Assembly (NCBI RefSeq): GCF_018687785.1
Contig: NZ_LTBL01000001.1
Location: 434,001 to 498,000, forward strand
Reading direction: 5' to 3'
Source of the DNA: Methanovulcanius yangii
GTDB taxonomy: Archaea; Halobacteriota; Methanomicrobia; Methanomicrobiales; Methanomicrobiaceae
Length of the DNA stretch: 64,000 nt
Below the pieces are notes generated by a model, which ran no database searches, was not told the DNA's origin, and worked only from the letters and a program-made list of their open reading frames with translations. Every line of letters begins with the position of its first letter. The first letter of the stretch is position 1. Made by a program: the position numbers and the translations under genes. Below are positions 1 to 64,000 of the stretch, one piece after another.

Positions 1-380
1 AGATAGCAGGAGAGGCGCTCCTCATCTTCCGGAAAATGATGCCTGATGTCATCATGAAGACCATCCGATTCCTCATAGGAAACCCCAATGACCGGTATGC
101 CGGTTACCTCACGTATATGATCGGAATCGATGATATTAAACCATGAGATGATACATCCGCTCAGCAAAATGGCGTTGATATCATCCCGTCCAAGAGTATT
201 CCATATATCAAGAACAGCATTTGTTGCATCTTTTCCTCCGATGGTTGCTTTAGAGAAGGCACATCCATCGATGATCAGGTCTCTTCGCATCACGATGCCG
301 CATAAAAGAGATGATTCTCTATTTCGATAACTTTCGGCGATGCCCAGGATTCTGATACCGGGTTTTTCGAGGTGCATCAT
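1..380 (-). CDS. DUF99 family protein (3' end outside window)
   Basis: Reading the minus strand from an ATG at 380 gives about 126 residues open to the window edge, so the C-terminus is missing. The translation carries the DUF99 pattern: a GIRILGIAES start, a MRRDLIIDG segment, the ISWFNIID block and a later PVIGVSYEESDGL stretch. DUF99 is an archaeal family distantly related to endonuclease V; its role is not established. The start codon overlaps the stop of the upstream TPR gene (ATGA at 380-377), so the two are probably co-transcribed and translationally coupled. A second ATG at 377 is possible. Confidence 0.85.
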   Translation of the reverse strand, partial: MMHLEKPGIRILGIAESYRNRESSLLCGIVMRRDLIIDGCAFSKATIGGKDATNAVLDIWNTLGRDDINAILLSGCIISWFNIIDSDHIREVTGIPVIGVSYEESDGLHDDIRHHFPEDEERLSCY

Positions 381-1195
381 CTCTTCCTGATAAGCCGCCG
401 CAGAAGGCCCGCCCCGGCAGCCACAACGAGTATCAATCCTGCGGCGGCGAATATCATCATGGGGGATACTGAGGTTTCGTTATAGAGGCGCTGGGCTTCA
501 TTAAGGTTTTGCTCAGGTGTCGGTGCTCCCGGATAGGGGATGGCGTATCTATCTTCTGAAGACTCGACGGCAGCGGTGAGGACATCGACAGCTTTTCCGT
601 AATCACCACTTTTTATCAGGATCATTCCTTTGGTATTCAGGTATACAGCATTGTCCGGTTCCAGGCTCACGGCCTGTTCTGTGGCGATGAGGGCGTTCTT
701 TTCGTCATCCTGCCCCAGAAGGCCTAGTGCGATGATATTATATGCTGCTGCCTCCATCGGTTTTATGCTGAGAGCCGATTCGGCATTCTTACGCGCCTCG
801 AGCCAGTTGCCGAGTGCAATGTATGCATATCCCTTGTTCAGGTAGTTGAGATGATTATTCGGGTACCGTTCGATTCCTTCATCGGCCACCTTCAGGGATT
901 CATTATATGCTCCCATCATCCTCAGGGCATACGCCCATTCGTACCAAATCTCTTCCCCGCTGGTCGGGTTATTATTTGTGATGAGTTCGGCATAGGCGGC
1001 AGCCCGTGGCCAGTTTCCCTCTTCAAATGCAATATGCAGCGTGGCAGTCGCATTAGTTATGTTGATCTCCGCCGGAGCAACCGAGACTCCCGCATTGACG
1101 GCTCCCGCAGGGAAGATGAGGGCGGCATTGGCGATAATGCAAAGAAGTACGGTTGCCTTCAGGACATGTAGCATCTTTTCCGATTCCATAAGCAC
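377..1195 (-). CDS. TPR-repeat membrane-anchored protein
   Basis: 272 residues. A hydrophobic N-terminal segment (about 8-32) looks like a signal peptide. Residues about 45-215 form consecutive tetratricopeptide-like helical pairs, for example around NLNKGYAYIALGNWLEAR and TKGMILIKSGDYGKAVDVL. A C-terminal hydrophobic segment (about 244-264) is followed by RRLIRKR, a stop-transfer pattern. The protein is therefore probably an exported TPR scaffold anchored with its repeats outside the membrane. It overlaps the DUF99 gene by 4 nt. No specific partner can be inferred. Confidence 0.8.
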   Translation of the reverse strand: MLMESEKMLHVLKATVLLCIIANAALIFPAGAVNAGVSVAPAEINITNATATLHIAFEEGNWPRAAAYAELITNNNPTSGEEIWYEWAYALRMMGAYNESLKVADEGIERYPNNHLNYLNKGYAYIALGNWLEARKNAESALSIKPMEAAAYNIIALGLLGQDDEKNALIATEQAVSLEPDNAVYLNTKGMILIKSGDYGKAVDVLTAAVESSEDRYAIPYPGAPTPEQNLNEAQRLYNETSVSPMMIFAAAGLILVVAAGAGLLRRLIRKR

Positions 1196-1313
1196 ACAAA
1201 TATTGGTGCAGTATCAGATGAAATATCTGCGGCCTTCACCGCTTTCTTAGTCATCACGTTGACGCAGGATAGACTTCAATACCATTTAGTACCTTTGGAA
1301 TCTATCTGGAATT

Positions 1314-2213
1314 GTGGATTCGTTTACGCATGCTTTTATCGTCTCTCTTCCTCTATTTGCCCTCGGTATGGCATATCTCGTCCCGTTTGCCGTTCTTGGG
1401 GCGGTTATCCCCGATATTGATGTGGTCTTTGAGCTGTTGCCGGATGATAATCCATCGTCCTACATATTTTCCCACGGGGGCATAACCCATAGTCTTGCCG
1501 GCGCAGTCGTGATCTCACTGATTGCCTTTGCCGCAATCTTCGTCCTGAGCCGTTTTATGGGAATAGGGGGCGGCATTTCAGAAAATGCGTCCACTTTCGT
1601 GCTCCTTGCCATCATGGGAGGAGCAATCCTGCATGTATTACTGGATTATCTTGCATACCCGGGCATCCCTCTCCTGTACCCATTTTCAGCGGAAAAAATG
1701 ACGGCGGGAATCTTTGCCGGCCCAAATCCGTTCCTCCTTCTTATAAGCCTTATCCTCCTTGTATTGATTCTCATCAAAAAGGTGGGTAATCAACATATAA
1801 TCGCCTATATGGTGCTTATTTTGGTGGTCATTCTTCTGAGTGCCGGAATGAAATGTTACGTCTCATTCCAGACAGATGGAGAGACGGTGCCGGGTATGAA
1901 CCCTCTCAACTGGACGATAATCAAGGAGGATGACGTTTCATACACCATACAGGCGTATCATCTCTTCGATGGAGTTACCGGTGAAAAAAGATATGAAAAA
2001 TATACAAATATCACTCCCCGGGAAGCGAGCAGATATTGGGATGTCCCGGAAGTCCGGAGGCTGCGCTACTATTCGTACATAACGACGATCGAGAAAAGTA
2101 CGGACGGCATTACCTTTTGTGACCCGCTTAGGGAGAGCGGGATTTTCCTGTATCCCACCAAGCATGTCACCTACAGCATGCCGGAATTCGTGGAGTACTC
2201 TGCAGGGTCCTGA
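1314..2213 (+). CDS. YdjM/DUF457-type membrane metal-dependent hydrolase
   Basis: 299 residues from a GTG at 1314. The N-terminus (SFTHAFI, then GAVIPDIDVVFELL and SHGGITHSL) has the His/Asp pattern of the inner-membrane metal-dependent hydrolase family (YdjM, DUF457). About four hydrophobic segments lie in residues 8-180. The C-terminal 100 residues are hydrophilic and presumably sit on one face of the membrane. The substrate is unknown for most of this family. The gene stands alone, divergent from the TPR gene; the start is supported mainly by the conserved D-x-x-T-H motif right after it. Confidence 0.75.
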   Translation: MDSFTHAFIVSLPLFALGMAYLVPFAVLGAVIPDIDVVFELLPDDNPSSYIFSHGGITHSLAGAVVISLIAFAAIFVLSRFMGIGGGISENASTFVLLAIMGGAILHVLLDYLAYPGIPLLYPFSAEKMTAGIFAGPNPFLLLISLILLVLILIKKVGNQHIIAYMVLILVVILLSAGMKCYVSFQTDGETVPGMNPLNWTIIKEDDVSYTIQAYHLFDGVTGEKRYEKYTNITPREASRYWDVPEVRRLRYYSYITTIEKSTDGITFCDPLRESGIFLYPTKHVTYSMPEFVEYSAGS

Positions 2214-2283
2214 GGGAAATCAGCGATATTATCGACACTCGTTTCCCGGCCTTGTACCGGGACGGGGATCTCATGGCCTCCTT

Positions 2284-2340
2284 TCTATATAATGGGCTAA
2301 TACAGTGACCCATGAGGAAATCCGCGGTATTGCATGCAAT
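2284..2340 (+). promoter_or_regulatory. Candidate pit promoter region with 12-bp palindrome
   Basis: The 237-bp gap before the phosphate transporter has a TATA-like CTATATAATG at 2284-2293 and a perfect 12-bp palindrome ATTGCATGCAAT at 2329-2340. A second A/T-rich element (TATTTTAAT, about 2356-2364) could be the real TATA box. The palindrome could be an operator for phosphate control, but that is inference only. Confidence 0.35.
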
Positions 2341-2450
2341 TTGGTGAGGGGCATATGTATTTTAATGGTCAATACGAATATGGCGGAGGGAACAGCGTCT
2401 GAATAAGGACGGCGTGATCGCATCAAACGGGAATTTGAAGGTGGCTGAGC

Positions 2451-3479
2451 GTGCTTGAGATTGCAATTCTTACCATAGTAATCGCCTTCATCTTCACCTT
2501 CACCAACGGATTTCAGGATGCCGCTCCGATTGCTGCGACGTTTATCACCTCCCGTTCGGCCCAGCCACGGCAGGCAATCGTTTTTGTTGCTGCGATGGTA
2601 TGTCTGGGGGCACTATTGGGAGGTACGGCTGTGGCTTTTACGCTTTCTGGTCTTCTGACAACGGTTTCTGGAGGGGAGACGGTGCAAGTCCTCCTCATTG
2701 CGATGATCGTAGCAACGGCGTGGAACATCCTGACCTGGAAATACGGCCTTCCCTCCTCATCGACACATGCGCTTATCGGTGGCATCGTTGGTGCCGGAAT
2801 TGCAGCGGCAGGCATTGGAGGGGTCTACTGGGGAGTGACAGACATCATTTTCCCGCCGCATGAACTGGCCGGTATCGTAAAGGTTCTGGTCTTTCTCGTG
2901 TTGTCAGTGATTATCGGATTTGCCGGTAGCTATTGTCTGCATAAGGCAGCCGGTATTTTATTGAGGAATTCAAAAAGATCCATCAATAGCCGGATCATGG
3001 AATTGAACTGGATGACGGCAGGAGCAATCGGGTTTGGCCATGGTGCAAACGATTCCCAAAAACAGCTGGGCATCATTGCTCTTGCCCTGTTTGCCGCCGG
3101 TCAGTCGGCATCTGTCACCATTCCGGACTGGGCCAGGGTGGTCTGTGCAGTGCTTATGGCCCTTGGTACGATAGGGGGCGGGTGGCGTATCATGAATACC
3201 CTCGGCAACAGAATATTCAGGATCGAGCCCATTCATTCATTCGATTCGCAGGTGTTTTCCGGTGCATCCATATGGATATCTACCCTCGCGGGCGCCCCTG
3301 TGTCGTCGAACCAGATCATCTCATCGTCGATTCTCGGGGTAGGTGCAGCTGAAAATCCAAGGAAAGTCCATTGGTTCGTGGGAAAGGATGTGGTTGCCGC
3401 AATGTTCGTTACAATTCCGGCGACGGCATTAGTGTCCGGGTTCCTGTATGGCATCGTATTCAATCTTCCGGGAGTGTGA
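2451..3479 (+). CDS. pit: PiT-family inorganic phosphate transporter
   Basis: 342 residues from GTG 2451, preceded by a GGTGG purine run. It is a polytopic membrane protein with the two PiT signature copies: TNGFQDAAPIAATF near residue 18 in the first half, and GFGHGANDSQK near residue 198 in the second. About ten hydrophobic segments match the Pi:H+ or Pi:Na+ symporter fold. It imports inorganic phosphate driven by an ion gradient. The next gene starts 3 nt after the stop and encodes the DUF47 protein that commonly accompanies PiT transporters. Confidence 0.93.
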   Translation: MLEIAILTIVIAFIFTFTNGFQDAAPIAATFITSRSAQPRQAIVFVAAMVCLGALLGGTAVAFTLSGLLTTVSGGETVQVLLIAMIVATAWNILTWKYGLPSSSTHALIGGIVGAGIAAAGIGGVYWGVTDIIFPPHELAGIVKVLVFLVLSVIIGFAGSYCLHKAAGILLRNSKRSINSRIMELNWMTAGAIGFGHGANDSQKQLGIIALALFAAGQSASVTIPDWARVVCAVLMALGTIGGGWRIMNTLGNRIFRIEPIHSFDSQVFSGASIWISTLAGAPVSSNQIISSSILGVGAAENPRKVHWFVGKDVVAAMFVTIPATALVSGFLYGIVFNLPGV

Positions 3480-3482
3480 GAT

Positions 3483-4139
3483 ATGGTGAAAAGCGACTAT
3501 GAAGCGAAGGGAACAGGGAAGAAAAAAGGTATCTTCAGTTCACTGTTTCCCCGGCAGTACGATTTCGAACAGATGCTTGTCGATCAGGCGAACCGGACAC
3601 TCGAAGGCGTGTGCACGCTCGTGTACTGGCTGAAGAAAACCCCTCATGACGAGCCGGTAAATCTTCAAACGATCGAGGAGGAGGTCGACACCATGCGGCA
3701 TGAAATGGAGGAGATTCTGATAAGTTCTTTTTCAACACCGTTTGATCGCCAGGATATCTATGGATTGTCCCGCCGAATGGACTATATCCTGAACTTTTCC
3801 ATCGAAACGGCCCGGGAGATGCATGCTTTTGGTGTATGTCCCGATGAGCCGATTTTGTCGATGGCAAAGGCGCTCTATCTTGGGACCCAGAATCTGGCAG
3901 ATGGTATCCGGGTCATGAAATCCGACAAGTCAAAGGTGGAGGATAGTATCAGAAGGGCACGGGATCATACGCGTGAGATCGAGAATATCTATATTCTCAG
4001 CATGGCGGATCTCCTGCATACCGAGGATGCCATGGATGCTCTCAGAAGAAGGGAGATATATCATCATCTCCGCGATGCGGGCCGTGCCCTTGGCTCCACG
4101 CTGGATATTCTCCATAATACCATCGTGGGAATGAGCTGA
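3483..4139 (+). CDS. DUF47 (PhoU-like) phosphate transport regulator
   Basis: 218 residues, almost entirely helical and charged, without signal peptide or membrane segments. The start (FPRQYDFEQMLVDQAN), the E-x-x-x-D-x-x-x-x-E helix near residue 60 and the DRQDIYGLSRRMDYILN segment are typical of DUF47 proteins, which resemble PhoU. The 3-nt spacing after pit indicates one operon. The family is thought to modulate the linked PiT transporter, and cytoplasmic action at the membrane is inferred. Confidence 0.9.
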   Translation: MVKSDYEAKGTGKKKGIFSSLFPRQYDFEQMLVDQANRTLEGVCTLVYWLKKTPHDEPVNLQTIEEEVDTMRHEMEEILISSFSTPFDRQDIYGLSRRMDYILNFSIETAREMHAFGVCPDEPILSMAKALYLGTQNLADGIRVMKSDKSKVEDSIRRARDHTREIENIYILSMADLLHTEDAMDALRRREIYHHLRDAGRALGSTLDILHNTIVGMS

Positions 4140-4301
4140 TATTGCGCGAATCCTCAGGCTGTATGCGCTCCTTTCCCATCGAAGACGGTACCTTTGGATC
4201 CTTCTCAAATCAGAATATGTGTATCGGGACGTCGATAGCGACAGCCCTCACCCTCCGTGAGAATTCAGGCGGGGAGAAAAGAGATGGATATTATTTTCCC
4301 T

Positions 4302-7229
4302 TCAGGGAAGGGCCTTGATGAAACGTTTTTTCACCACTGTGTCACTGCTACCGTCCTCACCCCACACCGTAAGCGTTACGGTGTAGAATCCCTTTGAGAT
4401 ATAAGTGTGAACCGGATCCTTCTCGCCAGATGTAGGGGTTCCGTCGCCAAAGTCCCATTTATAGCTCAAAGGGTTGCCGGTGGACTGGCCGGCAAATGCG
4501 ATGGTCAGAGGCAGGCTCCCGCTGGTGACGTCGGCGCTGAAATCAGCCGTAATATCATTTTCAGGGGTCGGTTCAGGAGTGGGTGTTGGTGTCAGGGCAA
4601 ATTTCAACACGGTGATGTCCATGGTCTTTTTGCTGGAACCGGCGTCATTGCTTACGGTGAGGCTCACGCTGTAGGTGCCCGGCTTTTTGTACTGATGCAC
4701 CGGATTTTGCTCCGTTGACGTCAAACCATCCCCGAAGGTCCAGTACCATGAGTCAGGTTCATTTGTCGAAGTGTCGGTAAACCGTACCGTATCCCTCACG
4801 AGGATGGTTGTTGCCGAGCAGTCAAAGCTGGCGACAGGGGCGATGGCAGGTTTGTTGATAGTGATAATGACCGTTGCCGAATCTAAGCCGCCGTTGTTGT
4901 CACTGACGGTGTAGGTGAAACTGTCTTCGCCGGAATAGGTTGCGTCAACGGGGGTATAGATAACGGCAGTGCCGCTGAGAGCGGTGGTTCCGTGTGATGG
5001 AATACCGACGCTGTTGATGGTAAGGGCATCGCCATCCACATCATCGTCGTTTGCGAGGACATCGATACTAATCCCCACACCTGGCGTCGTCGTCGCCACA
5101 TCATCCTGTGCAATGGGGGCATCGTTCACCGCTGCTATGCCGAGAGAGACTGTCACGGCACTACTCAGGGCCCGCCCGTCATAGGCACGGTACGTAAATG
5201 AGTCCGCACCATAATAATCAGCACCGGGGGTATAGGTGAACGATCCGTCCGCATTCAACACGAGAGTGCCGTGGTTTGGAAGGGTGGAAAGCACAGCGCT
5301 GAGGGTATCATCATCGGTGTCCACATCATTGCCGAGAACACCCGGTACCACGACATGTAATACGGTATCCTCTTTCGTCGTGTAGCCATCGGGACTCGCG
5401 GTGGGTGCAGAGTTCACCTCATTGACGGCAATCGTAACCTCCGTGGCAGCGCTCCAGAGTTCGCCATCAAATGCCCGGTAGGTGAACACATCGGTCCCGG
5501 TAAATCCGGTTGACGGCAGATAGCCGAACGATCCGTCTGTCTGCATGGAAAGGTCGCCATGGATGACATCGGTTACAAGAATCGCCGTGAGGCTATCGCC
5601 ATTCGGGTCGTAATCGTTGGCGAGGATTCCCGGAGCGGATATGACGAGTGCAGTGTTCTCATCCGTGGCATACTGGTCGTCAAATGCCTGCGGGACGTAG
5701 TTGCCGCCCGCCTGAACCGTATAGGCCTTGAGGCAGACGTTTGCGTTTGCCCGATAACCTGTCAAATCATACCAATGGCTGCCATCCGGTCCATAGTAAC
5801 TTTCGCCGGCGTTGGCGGTTGCCCCGCCTGAATATCCTGACCACGGGAACTCAAAGGCAACGGGGAACGTGTAATCCGTTGTTGTCATCTTTACCACCAC
5901 CGAGAAGTCCTGGCCTGCGGCAAGGGATGCGGGAGTAGTGAGGTCAACGGTGTGATATCCCGGAATACCAATCGTACCGCTCGTTGTCGACACTGCCCCT
6001 GCAGAATTTATCGGACCATTTGAGGGGTCGGTGTAGACGTAGACTTCATACCGGCAGTCCACATCGTTCGTGTAGAATCCGACTGCGCTCAGGTCTTCCC
6101 CTGCTTTCGCGGTGAAGACGTTGGCAAACCAGGCCGTCGTGGTTCCATAACCGAACGAGCTTACCTGTCCTAACGGATCGTACTGGTAGATGCCGGTGTA
6201 GGTGTCCAGCGGTTCTGCCGTAAAGACGGCATTCGACGTTCCAATCTGGGGGTCATAATAGGAAATATAGAAATATCCTCCGTCACCCCAGTACGGGCCC
6301 CACGAATTCTTTGCAATGAATGCACCGTCGCCTGCAGGAGTCTTCTCAAACAGCGTTCTGCTGTAACTGTCATCCCATCCGACAAGAGTGATGGCGTGGT
6401 TGCTCTCGGAATTGTCCGGGTTATAGAATGAGTATGTCTGAGGACTGTAGTCGGCAGGATCATACTGGTCCCAGTAAATAGTAGAATACACTCCTCCATA
6501 GTTTTCGATTGCCCACTTCAGGTTGTCATTGTCGAGCGGTCCCGACCGTCCGGGGATGAAGAGGACTTCCTGGACATTCTTCTGCTGTGGCAGGTTCTCA
6601 TTATAGGTGGAGGTATAATACGGTTCATCCGCTTCCGCTATAGGTCCTGACCACCGGACGAGGTATGCGGTGGACATATCCATATTACCTCCGGAGGCAG
6701 GACCCCAATCGAATCCATGGGTATTTGCCAGGTTGCTTTCCGAAAAGTCCCATGATTCCCTGGGGAGAAGGACCGATTCCAGGCTCCCGTACGTGGCAAA
6801 GGCCCAGCAGGTCCCGAGGTTCCCCTGGTTCTTAACAGTAGTTACCAATCCATGATCGCGGAGGTCGTAATAATAATCTCCTGTGTCGGATTCCAGCGTT
6901 GCCGGGCCTGATTCATCAGCGGTTGGCTCCACCGATGCGATTGACTCGATGTTCTTCCCCTTCAGATAGGAGCGGTCGATCGGAGAGGGAATGACCCCCG
7001 AAGGTATCCCGTGTCCGTTCCCGTTTGCTCCCGGGTGGACGTTTGTCAGGACAAAATCCGGGACATTACCGACAGCCTCGGAAAATGCCGGGTTGAGCGG
7101 TGCCTCCTGAATCACGCCCGAGGGCTGGGCCGCCATACCGGCTCCGCTGATTGCGAGCAGTATCATAACGCTGAGTCCCATACCTGCAAGTAGTGATGCA
7201 TTCGTTCTTCGTACCAATTCTTTCACCAT
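4302..7229 (-). CDS. Secreted papain-like (C1) protease with lectin-like, tandem-95 and PKD domains
   Basis: 975 residues with an N-terminal signal peptide (hydrophobic about 13-33). The C1 peptidase domain (about 120-335) has Gln135 and catalytic Cys141 in the GTCWAF block, His278 in NHAITLVGWDD and Asn308 in KNSWG. It is followed by a lectin-like beta domain (about 345-505), three tandem-95/cadherin-like repeats (about 512-605, 608-698, 703-792; each with the D-E/D-F-T-Y-x-x-x-D ending), a PKD domain (795-875), a Pro/Thr linker and a second PKD domain (893-970). No C-terminal membrane anchor or sortase signal is visible, so it is probably released or bound to the S-layer. It is monocistronic, with a long A/T-rich upstream region. 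Confidence 0.92.
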   Translation of the reverse strand: MVKELVRRTNASLLAGMGLSVMILLAISGAGMAAQPSGVIQEAPLNPAFSEAVGNVPDFVLTNVHPGANGNGHGIPSGVIPSPIDRSYLKGKNIESIASVEPTADESGPATLESDTGDYYYDLRDHGLVTTVKNQGNLGTCWAFATYGSLESVLLPRESWDFSESNLANTHGFDWGPASGGNMDMSTAYLVRWSGPIAEADEPYYTSTYNENLPQQKNVQEVLFIPGRSGPLDNDNLKWAIENYGGVYSTIYWDQYDPADYSPQTYSFYNPDNSESNHAITLVGWDDSYSRTLFEKTPAGDGAFIAKNSWGPYWGDGGYFYISYYDPQIGTSNAVFTAEPLDTYTGIYQYDPLGQVSSFGYGTTTAWFANVFTAKAGEDLSAVGFYTNDVDCRYEVYVYTDPSNGPINSAGAVSTTSGTIGIPGYHTVDLTTPASLAAGQDFSVVVKMTTTDYTFPVAFEFPWSGYSGGATANAGESYYGPDGSHWYDLTGYRANANVCLKAYTVQAGGNYVPQAFDDQYATDENTALVISAPGILANDYDPNGDSLTAILVTDVIHGDLSMQTDGSFGYLPSTGFTGTDVFTYRAFDGELWSAATEVTIAVNEVNSAPTASPDGYTTKEDTVLHVVVPGVLGNDVDTDDDTLSAVLSTLPNHGTLVLNADGSFTYTPGADYYGADSFTYRAYDGRALSSAVTVSLGIAAVNDAPIAQDDVATTTPGVGISIDVLANDDDVDGDALTINSVGIPSHGTTALSGTAVIYTPVDATYSGEDSFTYTVSDNNGGLDSATVIITINKPAIAPVASFDCSATTILVRDTVRFTDTSTNEPDSWYWTFGDGLTSTEQNPVHQYKKPGTYSVSLTVSNDAGSSKKTMDITVLKFALTPTPTPEPTPENDITADFSADVTSGSLPLTIAFAGQSTGNPLSYKWDFGDGTPTSGEKDPVHTYISKGFYTVTLTVWGEDGSSDTVVKKRFIKALP

Positions 7230-7693
7230 CCACTTCCAACGGTCGCCCCTGGAATGTGGGTTATTTTGAGTATTCTGTTGCTTTCAGCTAAATATCTTGG
7301 GAAAAATTTCTTTCCGCATTTATACAAAAAATGGTGCTGAATTGAAGAAAAATTTTCAATTTATGGTTTATTTATCAATTGATAACCAGAATAACTCTTG
7401 GTGGTAAATATACAATAGCATAATCCCGTTTCAAATGTTGGAATGGATATCTGGCCAGAATATTCAGAATACTGATATGCGGGTGTGAACGCAGATTCTG
7501 CGCGTTTTCAGGGGAGGCAGAGGATGTTCGACGATTAGACGGGCGGTATGATGATCATGGTTGCTGCCGTTGAAAGAGATCATTGGATGATGTTGGGGGT
7601 GCCTGCCGTATCTTGGCAGGTGGCCCGGAGCGGGGAATTTTATCGTGCATCGCCTCTACAGTATAGATGGAATTCTGGTGACGAGGTGAGCAT
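7230..7693. promoter_or_regulatory. Divergent intergenic region (protease / dph6)
   Basis: 464 bp without a convincing gene. The half next to the protease is strongly A/T-rich and holds a perfect 14-bp palindrome, TTATCAATTGATAA, at 7372-7385. On the dph6 side a TATA-like GAATTTTATC lies near 7636-7645, and a strong ribosome-binding site GAGGTGA sits at 7684-7690, four bases before the ATG. Confidence 0.45.
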
Positions 7694-8374
7694 ATGAATA
7701 TGGGAGTTTTGTTTTCCGGAGGGAAGGATTCCGTCTTCGCGTGCTGGAGGGCAATGCAGATTGAATCAGTATCGTGCCTCATTACTCTCAAGTCGAGAAA
7801 CGATGAGAGCTACATGTTTCACACTCCGAACATACATCTGACGTCCATGCAGGCACAGGCTGCGGGGCTTCCTCTCGTCGAACACATCACCAGCGGTGAG
7901 GAGGAAAAGGAGCTTGCCGATTTGAAGGATGCAATCGTCACCGCCCGGGATTGTTATGGCATCGATGGCATCGTCACCGGGGCGATATTATCGGTGTATC
8001 AGGCCACACGCATTCAGCATATCTGCAATGATCTCGATCTCTGCTGCTACAATCCTCTCTGGCATGTCAACCAGGAACGATATCTGAAGGAACTCGTAGA
8101 GGGTGGATTTGAGGTCATTATTTCAGGTGTATTCTCCGCTCCCTTTGATGCATCGTGGCTGGGACGGCGGCTCGATACTGAAATGATTACGGAGTTACAA
8201 CGTCTCTCGGAGAAGTGGCAAATCTCACTGACGGGTGAAGGTGGAGAACTCGAAACTCTTGTGACCGATGCGCCGTTCTTTTCCAGACGCATCGGGATTA
8301 CTTCTTCAGAGACGAGATATGCAAATTATAATGGGAGATACATGATCACCGGTGCGGAGCTGATAGAGAAATGA
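7694..8374 (+). CDS. dph6: Diphthine-ammonia ligase-like ATP pyrophosphatase
   Basis: 226 residues. The N-terminus has the PP-loop SGGKDS (residues 8-13), which binds ATP and releases pyrophosphate. The middle (GIDGIVTGAI, then NPLWH near residue 118) and the C-terminal EGGELETLV motif (near 179) are those of the MJ0570/Dph6 family. Dph6 carries out the last step of diphthamide synthesis on elongation factor 2, amidating diphthine with ammonium and ATP. The ATG at 7694 has a strong GAGGTGA site. The stop overlaps the ATG of the glutamine amidotransferase gene, which suggests coupled translation. Confidence 0.85.
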   Translation: MNMGVLFSGGKDSVFACWRAMQIESVSCLITLKSRNDESYMFHTPNIHLTSMQAQAAGLPLVEHITSGEEEKELADLKDAIVTARDCYGIDGIVTGAILSVYQATRIQHICNDLDLCCYNPLWHVNQERYLKELVEGGFEVIISGVFSAPFDASWLGRRLDTEMITELQRLSEKWQISLTGEGGELETLVTDAPFFSRRIGITSSETRYANYNGRYMITGAELIEK

Positions 8375-8949
8375 TTATCTGTCTCGACCTTTCCGGGAAA
8401 AAACACTCGCTTGGGTGGTATGAGTTTGTTGCCCCGATTATGGAAATTATTCATAAGGAGGGAGTTGCCTGTATTTCGGTCCATTATTCTGATTTTTCCA
8501 TGGATGATGATCCGAATATTATGGGCGTTATTATGTGCGGGACGCCTCTCTGTGATAATTCCTTTTCGCTTAATTCCGGTTCTTTTCAATGGCTTCTCTC
8601 GTGTGACATTCCTGTTTTGGGAATTTGTGCCGGTTTTCAGGCCTTGTCACTTGCCTTTGGGGGGCATCTTGAAGAGAAGACTGAGATCGGTATGGTGTCC
8701 ATACGATCCACCGGCCGGAATGATTTCATCGATACCTGTGAATATGAGGCCTATGAGCTGCACAAGTATGCACCATCACCGGGGGATGGGTTCACCATAC
8801 TCGCAGAGTCCGACAGATGCATTCAGGCGGTGAAACATCAATCCCGGCCGTTCTATGGGGTGATGTTTCATCCGGAGGTGAGGAATGAATGGGTGGTGAA
8901 GAATTTCCTATCGATATGTGGCCTTGCTTCATCCAACAAATCTGGTTGA
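8371..8949 (+). CDS. Class I glutamine amidotransferase, GuaA-subunit-A-like but divergent
   Basis: 192 residues, a stand-alone GATase domain. The nucleophile elbow is GICAGFQ with Cys86, and the His-Glu pair is in FHPEV (His167, Glu169), so the glutaminase triad is intact. Length and C-terminus (VKNFLSICG) resemble the archaeal GMP synthase glutaminase subunit, but the elbow has F where GuaA enzymes have H (GICLGHQ), and the N-terminus is divergent. It overlaps dph6 by 4 nt (ATGA). By context it may supply ammonia to the Dph6 reaction (inference). A GuaA subunit role is the alternative, but no guaA synthetase subunit lies in the window. Confidence 0.8.
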   Translation: MIICLDLSGKKHSLGWYEFVAPIMEIIHKEGVACISVHYSDFSMDDDPNIMGVIMCGTPLCDNSFSLNSGSFQWLLSCDIPVLGICAGFQALSLAFGGHLEEKTEIGMVSIRSTGRNDFIDTCEYEAYELHKYAPSPGDGFTILAESDRCIQAVKHQSRPFYGVMFHPEVRNEWVVKNFLSICGLASSNKSG

Positions 8950-8970
8950 GTTGAAAACTGACAGAAAGTT

Positions 8971-8994
8971 AATATATTTATACGCATTTGCGTA
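8971..8994 (+). promoter_or_regulatory. TATA-like element plus palindrome TACGCA-TT-TGCGTA
   Basis: AATATATTTATA at 8971-8982 is a TATA-box candidate. It is followed directly by TACGCATTTGCGTA (8981-8994), two perfect 6-bp arms around TT. The element lies 18 bp before the ATG of the NifX gene, where a bound protein would cover the transcription start. A near copy sits at 11503-11518 in front of the second unit of the same cluster. Confidence 0.6.
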
Positions 8995-9011
8995 ATTATA
9001 ACCTGAACATT

Positions 9012-9347
9012 ATGAAGATTGCAGTAAGTATCCGGGACTCGGAATCTGGAGCGACAGTAGAACAACGTTTTGGGCGCACCCCCCAGATACTCATTCGTGA
9101 CGAAGAGTCGGGAGAGGAGCAGATCCTCGACAATCCCTTCGCAGATGGTGCGGGAGGAGTGGGTCCCAAGGTGGTGCAGCTTCTCGTGAACAATGATGTA
9201 AAGGCGGTTATCACCGGACAGGTCGGCGGCAATGCCCTTGCAGCCCTGAGGGATTCCGGCATAACAATCTACACCTGTGAGCAGGGTGTTCCGGTTGAAG
9301 ATGCGCTCGGGAAGTACCGTGCAGGGACCCTTCCTTCCATTCAGTGA
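9012..9347 (+). CDS. NifX/NifB-C-terminal family Fe-Mo cofactor-binding-like protein
   Basis: 111 residues from ATG 9012 (an in-frame ATG at 8988 falls inside the palindrome and is unlikely). The fold pattern (MKIAVSI start, EQRFGRTP segment, VGPKVVQLLVNNDVKAVITG, then GNALAALRDSGI) is that of the dinitrogenase iron-molybdenum cofactor biosynthesis domain shared by NifX, NafY and many small archaeal proteins. No nif structural genes are near, so this is probably a metal or Fe-S cluster carrier for another enzyme. The gene stops immediately before the GTG of the MinD-ferredoxin ATPase. Confidence 0.85.
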   Translation: MKIAVSIRDSESGATVEQRFGRTPQILIRDEESGEEQILDNPFADGAGGVGPKVVQLLVNNDVKAVITGQVGGNALAALRDSGITIYTCEQGVPVEDALGKYRAGTLPSIQ

Positions 9348-10211
9348 GTGTCGGCCGTGGTTCAACTTGTGATTGCCAGCGGCAAGGGTGGAACAGGGAA
9401 GACCATGCTTGCTGCAAATATTGCCTATTGTCTCTCACAAACGGTGGAGACAACTCTGGCGGACTGTGATGTGGAAGAACCGAATGTACACCTTTTTCTT
9501 CCGTCTGAGTACGATGAATCCCCCGTATGTGTAGCAAATCCGGTGGTGGACCGTGATGCATGTACCCTGTGTGGACAATGTGCTGATTTCTGCCGGTATG
9601 GCGCCCTTGTTGTGATGCAGGACAGGGTGTTTTTCAATCCCTCGCTGTGTCATTCCTGCGGTGGATGTATGCTTGTCTGTCCTGAACATGCAATATCCGA
9701 AACCCCCCGAAAGATTGGTACAATTGAGGTACGAAAGCCATCCTCCTCACTGAAAATTGTGACAGGCCGCCTTAATGAGGGTGAGGTGGCGGTACCTGCG
9801 ATTATTTCCGCAGTCAAGAATTCTGTAGGAAAGGATGAGAATGTGATCATTGATGGCCCTCCGGGAACCGCCTGTCCGGTTATCGAGACCCTGCATGGCG
9901 CCGATGTCTGCATTCTCGTCACGGAACCGACGCCGTTTGGGCTGCATGACCTTGCCATTGCTGCCGATGTGGCGGAGCAACTTGGAGTGCCGGCATGTGT
10001 TGTGATCAATAAAAGTGATGGGAGAGATGAAGATATCGTAGCATTCTGTGACCAGAGGAAATTACCGTTATTGCTCCGCATCCCGTATTCCCGTGAATGG
10101 GCACGGGTGCAGGGTGAAGGCGACCTAATTGTCCGACACAGTCTGGAGTGGCAGGATACGTTTTCCCGTCTCTTTGAGGAGGCCTGCAACTGCAGGAGGG
10201 CCGCGGAATGA
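9348..10211 (+). CDS. MinD-superfamily P-loop ATPase with inserted ferredoxin domain (copy 1)
   Basis: 287 residues. The deviant Walker A (SGKGGTGKT, residues 11-19) is of the MinD/Mrp type. An inserted 2x[4Fe-4S] ferredoxin module occupies about residues 58-112 (CTLCGQCADFC, then CHSCGGCMLVCP). The ATPase fold resumes with IDGPPGTACPV and ends with the VINKSDGRDEDI region. Relatives in the Mrp/NBP35 group load Fe-S clusters; the precise client is unknown. GTG 9348 begins right after the NifX stop (TGAGTG); GTG 9357 is an alternative. It overlaps copy 2 by ATGA. Confidence 0.9.
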   Translation: MSAVVQLVIASGKGGTGKTMLAANIAYCLSQTVETTLADCDVEEPNVHLFLPSEYDESPVCVANPVVDRDACTLCGQCADFCRYGALVVMQDRVFFNPSLCHSCGGCMLVCPEHAISETPRKIGTIEVRKPSSSLKIVTGRLNEGEVAVPAIISAVKNSVGKDENVIIDGPPGTACPVIETLHGADVCILVTEPTPFGLHDLAIAADVAEQLGVPACVVINKSDGRDEDIVAFCDQRKLPLLLRIPYSREWARVQGEGDLIVRHSLEWQDTFSRLFEEACNCRRAAE

Positions 10212-11086
10212 TCCAGATTGCTGTTCTGAGCGGGAAAGGCGGCACCGGCAAGACCATGCTGACTGCTGCCCTGGCAACGCTCATCAGTGAACCCCTGATA
10301 ACGGCCGATGCAGATGTTGATGCGGCAAATCTTGCGTTGCTTCTCGACGCTGAAGTGATCACTACCGGGTCGTTCTATGGAATGGAAAGCTCAAGGATTG
10401 ATGCAACACTCTGCACCGGGTGTGGCCTCTGTGAGGATGCATGCCGGTTCGATGCCATTCATGAGAAGAACGGCGTCTGGACCGTCGATCCCATCCGGTG
10501 TGAGGGATGCGCGGTATGCACCATGGTATGCCCGACTAATGCGCCCCGTATGGAGAAAATTCAGAATGGAGATCTCTATCTTTCACGGACCCGGTATGGT
10601 CTTCTCTCACACGCCAGGCTCAATCCCGGGTCCGGCACAACGGGGCTTCTGGTCCATGAGGTGAAAAAGCAGGCCATCTCACAGGCTGATGGTGCCGGCA
10701 TACTTCTTATCGATGGGCCACCGGGGATTGGGTGTCCGCTGATATCAGCGGTCAGTGGTGTGGATGTATGTATTCTTGTTGCCGAACCGTCCGTGTCGTC
10801 CCTTCATGATCTTGAACGTCTTGTCAGGGTATGTCGCCAGTTTGGTCCCCGGTTATATGGGGTGATAAATAAGTTTGATCTGTCGGAGAAAGCAACAGGG
10901 ATGATTTTGGACTGGTTTGTATCGGAGAAGATCCCACTGGTTGGTACTATCCCCTTTGATGATTGTGTTACGGAGGCGGTTCGTGAAGGAAAACCTGTGA
11001 CCGCCTTTGATTGTCCTGCCGCACAGGCCATTAAGACTATCTGGACGCAGACCGCAGATCTAGAAGGGATAAATGAGAGGATGTAA
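10208..11086 (+). CDS. MinD-superfamily P-loop ATPase with inserted ferredoxin domain (copy 2)
   Basis: 292 residues, the same architecture as the preceding gene: SGKGGTGKT at 8-16, a ferredoxin insert with CTGCGLCEDAC and CEGCAVCTMVCP at about 63-105, then IDGPPGIGCPL. The two are diverged paralogues and could form a heterodimer, as MinD-type ATPases dimerise across the nucleotide. The ATG overlaps the previous stop by 4 nt, and the 3' end overlaps the DUF134 gene by 14 nt. A cytoplasmic metal-cluster assembly or redox role is inferred from domains and neighbours. Confidence 0.9.
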   Translation: MIQIAVLSGKGGTGKTMLTAALATLISEPLITADADVDAANLALLLDAEVITTGSFYGMESSRIDATLCTGCGLCEDACRFDAIHEKNGVWTVDPIRCEGCAVCTMVCPTNAPRMEKIQNGDLYLSRTRYGLLSHARLNPGSGTTGLLVHEVKKQAISQADGAGILLIDGPPGIGCPLISAVSGVDVCILVAEPSVSSLHDLERLVRVCRQFGPRLYGVINKFDLSEKATGMILDWFVSEKIPLVGTIPFDDCVTEAVREGKPVTAFDCPAAQAIKTIWTQTADLEGINERM

Positions 11087-11474
11087 TGAACCGGGAGACC
11101 CCGCAGGACCGAGACGTGGAAGACCGAGAAAACGGCGCCTTATGCAGCGAGAAGGTTTATGGCGCTGTTACCAGCCATGCTGCAATCCTGACGACGAAGG
11201 AGGCACCATTCCATTACATCCGGAGGAACTGGAAGCGATTCGGCTGGTGGACCTTCTTGGGCATGATCAGGAGAGTGCGGCGATGTTTATGGGCGTGTCC
11301 AGAAAGACGCTCTGGCGCGATCTTCATGACGGCCGCAGAAAGATCGCCGACGCGCTTGTGAATGGGAAACGTATCGTCATTCAGGGATGCGAACTGGCCA
11401 CTTCACAAGAACCGTGTTGTCTTCAGCAATGTGTGGATGATGACATCCACCCCTCTTCAGACGATACGAAATAA
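11073..11474 (+). CDS. DUF134 family HTH protein, candidate regulator
   Basis: 133 residues. A basic N-terminus (GRPRKRR) leads into a Cys-containing stretch (CYQPCCNP). Then comes the LHPEELEAIRLVDLLG helix and a sigma-factor-like helix-turn-helix around HDQESAAMFMGVSRKTLWRDLHDGRRK (split: QESAAMFMGV and SRKTLWRDL). This is the DUF134 pattern. The C-terminal tail has more cysteines (CELATS, CCLQQC), which could bind metal. It overlaps the MinD copy 2 gene by 14 nt. A palindrome lies in the two promoters of this cluster, and DUF134 is the obvious candidate to bind it (inference). Confidence 0.85.
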   Translation: MRGCNEPGDPAGPRRGRPRKRRLMQREGLWRCYQPCCNPDDEGGTIPLHPEELEAIRLVDLLGHDQESAAMFMGVSRKTLWRDLHDGRRKIADALVNGKRIVIQGCELATSQEPCCLQQCVDDDIHPSSDDTK

Positions 11475-11485
11475 GTGCCTCAATA

Positions 11486-11518
11486 AATATATTTATTAAT
11501 TTTTACGCATATGTGTAA
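11486..11518 (+). promoter_or_regulatory. Promoter with palindrome TTACGCAT-ATGTGTAA
   Basis: An A/T-rich TATA candidate (AATATATTTATTAA, about 11487-11500) precedes TTACGCATATGTGTAA at 11503-11518, a 16-bp palindrome with one mismatched pair. Spacing and order match the element at 8971-8994. The DUF5320 ATG is 23 bp further on. A second promoter inside the cluster is implied. Confidence 0.6.
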
Positions 11519-11541
11519 TTATTGGCGAATCAGTGATATCT

Positions 11542-11754
11542 ATGCCAGGGTTTGACAGAACCGGTCCACGTGGACTTGGACCAATGACCGGACGGGGTCT
11601 GGGTACCTGCAGTCCGGAAGGAATTGTAAAGGAAAATGGAAATACTCCGGAAGGAACGCCGGTGATATACGGTGTCGGTCGCGGCGGGCGCCCCCGTGGA
11701 TGCGGGAGAGGCCGGTGTGGTGGATTTGGCGGTCGTCGTCAGGGGCGCTGGTGA
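11542..11754 (+). CDS. DUF5320-type Gly/Arg-rich small protein
   Basis: 70 residues from ATG 11542. The opening MPGFDRTGPRGLGPMTGRG is the hallmark of small DUF5320 proteins, which usually sit next to NifX-like and MinD-ferredoxin ATPase genes. The C-terminal half is Gly/Arg/Cys-rich (RGCGRGRCGGFGGRR). An upstream in-frame GTG at 11533 exists, but the family begins at MPGFDRTGP and a GTGAT purine run lies 4 nt before the ATG. The NifX copy 2 gene starts 4 nt after the stop. Function unknown. Confidence 0.85.
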   Translation: MPGFDRTGPRGLGPMTGRGLGTCSPEGIVKENGNTPEGTPVIYGVGRGGRPRGCGRGRCGGFGGRRQGRW

Positions 11755-11758
11755 AACA

Positions 11759-12133
11759 ATGGCGGATAATTCTGTACGTCTTGGAATCGCGACAGAGAGT
11801 GGATATGTCTCCGCACACTTTGGGCATTGTTCAGAATACACTCTTGTGACGATAGAGAACGGAACGATTGTGAGTAATGAAATGGTCAGAAGTCCCGGCC
11901 ATACCCCCGGAGCCCTCCCCGCATTTCTCGCCGGGCATGGAGTTACCCACGTTATTGCAGGCGGCATGGGGCCGCGTGCCGTGGACCTTTTCTGTGAACA
12001 GGGAATCGAAGTTCTCCTTGGTGTCGAAGGTCCTGTTGAGGATATTCCAGCATTGTTTATCAGCGGTTCAATCACGCAGGGCGAGAGCATGTGTCATCAC
12101 GAAGATGGGCACCACGAATGTTCTCACGAGTAA
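11759..12133 (+). CDS. NifX/NifB-C-terminal family protein with His/Cys-rich tail
   Basis: 124 residues from ATG 11759, with GGTGA 4 nt upstream overlapping the previous stop. The cofactor-binding-like domain shows SVRLGIATESGYVSAHFG, HTPGALPAFLAGHGVTHVIAGG and GIEVLLGVEG. The end (MCHHEDGHHECSHE) has six His and two Cys in 14 residues, a probable metal-binding tail that the first NifX gene lacks. It closes the cluster; a T7 run follows at 12144. It may carry an Fe-S or other metal cluster between the MinD-ferredoxin ATPases and a target. Confidence 0.85.
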   Translation: MADNSVRLGIATESGYVSAHFGHCSEYTLVTIENGTIVSNEMVRSPGHTPGALPAFLAGHGVTHVIAGGMGPRAVDLFCEQGIEVLLGVEGPVEDIPALFISGSITQGESMCHHEDGHHECSHE

Positions 12134-12143
12134 TTTCCAATCC

Positions 12144-12150
12144 TTTTTTT
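12144..12150 (+). terminator. T-run terminator after NifX cluster
   Basis: A run of seven T residues 11 bases after the last stop codon of the cluster, followed by CCCC. T-runs of this kind act as archaeal intrinsic terminators. Confidence 0.5.
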
Positions 12151-12192
12151 CCCCGCAACGACAGTAAGGCTTCAGTGAGACCTGAAGAGGAT

Positions 12193-13353
12193 TCAGGCAT
12201 TCTGGAGGAATATTTCAGCATACCTTTCTGCAACATCCGCTCCCAGTGATGGCTTGAGTATTTCCAGCCAGAGAAAAAATCCTGTCATTCTGGGCGTTCT
12301 TTTACTTTCCACGCGGAACCCGCCTGACTTCCGTACGACAACTTTCAGGTATTCCTTTTTCTTCTTTGACCTCAGGTAAATGACAGGTTCATACGCCGGA
12401 AGATCAATGGCGAGGACAATCTTTGTAAATTCCTTTGAAATCTCTTCATAGGTGTAGCGTTTCTCTTTGATTTTGAAACTTCTTCCTTCCCACAGAGCCT
12501 GTGAGGCGGATTCATTTACCGCTCCGAAAAGAATTTTTTTGACAATGGGCGGCATGTCGTCCTTTTTGATAAAATCATCCGGACTTTTTCGTTTCATCAT
12601 CTCCTTCATGAGTCGATCGCGACGGCGATCATGGATATTTTTGTAATTGAAAGGCCTGCGCGGCTGGAGAACGGAAAGGTCAATAAGCTTGGGGTGTCGA
12701 ATCGGCTGGCGAGGTATCCCTTTTATCGATGCCCTTTTCAGGAGCAATTTCAGTTCTTCACACGAACTGGTCATGATGAGAACACTCTCCGTTTCTTTGA
12801 CCAGTCGCCGGATGACGGAGGATCGTGATATGTCAACCGATGAGAAGAGAATGAAAGGTACTGATGGCTGCCCATACAGGTACCCGAGCAAACTCTTTTT
12901 ATAGTGCACCTCTTCCTCGAGTTCTCTGAGATCGGAACCTGAGGTGACGATCTCGGCAAATCCGATTCTTCCGTCACCGGCTGTGAACAGGAGATCGACT
13001 TCTGCGATATCCTGACCATTTCCCCGTATGTTGATATCCCCTCTGTTCGAGTAAAAAAGGCCGTTCTGACCCATTTTCACTTCAATCGGAGGGAATGGGG
13101 CATCAGCTCCTTTCCGGACAATGCCCGAGATATTGTCGGATTCCATGGCAATGTCCAGCATGATCTCATAGATCAGCGATTCGTACCACCGTCCTTCTGC
13201 AGCCCGCATCTGAGAGAGTTCATCACTGAAAAGCTGTTTTTTCTCGGTTTTTTTCAGGTGTCGGATCGCCTTTTTTGCACTTTCCCGGTCAGGGGTATGG
13301 CGTTGAAATCGTTTTTTTATCCATGAAATTGTATTCATATTGTGCACACTCAC
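12193..13353 (-). CDS. Unrecognised protein, possible PD-(D/E)XK nuclease-like core
   Basis: 386 residues from GTG 13353 (an ATG at 13338 is equally possible). The protein is basic, soluble and has no signal peptide. Residues about 55-175 hold an early Glu, a GQDIAEVDLLFTAGDGRIGF-type strand, then AEIVTSG and LEEEVHYKKSLLGYLYG. The arrangement E...D-x(12)-E-I-V followed by a helix with K resembles a restriction-endonuclease-like fold. The C-terminal half (about 230-386) has basic helices (RRRDRLMKEMMKRK) that could bind nucleic acid. I do not recognise the family, and no modification or toxin partner lies next to it. It is convergent with the NifX cluster. Confidence 0.55.
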   Translation of the reverse strand: MSVHNMNTISWIKKRFQRHTPDRESAKKAIRHLKKTEKKQLFSDELSQMRAAEGRWYESLIYEIMLDIAMESDNISGIVRKGADAPFPPIEVKMGQNGLFYSNRGDINIRGNGQDIAEVDLLFTAGDGRIGFAEIVTSGSDLRELEEEVHYKKSLLGYLYGQPSVPFILFSSVDISRSSVIRRLVKETESVLIMTSSCEELKLLLKRASIKGIPRQPIRHPKLIDLSVLQPRRPFNYKNIHDRRRDRLMKEMMKRKSPDDFIKKDDMPPIVKKILFGAVNESASQALWEGRSFKIKEKRYTYEEISKEFTKIVLAIDLPAYEPVIYLRSKKKKEYLKVVVRKSGGFRVESKRTPRMTGFFLWLEILKPSLGADVAERYAEIFLQNA

Positions 13354-13468
13354 GCAGGAATCCGGTCTTTTCCCTGTTCCTGCCGTTCATCTGCCACTTC
13401 ATCAGCGGCGGATGCCCAATGTTTTCTATTGAAGGACTATATCACTATGCTTTGGGATCATTTCCCAA

Positions 13469-14422
13469 TCAGGAAAGAACCAGGATCCTTCGTGTGAGGC
13501 TCTTGTGCACTCGCTGGCGATAGGATGCAATAATGGTAAAATACTCTGCTGCCAGGGTGTCTATATCCACATGCGTTACCACAATCGCACGTCCACCAGG
13601 TTTGAGGATGCGACGTATTTCCGTGAGAGACCTTGAGTAGAGATGCTCCATACTTTCAGCCATGATACAGACGGACTGTCCGTATGGGAGGTCGGTGACA
13701 ACAGCGTCGATCGCATCGTTGCCTATAGGCAATACTGTGGCATCCGCCTGAAATAGCTGTGCGGAGGGAAGGTTCTCCCTGCATCCCCTGAGCATCGTCC
13801 TATCCATATCACTTCCCAGTACTTTTGCACCAATCATTTCTCCTTCGAGGAGGACTCCCCCGGTTCCACAGAACGGATCATAGAGGAGGTCGCCGTCCCG
13901 GACCATGGCGAGATTGACAAGCCCTCTGGCCAGAATCGGCATCATTACTCCCGGATGGAAAAAGGCTCGTCGCATCGGATTTCTATACCCGAATGAACCA
14001 CGATCAATCGAATAGAGTACTTTCCCAAAATAGCACCGGCGGGCAGTGACTATGAGACGATAGATCTCCTCGGGGTCATGCAATGAAACGGTGCCCTGAA
14101 CACAGGACCCGACCATTCGTTCCAGTTCAAGCTGGGATTCCGGGATGTCGGCATCCTGCATTTTCTTCACCCTTGCGGCATAGGTCTTTTCCGTGGAGAT
14201 ATGGCAGGATTGTACTAACTCTTTGATCTCCGCATATTCCGGTTCGCACTCCCCAAGCCATTCCATAACAATATGGGTATACGCAAGTCTGGACCCGGCT
14301 TCGGGACTATCGGTCTCAACAACTGCAGTCTGTGTGTCACGCCAAGTGACATACCCCATGCACTCCAGTTCTGCGAATGGAATTTCGGGGTGTTCACCAG
14401 ATAGTTCAAATATATATCGCAT
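13469..14422 (-). CDS. tRNA (guanine(10)-N(2))-dimethyltransferase (Trm-G10)
   Basis: 317 residues. The N-terminal half (about 1-150) matches a THUMP-type RNA-binding region. The methyltransferase half has YDPFCGTGGVLLEGEMIGA (SAM-binding motif I, about residue 188), the LGSDMD acidic loop and VVTDLPYGQS (motif IV, D-L-P-Y, near 248), as in archaeal Trm-G10 enzymes. These make m2G then m2,2G at position 10 of tRNA. The gene begins ATGCGATATATATTTG at 14422. Nothing else in the neighbourhood concerns this reaction. Confidence 0.9.
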   Translation of the reverse strand: MRYIFELSGEHPEIPFAELECMGYVTWRDTQTAVVETDSPEAGSRLAYTHIVMEWLGECEPEYAEIKELVQSCHISTEKTYAARVKKMQDADIPESQLELERMVGSCVQGTVSLHDPEEIYRLIVTARRCYFGKVLYSIDRGSFGYRNPMRRAFFHPGVMMPILARGLVNLAMVRDGDLLYDPFCGTGGVLLEGEMIGAKVLGSDMDRTMLRGCRENLPSAQLFQADATVLPIGNDAIDAVVTDLPYGQSVCIMAESMEHLYSRSLTEIRRILKPGGRAIVVTHVDIDTLAAEYFTIIASYRQRVHKSLTRRILVLS

Positions 14423-14847
14423 TATCGTCCTCTTCCCCGCAGGCTGCCCGGGTCGCCGGACGGAAGGGAACAGAATACTGCGTTTTCCCCGGCGAACCTG
14501 TGGAGTTCTCCTCGTTCATGAATGAAATTCAGGTTATGGGTAGAATTCCAATTGATAAAAAGAGTCCGTATCCGGAAGACCTCCCAATTCAGATGATGAT
14601 GGTGGGCCACCCATTAATATGCGTCAAATTTGCAGGTTTCCGGGAGAATTATCATGAATAAATATTTTGGATTTGATATTGGTGTCTGATTCTGGATATT
14701 TTCAGGGACGAAGGAGGATGCCTTCGAACGAATTCTCTTCAATTGCCTTCAAATACTCAGTATGCCCTGTTTTCCTGGTCAGGCGGATGGACCTTTATTG
14801 GGTACAATATCCGGAAAAACCGGAAAAGAGAGAGGAGGTATATCTGA
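14423..14847. other. Intergenic stretch without a supported gene
   Basis: 425 bp between the trm-G10 start and the dnaJ stop. A short plus-strand frame (14518-14661, 47 codons) and frames running into dnaJ were examined. None has a good ribosome-binding site or recognisable content. No tRNA, repeat or clear structured RNA was seen. Confidence 0.5.
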
Positions 14848-15975
14848 TTATTTCATCTTGTCCTTCAGATCCTGGAAGAACCCTTTGGATCCCTCTTTTT
14901 TTGAGTGTCCCTCGATATCCAGAATCTTGGTATACAGATCTTTCTCCTCACCTGAGAGATGCTTTGGAATGACAATCTTTGTCCTGACAAGAAGGTCTCC
15001 GGGCCTGCCCCGTCTGCGTATTCCTTCTCCCGGAATTTTCAATGCGGTGTTGTACTGCACTCCCGGAGGGACTTTCAGCTCGACCTCACGGTCATCGATG
15101 GTCCTGATGAGTATGCGTGTCCCAATCACCGCCTGCGCCGGGCTGATCTCTACGGTCATCTCGAGATTGTCACCAACACGGGTGAATTTTTTATCCGGGA
15201 TGACCTGAATTTCGATGAAGAGATCTCCATTGGGTGCCCCCGGATCGCCGGCCTCTCCATATCCCTCCATTCTGAGCCGCATTCCGGATTCGATTCCTGC
15301 AGGGATATTGACGGTAATCGTCCGTTTTACCCGTTCATGGCCGGTTCCCTTACAGACAGTGCACCGCTCTTCAGGGAGCCGTCCACTTCCATTGCACATA
15401 GAGCAGGTCGTCATGCTGACAAACTGTCCGAAGGGGGTATTGTTTGCCCGACGTTCCTGTCCACTGCCGCCACATCGGGGACAGACTTTCGTCTTTTTGT
15501 TCTCACTCCCTGTTCCGTCGCAATGCGAACAGGGTTCGTTGTGCATGACCTCAATGTCGCGGTCGACGCCGAAGACTGCATCCTTTAGGGTGACCTGTAT
15601 CCTCATCAGGAGATCCGCACCGGGTTGCGGGCCGCGCCGTGCGGATCGTCCACCACCGAAGAAGGAGTCAAAGATATCTCCGAAACCACCAAAGTCGGCG
15701 TTAAAGCCGCCTCCATATCCCCCTCCGCCCTGGTAGGAGCCCTTGGAGGCATTCGTGTACGCCTCGTGGCCAAACTGGTCATACTGGGCCCGCTTCTGTT
15801 GGTCGGAGAGGACGCTGTAGGCCTCGTTGATCTCTTTGAATTTCTCTTCTGCGTTCTCCTCCTTGCTGATATCAGGGTGGTACTTTTTTGTGAGGGTCCG
15901 GTAGGCCTTCTTTATCTCACTCTGGTCCGCATTCTTTGGGACATTAAGGATGTCATAGTAGTTTTTCCCACCCAT
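14848..15975 (-). CDS. dnaJ: Chaperone protein DnaJ
   Basis: 375 residues from ATG 15975, chosen over GTG 15984 because GGTG lies at a usable distance before it. The J domain ([12 protein letters not shown], then HPD at about residue 35) is followed by a Gly/Phe-rich linker, four CxxCxGxG zinc motifs ([32 protein letters not shown]) and the C-terminal substrate-binding domain. It is the co-chaperone that stimulates DnaK ATPase. It is last in the grpE-dnaK-dnaJ operon, 13 nt after dnaK. The three-gene set is of bacterial type and was presumably acquired by horizontal transfer in methanogen ancestors. Confidence 0.97.
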
Positions 15976-15988
15976 TCTTCGCACCGGT

Positions 15989-17836
15989 TTATTCCTTCTT
16001 GTTGTCGCCCTTTACTTCGTATTCCGCATCGACGACATCATCTTCACTTGCTGAGGCAGATGCCTGTTCGGCCCCGCCCTCCGACTGAGCCTGGGCAGCA
16101 GCCTCCTGATAGAGTTTGACCGTTACGGCATAGACGGCCTCTGTCAGGGATTCGGTTGCTGTCTTGATTGCCTCGATGTCGTCGCCCTCAATGGCCGTTT
16201 TGACCTCTTCGGCAGCTTCCTCGATCTTCTTCTTTTCCTCTTCGCTGATCTTGTCGGCCGATTCCCTGACCAGTTTTTCTGCAGAGAAGACAGCAGTGTC
16301 GGCAGTATTGCGAATTTCTATCTCTTCGCGGTTCTTCTGGTCTTCTTCCTCATACTGCTTGGCTTTGTTCACCATCTCCTCAATCTCCTTCTCGGAGAGG
16401 CGCTTGTTGCCGGAGATGGTGATTGCCTGTTCATTGCCGCTGCCGAGATCCTTTGCAGAGACATTGATGATACCATTTGCATCGATATCAAAGCCGACTT
16501 CTATCTGGGGAATGCCGCGTGGTGCCGGTGGAATGCCGGTGAGCTGGAACTTGCCGAGGGTGAAGTTGTCTTTCGCGAGAGCGCGTTCTCCCTGGATGAC
16601 ATGGATTTCGACAGATGTCTGATTGTCAGCTGCCGTCGTGAAGATCTGGCTCTTGCGGGTAGGAATCGTTGTATTCCTTTCAATCAGTTTGGTCGCGATG
16701 CCGCCAAGGGTCTCGATGGAAAGGGTCAGCGGCGTAACATCCAGAAGAACAACGTCCTTTGCCTCCCCGGAAAGGACTCCTCCCTGGATTGCCGCACCGA
16801 TGGCAACGCATTCGTCCGGGTTGATACCCTTGTCTGCATCCTTGTGGAGGACTGCCTTGATCTTCTCCTGGACCATCGGGACACGAGTCGAACCACCGAC
16901 GAGAAGGACATGGTCGATTCCGGATGCCTTGATGCCGGCATCGTCAAGTGCCTGTTTGACCGGGCCGATGGTCCTGTCGACGAGATCCTCGATGAGCTGT
17001 TCGAATTTGGCCCGTGTGAGGTCTATGTCGAGGAATTTTGGACCGGAGGAATCGGTGGTGATGTATGGGAGGTTTATATTCGTCTTCTGGACCGTCGAGA
17101 GCTCCTTTTTGGCGTTTTCGGCAGCATCACGAAGGCGCTGCATCGCCATGACATCATTTTTCAGGTCGATGCCTTCCTTCTTTTTGAACTCCTCGACGAG
17201 GTGATCGAGAACTCTCTGGTCGAAATCATCTCCGCCGAGATGGTTGTCTCCCGCGGTTGCCTGTACCTCGAAGACGCCATCTCCAAGAGTGAGGATCGAG
17301 ACATCAAAGGTGCCGCCGCCGAGATCGTACACCAGTACTGTCACATCCTCTTCCTTGTCGATGCCATAGGCAAGGGCACTTGCGGTGGGTTCGTTGATGA
17401 TACGCATGACCTCCAGGCCTGCAATCTTCCCTGCATCCTTGGTTGCCTGACGCTGGGCATCATTGAAATATGCAGGAACAGTGATGACTGCCTTGGAGAT
17501 CTTTTCCCCCAGATATGCCTCCGCATCAGCCTTGAGCTTCTGGAGAATCATTGCGGAGATCTCCTGGGGAGTGTAGCTCTTGTCGTCGATTGCTACTTTC
17601 CGGTCAGTTCCCATATCCCGTTTTATGGAGATGATGGTCTTCTGGGGGTTGGTAATTGCCTGACGTTTCGCGACTGAACCGACCAGTCGTTCGCCGTCCT
17701 TGGAAAATGCTACAACGGAGGGGGTCGTTCTGCCACCTTCCGCATTCGGGATTACGACAGCCTTTCCTCCTTCCATGATTGACATACATGAGTTGGTGGT
17801 TCCAAGATCAATTCCGAGAATTTTTTCAGATGCCAT
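15989..17836 (-). CDS. dnaK: Chaperone protein DnaK (Hsp70)
   Basis: 615 residues. The N-terminus ([20 protein letters not shown]), the phosphate-2 loop [12 protein letters not shown] (about 169), [13 protein letters not shown] (about 308) and the substrate domain ([14 protein letters not shown]) are all present. The tail is a charged lid ending in an Ala/Ser/Glu-rich stretch. It is an ATP-dependent foldase with GrpE as nucleotide exchanger and DnaJ as co-chaperone. grpE ends one base before its ATG. No HrcA gene or CIRCE-like repeat was seen, so control is probably archaeal. Confidence 0.98.
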
Positions 17837-17837
17837 G

Positions 17838-18404
17838 TTATTCCTCCTTTGGTTTTCCTTGCGAAACGGCTACACGGGCACATCTGATAACCCGATCCTT
17901 CATGCGATACCCCTTTACCACTTCGTCAATAACCGTCCCTTCATCTTTTTCTGAAGGGATATAGGCAATTGCTTCCTGAGTTTCGGGATCAAAGGGTTTG
18001 TTCACGCATTCAAGAGGGGTTATCTCATACCGGTTGAGAACATTACTCAGAAGTTTGTAAATCTGCTCGAGACCTTCCCTGATATTTTGCGTATCCTCGA
18101 TTGCCAATGCACGTTCCATATTGTCCACGATATCAAGGATTTCAACCGCAAATTCTTCAGTGGCACGAAACGATCGTTCGGATACTTCCTTTGTCATGCG
18201 CCTGCGATAGTTTTCAAAGTCGGCGGCAAGACGAAGGTAGCGATCCTGTAGCACTGCATTCTCGGTTTGAAGCGTTTCGAGTTCAGTCGCGGAAGGGACT
18301 CCTTCATTGAGATCCTGGCCCGAATTCTGTTTGACCGGGGATTCTTTGGATGTATCGGGGTCCTTTTGTCCTGGACCGGCTGCAGTGTTCTCTTCTTTCG
18401 TCAT
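17838..18404 (-). CDS. grpE: Nucleotide exchange factor GrpE
   Basis: 188 residues. An acidic, disordered N-terminus (about 1-45) leads into a long coiled coil ([20 protein letters not shown], then DFENYRRR). A compact C-terminal beta domain follows with the family-typical ending: [35 protein letters not shown]. It exchanges ADP for ATP on DnaK. It is the first gene of the operon; the TATA-like element lies about 60 bp upstream. Confidence 0.96.
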
Positions 18405-18462
18405 ATTCCAACCTGCCGTGTGGCGTTGTGTAAAAGGTATACATAATTAATGGTTAGTGGTT

Positions 18463-18470
18463 CTATATAA
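18463..18470 (-). promoter_or_regulatory. TATA box of the grpE-dnaK-dnaJ operon
   Basis: Minus-strand TTATATAG in an A/T-rich context, about 60 bp before the grpE ATG. This would place the transcription start near 18440 and leave a short leader. No heat-shock operator could be recognised. Confidence 0.45.
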
Positions 18471-18564
18471 TTATTGTCCAAAGAACAAACCAATTCCTGA
18501 GAAATTTGGCTCTAATTCTTTGAATGGGGCCATAATAAAGCTATAAATAGAATTTAATCTATTA

Positions 18565-19917
18565 TTATCGCTTAATTTTGATTTTATGCTCTTTTACGAG
18601 TTCAACCATTTTTGGGGGGAGGGTGTCCCACCGCCATAATCCACAGCGAAGCGCATCTTCGGTCATGCCTTCCCTCCCTCCATATTTCCTTAACATTGTA
18701 TCCCATTTCTGGTATTTTTCCGGAAGTTTTTCCCGTGCAATTCCTGTTTCTGCCTCCAGCATCGCAGGACACATCCAGCATCCGACCCGTTCGAGACCCT
18801 GTTCATAAAGTGGGTTGACCGGAAGTTCCCTCCACCAGATATAAAGAAATACCTCAAGGGCTCTCCAAGCCCGGATAGGTGATATGTTAAGCTGATTCGG
18901 ATTGAACGGATTCTCAATCGCCCCGGGAAGGGTAGAACGTGCAAAGGATTCATACCAGCGGTTTCCCTGTACTGTTACACATGGGCCCCGCGTCTGGAGC
19001 CATCTGCTCACCGGCTCAAGCTTCAGATATTCACAGCACCATCTGCTGTCTTTCTTAGGAAGACCGTGGATCTCCAGCCCCTTTTGAAAATCCGGCCCCG
19101 AGAGTATGGTCGGTATGTCAGTTTCGCGGACAAATTGTACAGTCTCCGGAAATTCCATGCCGGTGTCAACAAAATAGCTCTCTGTAACTCCTGCCCGTCT
19201 GGCAAGTTCATGAACAACGGTCGAATCCTTACCCCCGGAGAAGGAGACATTACATGTCTGTCTGTCATTCCGGTGGTATTTGATGAATCTGATGGCGTGT
19301 CGTTCCAGGTTCTTCAGGTGGGGTTTATTGCACCTGATTGCATCCTCCCATGAAGGATTCTTCCATGATTCCGGTTCGACAGGGCCAATCTTTTTGACAC
19401 GGAGGGTTCCGCTGTTATATATTCCTGTGCCATAGAGGAGTCCGGATTTCAAAATGACGGGACCGTCATCGATATCACAGGGAATGGAAATTTTTTTCCC
19501 GCCAATACGTCGTTTGCCCCCCTTCTTCACTTCATCGGTGATATCCACAACGCCGTCCCGGATCTGATCCAGGACCGTGGCAAGACCCTCGGATGTAATC
19601 TCGATGGAATATTCACGGGTAAAAGGATCAAAGGTCAGCCATCCGAACCTTCGACCATTCATAATAATCAGATCATTTCTGTCGAGACCGCCGGTTTTAT
19701 TGAAGAGAATGATCTCCGGAAGGCGTTCTATGCCAAAGCGTTTCTTCAGGAGATCCAGTATCAGGTTTCTATCATGTGACAGCGCAGGCCTGACATCATA
19801 TGGTTTGAGAAGCGGCAGCTCTTCTCCTCTGGTGCCGCATCCGCATGTACGGGCGATAAGAGGGACATTGCATTCAGGACACCAGTAAATGCTCTGCCGG
19901 AATATGGGTTCTCTCAC
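18565..19917 (-). CDS. PAPS-reductase-family protein with N-terminal zinc ribbon
   Basis: 450 residues from GTG 19917. Longer frames run into the purH promoter, and the zinc ribbon here starts within 15 residues. Cys13, Cys16, Cys25 and Cys27 form the ribbon (WCPECN, CGCG). Residues about 50-190 look like a PUA-type nucleic-acid-binding region. A PP-loop domain follows with SGGKDST (227-233), a WCCEYLKLEP motif, and CWMCPA near the end. The domain belongs to the phosphoadenosine phosphosulfate reductase family, seen in methanogens (MJ0066-like) with no proven role. The extra Cys clusters could hold an Fe-S centre. tRNA thiolation or sulfonucleotide chemistry are both possible. Confidence 0.8.
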   Translation of the reverse strand: MREPIFRQSIYWCPECNVPLIARTCGCGTRGEELPLLKPYDVRPALSHDRNLILDLLKKRFGIERLPEIILFNKTGGLDRNDLIIMNGRRFGWLTFDPFTREYSIEITSEGLATVLDQIRDGVVDITDEVKKGGKRRIGGKKISIPCDIDDGPVILKSGLLYGTGIYNSGTLRVKKIGPVEPESWKNPSWEDAIRCNKPHLKNLERHAIRFIKYHRNDRQTCNVSFSGGKDSTVVHELARRAGVTESYFVDTGMEFPETVQFVRETDIPTILSGPDFQKGLEIHGLPKKDSRWCCEYLKLEPVSRWLQTRGPCVTVQGNRWYESFARSTLPGAIENPFNPNQLNISPIRAWRALEVFLYIWWRELPVNPLYEQGLERVGCWMCPAMLEAETGIAREKLPEKYQKWDTMLRKYGGREGMTEDALRCGLWRWDTLPPKMVELVKEHKIKIKR

Positions 19918-20098
19918 CAGTATATCTATGGCACATGAGTAAAATAAATCCGTGGATGCTGCATCCGAAATGAATTCCTCCTCCCGCTGGTGAGGGGGCA
20001 TCCTCCCGGAAGAACCCACTGTCGGTCGCATAATTTTTACTGTCGGACTGGTGGAGATCGTCATTAATCTTTTGTTATTGTGTGCGCAATAAGGAGGC

Positions 20099-21586
20099 AT
20101 GAAAAATGCACTCCTATCAGTATGGGATAAGACGGGACTTGTCGACCTGGCCCGTATTCTTGCCGAACACAATATAAATATCATAAGCTCGGGGGGCACA
20201 GGAAAGGCTCTTTCAGAAGCCGGTATCGAATTTACCGAAGTGTCGGAATATACCGGATGGCCGGAAATGATGGATGGACGGGTTAAAACGCTCCATCCGA
20301 AGGTGCATGGCGGGCTGCTTGGCAGGCGGGGGAAGGATGACGATGAGATGTCACGCAACGGCATTGAGCCCATTGATCTCGTCGTGGTTAATCTCTATCC
20401 GTTTGAAGAGATGGCGGCCTCCGGCCTCCCGCTCGATGAACTCGTGGAATATATCGACATAGGAGGGCCGGCAATGATCCGTGCCTCGGCAAAGAATTTC
20501 CGCGATGTTGCTGTGGTTATGGATCCCTCCGATTACCCACTAGTAATGGATGCCGTCAAACGCGGTGAATTTAGTGCGGATGAACGTCTCTCTCTCGCAA
20601 AGAAGGTATTTGCCCGCACCGCATCCTATGACGCGGCCATATCCAACTATCTCTATGGTCTCGAGAGTGAATTCCCTGAAGTTCTGACAGTACAGCTCCG
20701 TAACGGCCGGACACTCAGGTATGGAGAGAATCCCCATCAGAAGGCTGCAGTCTATGGTGACAAAGGTATTGCCGTCCAGATTCCGATTCAGGGCAAGCAA
20801 ATGTCCTATAACAATTATCTGGATGCGGATGCTGCGGTCGGCCTGGTCCGGGAGTTCGATGTTCCGGCAGCGGTGATCGTCAAGCACAACAATCCATGCG
20901 GTGTTGCCGTCGGCGCCAGTCTGATTGAAGCGTACGTAAGAGCGCGCGAGGTTGATCCGGTCTCTGCATATGGTTCGGTTATCGCGATGAACAGGGAAAT
21001 CGGCGATGATGTGGCAGAAGAAATTGCTTCAACATTTGTTGAAGTGGTAATCGCACCGTCCTACACCGAATCTGCCCTGAAAATAATGTCGAAGAAGGAA
21101 AACATGCGTATCCTTTATGTTCCTGAGAATGAGCCGGCCGATGCACTCCGCTCCATTGACGGGGGGGCGCTGGTTCAACGGACTCCGGAGATGTATGCAG
21201 AAGAGTGGCAGGTAGTGACCGAGCGGGAACCCACATCGCAGGAGATGGAGGCAATGAAACTCGCATGGAAAGTATGTAAACACACCAAGAGCAACACGAT
21301 CATCTTTGCTGATTCTGTGGCAACCCTCGGTATTGGAGCAGGTCAGATGAGCCGGGTTGATGCTGCAAAGATTGCCGTGTCCAAGGCAAACGCCCCACTG
21401 AACGGATCGTCGGTTGCATCAGATGCATTTCTCCCGTTCCCCGACGCCCTTGAAGAAGCGGTAAATGCCGGTGCAACCGCTCTCATTCAGCCAGGAGGTT
21501 CTATCAGGGATGATATTGTCATCAAAGCCGCAAACCGCCTGAATGTCGCGATGGTCTTCACCGGAACCCGGCATTTCCGGCATTAA
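20099..21586 (+). CDS. purH: Bifunctional AICAR formyltransferase / IMP cyclohydrolase
   Basis: 495 residues. The N-terminal cyclohydrolase part opens with ALLSVWDKTGLVDLA and SSGGTGKAL and continues with GRVKTLHPKVHGGLL. The C-terminal transformylase part has RYGENPHQ and the catalytic KHNNPCGVAVG block. It carries out the last two steps of IMP synthesis, formylating AICAR and closing the ring. The architecture is bacterial-type, unlike the separate PurP/PurO of many archaea. AGGAGG ends only one base before the ATG at 20099, unusually close, yet the family start favours this codon. It is divergent from the PAPS-reductase-like gene. Confidence 0.96.
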   Translation: MKNALLSVWDKTGLVDLARILAEHNINIISSGGTGKALSEAGIEFTEVSEYTGWPEMMDGRVKTLHPKVHGGLLGRRGKDDDEMSRNGIEPIDLVVVNLYPFEEMAASGLPLDELVEYIDIGGPAMIRASAKNFRDVAVVMDPSDYPLVMDAVKRGEFSADERLSLAKKVFARTASYDAAISNYLYGLESEFPEVLTVQLRNGRTLRYGENPHQKAAVYGDKGIAVQIPIQGKQMSYNNYLDADAAVGLVREFDVPAAVIVKHNNPCGVAVGASLIEAYVRAREVDPVSAYGSVIAMNREIGDDVAEEIASTFVEVVIAPSYTESALKIMSKKENMRILYVPENEPADALRSIDGGALVQRTPEMYAEEWQVVTEREPTSQEMEAMKLAWKVCKHTKSNTIIFADSVATLGIGAGQMSRVDAAKIAVSKANAPLNGSSVASDAFLPFPDALEEAVNAGATALIQPGGSIRDDIVIKAANRLNVAMVFTGTRHFRH

Positions 21587-21592
21587 ATTATA

Positions 21593-21600
21593 TTTTTTTT
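21593..21600 (+). terminator. T8 run after purH
   Basis: Eight T residues six bases after the purH stop codon, in A/T-rich sequence. A probable archaeal intrinsic terminator. Confidence 0.5.
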
Positions 21601-21682
21601 ACCGATTTTGGCTGTATCCTCATTGAAGCCAACTTTTAAGAAGAGGTTTGAAGAATATAGGTACGGGTGAGAAATCCTATGA

Positions 21683-23194
21683 GTGAGTGCTTTATTATTC
21701 GATAAGCTACGCTTTTTTGACACTACCCTGAGAGATGGGGAACAGACACCTGGTGTCACCCTTAATCCTGAACAAAAATTTGAGATCGCTTCTTCTCTGG
21801 CTGATATCGGAGTCCATGTTGTAGAAGCTGGCTCTGCAGCCGCATCTGAAGGTGAACTGGCGGCAATCCGGCGTATCACGGAAGCAGGACTTGGCATTGA
21901 GTGCTGTACGTATGTACGGGCGCTTGAGCAGGATATTGACCTTGCAGCGGATGCAGGCGCAGACTCTGTCCACCTTGTTGTGCCCGTAAGTGATCTTCAT
22001 ATCAGGGAAAAATTACGAAAGGACCGTGAACAGATCCGTACGATGGCAGTGAAGGCCGTCGAGTATGCAAAGGATCGTGGCCTTATCGTTGAACTCTCCG
22101 GTGAAGACGCATCACGTGCCGACCAGACATATTTGCGCTCCCTTTTTAGGGAAGGTGTTGAGCATGGAGCGGACCGGTTGTGTTTCTGCGATACGGTAGG
22201 TCTTATGACTCCCGAGAGGGCGGGAGAAGTGATCCCTCCGCTTTTATTTGCGCCACTAAGTATCCATTGTCATAACGACCTTGGCTTTGCTCTTGCGAAT
22301 ACCATTGCAGCCCTGAAAGCTGGCGCATCGTGTGCACATGTTACTGTCAACGGCCTGGGAGAACGCGCCGGCAACACGCCTTTCGAAGAAGTGGTGATGT
22401 CGCTGGAAGTATTGTATGGCGTCTCGACAGGGATCAAAACAGAGCATATATACCAGCTATCCACGCTTGTATCAAGGTTGACGGGCATCGCATTGCCCGC
22501 CAACAAAGCGATCGTGGGCTCGATGGCATTTACCCATGAATCTGGCATTCATGCCCATGGGGTACTGAAGAATGCAAAGACCTACGAACCAATCCCGCCC
22601 GAACGTGTCGGACGTAAGCGGCGGATCGTTCTCGGGAAACATTCCGGAAGTGCTTCAGTTCAGGCATCGCTTCAGGAACTTGGATATCAGGTGAACGCTG
22701 AACAGCTTGCGGCGATAGTCAGGCGCATCAAGGCTCTTGGGGATGAGGGTAAACGAATCACCGATACGGATCTCATGACGATTGCCGATGCCGTTCTTCA
22801 GATAGAATGTGCTCCGGTCCTTAACCTCAGGCAGTTTACGGTGGTCTCAGGAAACCGTTCCATACCGACCGCTTCGGTTACCATGTCTGTCAACAACATG
22901 GAAATTACCGGTGCATCAACCGGAAACGGTCCCGTTGATGCGGTCATCCGGGCCCTTCGTGAGTCGGTCAGCGGGGTTGGTGATATCGTCCTTGAGGATT
23001 ATCATGTCAGTGCCATTGAAGGGGGGACCGATGCCCTTGTTGATGTAACTGTTAAATTGAGTAAGGACGGTAAATTATTAACATCCCGCGGAGCGCGCAC
23101 CGATATAATCACAGCAAGTGTCGAGGCGGTCGTTGCAGGGATGAATCGTTTATTGAGGGAAGACAATGAAAAGCGGGGCAAAGATTCTCTTTGA
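21683..23194 (+). CDS. leuA: 2-isopropylmalate synthase (leucine pathway), citramalate synthase possible
   Basis: 503 residues from GTG 21683. The TIM-barrel condensing-enzyme domain has [15 protein letters not shown] at the start, [10 protein letters not shown], and metal ligands in [12 protein letters not shown]. The [10 protein letters not shown] signature sits near residue 220. The C-terminal third (about 370-495) is the LeuA allosteric dimer domain, so leucine or isoleucine feedback is likely. The reaction is acetyl-CoA plus 2-oxoisovalerate to 2-isopropylmalate; (R)-citramalate synthase (CimA) has the same layout and cannot be excluded. The 3' end overlaps ilvB by 29 nt. Confidence 0.88.
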
Positions 23195-24842
23195 GAGCCT
23201 GGCAAAAGAAGGAGTCGACACCATATTCGGATATCCTGGTGGTTCGGTCCTTCCTATTTATGATGAGCTCTATGACTCTGATATCCGCCATATCCTTGTT
23301 CGTCACGAGCAGGCTGCAGTCCATGCAGCAGACGGATATGCGCGGGCAAGCGGGAAAGTCGGAGTCTGCCTCGCTACTTCCGGTCCCGGAGCCTGCAATC
23401 TGGTTACGGGTATCGCGACGGCCTATATGGATTCAACACCGGTTATTGCTATCACCGGGCAGGTGCCAACCTCCCTTCTGGGGAGGGATGCCTTTCAGGA
23501 GTCGGATATAACGGGGATCACTCTCCCCATCACAAAGCATAATTATCTGGTTCCCCGCACCGAAGAGCTGGGGCGTATCATCCATGAGGCATTTTATATT
23601 GCCGGTTCCGGGAGGCAGGGGCCGGTTTTGGTTGATCTGCCGAAGGATGTAACGACCGGCACCGCTGACTATGATATGGAATCGGACTCTCTGGTATCAT
23701 TAAGGGGATACCAGCCGACCCTGCAGGGACATCGCCTAATGATAGAGAAAGCCATACAACGGATTGCCGTGGCTGACCGTCCGCTGATTTATGCCGGCGG
23801 AGGGGTTATCTCGTCAGGTGGATCTGAGGATCTCGTCCGTTTCGCTGAAAAATGGAATATTCCGGTGACCACGACGCTGATGGGTCTGGGGGCCATCCCC
23901 TGTGATCATCCGCTCAGTCTGGGTATGCTTGGAATGCATGGCACGGAATATGCGAATTATGCTGTGACGGAATGTGATCTCCTGATTGCCGTCGGGGTCC
24001 GGTTTGACGACCGTGTCACCGGGAAGGTCGAAGCCTTTGCCCCGAATGCGGATATCATTCATATCGACATCGATCCTGCCGAGATTGGCAAGAATAAACG
24101 GGTGGATATTCCCATCGTCGGAGATGTGAAGATTGTCCTCAGGCAGATGCTTCATGAAGATAATCATGAGAGTGTGCCGCGCCAGTGGAATGAACGAATT
24201 GAGCAGTGGAAGCGTGATTTCCCGACATCCTATCCGGATGATGGGAAACTCCGGCCTCAGTTCATTGTAAAGGAACTCTCGGATATCCTGGATGGCAGGG
24301 GCATTATTGTGACCGAAGTCGGGCAGAATCAGATGTGGGCTGCCCAGCATTTCTGTTTCCGCCGTCCACGCCAGTGGATATCCTCCGGCGGCCTTGGGAC
24401 GATGGGGTATGGATTCCCCGCCGCAATTGGTGCGGCGGTTGCATGTCCTGGTGAGCCGGTGTTTGATATCGCAGGAGATGGCAGTTTCCAGATGAATATC
24501 CAGGAACTGGCAACGGTGGCCCAGTATAATATTCCTGTGAAGATCGCCGTCCTGAATAACCAGTATCTGGGTATGGTCCGGCAGTGGCAGGAGCTCTTCT
24601 ATGAGAGGCGCTATTCCTATACCGAACTTACTCCTGTAGACTTTGTCAAAGTGGCGGAGGCCTATGGCGTCCCGGGACTTCGGGTGGATCGCCCGGAGGA
24701 CGTTCGCCCGGCATTTGAAGCGGCTCTGGCTGCGGACGGGCCGTTTGTGCTGGATTTCCGTATCGAGAGAGAGGAGAATGTGATGCCGATGGTACCAGCA
24801 GGAGCTGCCATCAATGAGATGATACTGGGGGAGAGGAAATGA
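23166..24842 (+). CDS. ilvB: Acetolactate synthase large subunit
   Basis: 558 residues. The thiamin-diphosphate enzyme pattern is complete: [19 protein letters not shown], catalytic Glu in [16 protein letters not shown] (near residue 49), the FAD-binding middle domain (VRFDDRVTG) and the ThDP site [12 protein letters not shown] followed by [12 protein letters not shown]. It condenses two pyruvates, or pyruvate and 2-oxobutyrate, for valine, leucine and isoleucine synthesis. It starts inside leuA and overlaps ilvN by ATGA, so leuA-ilvB-ilvN form one tightly coupled operon. Confidence 0.97.
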
Positions 24843-25345
24843 AACCACATACGCTGAGTATCCTCGTTGAGAACAAACCCGGTGTTCTCTCACGGGTTGC
24901 CGGTCTCTTCACCAGACGTGGATACAACATCGAGAGTCTTGCAGTCGGGACTTCTGAAGAACCTGATATGAGCCGGATTACCGTCGTGTCCATTGGCGAT
25001 GACGAGGCGATCGAGCAGATTAAAAAACAGCTAAATAAACTCATTGAGGTGGTGAAGGTAACGGATCTCACCTATGTTGATCACGTTGCCCGTGAAATTG
25101 CCCTCATCAAGGTGCAGGCAGAACCGGGAAGTACGCGAGCGGAGGTGATGCAGCTTGCCGATCATTTCCGTGCTCGCATCGTGGATGTCGGAAAGAAGAC
25201 GGTGATACTTGAAGTAACCGGCGACACCTCGAAAATCAATGCCCTTGAGAGTCTTCTCGATCAATATGGAATAAAGGAGCTTGTGAGAACCGGAAAAATC
25301 GCAATGCCGCGTGGTTCAAGGGCCGGCGCTCCAAAATCCCGTTAA
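24839..25345 (+). CDS. ilvN: Acetolactate synthase small (regulatory) subunit
   Basis: 168 residues. The N-terminal ACT domain ([21 protein letters not shown], split as [13 protein letters not shown] and [17 protein letters not shown]) binds branched-chain amino acids. The C-terminal domain ([12 protein letters not shown], then [14 protein letters not shown]) is the ALS-activating part. It enhances IlvB and confers feedback inhibition. Start by ATGA overlap with ilvB. A T8 run follows seven bases after the stop. Confidence 0.97.
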
Positions 25346-25351
25346 TCTCTA

Positions 25352-25359
25352 TTTTTTTT
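25352..25359 (+). terminator. T8 run after leuA-ilvBN
   Basis: Eight T residues just after the ilvN stop. A probable intrinsic terminator separating the amino acid operon from the symporter unit. Confidence 0.5.
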
Positions 25360-25435
25360 CAGGTTCAAAGGGCCAGAACGGGCTCTCGGAGCGATTATGT
25401 TATATGTTAGCATGCTACATACTAGCATAGTGAAT

Positions 25436-25549
25436 ATGTTCGGACTGCCAATGATTACAATAGCAATGGTCTCTGCCGGTATTGGGATTAGTCTCCTTGT
25501 GCTGATCTGGTGGGGATTGCATTTCAAGGGGGTTGAGACAGATGACTGA
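25436..25549 (+). CDS. 37-aa symporter-associated small membrane protein
   Basis: A short frame of 37 residues begins MFGLPMITIA, has one hydrophobic segment (about 3-28, ending VLIWWGL) and closes with a charged tail. Its last 8 bases overlap the start of the sodium/solute symporter gene (ATG at 25542). One-span proteins directly upstream of SSS-family symporters are a recurring arrangement in methanogens, annotated as symporter small accessory protein. It probably binds or stabilises the symporter (inference). No strong ribosome-binding site is visible, so a leaderless start is possible. Confidence 0.65.
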   Translation: MFGLPMITIAMVSAGIGISLLVLIWWGLHFKGVETDD

Positions 25550-27059
25550 TGTCCTTACTATAGGCATTATCGTGCTCTATGGGCTTCTTCTCATAGGGAT
25601 AGGAAGCTGGGCATCCAAGAAAATTCATTCGACCGAGGACTATATTCTGGCTGGCAGGTCACTCGGATTTTGGGTTTTTACCATTCTTATGGTTGCCTCC
25701 GTCTGTTCCGGAATGACGCTTGTCGGTGTGAGTGGGTTCGGGTTTGCCTCGGGATGGCCGGGAATTTGGGAACAGATCTTCGTTCCGCTTGCCGCATCCT
25801 TTGCAATAATCGTCTTTGGTGCAAAACTCCATGGAATATCCCGCAAGACCGGCTATATGACCGTTGAGGATTATCTCGCACAAAGGTTTGAGAGCCCCCG
25901 TGCGGTGAGGGGGCTTGCCGCCGCCTCCGGAATCGTGGTTTCTCTGATCTACCTCGTTGGCCAGTATACGGCAATCAGCATCGTACTGGTCTGGCTATTC
26001 GGGATCTCGCATATCACTGCACTTATCATTTCTGCCATTGTGATAACTGTATATACTGTGATTGGCGGATTGTATGCGGTCTCGTGGACAACCCTGATTC
26101 AGGGCGCCATCCTGATCGTCGGGGTCATTGTCATGGCACCCCTCGTCATTCTCTCGGCAGGCGGTCTGACGCATATTAATGAAGTTCTGGCAACACTTGA
26201 CCCGAATATGGTGATGCCGTACTACCCGTCTCCCGCTTATGCAGCCTATGCATACTGCACTCCCGAATTCTTATTCTCGTTCGGGATACTTCTGATGGTT
26301 GGCCTTGCCTGCGCACCGCACGTTATCAACAACGTCCTGGCAGCAGAAAAGGCGAGGTTCTTCAAATGGTCTCCATTGATCGCATTTGCCATCTATGCCG
26401 TTGTTATGTTCCTGGTCAAATTTGCGGGATTTGCCGTACGTGTTCTGGTTGAAGAGGGAAAACTGGTCCTTCCGTCGACCGTCAACGCACAGGATTTTGC
26501 ATTCATGTACGGGGTTGAATATGCCTCTCCGAACGTGTTGGTATGGGCATTCTTTGCGGTCATCGTTCTGGCCGCCGTCATGTCGACGACGGACCGGTTG
26601 ATGCTTACCATAGGTACGATGTTCTCGTGGGACATCTTCAAAAACCTGTTAAAGCCAGACGCAACGGACAAACAGGTGCTCCGGGTCAGTCAGGTCTGTG
26701 TGTTCCTGGCAGCTGCAGTCTCACTTCTGCTGGCCATCAATCCTCCGGAAATGCTTGCATGGCTGATCTGGATGGGAATCGGTGTGATGCTTGCGACGTT
26801 TGCCGTTCCGCTGCTTGCGGCTCTCTACTGGAGGCGGGCTACCGCCTATGGTGCAATTGCCAGCATGGCCGCCGGCCTGATCTCTGCCGGGTTCTTTGCC
26901 TACATCCACCAGTTTGTTACGAAGCTCCCGGTTCATTTCAGTCTCTACGCCCTCGTCTGTTCAATCCTTGCGATGATCATTGTCAGTCTCCTGACCAAAC
27001 CGGTCAGTGAGGAGACCCTTGATCTGACCCATACCGGATGGTATATTCAGCCCCGCTGA
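25542..27059 (+). CDS. Sodium:solute symporter (SSS) family transporter
   Basis: 505 residues from ATG 25542 (a TTG at 25533 is less likely). About 13 hydrophobic segments. The start (YGLLLIGIGSWASKKIHS, then EDYILAGRSLGFW) and the VIGGLYAVSWTTLIQG segment near residue 180 are typical of SSS transporters (PutP, PanF, acetate and amino acid carriers). ACAPHVINNVLAAE and VMSTTDRLMLTIGT match later conserved helices. It imports an organic solute with Na+. The substrate cannot be decided. The 37-aa ORF just upstream overlaps its start. Confidence 0.92.
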   Translation: MTDVLTIGIIVLYGLLLIGIGSWASKKIHSTEDYILAGRSLGFWVFTILMVASVCSGMTLVGVSGFGFASGWPGIWEQIFVPLAASFAIIVFGAKLHGISRKTGYMTVEDYLAQRFESPRAVRGLAAASGIVVSLIYLVGQYTAISIVLVWLFGISHITALIISAIVITVYTVIGGLYAVSWTTLIQGAILIVGVIVMAPLVILSAGGLTHINEVLATLDPNMVMPYYPSPAYAAYAYCTPEFLFSFGILLMVGLACAPHVINNVLAAEKARFFKWSPLIAFAIYAVVMFLVKFAGFAVRVLVEEGKLVLPSTVNAQDFAFMYGVEYASPNVLVWAFFAVIVLAAVMSTTDRLMLTIGTMFSWDIFKNLLKPDATDKQVLRVSQVCVFLAAAVSLLLAINPPEMLAWLIWMGIGVMLATFAVPLLAALYWRRATAYGAIASMAAGLISAGFFAYIHQFVTKLPVHFSLYALVCSILAMIIVSLLTKPVSEETLDLTHTGWYIQPR

Positions 27060-27116
27060 TTCATCCGTTCTATTTTTTCCGTTGTCATTTTGTGGTGTGA
27101 AGTAAAACTAATCTGT

Positions 27117-28436
27117 GTGACGACAGCAATACTTGGCGGCGGCCTGACCGGTCTAACCCTGGCACGGCTTCTGCAGGAAAAGGGGGAGGATGTCATCGTC
27201 CTTGAACAGGAGGAGGCAATAGGGGGTCTGTGCCGTTCCCATACCGGGGACGGGTATACATTTGACATCGGGGGATCCCACATCATATTTTCCCGTGATG
27301 TCGAGGTTCTGGCATGGATGAGAGAGGTTATCGGGGAGAACCAGGACGAGCGGGAGCGTAACACCAAGATATTCTATAAAGGATCGTATGTAAAATACCC
27401 GTTTGAAAACGGACTCTCCCAACTTCCCGAAGAGGACCGTTTCTTCTGTATCAATGAATTTGTCCGGACACTGATTGAGGCGGAGAAGGGAACCCTGCCG
27501 GCTCCTCAGAATTTCCGGGACTGGATCTACACGACATTCGGAAAGGGAATCGCTGAATGTTATATGGTTCCCTACAACGAGAAGATCTGGAATTATCCGA
27601 CCGAGAAGATGTCATATCATTGGGTGGATGGCCGTATCCCCCGGCCTCCGGTTGAGGATATCATACGGTCGGCGATAGGGATTGAGACGGAAGGATATAC
27701 CCATCAGTCGGTATTTTCCTACCCTGTCACTGGTGGTATCGAGGCCCTGATAGGAGCCGTAGCCGCCCCGGTACAAGAGCGCATCCGCACTGGATTTAAA
27801 GTAACATCGGTGACCCGTGACGACGATGGTGCATTTCTGATAAGCGATGGGCGCGAGAATATCCGGGCAGAGAACTGCATCTCGACCATTCCACTGCAGC
27901 ATCTCCTTCCGTGCCTTGCCGCCGTTCCGGAGGACGTGATGAGTGCCTGTACCGCACTTCGATATAATTCCCTTGCCTGTATCTGTCTGGGAGTGCGCGG
28001 GGATGTCGCCCCCTATTCCTGGCTTTATATACCTCAAAAAGAGCTGGGTATGTTTAACCGGATCTCATTTCCCTCGAATTATTCGACAGAGGTGGCCCCG
28101 GAGAATTGCAGTTCCATCCTCGCCGAAATCACTTATAATGACGGGGATGCCGTCTCGAATATGCCTGACGACGAACTCATCAGCCATACCGTCGACGGCC
28201 TGACAGAGATGGGGCTCCTCACTCCATCCGATGTTACCTACGCTTCGGTCTTCAGGCAAAAATTTGCCTACGTGGTCTATGATCTTGAATATCAGGACAA
28301 TGTCGTCGTCGTCCGGAATTTTGCGGAATCAATGGGTATTCAACAGGTTGGAAGGTTTGCGGAATTCGAGTATCTGAATATGGACGGATGCATCCGGCAT
28401 GTGTTTGACTTCATAGAGAAGCTAAATCCGGATTAA
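27117..28436 (+). CDS. FAD-dependent oxidoreductase, protoporphyrinogen oxidase / UDP-galactopyranose mutase-like
   Basis: 439 residues from GTG 27117; GTG 27090 would add nine residues, and neither has a clear ribosome-binding site. The FAD-binding Rossmann motif GGGLTGLTLARLL begins within a few residues of the start and ends with an acidic strand (VIVLEQEEAIGGLC). The GSHIIFSRD and YGVPYNEKIWNYP-like segments (here ECYMVPYNEKIWNYP) recall UDP-galactopyranose mutase and related amine oxidases. A role in surface sugar synthesis is possible, since a glycosyltransferase lies 1.6 kb away. The stop overlaps the convergent FetB-like gene by 4 nt. Confidence 0.75.
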   Translation: MTTAILGGGLTGLTLARLLQEKGEDVIVLEQEEAIGGLCRSHTGDGYTFDIGGSHIIFSRDVEVLAWMREVIGENQDERERNTKIFYKGSYVKYPFENGLSQLPEEDRFFCINEFVRTLIEAEKGTLPAPQNFRDWIYTTFGKGIAECYMVPYNEKIWNYPTEKMSYHWVDGRIPRPPVEDIIRSAIGIETEGYTHQSVFSYPVTGGIEALIGAVAAPVQERIRTGFKVTSVTRDDDGAFLISDGRENIRAENCISTIPLQHLLPCLAAVPEDVMSACTALRYNSLACICLGVRGDVAPYSWLYIPQKELGMFNRISFPSNYSTEVAPENCSSILAEITYNDGDAVSNMPDDELISHTVDGLTEMGLLTPSDVTYASVFRQKFAYVVYDLEYQDNVVVVRNFAESMGIQQVGRFAEFEYLNMDGCIRHVFDFIEKLNPD

Positions 28437-29242
28437 ATTCTCTCTCTTTTTACGGGACCTGAGAACATATCTTCTTTGATTAACCCGAATTCATCAAATC
28501 CTATGATGGTTGTAGCATAAATTGCAAGGGTAACGCAGATGACGGTCGAGCTATAGATGGCGATGAGAATTGAGATCTGATATTTTATCGCAATTACCGG
28601 CGAAAGACCGGCGATGAGCTGACCAGTCATCAGACCCGGGAGAAATACGATACCCATCACTGCGATGTTTCCAAGGGATGGCTTGAGAGCAGATGCAAGA
28701 GCTTCCCGGAAATACGGCATGAGCCCCTCCATTTTTGTTGCACCAAAACCGAGGCTCGAGAGGTATCTGTTTTGATTGCGGTGGAGATTCCGGGAAAAAT
28801 TGTTGATAGCAACGATGGTGTTGCCCAAAGAATTGCCCAGAAGCATCCCGGCGATGGGAATGAGAAGTTGTGCTGCCAGAATCGTCTCATTTTCCAGAAC
28901 CAGTACCTGAAAGTATAGCAGTATGCTCATGGTACCGGCTGCAAATGCAATCATCGTTGGCGCATACATCAGTCGCAATGATAGCCGTTCCTTTCTTACG
29001 GCTTCAAATGCCGCAACCCCGATCATCAGGAGAAGCCAGAGCACATTGAGTACCGCGTTGTCGATCTCAAAGAGCACGGTCAGATAGACACCTGCGAGTG
29101 AAAGCTGTATGACCATCCGTCCCATGGCGACCATGGATTCCCTGAGCATGGGAAGCCGAATGCGCCAGATGACGATAGCGGGCACTACCAGGAGGAGAAA
29201 TGCAAAGAAGAGGCCCGGAATTGATATATCAGGCGTCTGCAT
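28433..29242 (-). CDS. fetB: ABC exporter permease, UPF0014/FetB type
   Basis: 269 residues with about seven hydrophobic segments. The family-typical middle (PIAGMLLGNSLGNTIVAINNFS, split as PIAGMLLGNSL and GNTIVAINN) and LGFGATKMEGLMPYFREAL are those of UPF0014 permeases such as E. coli FetB (YbbM). Enterobacterial FetAB exports iron and gives peroxide resistance. It overlaps the ATPase gene by 14 nt, so the pair forms one operon. The substrate in archaea is unproven. Convergent with the FAD enzyme. Confidence 0.88.
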   Translation of the reverse strand: MQTPDISIPGLFFAFLLLVVPAIVIWRIRLPMLRESMVAMGRMVIQLSLAGVYLTVLFEIDNAVLNVLWLLLMIGVAAFEAVRKERLSLRLMYAPTMIAFAAGTMSILLYFQVLVLENETILAAQLLIPIAGMLLGNSLGNTIVAINNFSRNLHRNQNRYLSSLGFGATKMEGLMPYFREALASALKPSLGNIAVMGIVFLPGLMTGQLIAGLSPVIAIKYQISILIAIYSSTVICVTLAIYATTIIGFDEFGLIKEDMFSGPVKRERI

Positions 29243-29876
29243 GCCCCGCCTCCTTCAGAGGCACTGATCTAACGCCGTCCTGAATCCAGCAGGTATCGTG
29301 TGATACTACCAAAATCGTCCATTCATCGCGGGAAAGGAACAGATTTGCAACTCTCTTTTTCATCGTCGGGTCAAGAGCGGAGGTCACCTCGTCAAGAATA
29401 TAGATGGTGCGCTCAAGAAGAAGGGCAATTATGATTGCGATCCTCTGTTTCTCTCCACCGGAAAGATCCGTAAACCTCTTTGAAAGGATGCTCTCATCGA
29501 GTTCCAGTTCATGCAACAGTTGCGGTAATTTTTCAATATACGAGATCTTCTCATTTGCTTCGAATGAAAAAATATCGTCGATCATCTTCGAAACAAGATC
29601 TTCCCCGATATCCGTGTCCTGTGAGATATATGCCACTTCACGGCGTGTTGTGTGTATGGTAGATGAGAGAATGTGTTTCTCCCGGTAATAGACGGTCCCC
29701 GTTGTTGGGTGGGAAAATCCGGGTATCATCCTGAGAAGAGTACTTTTCCCTTTGCCGGAGGGGCCCTTCAGGAGGACCTTGTCACCCTTTTTGACTGTGA
29801 GATTAAATCCGGTGAGAAGAGGTATGGCTCCAAAGGCAATACTGACGTTCTCATATCGGAAAATTTCTTCTGCCAT
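29229..29876 (-). CDS. fetA: ABC exporter ATPase, FetA/YbbL type
   Basis: 215 residues from ATG 29876, with a GGGAGGGG site about 10 bases upstream; the longer frame is rejected. Walker A is GPSGKGKST, signature LSGGEKQRI, Walker B IYILDEVTSALD and the switch His in VVSHD. The protein is compact, without accessory domains, as expected for the FetA subunit. It powers the UPF0014 permease encoded directly downstream. Metal efflux, probably iron, is inferred from the family. Confidence 0.88.
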   Translation of the reverse strand: MAEEIFRYENVSIAFGAIPLLTGFNLTVKKGDKVLLKGPSGKGKSTLLRMIPGFSHPTTGTVYYREKHILSSTIHTTRREVAYISQDTDIGEDLVSKMIDDIFSFEANEKISYIEKLPQLLHELELDESILSKRFTDLSGGEKQRIAIIIALLLERTIYILDEVTSALDPTMKKRVANLFLSRDEWTILVVSHDTCWIQDGVRSVPLKEAGHADA

Positions 29877-30063
29877 GAAGACTGGCCCCCCTCCCTGCAC
29901 CATTCTATGCAGCACATCGTGATAAACATGGTGGAGATTGTATAAAACACAGGAAACGGAATGATTGCACATCATCGGAGGGGGAGGATACAATTTCAAG
30001 TAATTGAAAATTCAATAGTATAGCAGGGCAATTCGTCTGTCCACAAGTTCCTGGTAGAATTCT

Positions 30064-30774
30064 ATGAAAGTATCTGTTGTTGTTCCGACCTACAATGAAG
30101 AGGCCAATATTGCCCGGTGTCTTACATCCCTCAATGACCAGACGATGCCGCGGGATATGTATGAAATCATCGTGGTCGATGGAAATTCGAAGGATCGCAC
30201 CCGTGACATTGCGAAGCCGCTTGCGGATCATGTCATTATCCAGAAGCGAAAAAAGGTGGGTGGGGCCAGAAATGACGGGTTTGACCTTGCATCCGCTGAG
30301 TTCGTGGTGACGACCGATGGTGACTGCATCTTTCCCCGGGAATGGCTGGACGTAATCTTTGATGAGTTTTCCCGCAGGCCTGACGCCGTGACCCTCTATG
30401 GGCCGGTCTTTCCCATAGAAAAAGGATTGAAAAATTACCTTTCCCTGGTGCTCGCAAACACGTTTTCGCGGCTGGGGTACTATTCCCATATGCTCTACTA
30501 TACCCTTGGGGCAAATACGGCTTTTCGGCGTGATGCGTTTCTGGAGGCCGGAGGATACCGTGTCTCGGATGCCGGGGATGATCTGGAGATTGCCCGAAGA
30601 ATGAAACTTCTGGGAAAGGTCGTGTTCATCTCCCGAATGAAAGTGGGCTTCTCCATGCGGCGATATGATCAGTATGGCGCTCTCAAATCCATATATGAAT
30701 GGCTCTATATCGTCTGGAAAGGCGGAGATGCAGATAAATACAGTTACACACAGCGGGAATACAATAAGAAATAA
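30064..30774 (+). CDS. Family 2 glycosyltransferase
   Basis: 236 residues. The GT-A fold starts with VSVVVPTYNEEANIARCL. The first acidic site is in IIVVDGNSKD and the metal-binding DxD-like TTDGDC is near residue 93. The acceptor part shows FRRDAFLEAGGY and the ED-like GDDLEIARRMKLLG block. A hydrophobic stretch near 125-150 may associate with the membrane. It transfers a sugar from an activated donor, probably in glycan or N-glycan synthesis; donor and acceptor cannot be told. Monocistronic, followed by a T8 run. Confidence 0.88.
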   Translation: MKVSVVVPTYNEEANIARCLTSLNDQTMPRDMYEIIVVDGNSKDRTRDIAKPLADHVIIQKRKKVGGARNDGFDLASAEFVVTTDGDCIFPREWLDVIFDEFSRRPDAVTLYGPVFPIEKGLKNYLSLVLANTFSRLGYYSHMLYYTLGANTAFRRDAFLEAGGYRVSDAGDDLEIARRMKLLGKVVFISRMKVGFSMRRYDQYGALKSIYEWLYIVWKGGDADKYSYTQREYNKK

Positions 30775-30779
30775 CCTCA

Positions 30780-30787
30780 TTTTTTTT
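30780..30787 (+). terminator. T8 run after the glycosyltransferase
   Basis: Eight T residues five bases after the stop codon, followed by CGGCGG. A probable intrinsic terminator. Confidence 0.45.
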
Positions 30788-30898
30788 CGGCGGTTTCAAC
30801 GAGAGAGCTGCGATATCCAATCATTCATATCAGCAGAAATCGTTTTACCCGGCGATGTAATACGATCCTTTAAGTTTATTGTATGTAACCTGTATTCC

Positions 30899-31441
30899 AT
30901 GAATCCCGAAGAGCGTGCAGTCGCTGCGGTGGCCGATATGATGGCACTCTCCGCCCGTACAGCACCCAAAGGGAAAGGTGCAGATTCGATCAGAATCCGG
31001 GTGAAGCAGGGATCAGATATTGCCGTCCTTTCCGCTGAGATGCGCTCTATTGGAGAAGAAATGGGCATAGGATTCTTCATCCGTGACGCCGGGAATGTCG
31101 AGGCCTGTGATGCCTGTGTCCTGATCGGCTGTGAAGGAGGCACCAATCTGGGGTTGAACTGCGGGGGATGTGGATTTCAGACCTGTGCCGCTATGAAGGA
31201 GGAATATCAGGCATCCATATCGGGGGCGCCATTTTCCGGACCGAATTGTGTTATCAAGATGGCGGACCTCGGAATCGCGGTCGGATCGGCAGTAAAAACC
31301 GCTTCGATACATAATGTGGATAACCGCATCATGTACTCTGCAGGAGTCGCTGCCCTGCGTCTGGGATGGCTGGACACATGTTCCGTTGCATATGGAATAC
31401 CCCTGAAGGCAGGGGGCAAGAATATTTTCTTTGATCGGTAG
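30899..31441 (+). CDS. DUF2148 Cys-rich ferredoxin-like protein
   Basis: 180 residues from ATG 30899; longer frames begin inside the glycosyltransferase gene. The N-terminal part is a helix pair (EERAVAAVADMMALSARTAP). The core holds CDACVLIGCEGG, LNCGGCGFQTC and a late Cys in LDTCSVAYGIPL, the spaced cysteines of DUF2148 proteins, which are thought to bind an Fe-S cluster. The function is unknown, but the family is common in methanogens. The GHMP-kinase gene follows after 13 bases, so the two are probably co-transcribed. Confidence 0.88.
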   Translation: MNPEERAVAAVADMMALSARTAPKGKGADSIRIRVKQGSDIAVLSAEMRSIGEEMGIGFFIRDAGNVEACDACVLIGCEGGTNLGLNCGGCGFQTCAAMKEEYQASISGAPFSGPNCVIKMADLGIAVGSAVKTASIHNVDNRIMYSAGVAALRLGWLDTCSVAYGIPLKAGGKNIFFDR

Positions 31442-31454
31442 GAGCTGGAGATTA

Positions 31455-32525
31455 ATGGCACGAATGACGATACGTGGTGGGGATCTGGATCTCGTAGAGT
31501 ACGATTTTTCTCCGTTTCCACCGGGAGAGCACATCAATACGCTTGGGTACGACTGCAGGGACCGGGTGTCCCCGTGCAAGGGCCCGGTTACGGTACGGGT
31601 CCCGGCACGTATTCACTCGTCGGTTCTTGACATGAACCGGTTTGCTCCCGATCATCCAGGCGGAGGAGGAATTGGGTTTGCCATCAGGATATATGGCGAG
31701 GCAACGGTGCGGTGTACGCCCTCCGATGTAAAGATTAATTATTCAAGGATCCCGATGCTCAGGCATCTCGTTGCGGTCATGAAAGCAGTCACGGGGTATT
31801 CCGGTGGATTCATCATCGACGTCGTGGATCATGAGCGAAAGCATGTCGGCCTCGGCTCGACGGGAACGGTACTCATTGCCGTTGCACATGCCATCAATGT
31901 CGCACTCGGCACTCCCCTGACCAGGGAACAGGTCCGGCTGCTGGTCGGCCACAATTATGTGGAGGAAACTGCATCGGGGGATGTCGTCGGCGGATTTGAA
32001 ACCGGTGTCGGCCCTGCGGCCGTTACCTACGGCGGCATGGCGGTGATGGGTGATGAACTGACTCTCGTATGCCAGCACTCTTTTGCGGGGGACAAGAATG
32101 TGTTCATCATCATTCCGCCGATGGAGGCGGATGTTGCCGGAGAAAGCGAGTTCCATATCCTTATGAACCGTGCCCGGAGTCTTGATTACCGTGACCGGGA
32201 GCTGAAGGCATACCTGATCATGATGGATCTGATTCCCGCACTCGTGAAAGACGATCTCCGGCGAATCGGGGATGTGATCTGGGAGATTGAATTCAGAGGT
32301 TCGAAAAGGGCGGAGGTGGAGCACAATTCATTTGAAATCTACCAGTACATGGCAAAACTCCGCGAGGCGGGGTTCGAGTTTGTTGGAATGAGTTCCGTCG
32401 GGCCGTCTATATCCGTTATCACTGAAAAATCCCGTGAGGAACTCGAAGCCGTGATTGAACAGTTCGGACTTGATATCGCCATCGAGACGCAGGTCGACAA
32501 CGAAGGCATACAGATCATCAGATGA
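31455..32525 (+). CDS. GHMP-superfamily enzyme, beta-RFAP synthase-like
   Basis: 356 residues from ATG 31455 (GGAG 4 bases upstream). The N-terminal strand has VPARIHSSVLDMN, and the GHMP glycine-rich loop is VGLGSTGTVLIAVAHAIN (near residue 132). EETASGDVVGGFETG and a C-terminal GMSSVGPSISVIT follow. The pattern is close to beta-ribofuranosylaminobenzene 5'-phosphate synthase, which makes the methanopterin precursor from 4-aminobenzoate and PRPP with loss of CO2. Other GHMP kinases of small-molecule phosphorylation share the fold, so assignment is moderate. It lies 13 nt downstream of the DUF2148 gene. Confidence 0.7.
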   Translation: MARMTIRGGDLDLVEYDFSPFPPGEHINTLGYDCRDRVSPCKGPVTVRVPARIHSSVLDMNRFAPDHPGGGGIGFAIRIYGEATVRCTPSDVKINYSRIPMLRHLVAVMKAVTGYSGGFIIDVVDHERKHVGLGSTGTVLIAVAHAINVALGTPLTREQVRLLVGHNYVEETASGDVVGGFETGVGPAAVTYGGMAVMGDELTLVCQHSFAGDKNVFIIIPPMEADVAGESEFHILMNRARSLDYRDRELKAYLIMMDLIPALVKDDLRRIGDVIWEIEFRGSKRAEVEHNSFEIYQYMAKLREAGFEFVGMSSVGPSISVITEKSREELEAVIEQFGLDIAIETQVDNEGIQIIR

Positions 32526-32652
32526 TTGCCGCCATATTAACCCGTTTCATTTTTATTTTATGGTCCCTCTGCAAAATGCACCCCCGTTTTTGGGATGGGG
32601 CGTGGTGGGAACATATTCGAAAAAAATGGTGTGATTGTCAACCGGGTTATTC

Positions 32653-33999
32653 CTATTCAGCAAGCATGCGATTTATTGACTGAGCCGCCTTTTTCGCAGA
32701 TCCCATTGCCCATATGACGGTTGCGGCACCGGTAGCAATGTCGCCTGCAGCAAAGACATGCGGGATGGATGTCCTGCCGTCGTCATCAACCACAATATTT
32801 CCTTTCGGGCCGCGTTCGAGGCCCGGGATAAGGCCGGAGAGGAGAGGGTTCGGTCCCTGACCGATGGCTTCGACAACCATGTCGACATCCAGCGTGAAGT
32901 GGCTCCCGTCACCCTCAGACGGACGGGGGATGGGTCTGCCGCCTGCGTCGAGTTCGCACATATCCATCTTCACGCATTCGACACCGCGGACCTCCGGTCC
33001 GCCGAGGATACGCACGGGGTTGGCACAGCAGACCATTTCCACTCCTTCCTCGACAGCATTATGTACCTCGTCGGCGCGGGCCGGGAGATCTTCTTCCCGT
33101 CTGCGGTAAATCAGATACACCTTTGCGCCGAGACGACGCGCGACCCGTGCAGAATCCATCGCCACGTTTCCTCCACCGACGACAGCCACGCGGCTCCCCC
33201 TCATAACGGGAGTATCGTAGTCCGGGAACTGGTCTGCGTGCATCAGATTGACGCGAGTCAGGAATTCGTTCGCTGAATAGACACCGTTGAGGTTTTCTCC
33301 CTCGATTCCCATGAAATATGGAAGACCCGCACCGGTGCCGATGAACACGGCATCATAGGAAAGCAGGTCGTCGACCGGAACGCTCCGGCCGACGACATGG
33401 TTCAGTTCAAGGGTAGCACCCATTGCAAGGACCTGATCGATCTCGAACTCAACGATGTCCTTGGGCAGACGAAATGCCGGTATGCCGTAGGTGAGTACCC
33501 CTCCTGCTTTATGGAGGGATTCGAATATGGTCACGCTGTGACCGGCCCGGGCAAGTTCGGATGCAGCGGTGATGCCTGCAGGTCCCGAACCAACAACCGC
33601 CACCCGTTTTCCGGTGGGAGACGCCACATCAGGCGATTCGGCACCGTTATCCCGTTCCCAGTCGGCAATGAACCGCTCAAGGGCACCAATGCGCACAGGC
33701 TTCCCTTTTTTTGACATGATGCAGGAACCCTGGCACTGGTTCTCCTGGGGGCAGACTCTGCCGCAGATTGCAGGGAGCATGTTATCCTTTTTGACAATCC
33801 TTGCCGCCTCGCGGAAATTCTCATGTGCGATGGCACTGATAAATGCGGGGATGTCGATGCAGACCGGGCAGCCCTGAACGCACATTGGTCGTGGGCACTC
33901 CATACAGCGAAGGGCTTCCAGTACTGCGGTCTGTTCGGGAAGACCGGTATCGACTTCTCCGAAGTCATGGATTCTTTCCTCAGCCGGCCGGCGGTTCAT
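32653..33999 (-). CDS. NfnB/GltA/SudA-like FAD oxidoreductase
   Basis: 448 residues. The N-terminal domain (about 30-105) carries two [4Fe-4S] Cys sets (CMECPRPMCVQGCPVC and CGRVCPQENQCQGSC). The first Rossmann FAD site is VAVVGSGPAGITAASELA (near 130). The second, NAD(P)-binding one is VAVVGGGNVAMDSARVA (near 273). It ends with IWAMGSAKKAAQSI. This is the glutamate-synthase small-chain-like flavoprotein seen in GltA, sulfide dehydrogenase SudA and NfnB. Coupled by ATGA to the upstream NfnA-like gene, the pair is probably an NADH/NADPH/ferredoxin-linked enzyme, perhaps bifurcating (inference). Confidence 0.9.
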   Translation of the reverse strand: MNRRPAEERIHDFGEVDTGLPEQTAVLEALRCMECPRPMCVQGCPVCIDIPAFISAIAHENFREAARIVKKDNMLPAICGRVCPQENQCQGSCIMSKKGKPVRIGALERFIADWERDNGAESPDVASPTGKRVAVVGSGPAGITAASELARAGHSVTIFESLHKAGGVLTYGIPAFRLPKDIVEFEIDQVLAMGATLELNHVVGRSVPVDDLLSYDAVFIGTGAGLPYFMGIEGENLNGVYSANEFLTRVNLMHADQFPDYDTPVMRGSRVAVVGGGNVAMDSARVARRLGAKVYLIYRRREEDLPARADEVHNAVEEGVEMVCCANPVRILGGPEVRGVECVKMDMCELDAGGRPIPRPSEGDGSHFTLDVDMVVEAIGQGPNPLLSGLIPGLERGPKGNIVVDDDGRTSIPHVFAAGDIATGAATVIWAMGSAKKAAQSINRMLAE

Positions 34000-34835
34000 T
34001 TCCGTTCACCGCATCTGCACTTGTGTTCATGATATCGCTCCAGCGATTCCTTTTCCTGCCCGGGATAGATGCGCTGACGGTTCATCAGTTCATCCCAGTC
34101 GACAAGATGGGCATCGAATTCCGGACCATCGACACAGGCAAATCTGGTCTCTCCTCCGACGGTAACGCGACACGATCCGCACATTCCGGTACCGTCCACC
34201 ATAATCGGGTTGAGACTGACAAATGTGGGGATTCCCGCTTCCCTTGTTGCCATCGAGGTGATCTTCATCATAATTGCAGGGCCTATGATCCAGACGGCGT
34301 CGACTGCCTCTTCGGCCACCATCTTCTTGAGGATATCTGCAGGAAACCCATGATATCCGTAACTTCCGTCATCCGTGCAGACGACGAGCTCGTCACAGGA
34401 ATCCCTCAATTCGTCCTCGAGGATCAGGAGCGATTCATTTCGTGCGCCGATAATACCGGTGACCGTGTTGCCGGCATCCTTCAGGGCGCGTGCAAGGATT
34501 GGCAGACAGGCGATCCCGACACCACCGCCGATGACCGCACACCGCCCCCAGTCCTTTACCTCAGAGGGAACGCCGAGAGGGCCGGCGATATCCTGAATAT
34601 AATCACCCGTTGTAAGGTCCGCAAGCTGAGTTGTGGTCTTGCCCACTGCCATAAAGACAATGCGGACGTTTTCCCCGTCAACTGCCGATATGGTCAGGGG
34701 AATGCGTTCCCCCTTTTCATCGATTCGAATGACGACAAACTGGCCCGCCTGCGCATTGAAAGAGACATGAGGCGCGTTGATCCAGAATTCGTAAATATTT
34801 TCCGCGATTTTTTCTGCTTGCTGAATTTTATACAC
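33996..34835 (-). CDS. NfnA/SudB-like FAD/NAD(P)-binding subunit with [2Fe-2S] tail
   Basis: 279 residues. The N-terminal ferredoxin-reductase-type FAD domain (AGQFVVIRIDEKGERIPLTIS, split as AGQFVVIRI and RIPLTIS) is followed by NAD(P)-binding CAVIGGGVGIACLP. The C-terminal cluster DGTGMCGSCRVT plus a later Cys in RFACVDGPEF ligates a [2Fe-2S] centre, as in NfnA, PyrK and SudB. It lies 4 nt over the next gene's start. Together they form a heterodimeric ferredoxin:NADP+ oxidoreductase or sulfide dehydrogenase. Confidence 0.9.
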   Translation of the reverse strand: MYKIQQAEKIAENIYEFWINAPHVSFNAQAGQFVVIRIDEKGERIPLTISAVDGENVRIVFMAVGKTTTQLADLTTGDYIQDIAGPLGVPSEVKDWGRCAVIGGGVGIACLPILARALKDAGNTVTGIIGARNESLLILEDELRDSCDELVVCTDDGSYGYHGFPADILKKMVAEEAVDAVWIIGPAIMMKITSMATREAGIPTFVSLNPIMVDGTGMCGSCRVTVGGETRFACVDGPEFDAHLVDWDELMNRQRIYPGQEKESLERYHEHKCRCGERK

Positions 34836-34903
34836 CAGGAATCATCCCCACTGGTTGAAGATCAATGATGGCATATATTTTGGACGGCACGTAACTTATA
34901 GTA

Positions 34904-34919
34904 TTACGTATATGCGCAT
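34904..34919 (-). promoter_or_regulatory. Imperfect copy of the TTACGCAT palindrome
   Basis: TTACGTAT-ATGCGCAT (plus strand) at 34904-34919 keeps 5 of 8 pairs and 7 of 8 bases in one arm compared with the element at 11503. It lies about 70 bp upstream of the NfnA-like ATG. A minus-strand TATA-like AAAATATATG is between it and the gene, so its geometry differs from the two NifX-cluster sites. Confidence 0.35.
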
Positions 34920-34982
34920 CAGTCGAATTGGGGGCGGGGAAGAAAAGATGGAGGTCCGTTTTTTTTCCTGGATGAAGGTTTT

Positions 34983-36617
34983 TCAGGATTTTTGAACCTT
35001 GCGTGTTTTTACTGCAATGCCACGGCCGGATTGTATCATCTCTTCTGCGCCCATTACCGCCTTTCCAGCCCCCCATGCACGAGGTCCCCTGACCTGTACT
35101 TCGTCACCTGCCCTGATTGCGGGGTCCGCTGTTGTGACTCCCGGCGCAAGAACATCTCCCTGGGGAATGAAATCATCGATGGTTACCGTGTAGGCATCCC
35201 CCAGCACTTCCCATCCCTGCAGGGTTGGACGGAAGAGTCCCGTGGTCTCGTCGATGCTGAAGAGCTGTTGTTTTCCTTTGAGTACTTTGCGGCGACCCAT
35301 TCTGCCTTTGATCATCATCCCCTTTGTATTGATATCACGACCAAACTGCCAGCTGAGGGTACCCTGAATGATATTATGGCTCATCCTTCGTTCTCCGGTA
35401 AGAGATTCATCAAGGTCTCTCAATGATTCAGTGCCGGTCGGGCGCCCATGGCAGGTGCATTCAAGATCGATTCCCACGGTATCAGCCGCTGCCTGTGCGA
35501 TGCTCAACGTATCTCCTTCCAGGTGGGCAATGACCCTCCTGTACCCATGGTGCCGGAGGTAGCGGGCGAGGATTTTGGTGACAAATGCCTGTTCTTCGCG
35601 GTCCCAGTACCCGGTTACGGGAACGTCATAATGTCCCGCCGGGTACATGAGCTCAAGCTCTCTTGGAACGACACCCAGCGGGGAGGTGATGATGACCTCA
35701 TGGGCACGGTCCTGTATTGCCTTCTGGAAGGACCGGTGACTCTGCGACTGGGAATATGGCTTTCGGGCGGAACAGGGGAGAAGAACGGCGACATCGGTGC
35801 GCGTGGGGACGAATCGCGATGTAAGGCGGTCTGCAAATCTGGCAATCTCGGCACGGTTCATGGACTCTCCCGTGTTTGCCATCATTGCGGATGAACGAAC
35901 TGCCGGAAGCCACGGTTCAACCTGATCATATGCGGTATCAAGATGACGGAGGACCGATACCTGCCAGGCCTCGGTCCTGCACCGTTTTTCAATAAGCTCG
36001 CGCAGTTGCCCCCTGCGGAAAAACCAGCCTGTCATGGCAATCTCCGTATCGAGAGCCAACCGGTTGTGCAGGTGGAGATCTCCGGTCCGGCACCCTTCGC
36101 ATTGACAGATTGAGGAGGCGAATGCTTCTTCTGCGGGCATTTCTCCATCCGTGGTGCAGAAGATATTCTGAATGCTTTTCAGGTCAACAGCCCGGTAGTC
36201 GAAGAGATCAAATCCGGAATACACCATTGTTGCAACGTTGGACGGGAGTCCTGCCGCGGGCGCATACCACGCAATACCGGGCGGTGTCAGTTTCCTGAAC
36301 TCAAGAAGAAGTTCAACATATTGCCGCGGATTTCCCCGCAGAATATGCCAGCCAGCCACAACTCCCACACCCGAAGAAGGCAGGATTTCTTTCATTCCAG
36401 GCCCGATGATGGCAAAATCCTCAAAATCGACAGCATACCGTTGTGCAAGCGAATCCGGTGCCGTTACCGGAATGTTGGATAACGGATGGGAGGAAAGCGA
36501 CGGGAACAGATCGGTGGGATCGACGACTGCAGGTGTCCTGATCATCAATCCGGCGTCAGACGTAAGTTTACCCTCGCGGGCGAATCCGTCCCGTGCGGTA
36601 ACCTCAAATGCATACAT
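34983..36617 (-). CDS. arcS: Archaeosine synthase ArcS (TgtA2)
   Basis: 544 residues. The N-terminal two thirds is a degenerate TGT-like barrel (start [25 protein letters not shown] near residue 170). The ArcS-specific [14 protein letters not shown] motif is near 280. The C-terminal 90 residues form a PUA tRNA-binding domain ([18 protein letters not shown], then GDEVQV). It converts preQ0 at G15 of tRNA to archaeosine or its lysine adduct with a partner protein (RaSEA or QueF-like); no partner is next door. The start overlaps the end of tgtA by 14 nt. Confidence 0.93.
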
Positions 36618-38052
36618 ATCTGTCCTCCAGTCCCTTCAGGGATTCATGCAGCGTGGAAATCCATCTTTGAGGACAGGAGATGGAAAATTGCGTTTCGGTA
36701 TTGTATTCGATATATCTGCGGACACCCTGAAGACCTGCCTTTACCATTGGTTCGTCCCAGGCGGGAATTTCACTCTGTCCGATGGGAAACGTCTCAGCCA
36801 TCTCCGATGGATAGATGCCAAAGGGAGGTTTGAACTGTACCACCGTGTCTGTATCACCGGATACCATCTCATTCATTGCGATGTGGCATGTTGCGCCGGG
36901 CACGAATCTAAGACATGCCGAGTGATACCGGATGACTTCGGTGCGCATGCACGACTCGTCACCGCGATAAAAGAACCGTCGTTTGGATACCCGGTCCCGT
37001 TCGACCAGATCGGAGGAACGGCTCAGGAGTTCGCGATACCCCTCAAGAAGTCGCGGGTGGCTGCGGCACCGCTCGTCAACGACCTCCCACAGCGTTCCGT
37101 CGATGATTGCCTGACGGATCCGGGCTATCTCGGCAAGACTCACGGAGAGGTTGTGCATGGCAAGAAGACGCTCCTTGTCCGGTGATTTTTTCAACTCCTC
37201 AACGGTATGGGTCCGGCACACCTGACATGCACAGGGAAGTTCCTGAAGTTCGTTGAGTTTCAGGCTTCCTGACGTGGTCATATACCTGCCTTCTCTTGCA
37301 TAGAGTGCATACGCCGCAGAGTCGAAGACGTCGCATCCCATTGCTGCTGCGAGGGCAAACATCGCCGGGTGCCCGGCACCGAAGAGATGAATGCAAGATG
37401 AAGGATTGAGGCGCTGTTTTGCCGCCAGGACAACCTGAACAAGTTCTTTGTACCGGTAATTCTCCATCAGCGGTACAACAGCGCCGATGGGACAAAAGGT
37501 TGCACCGGTTTCATTCACTCTCACCGCTGCATCCGCACGCAAATCCGGGAATATGCCGCCCTGCACCGGTGCCGCAAGATGACCATCATCGATGATGGTC
37601 ATTGCCTCGGTGATCCTCTCCATGGTGGTGGATAGCTCTTCTCTGGCTCCTTCATAGTCTCGGTCCGGAGGGGTGGCGATGTCCATCGGAACTATGATCT
37701 CGCTTCCTATCGCTCTCTGAAATTCTACCGTCTCTGTATTGGAAAATGCGACATCGCCGTATACCGACTGCTGGAATGCCCCTGAGTCGGTCATGATGAT
37801 GCCGTCAAATCCGAGGACCTCATGCAGACCCTTCTCCAGAGCTGATTTCCTGAACTCAACGCTTTTCGAGAAAATATATGCGTTGGTTATCAGTGCCTCA
37901 ACTCCCATCTGTTGCATTTCTGAAGGGGTAATGAGCTGTATGTGAGGGTTGATCACCGGAAGCAGCAGGGGAGTCCGTGCGATTTTCTCTCCGACTTTCA
38001 GGCGTCCCGTTCGCGCCCAGATATCTTTGTGTAATGCCTCGAATGAAATCAC
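36604..38052 (-). CDS. tgtA: tRNA-guanine(15) transglycosylase
   Basis: 482 residues. The TGT barrel begins [20 protein letters not shown]. The nucleophile-region [14 protein letters not shown] lies near residue 90, and the zinc site C-x-C-x-x-C is in LPCACQVC near 270 with the downstream His. It replaces G15 of tRNA by preQ0 as the first archaeosine step. The frame stops at 36604 without the PUA region seen in longer homologues, though ArcS just downstream has one. Coupled by ATGA to the AMMECR1 gene before it. Confidence 0.95.
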
Positions 38053-38627
38053 GATATTTCCTCGTTTTCTGAAAAAACCTCTCCCTGAAAGGAGAATAGT
38101 TCAACATCATGGCGTCTCCATGAACCGGGGGGAAGTCCTGCCTTCAGGCAGGTATGGTCAAGAAATTCCTCTTCGTCCCATCCGTACTCTGTAGCGACCT
38201 GTGGGAGGAGAAGACCGCTCCTCCCCGCACCGGATATAATCAGGCCGTCCCGTCCCGCCTTTATGCAGCGTGGTCGTTCCTCAGGAGCGCAGAGGACCGG
38301 TTCCGGTTCTGTGAGTATCGTCACTTCGACCAGGATCCTGTCCAGTTCTTCGGGCCGGACCGGGGGAAATCTGGGGTCATTGAGTGCGGCAGAGAGTGCC
38401 GCTTCACGAATTCCTTCGCGCAGTGACCGCACCGGAGTGGGAAATCCGATACATCCACGCAGTTCTCCACGGATGGTGAGGGTTACAAACACCCCTTTCA
38501 TCGTTTCAAATGAAGGGGGGAGCGCGGGATATTCTGAAGATTTTTTTGCGATGTGGTCTTCAAGCACCGCCCGTGCATACCTGACAGCCGTTTTCCCCTC
38601 ACTTCCGGCAATCCCGTCCATGCCCAT
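38049..38627 (-). CDS. AMMECR1 domain protein
   Basis: 192 residues from ATG 38627 (ATG 38621 is an alternative). Any longer frame would run into the RNase P RNA gene. The AMMECR1 motif [18 protein letters not shown] is near residue 60 and is followed by [10 protein letters not shown] and the [21 protein letters not shown] block (split: [15 protein letters not shown]). The family is conserved from archaea to humans; its biochemistry is unresolved. It is first of the AMMECR1-tgtA-arcS operon, coupled to tgtA by ATGA. Confidence 0.92.
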
Positions 38628-38653
38628 ATATATGGCCGGATACAATATTAATA

Positions 38654-38992
38654 GGAGAGGGAGTGTGCGGCTGACGGTGGCACTTTGTGCTGCTGAGGAA
38701 AGTCCCCACACCATCCGGACGCGTAGCCGCATGCAAGTGCGGGTGGCGAGAGTCACGGCTCTGGCACAGAAACGACACGTCCTGCCGATAGCAATGATGC
38801 GACTGAGCCTTCGGGCGAGAAGGTCTTCGGGCCGAGTTAACTCGCTGAGTGGACCGGCAGGGAACGGTGGAACGGTGAATCCCTACGGGTGCAAGTCAGA
38901 ACAGGGCATAACGGTGTCCGGGCCGGCCCGGGTATGGCGCGTAGCTGAATGCCGCATAGAAACAGAATGGGGCTTACTACTCCCACTCCTCT
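38654..38992 (+). ncRNA. rnpB: RNase P RNA
   Basis: The plus strand has the universal RNase P conserved regions in order: GAGGAAAGTCCCCAC near 38695, a middle GACAGAA-type segment (ACAGAAACGACACG), GAACGGTGGAAC and the 3' AACAGAATGGGGCTTACT near 38960. The ends can pair (GGAGAGGGAGTG at the 5' side with CACTCCTCT at the 3' side) as the P1 helix. Length is about 339 nt. It forms the catalytic RNA for tRNA 5' maturation. TATATATGG about 25 bp upstream is the likely TATA box and overlaps the start of the divergent AMMECR1 gene. Ends are approximate. Confidence 0.93.
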
Positions 38993-39080
38993 TTATCGAA
39001 TACCTGCTCCGGCAGCTATGGGCTCCTCTTCTTCAGAAACAATATATGGTTTGCAGGGAAGTCTTTATCCAGAGGTTTCC

Positions 39081-39617
39081 ATGGACGTTGAGGAGCAATT
39101 TGACATCTACATTTCGCGCATATCCGAAGATATTCACCTGAATGAGGATACAGCACACTGGATCGCCCTTATGTTGATTGCATTCAGAATGGACCTTTTT
39201 GACCGGACGATCAGCATGGCTGACAAATCTCAAAGGGCACTGGGGAAAGTGGCGGACATTCCCGTGCAGGTGGCAAAAGCAATTGCGATTATACGTGAGG
39301 AGGCCATTCAGAAGGTCTCTTCCCAAAAGACCATACGTTCAAGTTTTGACTGGGATGGGCAGGATTCGTCGAGGGATGAATTTGTTGCCCGGGAATACGA
39401 ATCCGTGACGAGTTCGTTCGAGCCGCCGGAACGCGACCTTCTCATCGTCCCTCTCTCCGATGAAGAGATTCCGGCTCCTGATGCGTATATGAGAGACAAT
39501 GCACTCATTCTCCTGTATGGTGTAGCAAGGGCTGGTTCTCCTCTTGATGCACAGGCTCTTGAGGAGCATTTAAGGGATTATCTGGTACAAAGGCTGGAAT
39601 TGTACGATAACGAATAA
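39081..39617 (+). CDS. Unrecognised helical acidic protein downstream of rnpB
   Basis: 178 residues from ATG 39081, preferred because AGAGGT lies five bases before it. An in-frame ATG at 39018 would add 21 residues. The protein is soluble and mostly helical with an acidic start (MDVEEQFDIYISRISEDIHL). Residues about 90-130 are a charged, low-complexity linker, and the end is a short helix with the LRDYLVQRLELYDN pattern. I do not recognise a family. Position directly after RNase P RNA suggests it may be read from the same promoter. Confidence 0.6.
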   Translation: MDVEEQFDIYISRISEDIHLNEDTAHWIALMLIAFRMDLFDRTISMADKSQRALGKVADIPVQVAKAIAIIREEAIQKVSSQKTIRSSFDWDGQDSSRDEFVAREYESVTSSFEPPERDLLIVPLSDEEIPAPDAYMRDNALILLYGVARAGSPLDAQALEEHLRDYLVQRLELYDNE

Positions 39618-39679
39618 TTACCATTGATCGTAATAATTATTCAAATTTTATCGCGCAGATATACTCGTGGGTAATTTAT

Positions 39680-40234
39680 ATGAATGTCCCTTCTCCTGAT
39701 GAATTAAAAGAGCTGCGAAAAAAGGTCGGGCTGACACAATCCGACGTGGCTGAGCGGGCAGGATTGTCCCAGTCAATGGTTGCGCGTATAGAATCGGGCT
39801 CCGTTGACCCGAGAGTAAGTACCCTGAAACGAATCGTTGATGTCCTCAACAGTGCTCAGCGCTCTCTGGTGACTGCAAAGGATCTTATGCATGCTCCGGT
39901 CATCTCTGTTTCACCAGTGGACACGATCGTAAAGACCGTTGCAAAGATGGAGGAACACGGAATTTCCCAGCTTCCCGTACTTCAGAAAGGTGTTCCGATT
40001 GGCTGTATATCAGAATCTGCGATTATTGCTGCGATGGAGGAGGGAAAAATCAGCCGTTCCATGAAAAATACCGTCTCGGATATCATGGAGGACGGGTTTC
40101 CCACGGTCTCCCCGTCCGTCGATATCGAAACCGTCGTCCATACCCTCCATTACCATCATGCTGTTCTTGTTATGGAAAAAGGGCAGGTAACCGGTGTCAT
40201 CACCAAACACGATCTGATTACCCTTCTCTCATAG
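39680..40234 (+). CDS. XRE-type HTH regulator with two CBS domains
   Basis: 184 residues. The helix-turn-helix ([20 protein letters not shown], residues about 10-50) is of the Cro/C1 type. Two CBS motifs follow: [16 protein letters not shown] with [11 protein letters not shown], and [19 protein letters not shown] with the [14 protein letters not shown] end. CBS pairs bind adenosyl ligands, so DNA binding may respond to AMP, ATP or SAM. A family often seen in methanogens. It overlaps the convergent tpiA stop by 6 nt. Targets unknown. Confidence 0.9.
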
Positions 40235-40897
40235 AAGAGAAACCAGGTCTTCCAGCACTTTTTGTGGATTTTCGGCTTTTACAACCCCTGATGCGAGAAG
40301 AACGCCGTCGGTTCCGAGCTCCACGGCAATCTTTACGCATTCTCCGGTACTGATCCCTGCGCCTGTCAGAACACGGACATCAGGATTGACGGATTTTACC
40401 GCCTCCACCGTTCGTTCAATGATCCCCGGGTCTGTTTTGGATACGGAAACGCCGCTTCCAATCAGTTCCGGTGGTTCGATTGCAATATATGATGGTGAAA
40501 GTGAAGCGGCGGCGGCACTCGTGGCAGCATTATTCGTGCAGACGACACTTGCAAGGTGAGCATCCCGGGCTGCAGTTACCGCCGCGTCGATATCTGCCAG
40601 GGTGAGCCGCCGTTCTGAGTGATTGATCAGCGTCCCTGTTGCTCCCGCTTCCTTCACCGCCTCCGCGAGAATCCCCCCGGTATGCGCTCCCGGTGTTATT
40701 CCATCAATATGCTGTGCATACACCGGAAGGCTGTAATGATGAGAGATGGGGTGGATATCCATATAGCAAGGTGCAAGCGCGATGGGGATCCCGCTTTCCT
40801 GCGAGACGATTTCAGCACTTTGTGCAATTTTGTGGGCTTTATGACCAAATCCTTCGCGATAGGATTTGAAATTGATGAGAATGAGTGGGGATGACAT
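40229..40897 (-). CDS. tpiA: Triosephosphate isomerase (archaeal type)
   Basis: 222 residues, the short archaeal form. The start [12 protein letters not shown] carries Lys in the substrate site, the catalytic His is in LINHSERR (near 92), and the catalytic Glu in [13 protein letters not shown] (near 140). The C-terminal phosphate loop is TGAGISTGE with GVLLASGVV. It interconverts dihydroxyacetone phosphate and glyceraldehyde 3-phosphate in gluconeogenesis and glycolysis. Single gene, tail-to-tail with the XRE-CBS regulator. Confidence 0.97.
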
Positions 40898-40954
40898 TCG
40901 ATACCTCCTCAGGTAACTGTTCCTGATGGATAAAAAGAGGTTGTAATGATATAG

Positions 40955-41449
40955 TTATTTTTTGCTCTTTTTGATGGTTATGACATCACCGAGTGTGGTT
41001 TTCATTGAGGATCCCTTCATCTTTTCAATATCGGTATCAACCGATTCAATCAGTGTAATTTCAAGGGATTTCTCAATCTTTTTCAACACATTGTCCTCCG
41101 GCAGAAAACCGGTCTCAATCTTTTTGATGAGATTTTCCTTCTCTTTGATGTCAAGAGCCAGATCCTTCTGCGACCAGCCTTTCTTCATCCTTGCTTCACG
41201 AACAAGCTCGCCGAAATTGTCCACCACTTCGCCCTGCATCATATCGAAAACGTCACGCGGTCTGCGCCTCTGTTGAGACACCGGTTTCCCGGCGGGTGGT
41301 CTGGCACCGGGAGATGCCGCCCGAGGCGGCCTCTTGATTTCCGTTCCGAGTTTTGCACATTTTGGGCAGACCCACATCTTTGCCCCCCCAATCTGGACAA
41401 GAATGGGCTCTCCCCTGACCTGACAGCCGCAAACTTCACATTCTGACAT
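40955..41449 (-). CDS. Multiprotein bridging factor type 1 (archaeal MBF1)
   Basis: 164 residues from ATG 41449. An N-terminal zinc ribbon (CEVCGC, then CPKCAKLG) precedes a Pro/Arg-rich linker and a Cro/C1 HTH (VREARMKKGWSQKDLALDIK, about 88-140). The sequence closes with the conserved GDVITIKKSKK tail. aMBF1 associates with the small ribosomal subunit in archaea and may act in translation and transcription. The TATA-like ATACTTATTTAG lies just upstream. Longer frames into the intergenic region have no support. Confidence 0.92.
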   Translation of the reverse strand: MSECEVCGCQVRGEPILVQIGGAKMWVCPKCAKLGTEIKRPPRAASPGARPPAGKPVSQQRRRPRDVFDMMQGEVVDNFGELVREARMKKGWSQKDLALDIKEKENLIKKIETGFLPEDNVLKKIEKSLEITLIESVDTDIEKMKGSSMKTTLGDVITIKKSKK

Positions 41450-41521
41450 AGATATCGCTGAATACATTTCTACACTGGCAGCTAAATAAGTATTCGATAT
41501 CGGTAAGGGGGTCGGCATGGT

Positions 41522-41561
41522 ATGCCGGATGGCAGAAATCAGCGATTATCATCTCCGGCAT
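41522..41561. promoter_or_regulatory. 8-bp inverted repeat between mbf1 and PAN genes
   Basis: ATGCCGGA (41522-41529) and TCCGGCAT (41554-41561) are perfect inverted arms 24 bp apart. They lie between the divergent mbf1 and PAN genes and could form a stem or be a pair of half-sites. Function unknown. Confidence 0.3.
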
Positions 41562-41691
41562 CGATGACAGATGCAAACGGATAATTTCCCGGAAGTTCCC
41601 GCCGAAGCATGAATAATAAGAATTTCTGTTATGGATTGAAAATATACGGGCAATTATCAGATATTAGCACACTTCTTACCGACAGAAACAA

Positions 41692-41703
41692 ATTATATAT
41701 AAA
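41692..41703 (+). promoter_or_regulatory. TATA box of the first PAN gene
   Basis: TTATATATAAAG preceded by A-rich ACAAA (a BRE-like context). A start near 41728 would leave an untranslated leader of about 80 nt before the ATG at 41809. This is a strong match to the archaeal TATA consensus. Confidence 0.6.
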
Positions 41704-41808
41704 GAACGTTATCCAATACAGATATCAGACATGATGCAGGAAAGTGTGTTCTCTCGTAGATGAACAAGACTGGCCTTACGAATATAATGCATCATATGGG
41801 GAAATAGT

Positions 41809-43050
41809 ATGAGCGGGAATGCAGGGGGTGAAGACGATTCCAGAAACGAGGAGGAACTCAAGCAGTATCTCCTCGACAGGATTGCCCGGCTCGAAAGTCG
41901 GAATATGGAGCTGAAAGAGCATGCACGTCAGCTCGATATTGAAAAGAAAAACATCGAATCCCAGAAAATCAGGTATGAGAGGGAGATCAGAAAACTGAAA
42001 AGTGAGATAGAGAAACTGAGAAGTCCTCCACTCGTTATAGGGACGGTAAGCGATATTATTGACGAAGGGAGAGTGATTATCCAGAGCAGTGCGGGACCCC
42101 GGTTTATGGTCCGGGTCTCCAACTATGTGAAGCCGGAGGACATTAAGCCCGGCCTGAGGTGTACTCTCAATCAGCAGTCGCTGACCATTGTTGAAGTTCT
42201 TCCCGAGTCATTCGACACCCAGATATATGGTATGGAAGTCGTGGATTCACCCTTCGAAACATATGATGATATCGGAGGTCTTGAAGAGGAGATCCGCGAG
42301 ATTAAGGAAGCAGTGGAATTACCATTGACCAAACCGGAACTTTTTGAATCCGTAGGGATCTCACCTCCCAAGGGAGTACTTTTATACGGACCTCCGGGAA
42401 CCGGAAAGACCCTCCTTGCCCGTGCCGTCGCTCATGAGACGCAGGCACATTTCCTCAGGGTCGTCGGGTCAGAGCTGGTCCAGAAATACATCGGCGAAGG
42501 CGCCCGTCTTGTCAGGGAGCTCTTTGAGCTCGCCAAGAAGAACTCTCCATCGATCATATTCATCGATGAGATCGATGCCATCGGAGCAACGCGGACGGAG
42601 GGGACGACATCAGGTGATCGTGAGGTCCAGCGAACCCTGATGCAGCTCCTCGCAGATATGGACGGGTTTGACAGCAGGGGAGATGTCAAGGTGATCGGGG
42701 CAACCAACAGGATTGATATTCTGGATCAGGCATTACTCCGGCCGGGGAGATTTGATCGCATCATTGAAATCCCGCTTCCCAGCAGTATCGGGAGGCGATC
42801 CATCCTTGAGATTCATTCGAAATGCATGAACCTCGATGAGAGTGTGGATCTGCTGGAAGTGGCAGAACTTACCGAAGGGAAGAATGGATCCGAGCTTCGC
42901 GCCATCTGCACGGAGGCGGGAATGTTTGCCATTCGGGCAGAACGGAGCAGCGTCTTCCAGAGTGATTTTATCAAAGCAATAGACAAGGTGAGTTTCGACA
43001 TATCCCACCACCCGAAATTCAGTAATTATGACAGCGCGATGTTCGCGTAA
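41809..43050 (+). CDS. Proteasome-activating nucleotidase (PAN), copy 1
   Basis: 413 residues. A coiled coil (about 15-72, with heptad-like [20 protein letters not shown]) is followed by an OB domain (about 75-135) and an AAA domain. Walker A is GPPGTGKT (194-201), Walker [12 protein letters not shown] (249-259) and the second region of homology [23 protein letters not shown] hexamers unfold proteins and feed the 20S proteasome. The C-terminus ends M-F-A, so the usual hydrophobic-Tyr-X gate-opening motif has Phe in the Tyr place. A second PAN gene lies 450 bp downstream on the other strand. Confidence 0.95.
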
Positions 43051-43057
43051 TCAATAA

Positions 43058-43492
43058 TTACCATTCTTCTTCACTGCAACGGGCCCTGAATGTGGTATCC
43101 TTGCCTTCTGAAAATTCTTCAATGATATTTACTGCACTGTCAGGTGATATCGCGAGGCGCTGCACAAGAGTACCGTTTGAAATACCAAAGATGATCTCAT
43201 GATCCCAGTCCTGATGGACTGACTCCTCCCGGCCATAGATGATCTGTGCATATCCTGTGGTGCAGATGACATGATTCGAGAGGATCAGGAGTGGGACCGC
43301 AACATAGCGTTGCAGGTACCACTTCAGCTCGGATACGAGAGAGAGGGCGCTGCCCAGGGTTGCAATATCAATACAGACCCCCCAAGGAGTCTTTGTCGGA
43401 TGATAAAAGCGAAGAATACCCCTGCTTGTCTCGGAATCCCGCAGCGTTGAATAGAGGTCTGTTCCCTCTTTCTGTACAAGCAGAAGTCTCAT
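43058..43492 (-). CDS. Unrecognised 144-aa protein between two PAN genes
   Basis: 144 residues from ATG 43492, four bases after the stop of PAN copy 2, so the two are likely co-transcribed. The sequence is compact and mixed alpha/beta, without signal peptide or membrane segments (RLLLVQKEGTDLYSTLRD start, LSNHVICTTGYAQIIYG middle). Two Cys near the middle are not in a metal pattern. It might be an adaptor or regulator for PAN, but this is only from position. Confidence 0.55.
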   Translation of the reverse strand: MRLLLVQKEGTDLYSTLRDSETSRGILRFYHPTKTPWGVCIDIATLGSALSLVSELKWYLQRYVAVPLLILSNHVICTTGYAQIIYGREESVHQDWDHEIIFGISNGTLVQRLAISPDSAVNIIEEFSEGKDTTFRARCSEEEW

Positions 43493-43496
43493 GATT

Positions 43497-44675
43497 TCAC
43501 AGGAACATTATGTCCGTGGCAGTTGTTTTATTCTTCACTTTTGTGATGGCGCCCATGAAATCCTGCATGTGGACTTCATCTGCCTCCCTGCGGACCGCAT
43601 TCATTCCGGCCTCTCTGCAGATTGCCTGTAGTTCCGCTCCTGTGGTGGCATCTGTCATTCGTGTGAGATCTTCGATGGATACGTCCGGTGCCAGGTGCAT
43701 CCGGGACGAATGAATCCGTATGATTTCAAACCGTGCCGTTTCGTCCGGAAGGGGGACTTCCATGATCCGGTCGAACCTGCCTGGTCTGAGAAGTGCCGGG
43801 TCGAGCATATCCACCCTGTTGGTCGCTGCCATGATGCGGACATCACCCCGGTTGTCGAATCCGTCCATCTCTGCAAGGAGCTGCATCAGCGTGCGCTGAA
43901 CTTCCGCGCTTCCAGAGGTGCCGTCATGCATTCGCGTGCTCCCTATGGCATCGATTTCATCGATGAAGACGATTGACGGTGCCTGCTCACGTGCCATGCT
44001 GAAAAGGTCGCGGACGAGCTGCGCACCTTCGCCAATGAATTTGTGCACCAGTTCGCTCCCGGACATCCGGATGAAGGTTGCATGCGCTTCATGGGCGACC
44101 GCCTTTGCGATGAGGGTTTTTCCTGTCCCCGGCGGGCCATGGAGGAGAATTCCTTTCGGAGGTTCGACCCCGATCTTTTTAAAGATCTCCGGTCGGGTAA
44201 GCGGGTACTCCACTGCCTCGCGTACCTCTTCGATCACATCCCTGAGGCCGCCGATCTGCTCAAAGGTAACATCCGGTGATTCCTCCAGTTCCATGACCCT
44301 GACACGTGTGTCATGCGAACTTTCGATGGTGCGGACCACGGACAACGCGTTATTGACGGCGACCTTCACTCCCGGTCTGAGCATCGGACGAATTTCATCC
44401 GAGACGGTTGTCACATATTCCTGATTATTGCCCTGCTGGCGGAGATAGACCTCGCCATTCTCAAAAATATCTACGACGGCGGCAACAAAGAGCGGGGTGC
44501 GCTTTAACTGGTTGTTCTCTTTTTTGAGCTGGTCGCATTCGGCCTTGAGATTCATGATCTCCTTCTGCTGTAGAGCGACACGGATCTTTAAATCCTCCAG
44601 TTCGGACTCCACTTCCGTTTCCTTATAGGTAAGGTCATTGTCATTCGCTGTGGTATTGATGATGGTCTCATCCAT
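43497..44675 (-). CDS. Proteasome-activating nucleotidase (PAN), copy 2
   Basis: 392 residues. Coiled coil (about 20-60), OB domain (about 62-120), then the AAA domain with GPPGTGKT (180-187), [11 protein letters not shown] (235-245) and [20 protein letters not shown]. It ends M-F-L, again Phe in place of Tyr in the hydrophobic-Tyr-X motif. The N-terminal coiled coil is shorter than in copy 1, and the pair are clear paralogues. Two PANs could form separate or mixed hexamers. Transcribed from the 37-bp divergent promoter at 44676-44712. Confidence 0.94.
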   Translation of the reverse strand: MDETIINTTANDNDLTYKETEVESELEDLKIRVALQQKEIMNLKAECDQLKKENNQLKRTPLFVAAVVDIFENGEVYLRQQGNNQEYVTTVSDEIRPMLRPGVKVAVNNALSVVRTIESSHDTRVRVMELEESPDVTFEQIGGLRDVIEEVREAVEYPLTRPEIFKKIGVEPPKGILLHGPPGTGKTLIAKAVAHEAHATFIRMSGSELVHKFIGEGAQLVRDLFSMAREQAPSIVFIDEIDAIGSTRMHDGTSGSAEVQRTLMQLLAEMDGFDNRGDVRIMAATNRVDMLDPALLRPGRFDRIMEVPLPDETARFEIIRIHSSRMHLAPDVSIEDLTRMTDATTGAELQAICREAGMNAVRREADEVHMQDFMGAITKVKNKTTATDIMFL

Positions 44676-44712
44676 GCTGTATTTATCTTTGTTTTACCTA
44701 CATTTATTTGGT
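44676..44712. promoter_or_regulatory. 37-bp divergent promoter, probably leaderless both ways
   Basis: Only 37 bases separate the two ATGs. The plus strand has TATTTATC and the minus strand AAATAAATG, each about 30 bp before its ATG. That places both transcription starts close to the start codons and makes the two promoters overlap. Confidence 0.45.
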
Positions 44713-45111
44713 ATGTCCATTACAATCAGAGCCCGGAGCATCTCTGAAGGTGTCGGTACCGGAGAGATTCTTGTCAGCCATGAACCCATATCATTTCTCT
44801 CGGGGGTGGACCCGGAAACGGGAATGGTCGTTGAAACCGGTCATCCCCTCGAAGGTGTGCCTGTTGCCGGCAGAGTACTGGTATTTCCCTATGGGAAGGG
44901 TTCAACCGTGGGTTCTTATGTGATGTATGCCCTGCAGCGGAATGGGAAGGCACCGGTTGCAATCATCAATCTTGATGCCGAACCTATCATTGCCGTCGGA
45001 GCAATCATGGCAGAAATCCCAATGGTTGACAGGCCGGAGGGTAGTGTAATGGAACTGGAAGACGGAACTGTGGTTACTGTTGACGGCACATCCGGTGAAA
45101 TTATCTGCTGA
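44713..45111 (+). CDS. Phosphomevalonate dehydratase small subunit (aconitase X swivel, DUF126)
   Basis: 132 residues from ATG 44713. The swivel domain has VSHEPISFLSGVDPETG, the GHPLEGVPVAGRVLVFPYGKGS block (split: GHPLEGVPVAGRVL and VFPYGKGSTVGSYV) and AIMAEIPMVDRP. With the large DUF521 subunit it converts 5-phosphomevalonate to trans-anhydromevalonate 5-phosphate in the archaeal mevalonate route to lipids. The large-subunit gene, often adjacent, is not in the window. Longer upstream frames cross the PAN promoter and are rejected. Confidence 0.88.
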   Translation: MSITIRARSISEGVGTGEILVSHEPISFLSGVDPETGMVVETGHPLEGVPVAGRVLVFPYGKGSTVGSYVMYALQRNGKAPVAIINLDAEPIIAVGAIMAEIPMVDRPEGSVMELEDGTVVTVDGTSGEIIC

Positions 45112-45157
45112 TTATCCAGAAAAATTATTTTTATAATCAATATCCCGGAGTGACAAC

Positions 45158-46276
45158 GTGCATTATCACCTGTTGGTTAATGACCAGTGTAACCTGCACT
45201 GCAGATACTGCAAGGGAAATATATTTCGACCGGATCTCTGTGATGCATGGAGAGAACTGCCTTTTGCATGTGAGTCGGATATTCAATACCCGCTATTTGA
45301 ACTGGAACGTTTTTTGAAAGAAGACCCCGATCCTGTAGTAACCTTCTATGGCGGAGAACCCCTGATGTCTTCGGATACTGTCCGTGAGATAATGGACAGT
45401 ATGCCGGAGGTCCGGTTCATGCTCCATACGAACGGCATTTTGCTGGACAGGATTGATCCGGAATATCTCAACGCCATGTCATCCATTCTGATCTCGATCG
45501 ACGGGCGAGAACAGGTTCATGACAAACACAGGGGGAAAGGGACCTATCGTCTGATTATGGAAAACTGCCGGCGGCTTCTCGAAACAGGGTATGAAGGGGA
45601 ACTCATCGGACGAATGACGGTCACAGAGGATACCGATATCTTCCGTGATGTTCTGCATCTCTCACGGAATGAACTGTGCTCCTTCCAGGCCGTTCACTGG
45701 CAGCTGAACGCGAATTTCTATGATGACTATGGGGCACGGAATTTTGGAGACTGGGCCTGCAGTTCATATATTCCCGGTCTTCAGGCTCTGGCGGCAGAGT
45801 GGGTCCTGGAGATGGAGCTGGATGGGAAGGTACGCATGTGGTACCCCTTTGTTGATACGATGCAGGATCTTCTTATGGGGGATCTTCCTGCAATGCTTAG
45901 ATGCGGTTCCGGTCATGCCAATTACAGCATTCTTCCGGACGGAAATATCGCCCCCTGTCCCTGCATGGGTGGGCTTGAAGATTATTATGCCGGTCATATC
46001 CGTGACGCAGATCCGAAGAATCTTCCACGCATAGCCGTTGACAATGAGTGCAGGGGTTGTGATGAGTACGCCTTCTGTGGCGGGAGATGCCTGTACTCAA
46101 ATATCTTCAATCCATGGCCTGCGGAAGGGCGAACCTGGATATACCGCACGGTTCGTGCCCTGCATGAAACCATGACAGAGGTCCGGGAGAACGTCGGGGA
46201 GTTGATCTGCACCGGACGGATTTCAATGGACCAGTTTGCCCATCAGAAGTATCACGGATGCGAGATAATTCCTTAA
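45158..46276 (+). CDS. Radical SAM enzyme, AF1577-like peptide-modifying type
   Basis: 372 residues from GTG 45158 with GGAGTGA before it. The radical SAM cluster is C11-x3-C15-x2-C18 (CNLHCRYC), followed by TFYGGEPL near 63. The C-terminal part has auxiliary-cluster cysteines (RCGSGHANYSILPDGNIAPCPC, split as RCGSGHANYS and GNIAPCPC; then CRGCDEYAFCGGRC), a SPASM-like pattern. Such enzymes often install thioether or other links in peptides; no obvious precursor peptide lies beside it. The next radical SAM gene starts 28 bases downstream. Confidence 0.85.
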   Translation: MHYHLLVNDQCNLHCRYCKGNIFRPDLCDAWRELPFACESDIQYPLFELERFLKEDPDPVVTFYGGEPLMSSDTVREIMDSMPEVRFMLHTNGILLDRIDPEYLNAMSSILISIDGREQVHDKHRGKGTYRLIMENCRRLLETGYEGELIGRMTVTEDTDIFRDVLHLSRNELCSFQAVHWQLNANFYDDYGARNFGDWACSSYIPGLQALAAEWVLEMELDGKVRMWYPFVDTMQDLLMGDLPAMLRCGSGHANYSILPDGNIAPCPCMGGLEDYYAGHIRDADPKNLPRIAVDNECRGCDEYAFCGGRCLYSNIFNPWPAEGRTWIYRTVRALHETMTEVRENVGELICTGRISMDQFAHQKYHGCEIIP

Positions 46277-46304
46277 TGTGGAGCAGGAAAGAGGATCATC
46301 CGGC

Positions 46305-47426
46305 ATGAGAGTGAACTGGAGGTCGATAAAGTGGGCAAAGAATTCATACGCTGCACTCTATGCGGCCTGTGAACAGTCGGGGATACTCCTCCATGAGACG
46401 AATAAACCGGCAGATGACATTACCTGCTACAGCCTGAATTCGATAGACGAACCACATTATCGGGATGAGATCGCAGATGCTGGCTGCATCACCATCGTCG
46501 GTGGTCCTCATGCCTCGGCATGTCCGCATGAAGTGGCCACCTATGCGGACTATGTTGTTGTGGGTGAAGGGGAATTCACGCTTCCCGCTCTCATCAGGAG
46601 TATCGGGGATGGTTGCGGTCACGTACCCCCGGGGGTATGTTCCGGAGATGTCTGCCGGCCATCCACGAGTCAGGTTTTCCTTCCCGCATACCGACCGTTT
46701 ACGCGAGTGAAGGGAACGATTGAGATCTCCCGCGGCTGCCCGTATCACTGTGCCTATTGCCAGACGCCGTGTCTGTTCGGCAACCGGATGCGTCACCGGA
46801 CCATCGAAGGAATTGTCGAAGCCGCGGAGCACTACCGCGATGTCCGCTTTGTCACGCCAAACGCACTGGCCTACGGTTCGGACGGGACTCATCCGCGTCT
46901 TGATCGGGTTGAGGCGTTGCTTCGGGCGTTGAAAGGCCACCGGATATTTTTCGGGACCTTCCCGAGTGAGGTGCGGCCTGAGTGGATAACGGACGAGTCA
47001 CTGGACCTGATCACCTCGTATGCATCGAATAGGAAGCTTCATTTCGGTGCCCAGTCCGGAAGTGACCGGGTGCTCCGCCTCCTGAAGAGGGGGCACACCA
47101 CCGGGGACGTGATGCATGCAGTCGACCTCTGCCATGATCATGGCATAATTCCTGTTGTGGATTATATATTCGGATTCCCGTTTGAAACCGATGAAGACCA
47201 GAATGCCTCAATAGAACAGATACGGGAGGTGGCGCGCTACGGAAAAATTCATGCGCATTATTTCACCCCTCTTCCCGGCACTCCGCTTGCAGGCACGACG
47301 CCCCGTGATGTTCTGCCGGAGGTTCAGAATATTCTGGGAAATCTGGCTCTTCGCGGTAAGGCTACCGGGTCATGGATTGAAGCGGAGATAAGGTTTTTTA
47401 GCCGGAATGAGAACCAATACCCATGA
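46305..47426 (+). CDS. B12-binding-domain/radical SAM protein (MJ1487-like)
   Basis: 373 residues from ATG 46305; GTG 46278 lies upstream in frame. The N-terminal Rossmann-like part (about 10-100; CITIVGGPHASACPHE and ADYVVVGEGEFTLP) resembles cobalamin-binding domains, though the His of the classical D-x-H-x-x-G motif is not seen. Then comes C145-x3-C149-x2-C152 (CPYHCAYC) and a TIM barrel with FGAQSGSDRVLRLLKRGH. It is the family of small archaeal B12/radical SAM proteins of unknown substrate. The ATGA overlap couples it to the phosphoesterase gene. Confidence 0.85.
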   Translation: MRVNWRSIKWAKNSYAALYAACEQSGILLHETNKPADDITCYSLNSIDEPHYRDEIADAGCITIVGGPHASACPHEVATYADYVVVGEGEFTLPALIRSIGDGCGHVPPGVCSGDVCRPSTSQVFLPAYRPFTRVKGTIEISRGCPYHCAYCQTPCLFGNRMRHRTIEGIVEAAEHYRDVRFVTPNALAYGSDGTHPRLDRVEALLRALKGHRIFFGTFPSEVRPEWITDESLDLITSYASNRKLHFGAQSGSDRVLRLLKRGHTTGDVMHAVDLCHDHGIIPVVDYIFGFPFETDEDQNASIEQIREVARYGKIHAHYFTPLPGTPLAGTTPRDVLPEVQNILGNLALRGKATGSWIEAEIRFFSRNENQYP

Positions 47427-48064
47427 CGAAAATTCTTCTCCTCACTGATATCCACGGTCAGTTTGAGATAATTCCGGCATTTATGGAACTTGGACCGGAC
47501 ATGGTGCTCATAGCAGGAGATCTGACGGATTGTGGTGCCCCCGAGGAGGCTCGCGGGATGCTGGATATGATTGATGTTCCCTGTTTTGTGGTACCAGGAA
47601 ACTGCGACCAGAAAGGCATCATCAATATCATAGAAGAGTCGGATGCGGTAAATCTTCACGGAACATCGCTGGAGATTGGATCTATCACCATAACCGGCGT
47701 TGGTGGTTCCAATCCCACTCCGTTTGGAACGCCGTTTGAGCTCTCTGAAGAAGAAATCAATGAACTTCTGGAACAGGCGATAGCACGCGGGGGGCAGAAT
47801 GTGCATAATATTCTGGTCGTTCACGCACCGCCCTATGGGACACTCGATGAGGTCGGGGGAGCAAATGTCGGATGCAGGAGCATTCGTTCGCATCTCCGGG
47901 AATTCGATCTGGTGTGTTGCGGCCACATACATGATCATAGCGGGGTGATGGAAGAGGAAGGGACCGTGATTGTTAATCCGGGTCCTGCGGCTGAAGGAAA
48001 GTGTGCCGTCATCATCCTCGGGGAGGAAGCAAAGGACATCCAGGTTGATCTTATTTCGCTGTAG
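47423..48064 (+). CDS. Calcineurin-like metallophosphoesterase
   Basis: 213 residues. The metal ligands follow the canonical order: LLTDIHGQF near the start, AGDLTDCG (near 34), GNCD (near 57), HAPPYG (near 135) and GHIHDHSG (near 171). The family (Icc/YfcE-like) hydrolyses phosphomono- or diesters with two metals. The specific substrate is unknown. The ATG overlaps the radical SAM stop and the 3' end overlaps the convergent CYTH gene by 14 nt. Confidence 0.9.
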   Translation: MTKILLLTDIHGQFEIIPAFMELGPDMVLIAGDLTDCGAPEEARGMLDMIDVPCFVVPGNCDQKGIINIIEESDAVNLHGTSLEIGSITITGVGGSNPTPFGTPFELSEEEINELLEQAIARGGQNVHNILVVHAPPYGTLDEVGGANVGCRSIRSHLREFDLVCCGHIHDHSGVMEEEGTVIVNPGPAAEGKCAVIILGEEAKDIQVDLISL

Positions 48065-48593
48065 CAAGAAGAAGTTCGAGATAGGATTCCGGGATATGCT
48101 CTCCCGTAATATTCAGATCTTTTTTTACCAGATCAATTTTCTTTAAGGCGTTGTCACAATCACCCTTCCCGGTGATGACCTCGATCTCTGCATATGTGCC
48201 AAGCCCGGCAACTCTGTCGAGGGAGACTTTTGTTCCCTTGTAGCTCCATTCTTCACGTACCTTCTCCACCTGTGCTGTCGGGGTGAAGCCAAGTGCGGAA
48301 AAGAGCCGGATAAACAGGGCGGGATCATCGATGGGAATATTCATCTCCTCACGCGCCTTTGCCCCCATTCCCTCCAGTTTCGGTCCCTTGTAGGTGATCT
48401 CGGCGCCGTTGGGAGTTGACCGTATCCGGAGGGCTTCATCGGTCCGTGCATAATCACGATGAGGGGCATTCAGATAGGTGTCATCCTGTCGTGATGACCC
48501 GAGAAGAACGCCTCCCGCTTCCTTCAGTTTCTGTGAAATACCTTCGGGATGGTCTATGCGGACCTTCACTTCCACCTCAATCAGGGAACTCAT
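48051..48593 (-). CDS. CYTH-domain protein (CyaB / thiamine-triphosphatase class)
   Basis: 180 residues from ATG 48593. The N-terminus has the CYTH signature E-x-E-x-K (EVEVKV), followed by DDTYLNAP, ALRIRST and EITYKGPK. A Glu-rich barrel strand (YAEIEVI) is in the second half. CYTH enzymes bind triphosphate substrates with divalent metal; the class IV adenylate cyclase (CyaB) subgroup fits the size, but triphosphatase is as likely. It is divergent from the FKBP gene with 43 bp between. Confidence 0.85.
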   Translation of the reverse strand: MSSLIEVEVKVRIDHPEGISQKLKEAGGVLLGSSRQDDTYLNAPHRDYARTDEALRIRSTPNGAEITYKGPKLEGMGAKAREEMNIPIDDPALFIRLFSALGFTPTAQVEKVREEWSYKGTKVSLDRVAGLGTYAEIEVITGKGDCDNALKKIDLVKKDLNITGEHIPESYLELLLATAK

Positions 48594-48607
48594 TATTTTA
48601 AGTAGTG

Positions 48608-48628
48608 CTGTCCTATTAATATAGACAG
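48608..48628. promoter_or_regulatory. Dyad CTGTC-N11-GACAG over divergent promoter
   Basis: The 43-bp gap between the CYTH and FKBP genes has CTGTC (48608-48612) and GACAG (48624-48628) as inverted arms around TATTAATATA, itself near-symmetric. The two opposed promoters would share this A/T core. A shared operator is possible. Confidence 0.35.
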
Positions 48629-48636
48629 GTAATATC

Positions 48637-49383
48637 ATGGCTGTTAATGAAGGAGATTTTATCAAACTCCGGTTCACCGGATCCTATGACGATGTGGTCT
48701 TTGACACCACTGAAGAGGAGAAGGCCAGGGAAGAAGGCCTCTATAATGAGAAGAAGACCTATGGACCCATCATCGTCCGCGTCGGCGGGAATCATATCAT
48801 TCCCGGTCTTGACGAAGCGCTTCAGGGAAAAGAAGTCGGTGAGTCCGGTACGGTTGAAGTCCCTCCTGAAAAGGGATACGGAGCCCACGACGAATCACTC
48901 CTGAAATCCGCCCCTCTGAAAAATTTTGCCCAGAAACCGGTCGTCGGAACCAGGATCTCCTCAGAAGGGCAGGACGGCACGGTTGTCAATATCATTGGAA
49001 AGCGTGCAGTCATTGATTTCAACCACCCGCTCGCAGGCAGGACGCTGACCTACGAGTATACCATCGACGGAATCGTCGAGGAACCCATCGAGAAGGTAAA
49101 AGGGCTGATTGAGCTCTACACAGGCAAAAATATGGATGTCGAACTCAACGAGGGCATCCTGACGATTATCCTTCCCCCGGGAATCAACTACGACCAGCGC
49201 TGGATGATGGCACGCGGCATGCTTATTCACCAGACCTTCGAATTCATTCCCGAGATTATGGAGATCATCCTGAAGGAGTCGTACAAACGTCCGGCACCTG
49301 TCGAAGAACCTGTGGTCGAGGCAGAAGAACCTGAGGCACCTGTTGTAGAGGATGCCCCTGTTTCTGAAGAACAGAACGAATAA
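48637..49383 (+). CDS. FKBP-type peptidyl-prolyl isomerase (long archaeal form)
   Basis: 248 residues. The FKBP domain (about 1-85) starts GDFIKLRFTGSYDDVVFDTT and includes GGNHIIPGLDEALQGKEVGE. An insert-in-flap-type region follows and RAVIDFNHPLAGRTLTYE is characteristic of SlyD-like and long archaeal FKBPs. The extra C-terminal part (about 150-225) ends in a Glu/Pro/Val-rich tail. It speeds proline isomerisation in folding and can act as a chaperone; cytoplasmic. Monocistronic, followed by a T8 run. Confidence 0.94.
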   Translation: MAVNEGDFIKLRFTGSYDDVVFDTTEEEKAREEGLYNEKKTYGPIIVRVGGNHIIPGLDEALQGKEVGESGTVEVPPEKGYGAHDESLLKSAPLKNFAQKPVVGTRISSEGQDGTVVNIIGKRAVIDFNHPLAGRTLTYEYTIDGIVEEPIEKVKGLIELYTGKNMDVELNEGILTIILPPGINYDQRWMMARGMLIHQTFEFIPEIMEIILKESYKRPAPVEEPVVEAEEPEAPVVEDAPVSEEQNE

Positions 49384-49385
49384 CC

Positions 49386-49393
49386 TTTTTTTT
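49386..49393 (+). terminator. T8 run after the FKBP gene
   Basis: Eight T residues three bases after the FKBP stop, reaching the stop codon of the convergent pelota gene at 49392. A probable intrinsic terminator. Confidence 0.45.
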
Positions 49394-50417
49394 ACTCAAT
49401 TGCAAAACGGAGCAGGGCAGCAATTCCGCCCAAGGCTTCAAGCTGCTTGCCTGGTTCGAATTCGGAAGAATAAACCGTTATCCTTGCACGAACCGCCTCG
49501 GCCTCTTCGAGGGTGGATGTTATCGCCTCGTCACGAATGAGGTGGTCAATGACCAGCAGGTCCTCAACGGCTCCGAAGGCTATCGCCTTTCGGACCTCTT
49601 CGATACCATAGGCGATGGCCCCGTCCCCTCCCATGCGGGCAAGGAACTGGTCCAGAAGGCTCACCTCACGTGCAAGCTGGATGTCCTCTGTTATGCGCTC
49701 GAGGACTCCTTGCCCTATGACCTCCTGGACCGCACCTTTCCCTACCCTTCGTGTCTCGACCGTCAGGCAACGGTCTGCCAGTTCCTCATTTCGCAGACGG
49801 ATAAATTTTAGGAAATCTTCCTTCACAAATCCCGGCCCCGCAATGACAAGAGGTCCGGTCGTCTCCTGAACCGCTGCCATGGCATCCCCAAAGAACATGC
49901 TTCTCGCATCCGTTCCTTCCCTTTTGCCGCTGCCGCCGCTGATGGTTGTAAAGAGCTCCGGTCCGTACTGGCGCATCCGGTAGACTTCCGCATATCCCTC
50001 CTCGAGGGAAATGACATGGACGACGCCGGCAGTCGATGCCCGGACGGCCCGTTCGATGCGTTCGAGGTCTATCCCGTGCCAGTGTTTGATCACCGAGATC
50101 TCCTGCCCGGCTTCCAGGTTCACCGTATGATGAAACCCTTCATCAACACCGTGTACTATGACGCCGGAGATGCGCAGTCGGTTGGCGTTATGATGAAACT
50201 CTACTTTGGTTACCCGTATCCCCAGGCGAACCGGCTTTTTCTCCGATTTCTCCGGACGTACCTTGTCGGTCTGGGATTCCAGGCTCCGAAATGTCTGGGC
50301 ATAGATGAGATCCCCTTCCCGGAGGAGGTGTTTCAGGTGCCAGAGATCATCGAGGGATTCCGGAAAAAGACGTATCTCACCGGTCTGTTTCCTGAATTCT
50401 TCAAATTCCGCCTTCAT
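49392..50417 (-). CDS. pelA: Archaeal Pelota (Dom34), ribosome rescue factor
   Basis: 341 residues. Domain 1 is the Sm-like part (GEIRLFPESLDDLWHLKHLL, split as GEIRLFPESLDD and LWHLKHLL; LVREGDLIYAQT-like segment). Then come eRF1-like middle (about 130-260) and C-terminal (about 265-341) domains. The GGQ motif of eRF1 is absent, as expected. It binds stalled ribosomes with aEF1A and hands over to ABCE1 for splitting. Its ATG overlaps the end of the upstream NEMF-type gene by 4 nt, giving an rqcH-pelA operon. The ABCE1 gene lies about 2.3 kb away. Confidence 0.95.
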   Translation of the reverse strand: MKAEFEEFRKQTGEIRLFPESLDDLWHLKHLLREGDLIYAQTFRSLESQTDKVRPEKSEKKPVRLGIRVTKVEFHHNANRLRISGVIVHGVDEGFHHTVNLEAGQEISVIKHWHGIDLERIERAVRASTAGVVHVISLEEGYAEVYRMRQYGPELFTTISGGSGKREGTDARSMFFGDAMAAVQETTGPLVIAGPGFVKEDFLKFIRLRNEELADRCLTVETRRVGKGAVQEVIGQGVLERITEDIQLAREVSLLDQFLARMGGDGAIAYGIEEVRKAIAFGAVEDLLVIDHLIRDEAITSTLEEAEAVRARITVYSSEFEPGKQLEALGGIAALLRFAIE

Positions 50418-52315
50418 TGATCTTCCCTGATGTCCGATCCGCCGGGGGGGACAAATGCCATGACCGCCTCGGCATTGAGAATGGTCTTGATACTCTTCCA
50501 GTCATCGGGGTACCGTTCGCGTAACCGTTTGAGGACTTTTTTTGCGATATCGTTGGGTTCAAAGGTTCCCGGCGTAAGAACAACAAAATACTCCGCATGT
50601 GCCCTGACGGCTTTCACGGGACCGCCGATGACCCCGAGTTCCGGTTCAGTCTGCAGACCTATGGCAATCCCCAGGGGCGTGTCCCTGAAATACCTTCGTT
50701 CTCCTCTCACCACGAATGAACCCCGTGCGACATACTCTCCCGATTCCGGTGTCTTACTGACCTGGTTTTGATATGCTGCATAGACATCCGCGGTAAAATG
50801 GCCGGCTTTCCAGGCATTTGAATAGGATGCGGCAAACTGGGCGACCTCATCCCAGTGGGCGGTATCCCCCTTGACGATGACGACACTTCCGCCGTGGACA
50901 TCGGCATGCACGAAATGATCTCCTCCCTGAAGGTACTTCTTGACAATCTCCTCGTTGGATCCCGCATCCTTCCCCCCGATCATCAGGACGCCGTCGCTCG
51001 TATAGCACCAGCGGAACCGATGGTACCATGCCTTCTTCATCGGGCGGAATTCTGCCTTCTTCTTCTTTTTTGGTTGTTCGCGGAATTTTTCCATTGCCGC
51101 CAGAGCGCCAGTGCGCTTTTTCCTGAATTTTTTCACCAGGTCATAGTAGCGGGCAGCATTGGCTTCGAGAGTTTCGTGAACATACAGTTTGACTTTCTCA
51201 TCCCCGATAAGGACATCCACCGCTGCTTCAGACGGATATACTTTTTTGATGGCCTTAGCGGCAGGTAAATCACTTGATTTGAGGATATCTTCGATATCCT
51301 GCCACGATGTCGATGCACTTGCGGCATCAAGCGTCTCGATAATAGCCGCCACCTCGCTGTAGTGCTCGTAAATCGTGTCGACAATTGTCTGGTATCCGGC
51401 TATCTTCTTTTCGAATGACTGTATCGCCTCAACCTGTCGCCGTCTGATGATCTCCTCCTTTGTCAGTTTTTCTTTGCCTTTGGCCGGTTTTTCCCGCTCT
51501 CCTTCATATTTTGGATAGTAGGCATCCAGGGCTTCGTTGAAGGTAGGGAATCGTGTGATGGCCTCCTCGCCACCAATGGGAAACGGCCAGCAACCTGTAG
51601 GGGTTATGCAGGGATCGGTGTCCGCTTCCGCACGCCCGATGAGGGCAATGTAGGCCGGATAGATTTCTGCCGGATTTACCTCCATTGCCGGTATTGCCTT
51701 GTCGATCTCTGCAATACGACAGACTTCCTCAGCATACCGGCCCCCGAGCATCATTTTTGTCGCAAGGGTGCGTACAACGTCCGTGTCGGAATTCAGAAAT
51801 GCCTCTTCCATCATTGCAGCATCCGGTATGTCCGGTGCAGCAGGACCGGCAAGGGTATAGAGTTCACCTGCAACGACATCGCGGTCCTTGAACCGGTGGC
51901 GTCTGAACGGCTGAATAATACGGTAGTCTTCATCGCAGATGATGATGTTTCCTTCGTCAAACATCTCAAATATCAGATGGAACCGCTTCTCGCTTTTTCC
52001 CACCTCAAGATCAATGATTCGTTCAATGCCGGGCTGGGTGACGGAAAGAATCCTGCCCCCGTTCAGGTATTTTCGAATAACCATCGAGTACCCTGACGGA
52101 TTTTTCGGGGCTTCGGGCAGTTCACCGGCAAGATGCATCCGTACGCCAAGTTCGATAAACAGGTGAAATTTATTCTTATCTTCTCCGTTTATCCGTATTC
52201 CAAAGAACGAGGAGTCATATTGGTACGATTTACCAATCCACAGGGGAAGAACAGCACGGAATTCCGATATAAATGCACGGAGATCCAGTCCGCTCATGCC
52301 TTTTTTATTTGCCAT
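50414..52315 (-). CDS. rqcH: NEMF/Rqc2/RqcH-like NFACT protein
   Basis: 633 residues. The NFACT-N domain opens SGLDLRAFISEFRAVLP. A coiled coil spans about 280-400. The NFACT-R (DUF814) domain is at about 425-540 (WCYTSDGVLMIGGKDAGSNE and HADVHGGSVVIVKGD). In other organisms the protein binds 60S/50S nascent-chain complexes and adds C-terminal tails. It is coupled by ATGA to pelota, which argues for a shared job on stalled ribosomes. ATG 52315 is used; an internal ATG six codons later is possible. Confidence 0.93.
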   Translation of the reverse strand: MANKKGMSGLDLRAFISEFRAVLPLWIGKSYQYDSSFFGIRINGEDKNKFHLFIELGVRMHLAGELPEAPKNPSGYSMVIRKYLNGGRILSVTQPGIERIIDLEVGKSEKRFHLIFEMFDEGNIIICDEDYRIIQPFRRHRFKDRDVVAGELYTLAGPAAPDIPDAAMMEEAFLNSDTDVVRTLATKMMLGGRYAEEVCRIAEIDKAIPAMEVNPAEIYPAYIALIGRAEADTDPCITPTGCWPFPIGGEEAITRFPTFNEALDAYYPKYEGEREKPAKGKEKLTKEEIIRRRQVEAIQSFEKKIAGYQTIVDTIYEHYSEVAAIIETLDAASASTSWQDIEDILKSSDLPAAKAIKKVYPSEAAVDVLIGDEKVKLYVHETLEANAARYYDLVKKFRKKRTGALAAMEKFREQPKKKKKAEFRPMKKAWYHRFRWCYTSDGVLMIGGKDAGSNEEIVKKYLQGGDHFVHADVHGGSVVIVKGDTAHWDEVAQFAASYSNAWKAGHFTADVYAAYQNQVSKTPESGEYVARGSFVVRGERRYFRDTPLGIAIGLQTEPELGVIGGPVKAVRAHAEYFVVLTPGTFEPNDIAKKVLKRLRERYPDDWKSIKTILNAEAVMAFVPPGGSDIREDQ

Positions 52316-52370
52316 CGCTGTACCAAACTACATATTGTCGGAGAACAAAAATATAATGACTGGTGGCAGG

Positions 52371-52730
52371 ATGAGTGAAGAGAATATTTCAGAGGACAAA
52401 TCTGGCCAGAAACCTGTAAAAACGCAGGAAGTTAGGATAAAAGAGCATAATGAGAGGATCCTCCGGACGACCATCGGGTGTTTCATGGGAATCCTTGCCG
52501 GAGTCCTGTCTTTTGCTCTCATCGGTGACCCGTCTCTTCCGGAAAATTCCGCGAGAGGACTTATCGGAATTCTTCTGCTTCTTGCGGCGATAGTCTTCCA
52601 GAAACAGATCTTTCTCCTTATGAAGATTGATGTAACCCAACTGGGTGGAAAAGACTGGTTTTATCAGGGGTTCATGGCTTTATCCCTCTGGTTCATAAGC
52701 TGGACAATCCTCCTGACCGTACCAATATAA
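52371..52730 (+). CDS. EMC6-like membrane protein
   Basis: 119 residues from ATG 52371 (GGTGG upstream). The N-terminal 45 residues are charged. Then come three hydrophobic helices (about 48-66, 74-94 and 103-118). The ILRTTIGCFMGILAGVLS helix, followed by a short loop and the GKDWFYQGFMALSLWFISWTI end (split: GKDWFYQGFM and ALSLWFISWTI), matches archaeal proteins similar to EMC6 of the eukaryotic ER membrane complex. A role in inserting membrane proteins is inferred. It starts 55 bp from rqcH and is followed closely by ABCE1. Confidence 0.65.
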   Translation: MSEENISEDKSGQKPVKTQEVRIKEHNERILRTTIGCFMGILAGVLSFALIGDPSLPENSARGLIGILLLLAAIVFQKQIFLLMKIDVTQLGGKDWFYQGFMALSLWFISWTILLTVPI

Positions 52731-52737
52731 TTTTTTT
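52731..52737 (+). terminator. T7 run between EMC6-like and ABCE1 genes
   Basis: Seven T residues directly after the stop codon. Partial termination is possible, since the ABCE1 ATG is only 12 bases further and no promoter is obvious between. Confidence 0.35.
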
Positions 52738-52748
52738 AGTGATTTATC

Positions 52749-54521
52749 ATGCGCATTGCAGTTGTTCATCGTGACAGGTGTCACCCTCCCAAATGCGGAA
52801 AAGAATGCATTCTCTACTGTCCTCGTGTCAGGACCGGGGATGAAACGGTCGTCATCGGGGAAGACGGAAAAGCCTCGATATCCGAAGAACTTTGTGTGGG
52901 GTGTGGGATCTGCGTAAAAAAATGTCCCTTTGACGCTATCGACATCGTGACTCTTCCGGAAGAGCTCGAGCAGGCGACGCACCGGTATGGAGCGAATGGA
53001 TTTGCTCTCTACGGCCTTCCCATCCCGGTCGAGGGGAAGGTTACGGGTATCCTCGGTGCCAATGGTATAGGGAAAAGTACAGCGGTAAAGATCCTCAGCG
53101 GACAACTGACGCCCAATCTCGGCAACCCTTCCGGAGAGGCATCATGGGAGGTCATCCTGAAAAAATTTGCCGGCACCGAGCTCTTCGATTATCTCCAGAC
53201 CATTGCAGGGTCTTCGATGAAAACGGCGCTCAAGCCGCAATACATCGATTATATACCCAAGGTGTTCAAGGGCAAGGTTTCCGAACTACTCAGTTCGACC
53301 GATGAACGGGGAATGCTTGAGTATTATGTTCGTGAACTTAATCTCGACACGATACTGGATCGTCCCATCGGCAAACTCAGTGGCGGGGAACTCCAGAGAA
53401 TTGCGCTTGCCGCGTGCCTTTCCAGAGATGCGGATTTCTATTTCCTGGATGAAATAACACCATTCCTTGATATCTACCAGAGGATGAAGGCAGCCGATCT
53501 AATCCGGGAGCTTGCCGAAGAAAAACCTGTCGTCATTGTGGAGCATGATCTTGCCATTCTCGATCTCCTTGCAGATACGGTGCATGTTGCCTATGGCAAG
53601 CCCAGCGTATTTGGTATCATCACACGTCCGAAGGGTGTCAGAATTGGTATCAACGAGTATCTTGAGGGTTTCCTCCCGGAGGAAAATGTACGATTCAGGG
53701 ACTATTCGGTCAGCTTTGAAAAACGCGCCCATACCGGCGATGTCGACCGCGAGATTCTCGTGGAAATCCCCATGATGGAAAAGCGATACGAAGCATTTAC
53801 CCTTCATATCGATGGCGGGGAAATTCGAAAGGGGGAGGTACTCGGGCTCGTTGGTCCCAACGGTATCGGAAAGAGTACATTTGCAAAACTTCTTGCCGGT
53901 GTTGAACACCCGGATGTCGGGGAGATGACCGGTGAGGTCCGGATCTCCTATAAACCACAGTACATCAAACCCGAAGGGACTTCCACGGTTGAATTCATTC
54001 TCCGGCAGGCAACGAGATCGTTCGATTCATCCTACTATCAGCACGAAATTATCGAACCGCTCTCCATAGGTCCGCTTCTTCAGTCCCCGGTGGATCAGCT
54101 CAGTGGTGGTGAACTCCAGCGGGTGGCGATTGCATTGTGCCTTTCGCAGGATGCAGATCTCTATATCCTTGATGAACCCAGCGCACATCTGGATGTTGAG
54201 CAGAGGGTAAAGCTGGCCCGTATTCTGCGGAGACACGCCGAGAGTCAGGAGGCAGGCATCATCGCCATCGACCACGACATCTATATTATCGATATGATCA
54301 GCGAACGAATGCTGGTTTTTGACGGGGAACCGGGGGTCCACGGTACGGCTTTTGGACCGTATGAGATGAAAGACGGGATGAATCATTTCCTGAAGAATCT
54401 CGGTGTGACATTCAGGCGGGACAAATCCGGACGACCCCGAATCAACAAGCCCGGATCATATCTTGATCGTGAGCAACGTTCTATCGGCGAATTTTATTAT
54501 GCTGACATCTCCAAATCCTAA
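52749..54521 (+). CDS. ABCE1 / RNase L inhibitor homologue, ribosome recycling ATPase
   Basis: 590 residues. Two [4Fe-4S] clusters are at the N-terminus (CHPPKCGKECILYCP and CVGCGICVKKCP). Two ABC domains follow: GANGIGKSTAVKIL and LSGGELQRIALAACLS, then GPNGIGKSTFAKLL and LSGGELQRVAIALCLS, each with a Walker B and the hinge region. ABCE1 splits 70S-type ribosomes after termination or Pelota-mediated rescue. Adjacent to pelA-rqcH in divergent layout. Length fits archaeal ABCE1. Confidence 0.97.
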   Translation: MRIAVVHRDRCHPPKCGKECILYCPRVRTGDETVVIGEDGKASISEELCVGCGICVKKCPFDAIDIVTLPEELEQATHRYGANGFALYGLPIPVEGKVTGILGANGIGKSTAVKILSGQLTPNLGNPSGEASWEVILKKFAGTELFDYLQTIAGSSMKTALKPQYIDYIPKVFKGKVSELLSSTDERGMLEYYVRELNLDTILDRPIGKLSGGELQRIALAACLSRDADFYFLDEITPFLDIYQRMKAADLIRELAEEKPVVIVEHDLAILDLLADTVHVAYGKPSVFGIITRPKGVRIGINEYLEGFLPEENVRFRDYSVSFEKRAHTGDVDREILVEIPMMEKRYEAFTLHIDGGEIRKGEVLGLVGPNGIGKSTFAKLLAGVEHPDVGEMTGEVRISYKPQYIKPEGTSTVEFILRQATRSFDSSYYQHEIIEPLSIGPLLQSPVDQLSGGELQRVAIALCLSQDADLYILDEPSAHLDVEQRVKLARILRRHAESQEAGIIAIDHDIYIIDMISERMLVFDGEPGVHGTAFGPYEMKDGMNHFLKNLGVTFRRDKSGRPRINKPGSYLDREQRSIGEFYYADISKS

Positions 54522-54565
54522 TCATTTATTGGTTGATACGGGGTATATGTACTGTGGGGTGAAGA

Positions 54566-55756
54566 ATGGCACGAGGGGAGAATTTAACCGATGCGATTCA
54601 GTATGAAAAAATTGACATGCTGAAGAATGATCTTCTTTCCTACATTGACAGGAATAGCGATAAAGTAAATTCAAATCTCCCTGTTTTTTTTGCTCATGTC
54701 ATTTCCGCTCTTGATAACGGATTTTCCACAATTGACGATGCGACTCATGATGAATTTATAGACGGTATTGCATCAGCGGTCATGGAAAAGGTGTCTTCGG
54801 GAGGAGATCCCGAGGGTATAGAGAAAATTATTTCAAATGCAGCACGATGCAAGCGTAAATCCTCGAGTAAGGCTTCCTTAAGGATCCTGGCCGGTATCAG
54901 TCTCCTTCGTTCAGGTTCATATAAGGAATCTTTGGAATATCTCGGTGATTATAGCCGTTATGATAGCAGAATTGGATTTTACCGGGCGTTTTGCTTTTAC
55001 AAACTTTCAAGTGAAGAAAAGAACCGGGTCGGTGGTAAGGACTCACAGACCGGGAAGGATTATGAAATGGCTGCCAGGGAGCAGCTGATTGAGCTGGTGA
55101 AAACCAAGCCCCCGATGTACCGTGTTCGTCAGGTCGACTATATGACGACTCCCGAAACGGAGAATGCCTTCTGGTTCATGATAAAAATTGCACTCTGGTG
55201 GTTCCCGAATGAACAGTGGTTTATCAGCACGGGCATCCAAAAGGCAAAAAAAGACGGGAATGATGAAAAACGCATGGAAATGCTGAATATTGCTACTGTC
55301 CGCTTCTATAGCGATCTGAATTTCCTGCGTGAAGCCTATCATCTGAAGATTGAAAAAAAGGATGCGGTGGGAGCAAACGGTCTTGTCCAACAGATGATGC
55401 AACAGTATCCCGAGAGTATTGAACCGGTCTATTTTGGCATGAAACTGGCCCTTCTGGCAAATGATACCCCTTCCTACACGAAATATCGCAATATGGCCCA
55501 GGAGAAGGGTATGCCGAATTATCTAATTCAGCTTCTGGATTTCGCATTTTTTGTCATGAAAGGACAGGAAACCGAAGCATTTGCGCATTATAATGAAGCT
55601 TCCAGAAGGTTCAGGTCATTGAAATACTATCTGTCTCCTCTTGAATATCTGGCCCGTGACATTTTCAGCAGTGATGATACACGGGCACAGCAGGCAAAAA
55701 AAGTCTTCATGGAATCCGTAGACCTTTATGCGCTCAAAATCATACAGATAAAATAA
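54566..55756 (+). CDS. Unrecognised helical repeat protein
   Basis: 396 residues. It is soluble, almost all helical and rich in Lys, Glu, Tyr and Phe. Regular helix pairs (SKASLRILAGISLLRSGSYK, IGFYRAFCFYKLS, AFWFMIKIALWWFPNE) from about 95 to 390 look like TPR or similar repeats. No signal peptide or metal motif. It follows ABCE1 by 44 bases but ends tail-to-tail with the chemotaxis block. It may belong to either neighbourhood; I do not recognise a family. Confidence 0.6.
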   Translation: MARGENLTDAIQYEKIDMLKNDLLSYIDRNSDKVNSNLPVFFAHVISALDNGFSTIDDATHDEFIDGIASAVMEKVSSGGDPEGIEKIISNAARCKRKSSSKASLRILAGISLLRSGSYKESLEYLGDYSRYDSRIGFYRAFCFYKLSSEEKNRVGGKDSQTGKDYEMAAREQLIELVKTKPPMYRVRQVDYMTTPETENAFWFMIKIALWWFPNEQWFISTGIQKAKKDGNDEKRMEMLNIATVRFYSDLNFLREAYHLKIEKKDAVGANGLVQQMMQQYPESIEPVYFGMKLALLANDTPSYTKYRNMAQEKGMPNYLIQLLDFAFFVMKGQETEAFAHYNEASRRFRSLKYYLSPLEYLARDIFSSDDTRAQQAKKVFMESVDLYALKIIQIK

Positions 55757-55762
55757 TCAGTC

Positions 55763-56854
55763 TCATCTGTTCTCGGTGTAGATGATTTGGATTTCCAAAA
55801 GGTTATGGTTGGTTTCGGGTGCACTTGTATTCGGGTATTCTTCAGCGTATTCGATGGGGATGCGAGTGTCAATGTCGCCAGTAAAAAACCCTGTCTCGTA
55901 GGGTGTCACAAACCAGTACCGGTGCATTGAATCCTGGAAGACTTTTATGATCTTATTATTCTGCAGCTCACCGGTGCTTTGAGATATGTGTTGTCGAATC
56001 TTCCCGTCAGCCACGACATACATGCCGTTATTGGTGCCGATGAGCAGTGCGGCATCTTCTGTTGCCTCTACATCACGGAAACGGATATCTTCGGGCCCAA
56101 GGTCGTCAGCAATAACGAGGGTCGTCAGATTCCCTGTTGTTGAGAATACGTGTATCTGTTTGTCAGTGTAGACGATCACGCCTCCAAAGGGATAGTCGGT
56201 AATACCGGCTATCGAATCGATGTCGGGGATAGTACTGACTTTCTCGAAGTGCTGGTTGTCATGTTCACCTGACGTCCTCCACAGGCCATTGTTTGCGGAA
56301 AGGGCGTATATGGAACCGGATTGATGATCACACGCCAGACTGTCGATGCAATAGGCGTCCAGTCCTCCGCTGGTAAACGGGCGATACCACGTCCATGAGT
56401 CCTCTGAATATCTCTGAAGACCGGAGTTGCCTATTGCAATCCATATATCCTCCCCCGCTCTCAGGATATCATGGATCGGCATATGCTGAAAGAATTGACC
56501 CTCGTCGATATTATTAAAATACTCTCCATTATACGTCTGGACGCCGGCGCCGTACCCTATCCAGAGATAATTGTGAACGTCGAAGGAAAGTGATGTGAGA
56601 TAGTCATCTCTCATTCCCCGTTCATAATCCCATGGGGTGCGATGTGTCGAGGTCCACCCGCCATCAAACATGGATATGCCCGATGATGTTGCAAAGGCCA
56701 CCATCCCATCGTGGCTTTCGGCGATATCCCTGACATCACAACTGACGATGGAATCCTGCCCCGGCCAAAATGTCTGGACGACCACTCCTGTGGCGGGATT
56801 TGCCAGAGACAGGATCAAAAGGAGTGTCGCCAACAGTCCTATAGTTCTCTCCAT
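55763..56854 (-). CDS. Exported beta-propeller protein at the end of the che operon
   Basis: 363 residues from ATG 56854, whose first codons overlap cheD by 16 nt. The start has a signal peptide (MERTIGLLATLLLILSLANP). The rest is repeated WxG/Y-x-G-type blades (SFDVHNYLWIGYGAGVQTYN, IWIAIGNSGLQRYS, ALLIGTNNGMYVVADG) as in the periplasmic propeller of two-component regulator sensors. No kinase or membrane domain follows. It probably senses something outside the cell and may talk to the chemotaxis system (inference). Confidence 0.75.
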   Translation of the reverse strand: MERTIGLLATLLLILSLANPATGVVVQTFWPGQDSIVSCDVRDIAESHDGMVAFATSSGISMFDGGWTSTHRTPWDYERGMRDDYLTSLSFDVHNYLWIGYGAGVQTYNGEYFNNIDEGQFFQHMPIHDILRAGEDIWIAIGNSGLQRYSEDSWTWYRPFTSGGLDAYCIDSLACDHQSGSIYALSANNGLWRTSGEHDNQHFEKVSTIPDIDSIAGITDYPFGGVIVYTDKQIHVFSTTGNLTTLVIADDLGPEDIRFRDVEATEDAALLIGTNNGMYVVADGKIRQHISQSTGELQNNKIIKVFQDSMHRYWFVTPYETGFFTGDIDTRIPIEYAEEYPNTSAPETNHNLLEIQIIYTENR

Positions 56855-57330
56855 TCTCCACTTGCCTGCTTTATGGTGATCTTCCCCCCATTGGCCGGGG
56901 AATAGGTGACGGACCTGCCTGATGTTCCTCCGGTTTCCTCGGTAACAAGGGTGATGCAATGGGCACGAAGGCTTTCCCGGACGGCATCTGCATTTCTTGA
57001 GCCGATATCCAGATCGCCCCTGAACTGTTGAAACATGCGGGCACCGCCGATGATCTTTGCCTGGAGTGAACGGGGCCTGGATCCTCTCTCCATCAGTTCG
57101 TTTTTAAGAAGAGGAACCGCAGTATCCGCGAATTTCCCCGGCCTCTCGCTCCGTCCCTTGCTGTCCGGGAGCATGATGTGGGCGACTCCCCCGATCTTCA
57201 GGTAGTCGTCATGAATCACCAGAGCAATGCAGGACCCAAGGCCGATCGACGTCATGGTCATTGAACCGACGCAGAATTCACCGATTCCGACGTTGATTTT
57301 ATCTCCGGTATCCGCAGTATGCCCATTCAT
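56839..57330 (-). CDS. cheD: Chemotaxis receptor glutamine deamidase CheD
   Basis: 163 residues. The nucleophile Cys34 is in SIGLGSCIAL and His51 in GGVAHIMLP, matching the Cys27/His44 pair of T. maritima CheD. The third active residue (Thr21 there) is Ser28 here. It deamidates Gln in receptors and interacts with CheC. It follows cheC by 13 nt on the minus strand. Confidence 0.93.
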   Translation of the reverse strand: MNGHTADTGDKINVGIGEFCVGSMTMTSIGLGSCIALVIHDDYLKIGGVAHIMLPDSKGRSERPGKFADTAVPLLKNELMERGSRPRSLQAKIIGGARMFQQFRGDLDIGSRNADAVRESLRAHCITLVTEETGGTSGRSVTYSPANGGKITIKQASGEWREL

Positions 57331-57343
57331 GATATTCCAGCCA

Positions 57344-57958
57344 TCAGGGAACCTGTTGCAGAAGATTATCGAGGAGTGTCAGGATATATGTCAGGGTTTT
57401 TTCTTCGGGCAGAAGGACAATTGTGCTCTGGATATCGTTTTCAGACTCCTGCAGTTCGGTAGAGAACAGGAGTATCTCGTTGATATCAAGTGCCACCTGG
57501 GCGACGATGTTTTCAAAGGATGCATGAGCCATATCGATGGCGAGGGCCGGCGGTGACGGCAGCATGACGATTCCCAGTAACTCCGCAGTTGCATCCAGGA
57601 AATGGGAAACCATAATATTGCCTATTTCGATGAGGGCGCTCTCATCCATCTCATTGAACTCGCGATCCTCATCCTGAAGACCTATCATTGCATTTGTCAT
57701 CCTGATAGCGGATTTCTTCGGAACATGATAGACGATGTATCCCGCAGGTTCGATGGTTCCCTGAATTTCAAAGACAACCATTGCACAGATCTCTTCCCCA
57801 AAATATCCGGCAATGTCTGCAATGTCGATCTTCGTCACCTTAGGAACGGTCATCGTAATCTCATTCATCAGCATCTGGGATAGCGAGGTCGCTGCGTGTG
57901 AAGCGCCGATATTCCCCATTTCCTTCAATGCATCCAGTTGTTGTTCATTCAGATCCAT
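57344..57958 (-). CDS. cheC: CheY-P phosphatase CheC
   Basis: 204 residues. Two CheC phosphatase centres are present: DALKEMGNIGASHAATSLSQ near the start and ESALIEIGNIMVSHFLDAT near 105, each E-x-G-N-I/x-S-H/F. It dephosphorylates CheY-P and binds CheD. The stop is 13 nt before cheD, and cheA ends 11 nt upstream. Confidence 0.94.
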   Translation of the reverse strand: MDLNEQQLDALKEMGNIGASHAATSLSQMLMNEITMTVPKVTKIDIADIAGYFGEEICAMVVFEIQGTIEPAGYIVYHVPKKSAIRMTNAMIGLQDEDREFNEMDESALIEIGNIMVSHFLDATAELLGIVMLPSPPALAIDMAHASFENIVAQVALDINEILLFSTELQESENDIQSTIVLLPEEKTLTYILTLLDNLLQQVP

Positions 57959-57969
57959 ATTTTCACCAT

Positions 57970-59958
57970 TTATACCATCGTGTTTACATCAATAATCGGA
58001 ATGACGTCGCCATCGCCGGGGATGGTGACGCCGCTTACACCACGGCAGGTGCCGATTACCCTGCTCAGTGGTTTTACCACAACTTCCTGCTGGCCTTCAA
58101 CAATGTCGACCGGTACGCAGCATTTATGTCCCTGATACTGGACGACGACGATAATGTCTCCCGAGACATTCATTCCAAACATCTCTTCCAGGCGGTGAAT
58201 CTGGAGGACATCATCCCTGAAGGGGATGGCCTCGCTCTTCCCGATGCGGGTAATCTCCTTTGGATTGATTCTTGCCACTTCGACAACCGAATTGATGGGT
58301 ATGGCACATTTTCTCCCGTTAATTCTCACCATCATCACTTCGAGGATTGCCATCGTCGGTGGAAGGGTGAGGGTAAATGTCGTACCGTTTCCTGGTTCGG
58401 AGGAAACGGCGATCGATCCCTGTAACGATTCAATTGTGCTCTTGACAACGTCGAGTCCGACTCCTCGGCCACTGATATCGGTAATCGTTTCGGCTGTCGA
58501 GAATCCCGGCTGGAAGAGGAATGCCGTGATCTCTTCTTTGGAGAGTGTTTCTGCGGTTTCGGTATCCACAAGGCCCTTCTGGAGGGCTTTTTTCAGGACC
58601 GCATCCGGGTTTATCCCCCCACCGTCATCACTCAGTTCAATAAGGACATTTCCACGTTCCCGCCAGGCCCGCAGCCTGATGGTTCCCTTTGGATCTTTTC
58701 CGCGTTGAATCCGTTCTTCCGGGCGTTCGATGCCGTGGTTAACCGCATTACGAATGAGATGGAGGAGCGGGTCTCCCAGTCCGTCAATGACGCCCCGGTC
58801 CATCTCGGTATCCCCACCCTCCATGAGAAATTCAACATCTTTTCCATCATGAACGGCAACATCACGGACAACCCGGGGGAATCTCTTGAAGATCTGGTTG
58901 AGGGGGATCATCCGGATGTTGATCATCATGTTCTGGAGTTCGGAGATGGAACGGCTGACCATTCCCATGGCTTCATCAACTTCTTTCAGGTTGTATTGTC
59001 GTGCCAGTTGTCTCAGGCGGCCGCCGTTTATCACGAGGTCCTCGACCATCGTCATCATGTGATCCAGTTTTGTTAAGTCAACCCTGATATTCTGGACCCC
59101 TTTTGAAGATTTTTCATGTCTTTTTTGGCCATTTTCATTCTCTCCGGGATTCATCTCATCCATTATACTCAAAGCGACCTCCCGCTCCGGTATGTCGGGC
59201 GATATTTCCGTAATCTCAGTGGAACTGATATCGGTAACATTTGCTGCCGAAAGGAGTGCCTCCCGTCCGGCATCGGATACAAGAATTACATCAAGGGTTC
59301 CTTCGAATTTGCCTTCGTCGAGTTCCGCCTCTTCCGGTATCGTCGTGATGATGGTGGCCATCTGTTTCAGGTTTTCCAGAGCAATCAGTGCACGGACATC
59401 TTTCATCATGCAGTCCTTTTCTACAGTGAGACACAGGTGATACCGGGGGAGTAGGGAGGTGGGCGATTCTTCCGATCCTGATGCCGAAATGAGGATGCCT
59501 GCATTATTTTCCTGCAGGGATGCGGGAGATGGGGATGTATCGGCATCCTGTTCATTGTTACCGGATACTTCCCCTGATTCGTCGACTGCTGCACGGAGTG
59601 CTCCGACCAGTTCATTTGCATCGACGGACGAACTGTCTCCACCCCTCTCGATATCATCCAGCATTTCATCGATGGTATCCGTGCAGGTCAGGAGCAGATC
59701 CACAAGACCCGGTGTTACGGTCTTTGACCCGTTGCGTATGTCATCGAAGACGTCCTCCATCGAATGGCAGAGGTTTTCCATGACAGTATATCCCATTGAT
59801 GCCGCCATACCCTTCAGGGTGTGGGCTGCACGAAATATTTCATCGATTGCTGTCGGATCTGAGCCTTCCTCGAGAACCAGAAGATTATTTACGATATTTT
59901 CGTGGTTTTCCTGCGATTCAGCAACAAAGAGTTTCCGGTATGTATCGTCATCAGACAT
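57970..59958 (-). CDS. cheA: Chemotaxis histidine kinase CheA
   Basis: 662 residues. The HPt domain has phospho-His46 (AAHTLKGMAASMGY). A P2-like region is at about 140-250. The dimerisation helix pair begins near 292. The ATPase domain has the N box HLIRNAVNHGIE, the G1 DDGGGI and G2-type GRGVGLDV; a CheW-like domain ends the protein. It senses through receptors and phosphorylates CheY and CheB. Overlaps the cheB stop by 8 nt. Confidence 0.97.
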   Translation of the reverse strand: MSDDDTYRKLFVAESQENHENIVNNLLVLEEGSDPTAIDEIFRAAHTLKGMAASMGYTVMENLCHSMEDVFDDIRNGSKTVTPGLVDLLLTCTDTIDEMLDDIERGGDSSSVDANELVGALRAAVDESGEVSGNNEQDADTSPSPASLQENNAGILISASGSEESPTSLLPRYHLCLTVEKDCMMKDVRALIALENLKQMATIITTIPEEAELDEGKFEGTLDVILVSDAGREALLSAANVTDISSTEITEISPDIPEREVALSIMDEMNPGENENGQKRHEKSSKGVQNIRVDLTKLDHMMTMVEDLVINGGRLRQLARQYNLKEVDEAMGMVSRSISELQNMMINIRMIPLNQIFKRFPRVVRDVAVHDGKDVEFLMEGGDTEMDRGVIDGLGDPLLHLIRNAVNHGIERPEERIQRGKDPKGTIRLRAWRERGNVLIELSDDGGGINPDAVLKKALQKGLVDTETAETLSKEEITAFLFQPGFSTAETITDISGRGVGLDVVKSTIESLQGSIAVSSEPGNGTTFTLTLPPTMAILEVMMVRINGRKCAIPINSVVEVARINPKEITRIGKSEAIPFRDDVLQIHRLEEMFGMNVSGDIIVVVQYQGHKCCVPVDIVEGQQEVVVKPLSRVIGTCRGVSGVTIPGDGDVIPIIDVNTMV

Positions 59959-60991
59959 GTCTGCTGTTCATCTCCTCTAGTGAGCGTTTGATTTCTGTTG
60001 GAATCCGGTTTAGGGGAAGGACCCTGTCCACGCAGTTGCGCTGCAGGGCGGAACGGGCCATGCCGTAGACGAGACAATCCGATTCCCGGACAACCAGATT
60101 TTTTCCTCCGGCATTTTTTATCGAGAGTGCTCCCTCTCCCCCATCGCTTCCCATCCCACTCAGAAGGACGGAAACAGTTCGTGGTCCGAATACTCTTGCA
60201 CCCGATGTGAATGTCAGATCTACCGCGGGGCGTACCGCATGGACCGGTGCGGATTTCGAATGGACAATTCGTGCCTCCTCTTTTCCCGAAGAGCTGACAT
60301 TTCTGGTAATCAGGGTATGATACCCCCCCCTGGAGAGGTAGACATGTCCTGAATAGAGGATGTCGCCGGTTTCTGTTTCCTTTACCGGAAGGGGAGATAT
60401 TTTATCCAGTCGCTGTGCGAGAGCAGCAGTAAATCCCTCGGGCATATGCTGTGTTATTACAACGGCAGCGTTGAGATCGGCATCGAGTCGTGACAGCACG
60501 GCATCGAGCATCGGGGGTCCTCCCGCAGATGATCCGATGAGAACGATGTTTGAAGCCGGATCAGTCCGGACATTTTTCGGTGCGTTCTCCGGTCTGATGG
60601 GGATGGAGACCAGTTGCTTGAGTTTTGTCGAAAATTCCGTACCGATATCCTTTATCTTCCCGATGTTTCTGGGTTTGAGCATGAAATCATCGGCGCCAAG
60701 GCGCAGTGCGGTCTTCGTGTACTCCGCATCATCGGATGTTAGAGTGCTCAGAATGACAACCCGCGGGCGTTCTTTGATATACTTCAGGTGCCTGAGCATC
60801 TGGAGGCCATCCATCTCCGGCATCTCGATGTCAAGGGTGACAATATCGGGGTGGAGTTCCTTGATCTTATCCAGTCCTTCCTTCCCGTTTGAGGCCTTCC
60901 CGACGACCTCAATCCCGGGGTCTTCGGATAGAATATCTGATAATATGGTGCGAATAAACACCGAATCATCAACTATCAGGACTCTGAGCAT
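59951..60991 (-). CDS. cheB: Chemotaxis methylesterase CheB
   Basis: 346 residues from ATG 60991; the longer frame reaches into cheY and is rejected. The receiver domain has Asp8/Asp9 and phospho-Asp54 (VTLDIEMPEMDG). The esterase domain shows SSAGGPPMLDAVL (catalytic Ser), QHMPEGFT (His) and LLSGMGSDGGEG (Asp). It demethylates or deamidates receptors for adaptation. It lies 5 bp after cheY and overlaps cheA by 8 nt. Confidence 0.97.
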   Translation of the reverse strand: MLRVLIVDDSVFIRTILSDILSEDPGIEVVGKASNGKEGLDKIKELHPDIVTLDIEMPEMDGLQMLRHLKYIKERPRVVILSTLTSDDAEYTKTALRLGADDFMLKPRNIGKIKDIGTEFSTKLKQLVSIPIRPENAPKNVRTDPASNIVLIGSSAGGPPMLDAVLSRLDADLNAAVVITQHMPEGFTAALAQRLDKISPLPVKETETGDILYSGHVYLSRGGYHTLITRNVSSSGKEEARIVHSKSAPVHAVRPAVDLTFTSGARVFGPRTVSVLLSGMGSDGGEGALSIKNAGGKNLVVRESDCLVYGMARSALQRNCVDRVLPLNRIPTEIKRSLEEMNSRHV

Positions 60992-60996
60992 GCAAA

Positions 60997-61359
60997 TTAC
61001 TGGTTCAGCACATTCCTGACTTCTTCGAGTACTTTCGGGGCCTGGAATGGTTTTACGATATACCCTTTTGCTCCTGATTTTATCGCAAGTTTTACCATCT
61101 GTTCCTGACCGACTGCTGTGCACATAATTACTTTCGCTGAAGGATTGAGCGAAGTAATTTCCTTCAATGCCTCAATACCGTTCATTTTTGGCATCACAAC
61201 ATCCATTGTGACCAGATCAGGTTTCAGAGTTCGGAATTTTTCGACCGCTTCCTCACCGTTTTCCGCTTCTCCAACAATATCGTGAGATCCGGAAAACAGA
61301 ATATTTTTCAGGAGTGTCCTCATGAAAAGCGTGTCATCAACGATTAATATTTTCCCCAT
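60997..61359 (-). CDS. cheY: Chemotaxis response regulator CheY
   Basis: 120 residues, a single receiver domain. Acidic Asp8/Asp9 (ILIVDDT), phospho-Asp53 (VTMDVVMPKMNG) and Lys in SGAKGYIVKPF are in place. In archaea, phosphorylated CheY acts on the archaellum through CheF; the cheF gene lies just upstream. A TATA-like AATATTTATT sits about 35 bp before the ATG, so cheY-B-A-C-D have a promoter of their own. Confidence 0.97.
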   Translation of the reverse strand: MGKILIVDDTLFMRTLLKNILFSGSHDIVGEAENGEEAVEKFRTLKPDLVTMDVVMPKMNGIEALKEITSLNPSAKVIMCTAVGQEQMVKLAIKSGAKGYIVKPFQAPKVLEEVRNVLNQ

Positions 61360-61390
61360 TGCCTATCAATTAATCTTCTGCTACAAAGGT

Positions 61391-61400
61391 AATAAATATT
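61391..61400 (-). promoter_or_regulatory. TATA-like element before cheY
   Basis: Minus-strand AATATTTATT, 32-41 bases before the cheY ATG, in a 113-bp gap. It would start transcription near the start codon with a very short leader. Confidence 0.45.
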
Positions 61401-61472
61401 CGCTAAAAGGAGAAATGGCGGATGAAGGGGGCGTATTCATATAAAAAATATATTCGGTTACAACAACAAATA

Positions 61473-62279
61473 TTAAATCTCTGGTGGTTTTACCGCCTCG
61501 GTAACAAATCGTACTCCTTTTGTCGTAAGCTTCACTTCTCTTCTTGTGAGTACAACTTCCACCATGCCAAGTTTCATCATTTTGTCGTATATTGCTTCAA
61601 TTTCAGGATTGGATTTGTCCAGCATATTTTCTATTGCATGTGTGTCCATTCCGCTGTAGACCAGCATTGCAACCTGGGCTGATACCGGGTCTAACTCCTG
61701 ATCCATCGAGATATCCTTCGTTGCGTCAGCCAGGTAATTGAACAGCACCTCAAGGGTTGTCGGCGGACAGAGAACGAAACTTGTCGTCACTTCGCCGGTT
61801 TCGACATGATCGATCTTTACGACTTCCGTCTTTTTTCCCTGGACATCCCTCGTCGTTTTTTCAATGGCCGAGACATCCATGATGGGCAGACAAATCTGGG
61901 AATTCTGTCCCACAAACCAGATCCTTGATTTAAGGACGACGATAGCGCCTTTTTCCCATGTGGCGTCCTTAACCATCACCCCGCCCTTTATCGCCGGGGA
62001 CATGAAGTAGGCCATCAGACGATATCCGGAACATCCCATCAGTATGACTTTTTTCAGGATGGTGAGTGCCTTGGGAACGGATGCGATCCTGTATGACGGG
62101 CCTTCCTTCCCTTTCACCGAGAGCTCGAGAATGTTTTTTCTCTGCTGGAGGTCATCAATGGATTTGAGGGGAATATCGGTCGTGAGCGGTTCAGGGAGAT
62201 GAATCACTTTCTCATCAATTTGAATATTCGCGGCTACCCATGACCCGTTGTTGTCTATTTTGGCAGGTAACGTTTTCAT
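61473..62279 (-). CDS. cheF: Archaeal chemotaxis protein CheF
   Basis: 268 residues. The DUF439 pattern is clear: an N-terminal domain with repeated short beta segments (KVILMGCSGYRLMAYFM, GAIVVLKSRIWFVGQNSQICLP split as GAIVVLKSRIWFVG and NSQICLP), then a C-terminal winged-helix-like region (EIEAIYDKMMKLGMVEVVL). CheF links CheY and CheC/CheD to the archaellum motor in halophiles and is archaea-specific. It directly follows the acidic membrane protein gene with no spacer. Confidence 0.9.
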   Translation of the reverse strand: MKTLPAKIDNNGSWVAANIQIDEKVIHLPEPLTTDIPLKSIDDLQQRKNILELSVKGKEGPSYRIASVPKALTILKKVILMGCSGYRLMAYFMSPAIKGGVMVKDATWEKGAIVVLKSRIWFVGQNSQICLPIMDVSAIEKTTRDVQGKKTEVVKIDHVETGEVTTSFVLCPPTTLEVLFNYLADATKDISMDQELDPVSAQVAMLVYSGMDTHAIENMLDKSNPEIEAIYDKMMKLGMVEVVLTRREVKLTTKGVRFVTEAVKPPEI

Positions 62280-63761
62280 TTACATCTCCGTATTCTGATC
62301 ATTTGTCTGGAAGGAAGGTTTGCCTCCCATCTTCTTTAACACATCTTCCAGTCCCTCGATGAGATCCTGGGAATCGACATCGGTGTCCTTCATGTCACGA
62401 ACAAGGCTTGCATCCTGAATCGTTTTCTTCTGTTTGATATCGGTTTTCAGCATGCTCAGGAGACCGTCGTCATCGCCTCCGCCAAACGACATGATCTCGT
62501 CGGATGTTGAATCTCCGTACCCTCCGAAACTGATGACCTCCTTTTTTGCCGGGTTGTATGCTGGCGGGGTATTCCCACTTTGTGGTATATTCTCTGAGAG
62601 AACATCATCAGGAAGCAGGCCTATTGAATCGATATCCTCTTCCTCCTCGACCATATCCAGTTCGAGGTCATCGAGCGATTCATTTTCATTCAGATCCAGC
62701 TCATCAAGGCTAAAGGAGCCAAAAGGATCTCCATCGATATCATCAGAACCCGCAAATCCGGTCGCATTTGTCTCTTCCGGAAGGACGAAGGGAAAGGTTT
62801 GTTCATCCTCATCAGACTGCACCGGTTTGACCGACCCGGAGAAGGGGGCCTCAGCCAGGTCATCGTCAAGGGTAATGAATCCACCATCGACTTCGATTGC
62901 ATCAAGGTCCTCCATCGACCCGATTCCAATTGCAGTCTCCCCGGAAATGTCGTTCTCTGGTTCCGCCTCGGGAATCACTGCATTATCATCGAATGATGCA
63001 TTTTCGGCAAGGATTGCATCAATTGACATCATTGCGCCATTGCCCATATCGACGGAGCCCCCTGATGATACCGGTTCAGCTACATCCCCTGACGCTCGAT
63101 TTCCCTCCGGGCCCTGAACATCATCATCGAGTTCGAGGTCATCGAGAAGCCCGAAATCCTCGTCATCAAAATCATCCGATAGCAGATCGGGAATTGAACT
63201 GTCATCGGTGGATTCTTCTTCTACCGGCAGTGGCTCCTGTACCGTGGTTGTGACCGGCTCATGTATGGTGGAATCAAGGAGCTCATCGATTTTTTGTCCA
63301 TGAGATGAATCCCTTGAACGAATAAACCGGGATTTAATGGAGCGTGTTGCAAGTACAAGGTCTGTTACCGGACTGTGTTTGTCCCTGGATTTATCATGTC
63401 TGCCGGGGGCCTTGCCTGAACGAGGATTTCTTTTTGCGCTGCTACCGCGTATTCGGGTAAATATTCCGGAAGAAGTATCGGAATTCTTCAGATCCGGGTT
63501 TTCGTTGCTGCCCGATGAACGCCCCTTTTTCTGCGTAACCGCTGCCTGATCCGATGGTTGCTTATCTTTTTGGCGGGTGATGATCGCCGGTAGGTTTCGA
63601 ATATCCTCGAGCGTCATCAGGCCGAGGCCCATGATGAGAATAATTCCGAATGCTATCGTACCTCCGATAATGATGGGAATTGATGCGTCCAGGAAAATAA
63701 AGACTGAACCGACGAGGATGATCCCGAACATCATTAATATGCGGCGTACTGTTTCATTCAT
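62280..63761 (-). CDS. Large acidic membrane-anchored protein near che genes
   Basis: 493 residues from ATG 63761, with GAGGAG seven bases before it (the upstream ATG 63776 is less likely). Two hydrophobic helices (about 8-24, 29-49) are followed by a basic Ser/Arg/Lys-rich stretch (about 60-150). A very acidic, disordered region (about 180-400, with LDDLELDDD-like repeats) comes next. Two FGG-containing segments (VISFGGYGD, IMSFGGGDD) stand near 420-440. A helical end (DLIEGLEDVLKKMGGK) closes. Not recognised. The same genomic place and acidic design suggest a scaffold linking the motor or chemoreceptor array to the membrane (inference). The small membrane protein gene ends in its ribosome-binding site. 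Confidence 0.7.
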   Translation of the reverse strand: MNETVRRILMMFGIILVGSVFIFLDASIPIIIGGTIAFGIILIMGLGLMTLEDIRNLPAIITRQKDKQPSDQAAVTQKKGRSSGSNENPDLKNSDTSSGIFTRIRGSSAKRNPRSGKAPGRHDKSRDKHSPVTDLVLATRSIKSRFIRSRDSSHGQKIDELLDSTIHEPVTTTVQEPLPVEEESTDDSSIPDLLSDDFDDEDFGLLDDLELDDDVQGPEGNRASGDVAEPVSSGGSVDMGNGAMMSIDAILAENASFDDNAVIPEAEPENDISGETAIGIGSMEDLDAIEVDGGFITLDDDLAEAPFSGSVKPVQSDEDEQTFPFVLPEETNATGFAGSDDIDGDPFGSFSLDELDLNENESLDDLELDMVEEEEDIDSIGLLPDDVLSENIPQSGNTPPAYNPAKKEVISFGGYGDSTSDEIMSFGGGDDDGLLSMLKTDIKQKKTIQDASLVRDMKDTDVDSQDLIEGLEDVLKKMGGKPSFQTNDQNTEM

Positions 63762-63772
63762 GAAAATGCTCC

Positions 63773-63961
63773 TCATATCGTTGGAATGGTAAAGAACATG
63801 TCGACGACAAACGGAGTGACAATATACACAATGCCCGAAAGAGCAAAGAGAAGACTCCCGAATGCGTAATACATGTAATTATCTCCGCCCTTTACGATTT
63901 TTCCTGCGATTATGTTTGCTATGGTAATTATTATAATCACCATCGTTATATAGAATCCCAT
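63773..63961 (-). CDS. Small two-helix membrane protein
   Basis: 62 residues from ATG 63961, where GAGG lies 5-8 bases upstream; ATGs at 63997 and 63994 are possible. Two hydrophobic helices (about 2-20, 31-55) with a short charged loop (KIVKGGDN). No known family. Its stop overlaps the ribosome-binding site of the acidic membrane protein gene, so the two are probably made together. More of the operon may lie beyond the window edge. Confidence 0.65.
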   Translation of the reverse strand: MGFYITMVIIIITIANIIAGKIVKGGDNYMYYAFGSLLFALSGIVYIVTPFVVDMFFTIPTI

Positions 63962-64000
63962 CTTTTCCTCGGGAAAATTCACGAAGATATTCATCATTCC

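Follow-up and report, generated by a model that had tools for sequence, protein, structure and literature searches.

The dph6 gene of Methanovulcanius yangii was found to overlap a downstream gene for a class I glutamine amidotransferase (GATase)-like protein, and the same arrangement recurs in many other archaea. We consider it probable that the two proteins form a dedicated two-subunit diphthamide synthetase resembling GMP synthetase, fed by glutamine where the catalytic triad of the GATase is intact and by ammonia where this subunit is dead. Dph6 belongs to the N-type ATP pyrophosphatases, as does the synthetase portion of GMP synthetase, and members of this class other than Dph6, GMP synthetase among them, use glutaminase partners. 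In the proposed mechanism, Dph6 would activate the diphthine carboxylate on EF-2 by adenylylation, while the GATase would hydrolyse glutamine at Cys86/His167/Glu169 and hand the ammonia to Dph6; with its triad intact, M. yangii would be expected to carry out glutamine-dependent amidation. In lineages that have lost the nucleophile (Methanoculleus and others), the complex would persist as an ammonia-using enzyme, its GATase subunit being catalytically dead and structural or regulatory, as in the ammonia-dependent carbamoyl phosphate synthetase CPS1. The wider proposal of a widespread archaeal glutamine-dependent two-subunit diphthamide synthetase, spanning Halobacteriota, Bathyarchaeota and DPANN, with the glutaminase independently deadened but retained in several lineages, is in our judgement slightly favoured.

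The two genes lie in the window, that is, the whole 64,000-nt stretch that was analysed (assembly GCF_018687785.1, contig NZ_LTBL01000001.1, positions 434,001 to 498,000, forward strand). Both open reading frames, the ATGA shared by them, the nucleophile elbow and the Cys-His-Glu triad were present as the original prediction had described them (Table 1), and the overlap has the appearance typical of translational coupling. The GATase matched PF00117 with 65 bits (Pfam, cut-off 22.8). A NifX-like gene and paired ferredoxin-domain MinD/Mrp-like ATPases follow downstream (window positions 8988-12133) and are apparently unrelated to the pair; the peptidase, NifX-like and MinD-like neighbours were rejected as parts of the unit, since only 1-2 of 169 loci have them close to the pair.

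Table 1. Features of the dph6-GATase pair, in window positions.
Feature	Position	Strand	Basis
dph6, predicted archaeal diphthine-ammonia ligase (N-type ATP pyrophosphatase), paired type, 226 aa	7694..8374	+	PF01902 / TIGR03679
PP-loop SGGKDS, Dph6 residues 8-13	7715..7732	+	sequence
Dph6 residues 101-120, most paired-type-specific positions (Q108, N120, others)	7994..8053	+	sequence comparison
EGGELE, Dph6 residues 182-187, Dph6 signature motif	8237..8254	+	motif definition PMC3541065
ATGA stop/start overlap of dph6 and GATase gene	8371..8374	+	sequence; -4 spacing in most relatives
Dph6-associated class I GATase-like partner, 192 aa	8371..8949	+	PF00117, structure model
Nucleophile elbow GICAGFQ, GATase residues 84-90, including Cys86	8620..8640	+	sequence
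His167-Pro168-Glu169 of the catalytic triad (FHPE)	8869..8877	+	sequence

Conservation across the Methanomicrobiales, on which the idea of coupling had depended, was assessed in 150 genomes belonging to this order; the 86 loci found came down to 82 distinct genomes once duplicates were discarded. The contiguous pair was present in 82 of the 150 genomes, 70 of which show a spacing of exactly -4 bases. A scan of named genomes yielded 80 loci, two of which begin at a contig end; Dph6 lies upstream of the GATase in all other 78, at -4 in 68 of them. Because order, strand and overlap recur to this extent in both samples, the arrangement cannot be attributed to chance. In three genomes of one genus (L085, L086 and L089) the two proteins were found to be fused in frame through Ala/Asp-rich linkers of a few tens of residues, L089 being cut by the contig end. 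The GATase part of the L086 fusion lacks the Cys (GIGTGFR), and an apparent fusion at another locus (L187) turned out to be an artefact of masked bases.

Two kinds of Dph6 occur in the order, both carrying EGGExE. The paired type (at least 247 bits) was detected by the Dph6 search in 84 of the 150 genomes, and the GATase is contiguous with it in all of them except two (G050 and G061), where the contig ends. The other kind is 33-41% identical, is the only kind in 56 genomes and has a GATase partner in none. Within the order, one Dph6 type seems to have replaced the other. Four genomes with paired Dph6 have a second Dph6-like copy, and since these second copies are of the ENGEF/YHT (B12) type, the paired gene is the only Dph6 there. 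The 1:1 occurrence, the fixed overlap, the fusions and the single clade of paired Dph6 described below strongly support, at the level of genome comparison, a dedicated functional link between the GATase and Dph6.

The original prediction had spoken of the lineage of the window species. The pair is indeed a feature of the Methanomicrobiales, but it is not restricted to them, reaching Bathyarchaeota, DPANN and other families of Halobacteriota. It was found in records titled Bathyarchaeota, Aenigmatarchaeota, Woesearchaeota, Nanohalarchaeota and Thermoplasmata (metagenome-bin titles can be wrong), in 15 of 250 genomes of the phylum to which a Bathyarchaeota record belongs, and in three further families of the Halobacteriota, the window's phylum; in one genome of the latter families dph6 and the GATase gene stand about 1.4 kb apart. 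A contig titled Desulfobacterales bacterium also carries an archaeal dph6-GATase pair, for which the low coverage given in its title makes a mistake in binning more likely than a bacterial origin of the gene.

The GATase nucleophile was found to have been lost repeatedly. The Cys is absent from 28 of the 86 loci of the order, with Ser in its place in 26 and Gly in 2. All 26 loci of one genus, identified as Methanoculleus through named records, have Ser (GISSGM). Three Bathyarchaeota-related genomes have Gly for Cys and one has Asp, while a Woesearchaeota-titled record has Ser. In five genomes of one genus from another family of the window's phylum, Ser or Ala stands for the Cys and Asn, Asp or Ser for the triad His at loci still adjoining dph6, and their GATase partner is clearly a pseudoenzyme subunit. 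The GATase tree requires seven nucleophile changes in all; losses seen in single genomes may be sequencing errors, which can hardly be said of the three that are clade-wide. Within Methanoculleus, the GATase has a median pairwise dN/dS (Nei-Gojobori) of 0.33, against 0.19 in Dph6, so that it is still under purifying selection without its Cys. Given the losses in Methanoculleus, in another genus and in scattered others, glutaminase activity is dispensable for keeping the subunit. The proposal that a dedicated GATase feeds Dph6 therefore holds for the link itself (co-occurrence, overlap, fusions, clade), but not for glutaminase activity as the constant reason for retention, in view of the repeated nucleophile loss.

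A parallel is found in CPS1, where the human enzyme has changed this Cys to Ser and uses ammonia in place of glutamine with the domain kept, and where the frog enzyme fails to use glutamine in spite of an intact triad (PMC4655335). Because of the frog enzyme, the intact triad of the window GATase is, by analogy, not proof of glutamine use; glutamine use by the pair is plausible, but not universal.

These observations bring forward the reading that the GATase-like protein is generally non-catalytic, acting as an assembly factor, in EF-2 docking or as an allosteric Dph6 subunit, with free ammonium as the nitrogen source and the triad as an ancestral relic. About seven independent losses with the gene and its overlap retained, and the constraint on the Cys-less Methanoculleus subunit, are what such a protein would show, and the yeast Dph6 reaction has been described with ammonia/ammonium (PMC3585130). 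On the other hand, Cys, His and Glu are kept together in 58 of the 86 loci of the order, with Gly57 invariant; a pure relic would show wider decay over the depth of the GATase tree, and the main losses follow clades instead of being random. We regard this reading as unlikely. The repeated loss provides a natural series on what amidotransferase subunits do besides cutting glutamine, and allows one to ask whether a glutaminase becomes less necessary in habitats rich in ammonia.

The identity of the ligase was examined from its scores, its motif and its genomic context. The window Dph6 scored 272.6 bits against the archaeal Dph6 profile TIGR03679 (equivalog cut-off 197.3) and 222 bits against PF01902 (Pfam), with residues 1-219 of 226 matched. 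An N-terminal Ntn GAT domain is absent from the protein, which has no extension beyond PF01902. Its relatives of solved structure are PH1257 and PF0828, the latter being PDB 3rjz/3rk0/3rk1 (PMC3541065). EGGE-x-E marks Dph6, whereas the B12-salvage type of DUF71 has ENGEF/YH (PMC3541065); on both motif and score, the paired Dph6 is not of the B12 type. Second DUF71 copies, carrying ENGEF/YHT, were seen at seven loci in some Methanomicrobiales. By score and motif the window protein is an archaeal Dph6, with diphthine amidation as its predicted reaction. The same genome encodes Dph5 (285.9 bits) and Dph2 (264.1 bits), as revealed by profile search, and an aEF-2 (1141.7 bits) with the diphthamide loop LHEDAIHRGPAQ.

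That the pair acts on some other substrate, the Dph6-like protein of the paired clade being a paralogue in another amidation, appears very improbable. Several functions are known within the DUF71 family (PMC3541065), and the paired clade has signature residues of its own: Q108 (206/207), N120 (201/207) and P150 (201/207) are fixed in paired Dph6 and unseen in stand-alone Dph6. Yet the score lies above the Dph6 cut-off and the EGGELE motif is present, the protein is the sole Dph6 candidate of its genome in the Dph6 search, the paired and the other Dph6 type are mutually exclusive in the order, and Dph2, Dph5 and the target EF-2 are all encoded. Most of the paired-type-specific positions fall within residues 101-120, which could possibly form a partner-docking or ammonia-entry face.

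In a tree of 132 Dph6 sequences, 77 paired Dph6 and one unpaired Dph6 formed one clade (support 96/91), and shuffled pairing labels were never as clustered as those observed. Stand-alone Dph6, long N-terminally extended Dph6 and PF0828/PH1257 lie on the opposite side, and one paired lineage is placed near the base. The unpaired member of the clade belongs to a Bathyarchaeota-related genome (G547) in which no GATase was found within 2.4 kb downstream of the gene, consistent with secondary loss or relocation. Judged from these sequences, the association appears to be ancient and rarely broken up. Against a two-subunit synthetase count this one exception and the fact that stand-alone Dph6 evidently works without a GATase partner in many archaea.

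For the Methanoculleus proteins, it might be supposed that the GATase is no dead glutaminase but an active serine hydrolase akin to peptidase E/cyanophycinase, the Ser being fixed with His kept in 24 of 26 loci and Glu in 25 of 26. We give hardly any credence to this, as the parallel Ser/Ala clade has also lost the His, which favours inactivity, and a change from Cys to Ser at this same site is known to have inactivated CPS1 (PMC4655335).

The GATase itself was compared with the known amidotransferase families. Six genes of the genome matched PF00117, and a true GuaAA is encoded elsewhere (179899-180417), scoring 233 bits against the profile for GMP synthase subunit A (NF001975, cut-off 198); the separate guaA glutaminase gene for which a search had been proposed thus exists. 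The window GATase reached 71.5 bits against NF001975 and 37.8 bits against TIGR00566 (TrpG/PabA component II, cut-off 121). Its elbow does differ from the GICLGHQ ascribed to GMP synthase subunits, as originally noted, but the GuaAA of this genome has GICLGLH and not GICLGHQ. The commonest elbow in the partner family overall is GICAGMQ, with position 90 variable (Q, R, L or E), a variability that counts against the two-subunit synthetase. No match to a chorismate-binding enzyme (PF00425, the TrpE/PabB partner) was obtained in the genome, and for this reason TrpG/PabA is excluded. An AlphaFold2 model of the GATase (pLDDT 95, pTM 0.91) had archaeal GuaAA, the GATase subunit of the M. jannaschii GMP synthetase, as its best PDB matches at about 30% identity; as modelled, the protein shares the fold of archaeal GuaAA and is of a different family. 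Placed in a tree together with 20 paralogues, the 91 Dph6-partner GATases formed one clade separate from GuaAA (100/99), so that the GATase does not fall inside GuaAA. The reading as a mere GuaAA or TrpG/PabA adjoining dph6 by chance, to which GMP synthase subunit A as the closest curated family and closest structure might lend colour, is refuted by the scores, the tree, the missing partner enzyme and a dph6 adjacency kept across families and phyla, and to annotate it as a GMP synthase subunit would be a mistake.

Archaeal GMP synthetase (GuaAA + GuaAB) is one of the close analogues of the pair, since it also joins a class I GATase to an N-type ATP pyrophosphatase as separate chains and has the GATase fold in common (TM about 0.75-0.83). 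It differs in that the window GATase stands in another clade, far under the GuaAA cut-off, and in that its acceptor is XMP, whereas here the partner is Dph6 and the acceptor is presumed to be EF-2-diphthine. In CPS1, too, a class I GATase domain was retained after Cys was changed to Ser (PMC4655335), but its synthetase is a different one, and in the present family such loss occurred several times. Stand-alone archaeal Dph6 (PF0828, PH1257) shares the Pfam family and the EGGExE motif, but the relatives sampled have no GATase partner.

The nitrogen donor for the last step of archaeal diphthamide synthesis has been open since Dph6 was identified; the candidates put forward were free ammonium, RidA domains and a fused class II GAT. 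The source has been argued to vary, being glutamine through a fused class II GAT or, in eukaryotes, RidA domains (PMC3541065, 2012; RidA domains also discussed in PMC3585130). Eukaryotic Dph6 with C-terminal RidA/YjgF domains likewise carries, joined to the ligase, a domain proposed as the supplier of ammonia, but this domain has an imine deaminase fold instead of being a glutaminase. The original prediction had called the route undescribed. For a class I partner this still applies, no description having been found in the literature searched, which excluded most subscription papers; glutamine as the nitrogen source of Dph6 was already proposed in 2012 (PMC3541065), and the novelty seems to lie in the class I partner and in how widely it occurs. 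With such a dedicated partner in many archaeal lineages, the question of the nitrogen donor becomes directly testable.

The fusion of Dph6 with class II GAT and AsnB in Methanohalophilus and others (PMC3541065) is close in its proposed function, as glutamine-derived ammonia was suggested there for the diphthamide ligase. Its glutaminase is an unrelated class II (Ntn) domain, fused N-terminally and accompanied by an extra Asn-synthase domain, whereas here a class I triad GATase is encoded mostly by a separate, overlapping downstream gene. The stand-alone Dph6 of close relatives lack N-terminal extensions of about 480-500 aa, which Dph6 carries at seven other loci and which fit these published fusions (PMC3541065).
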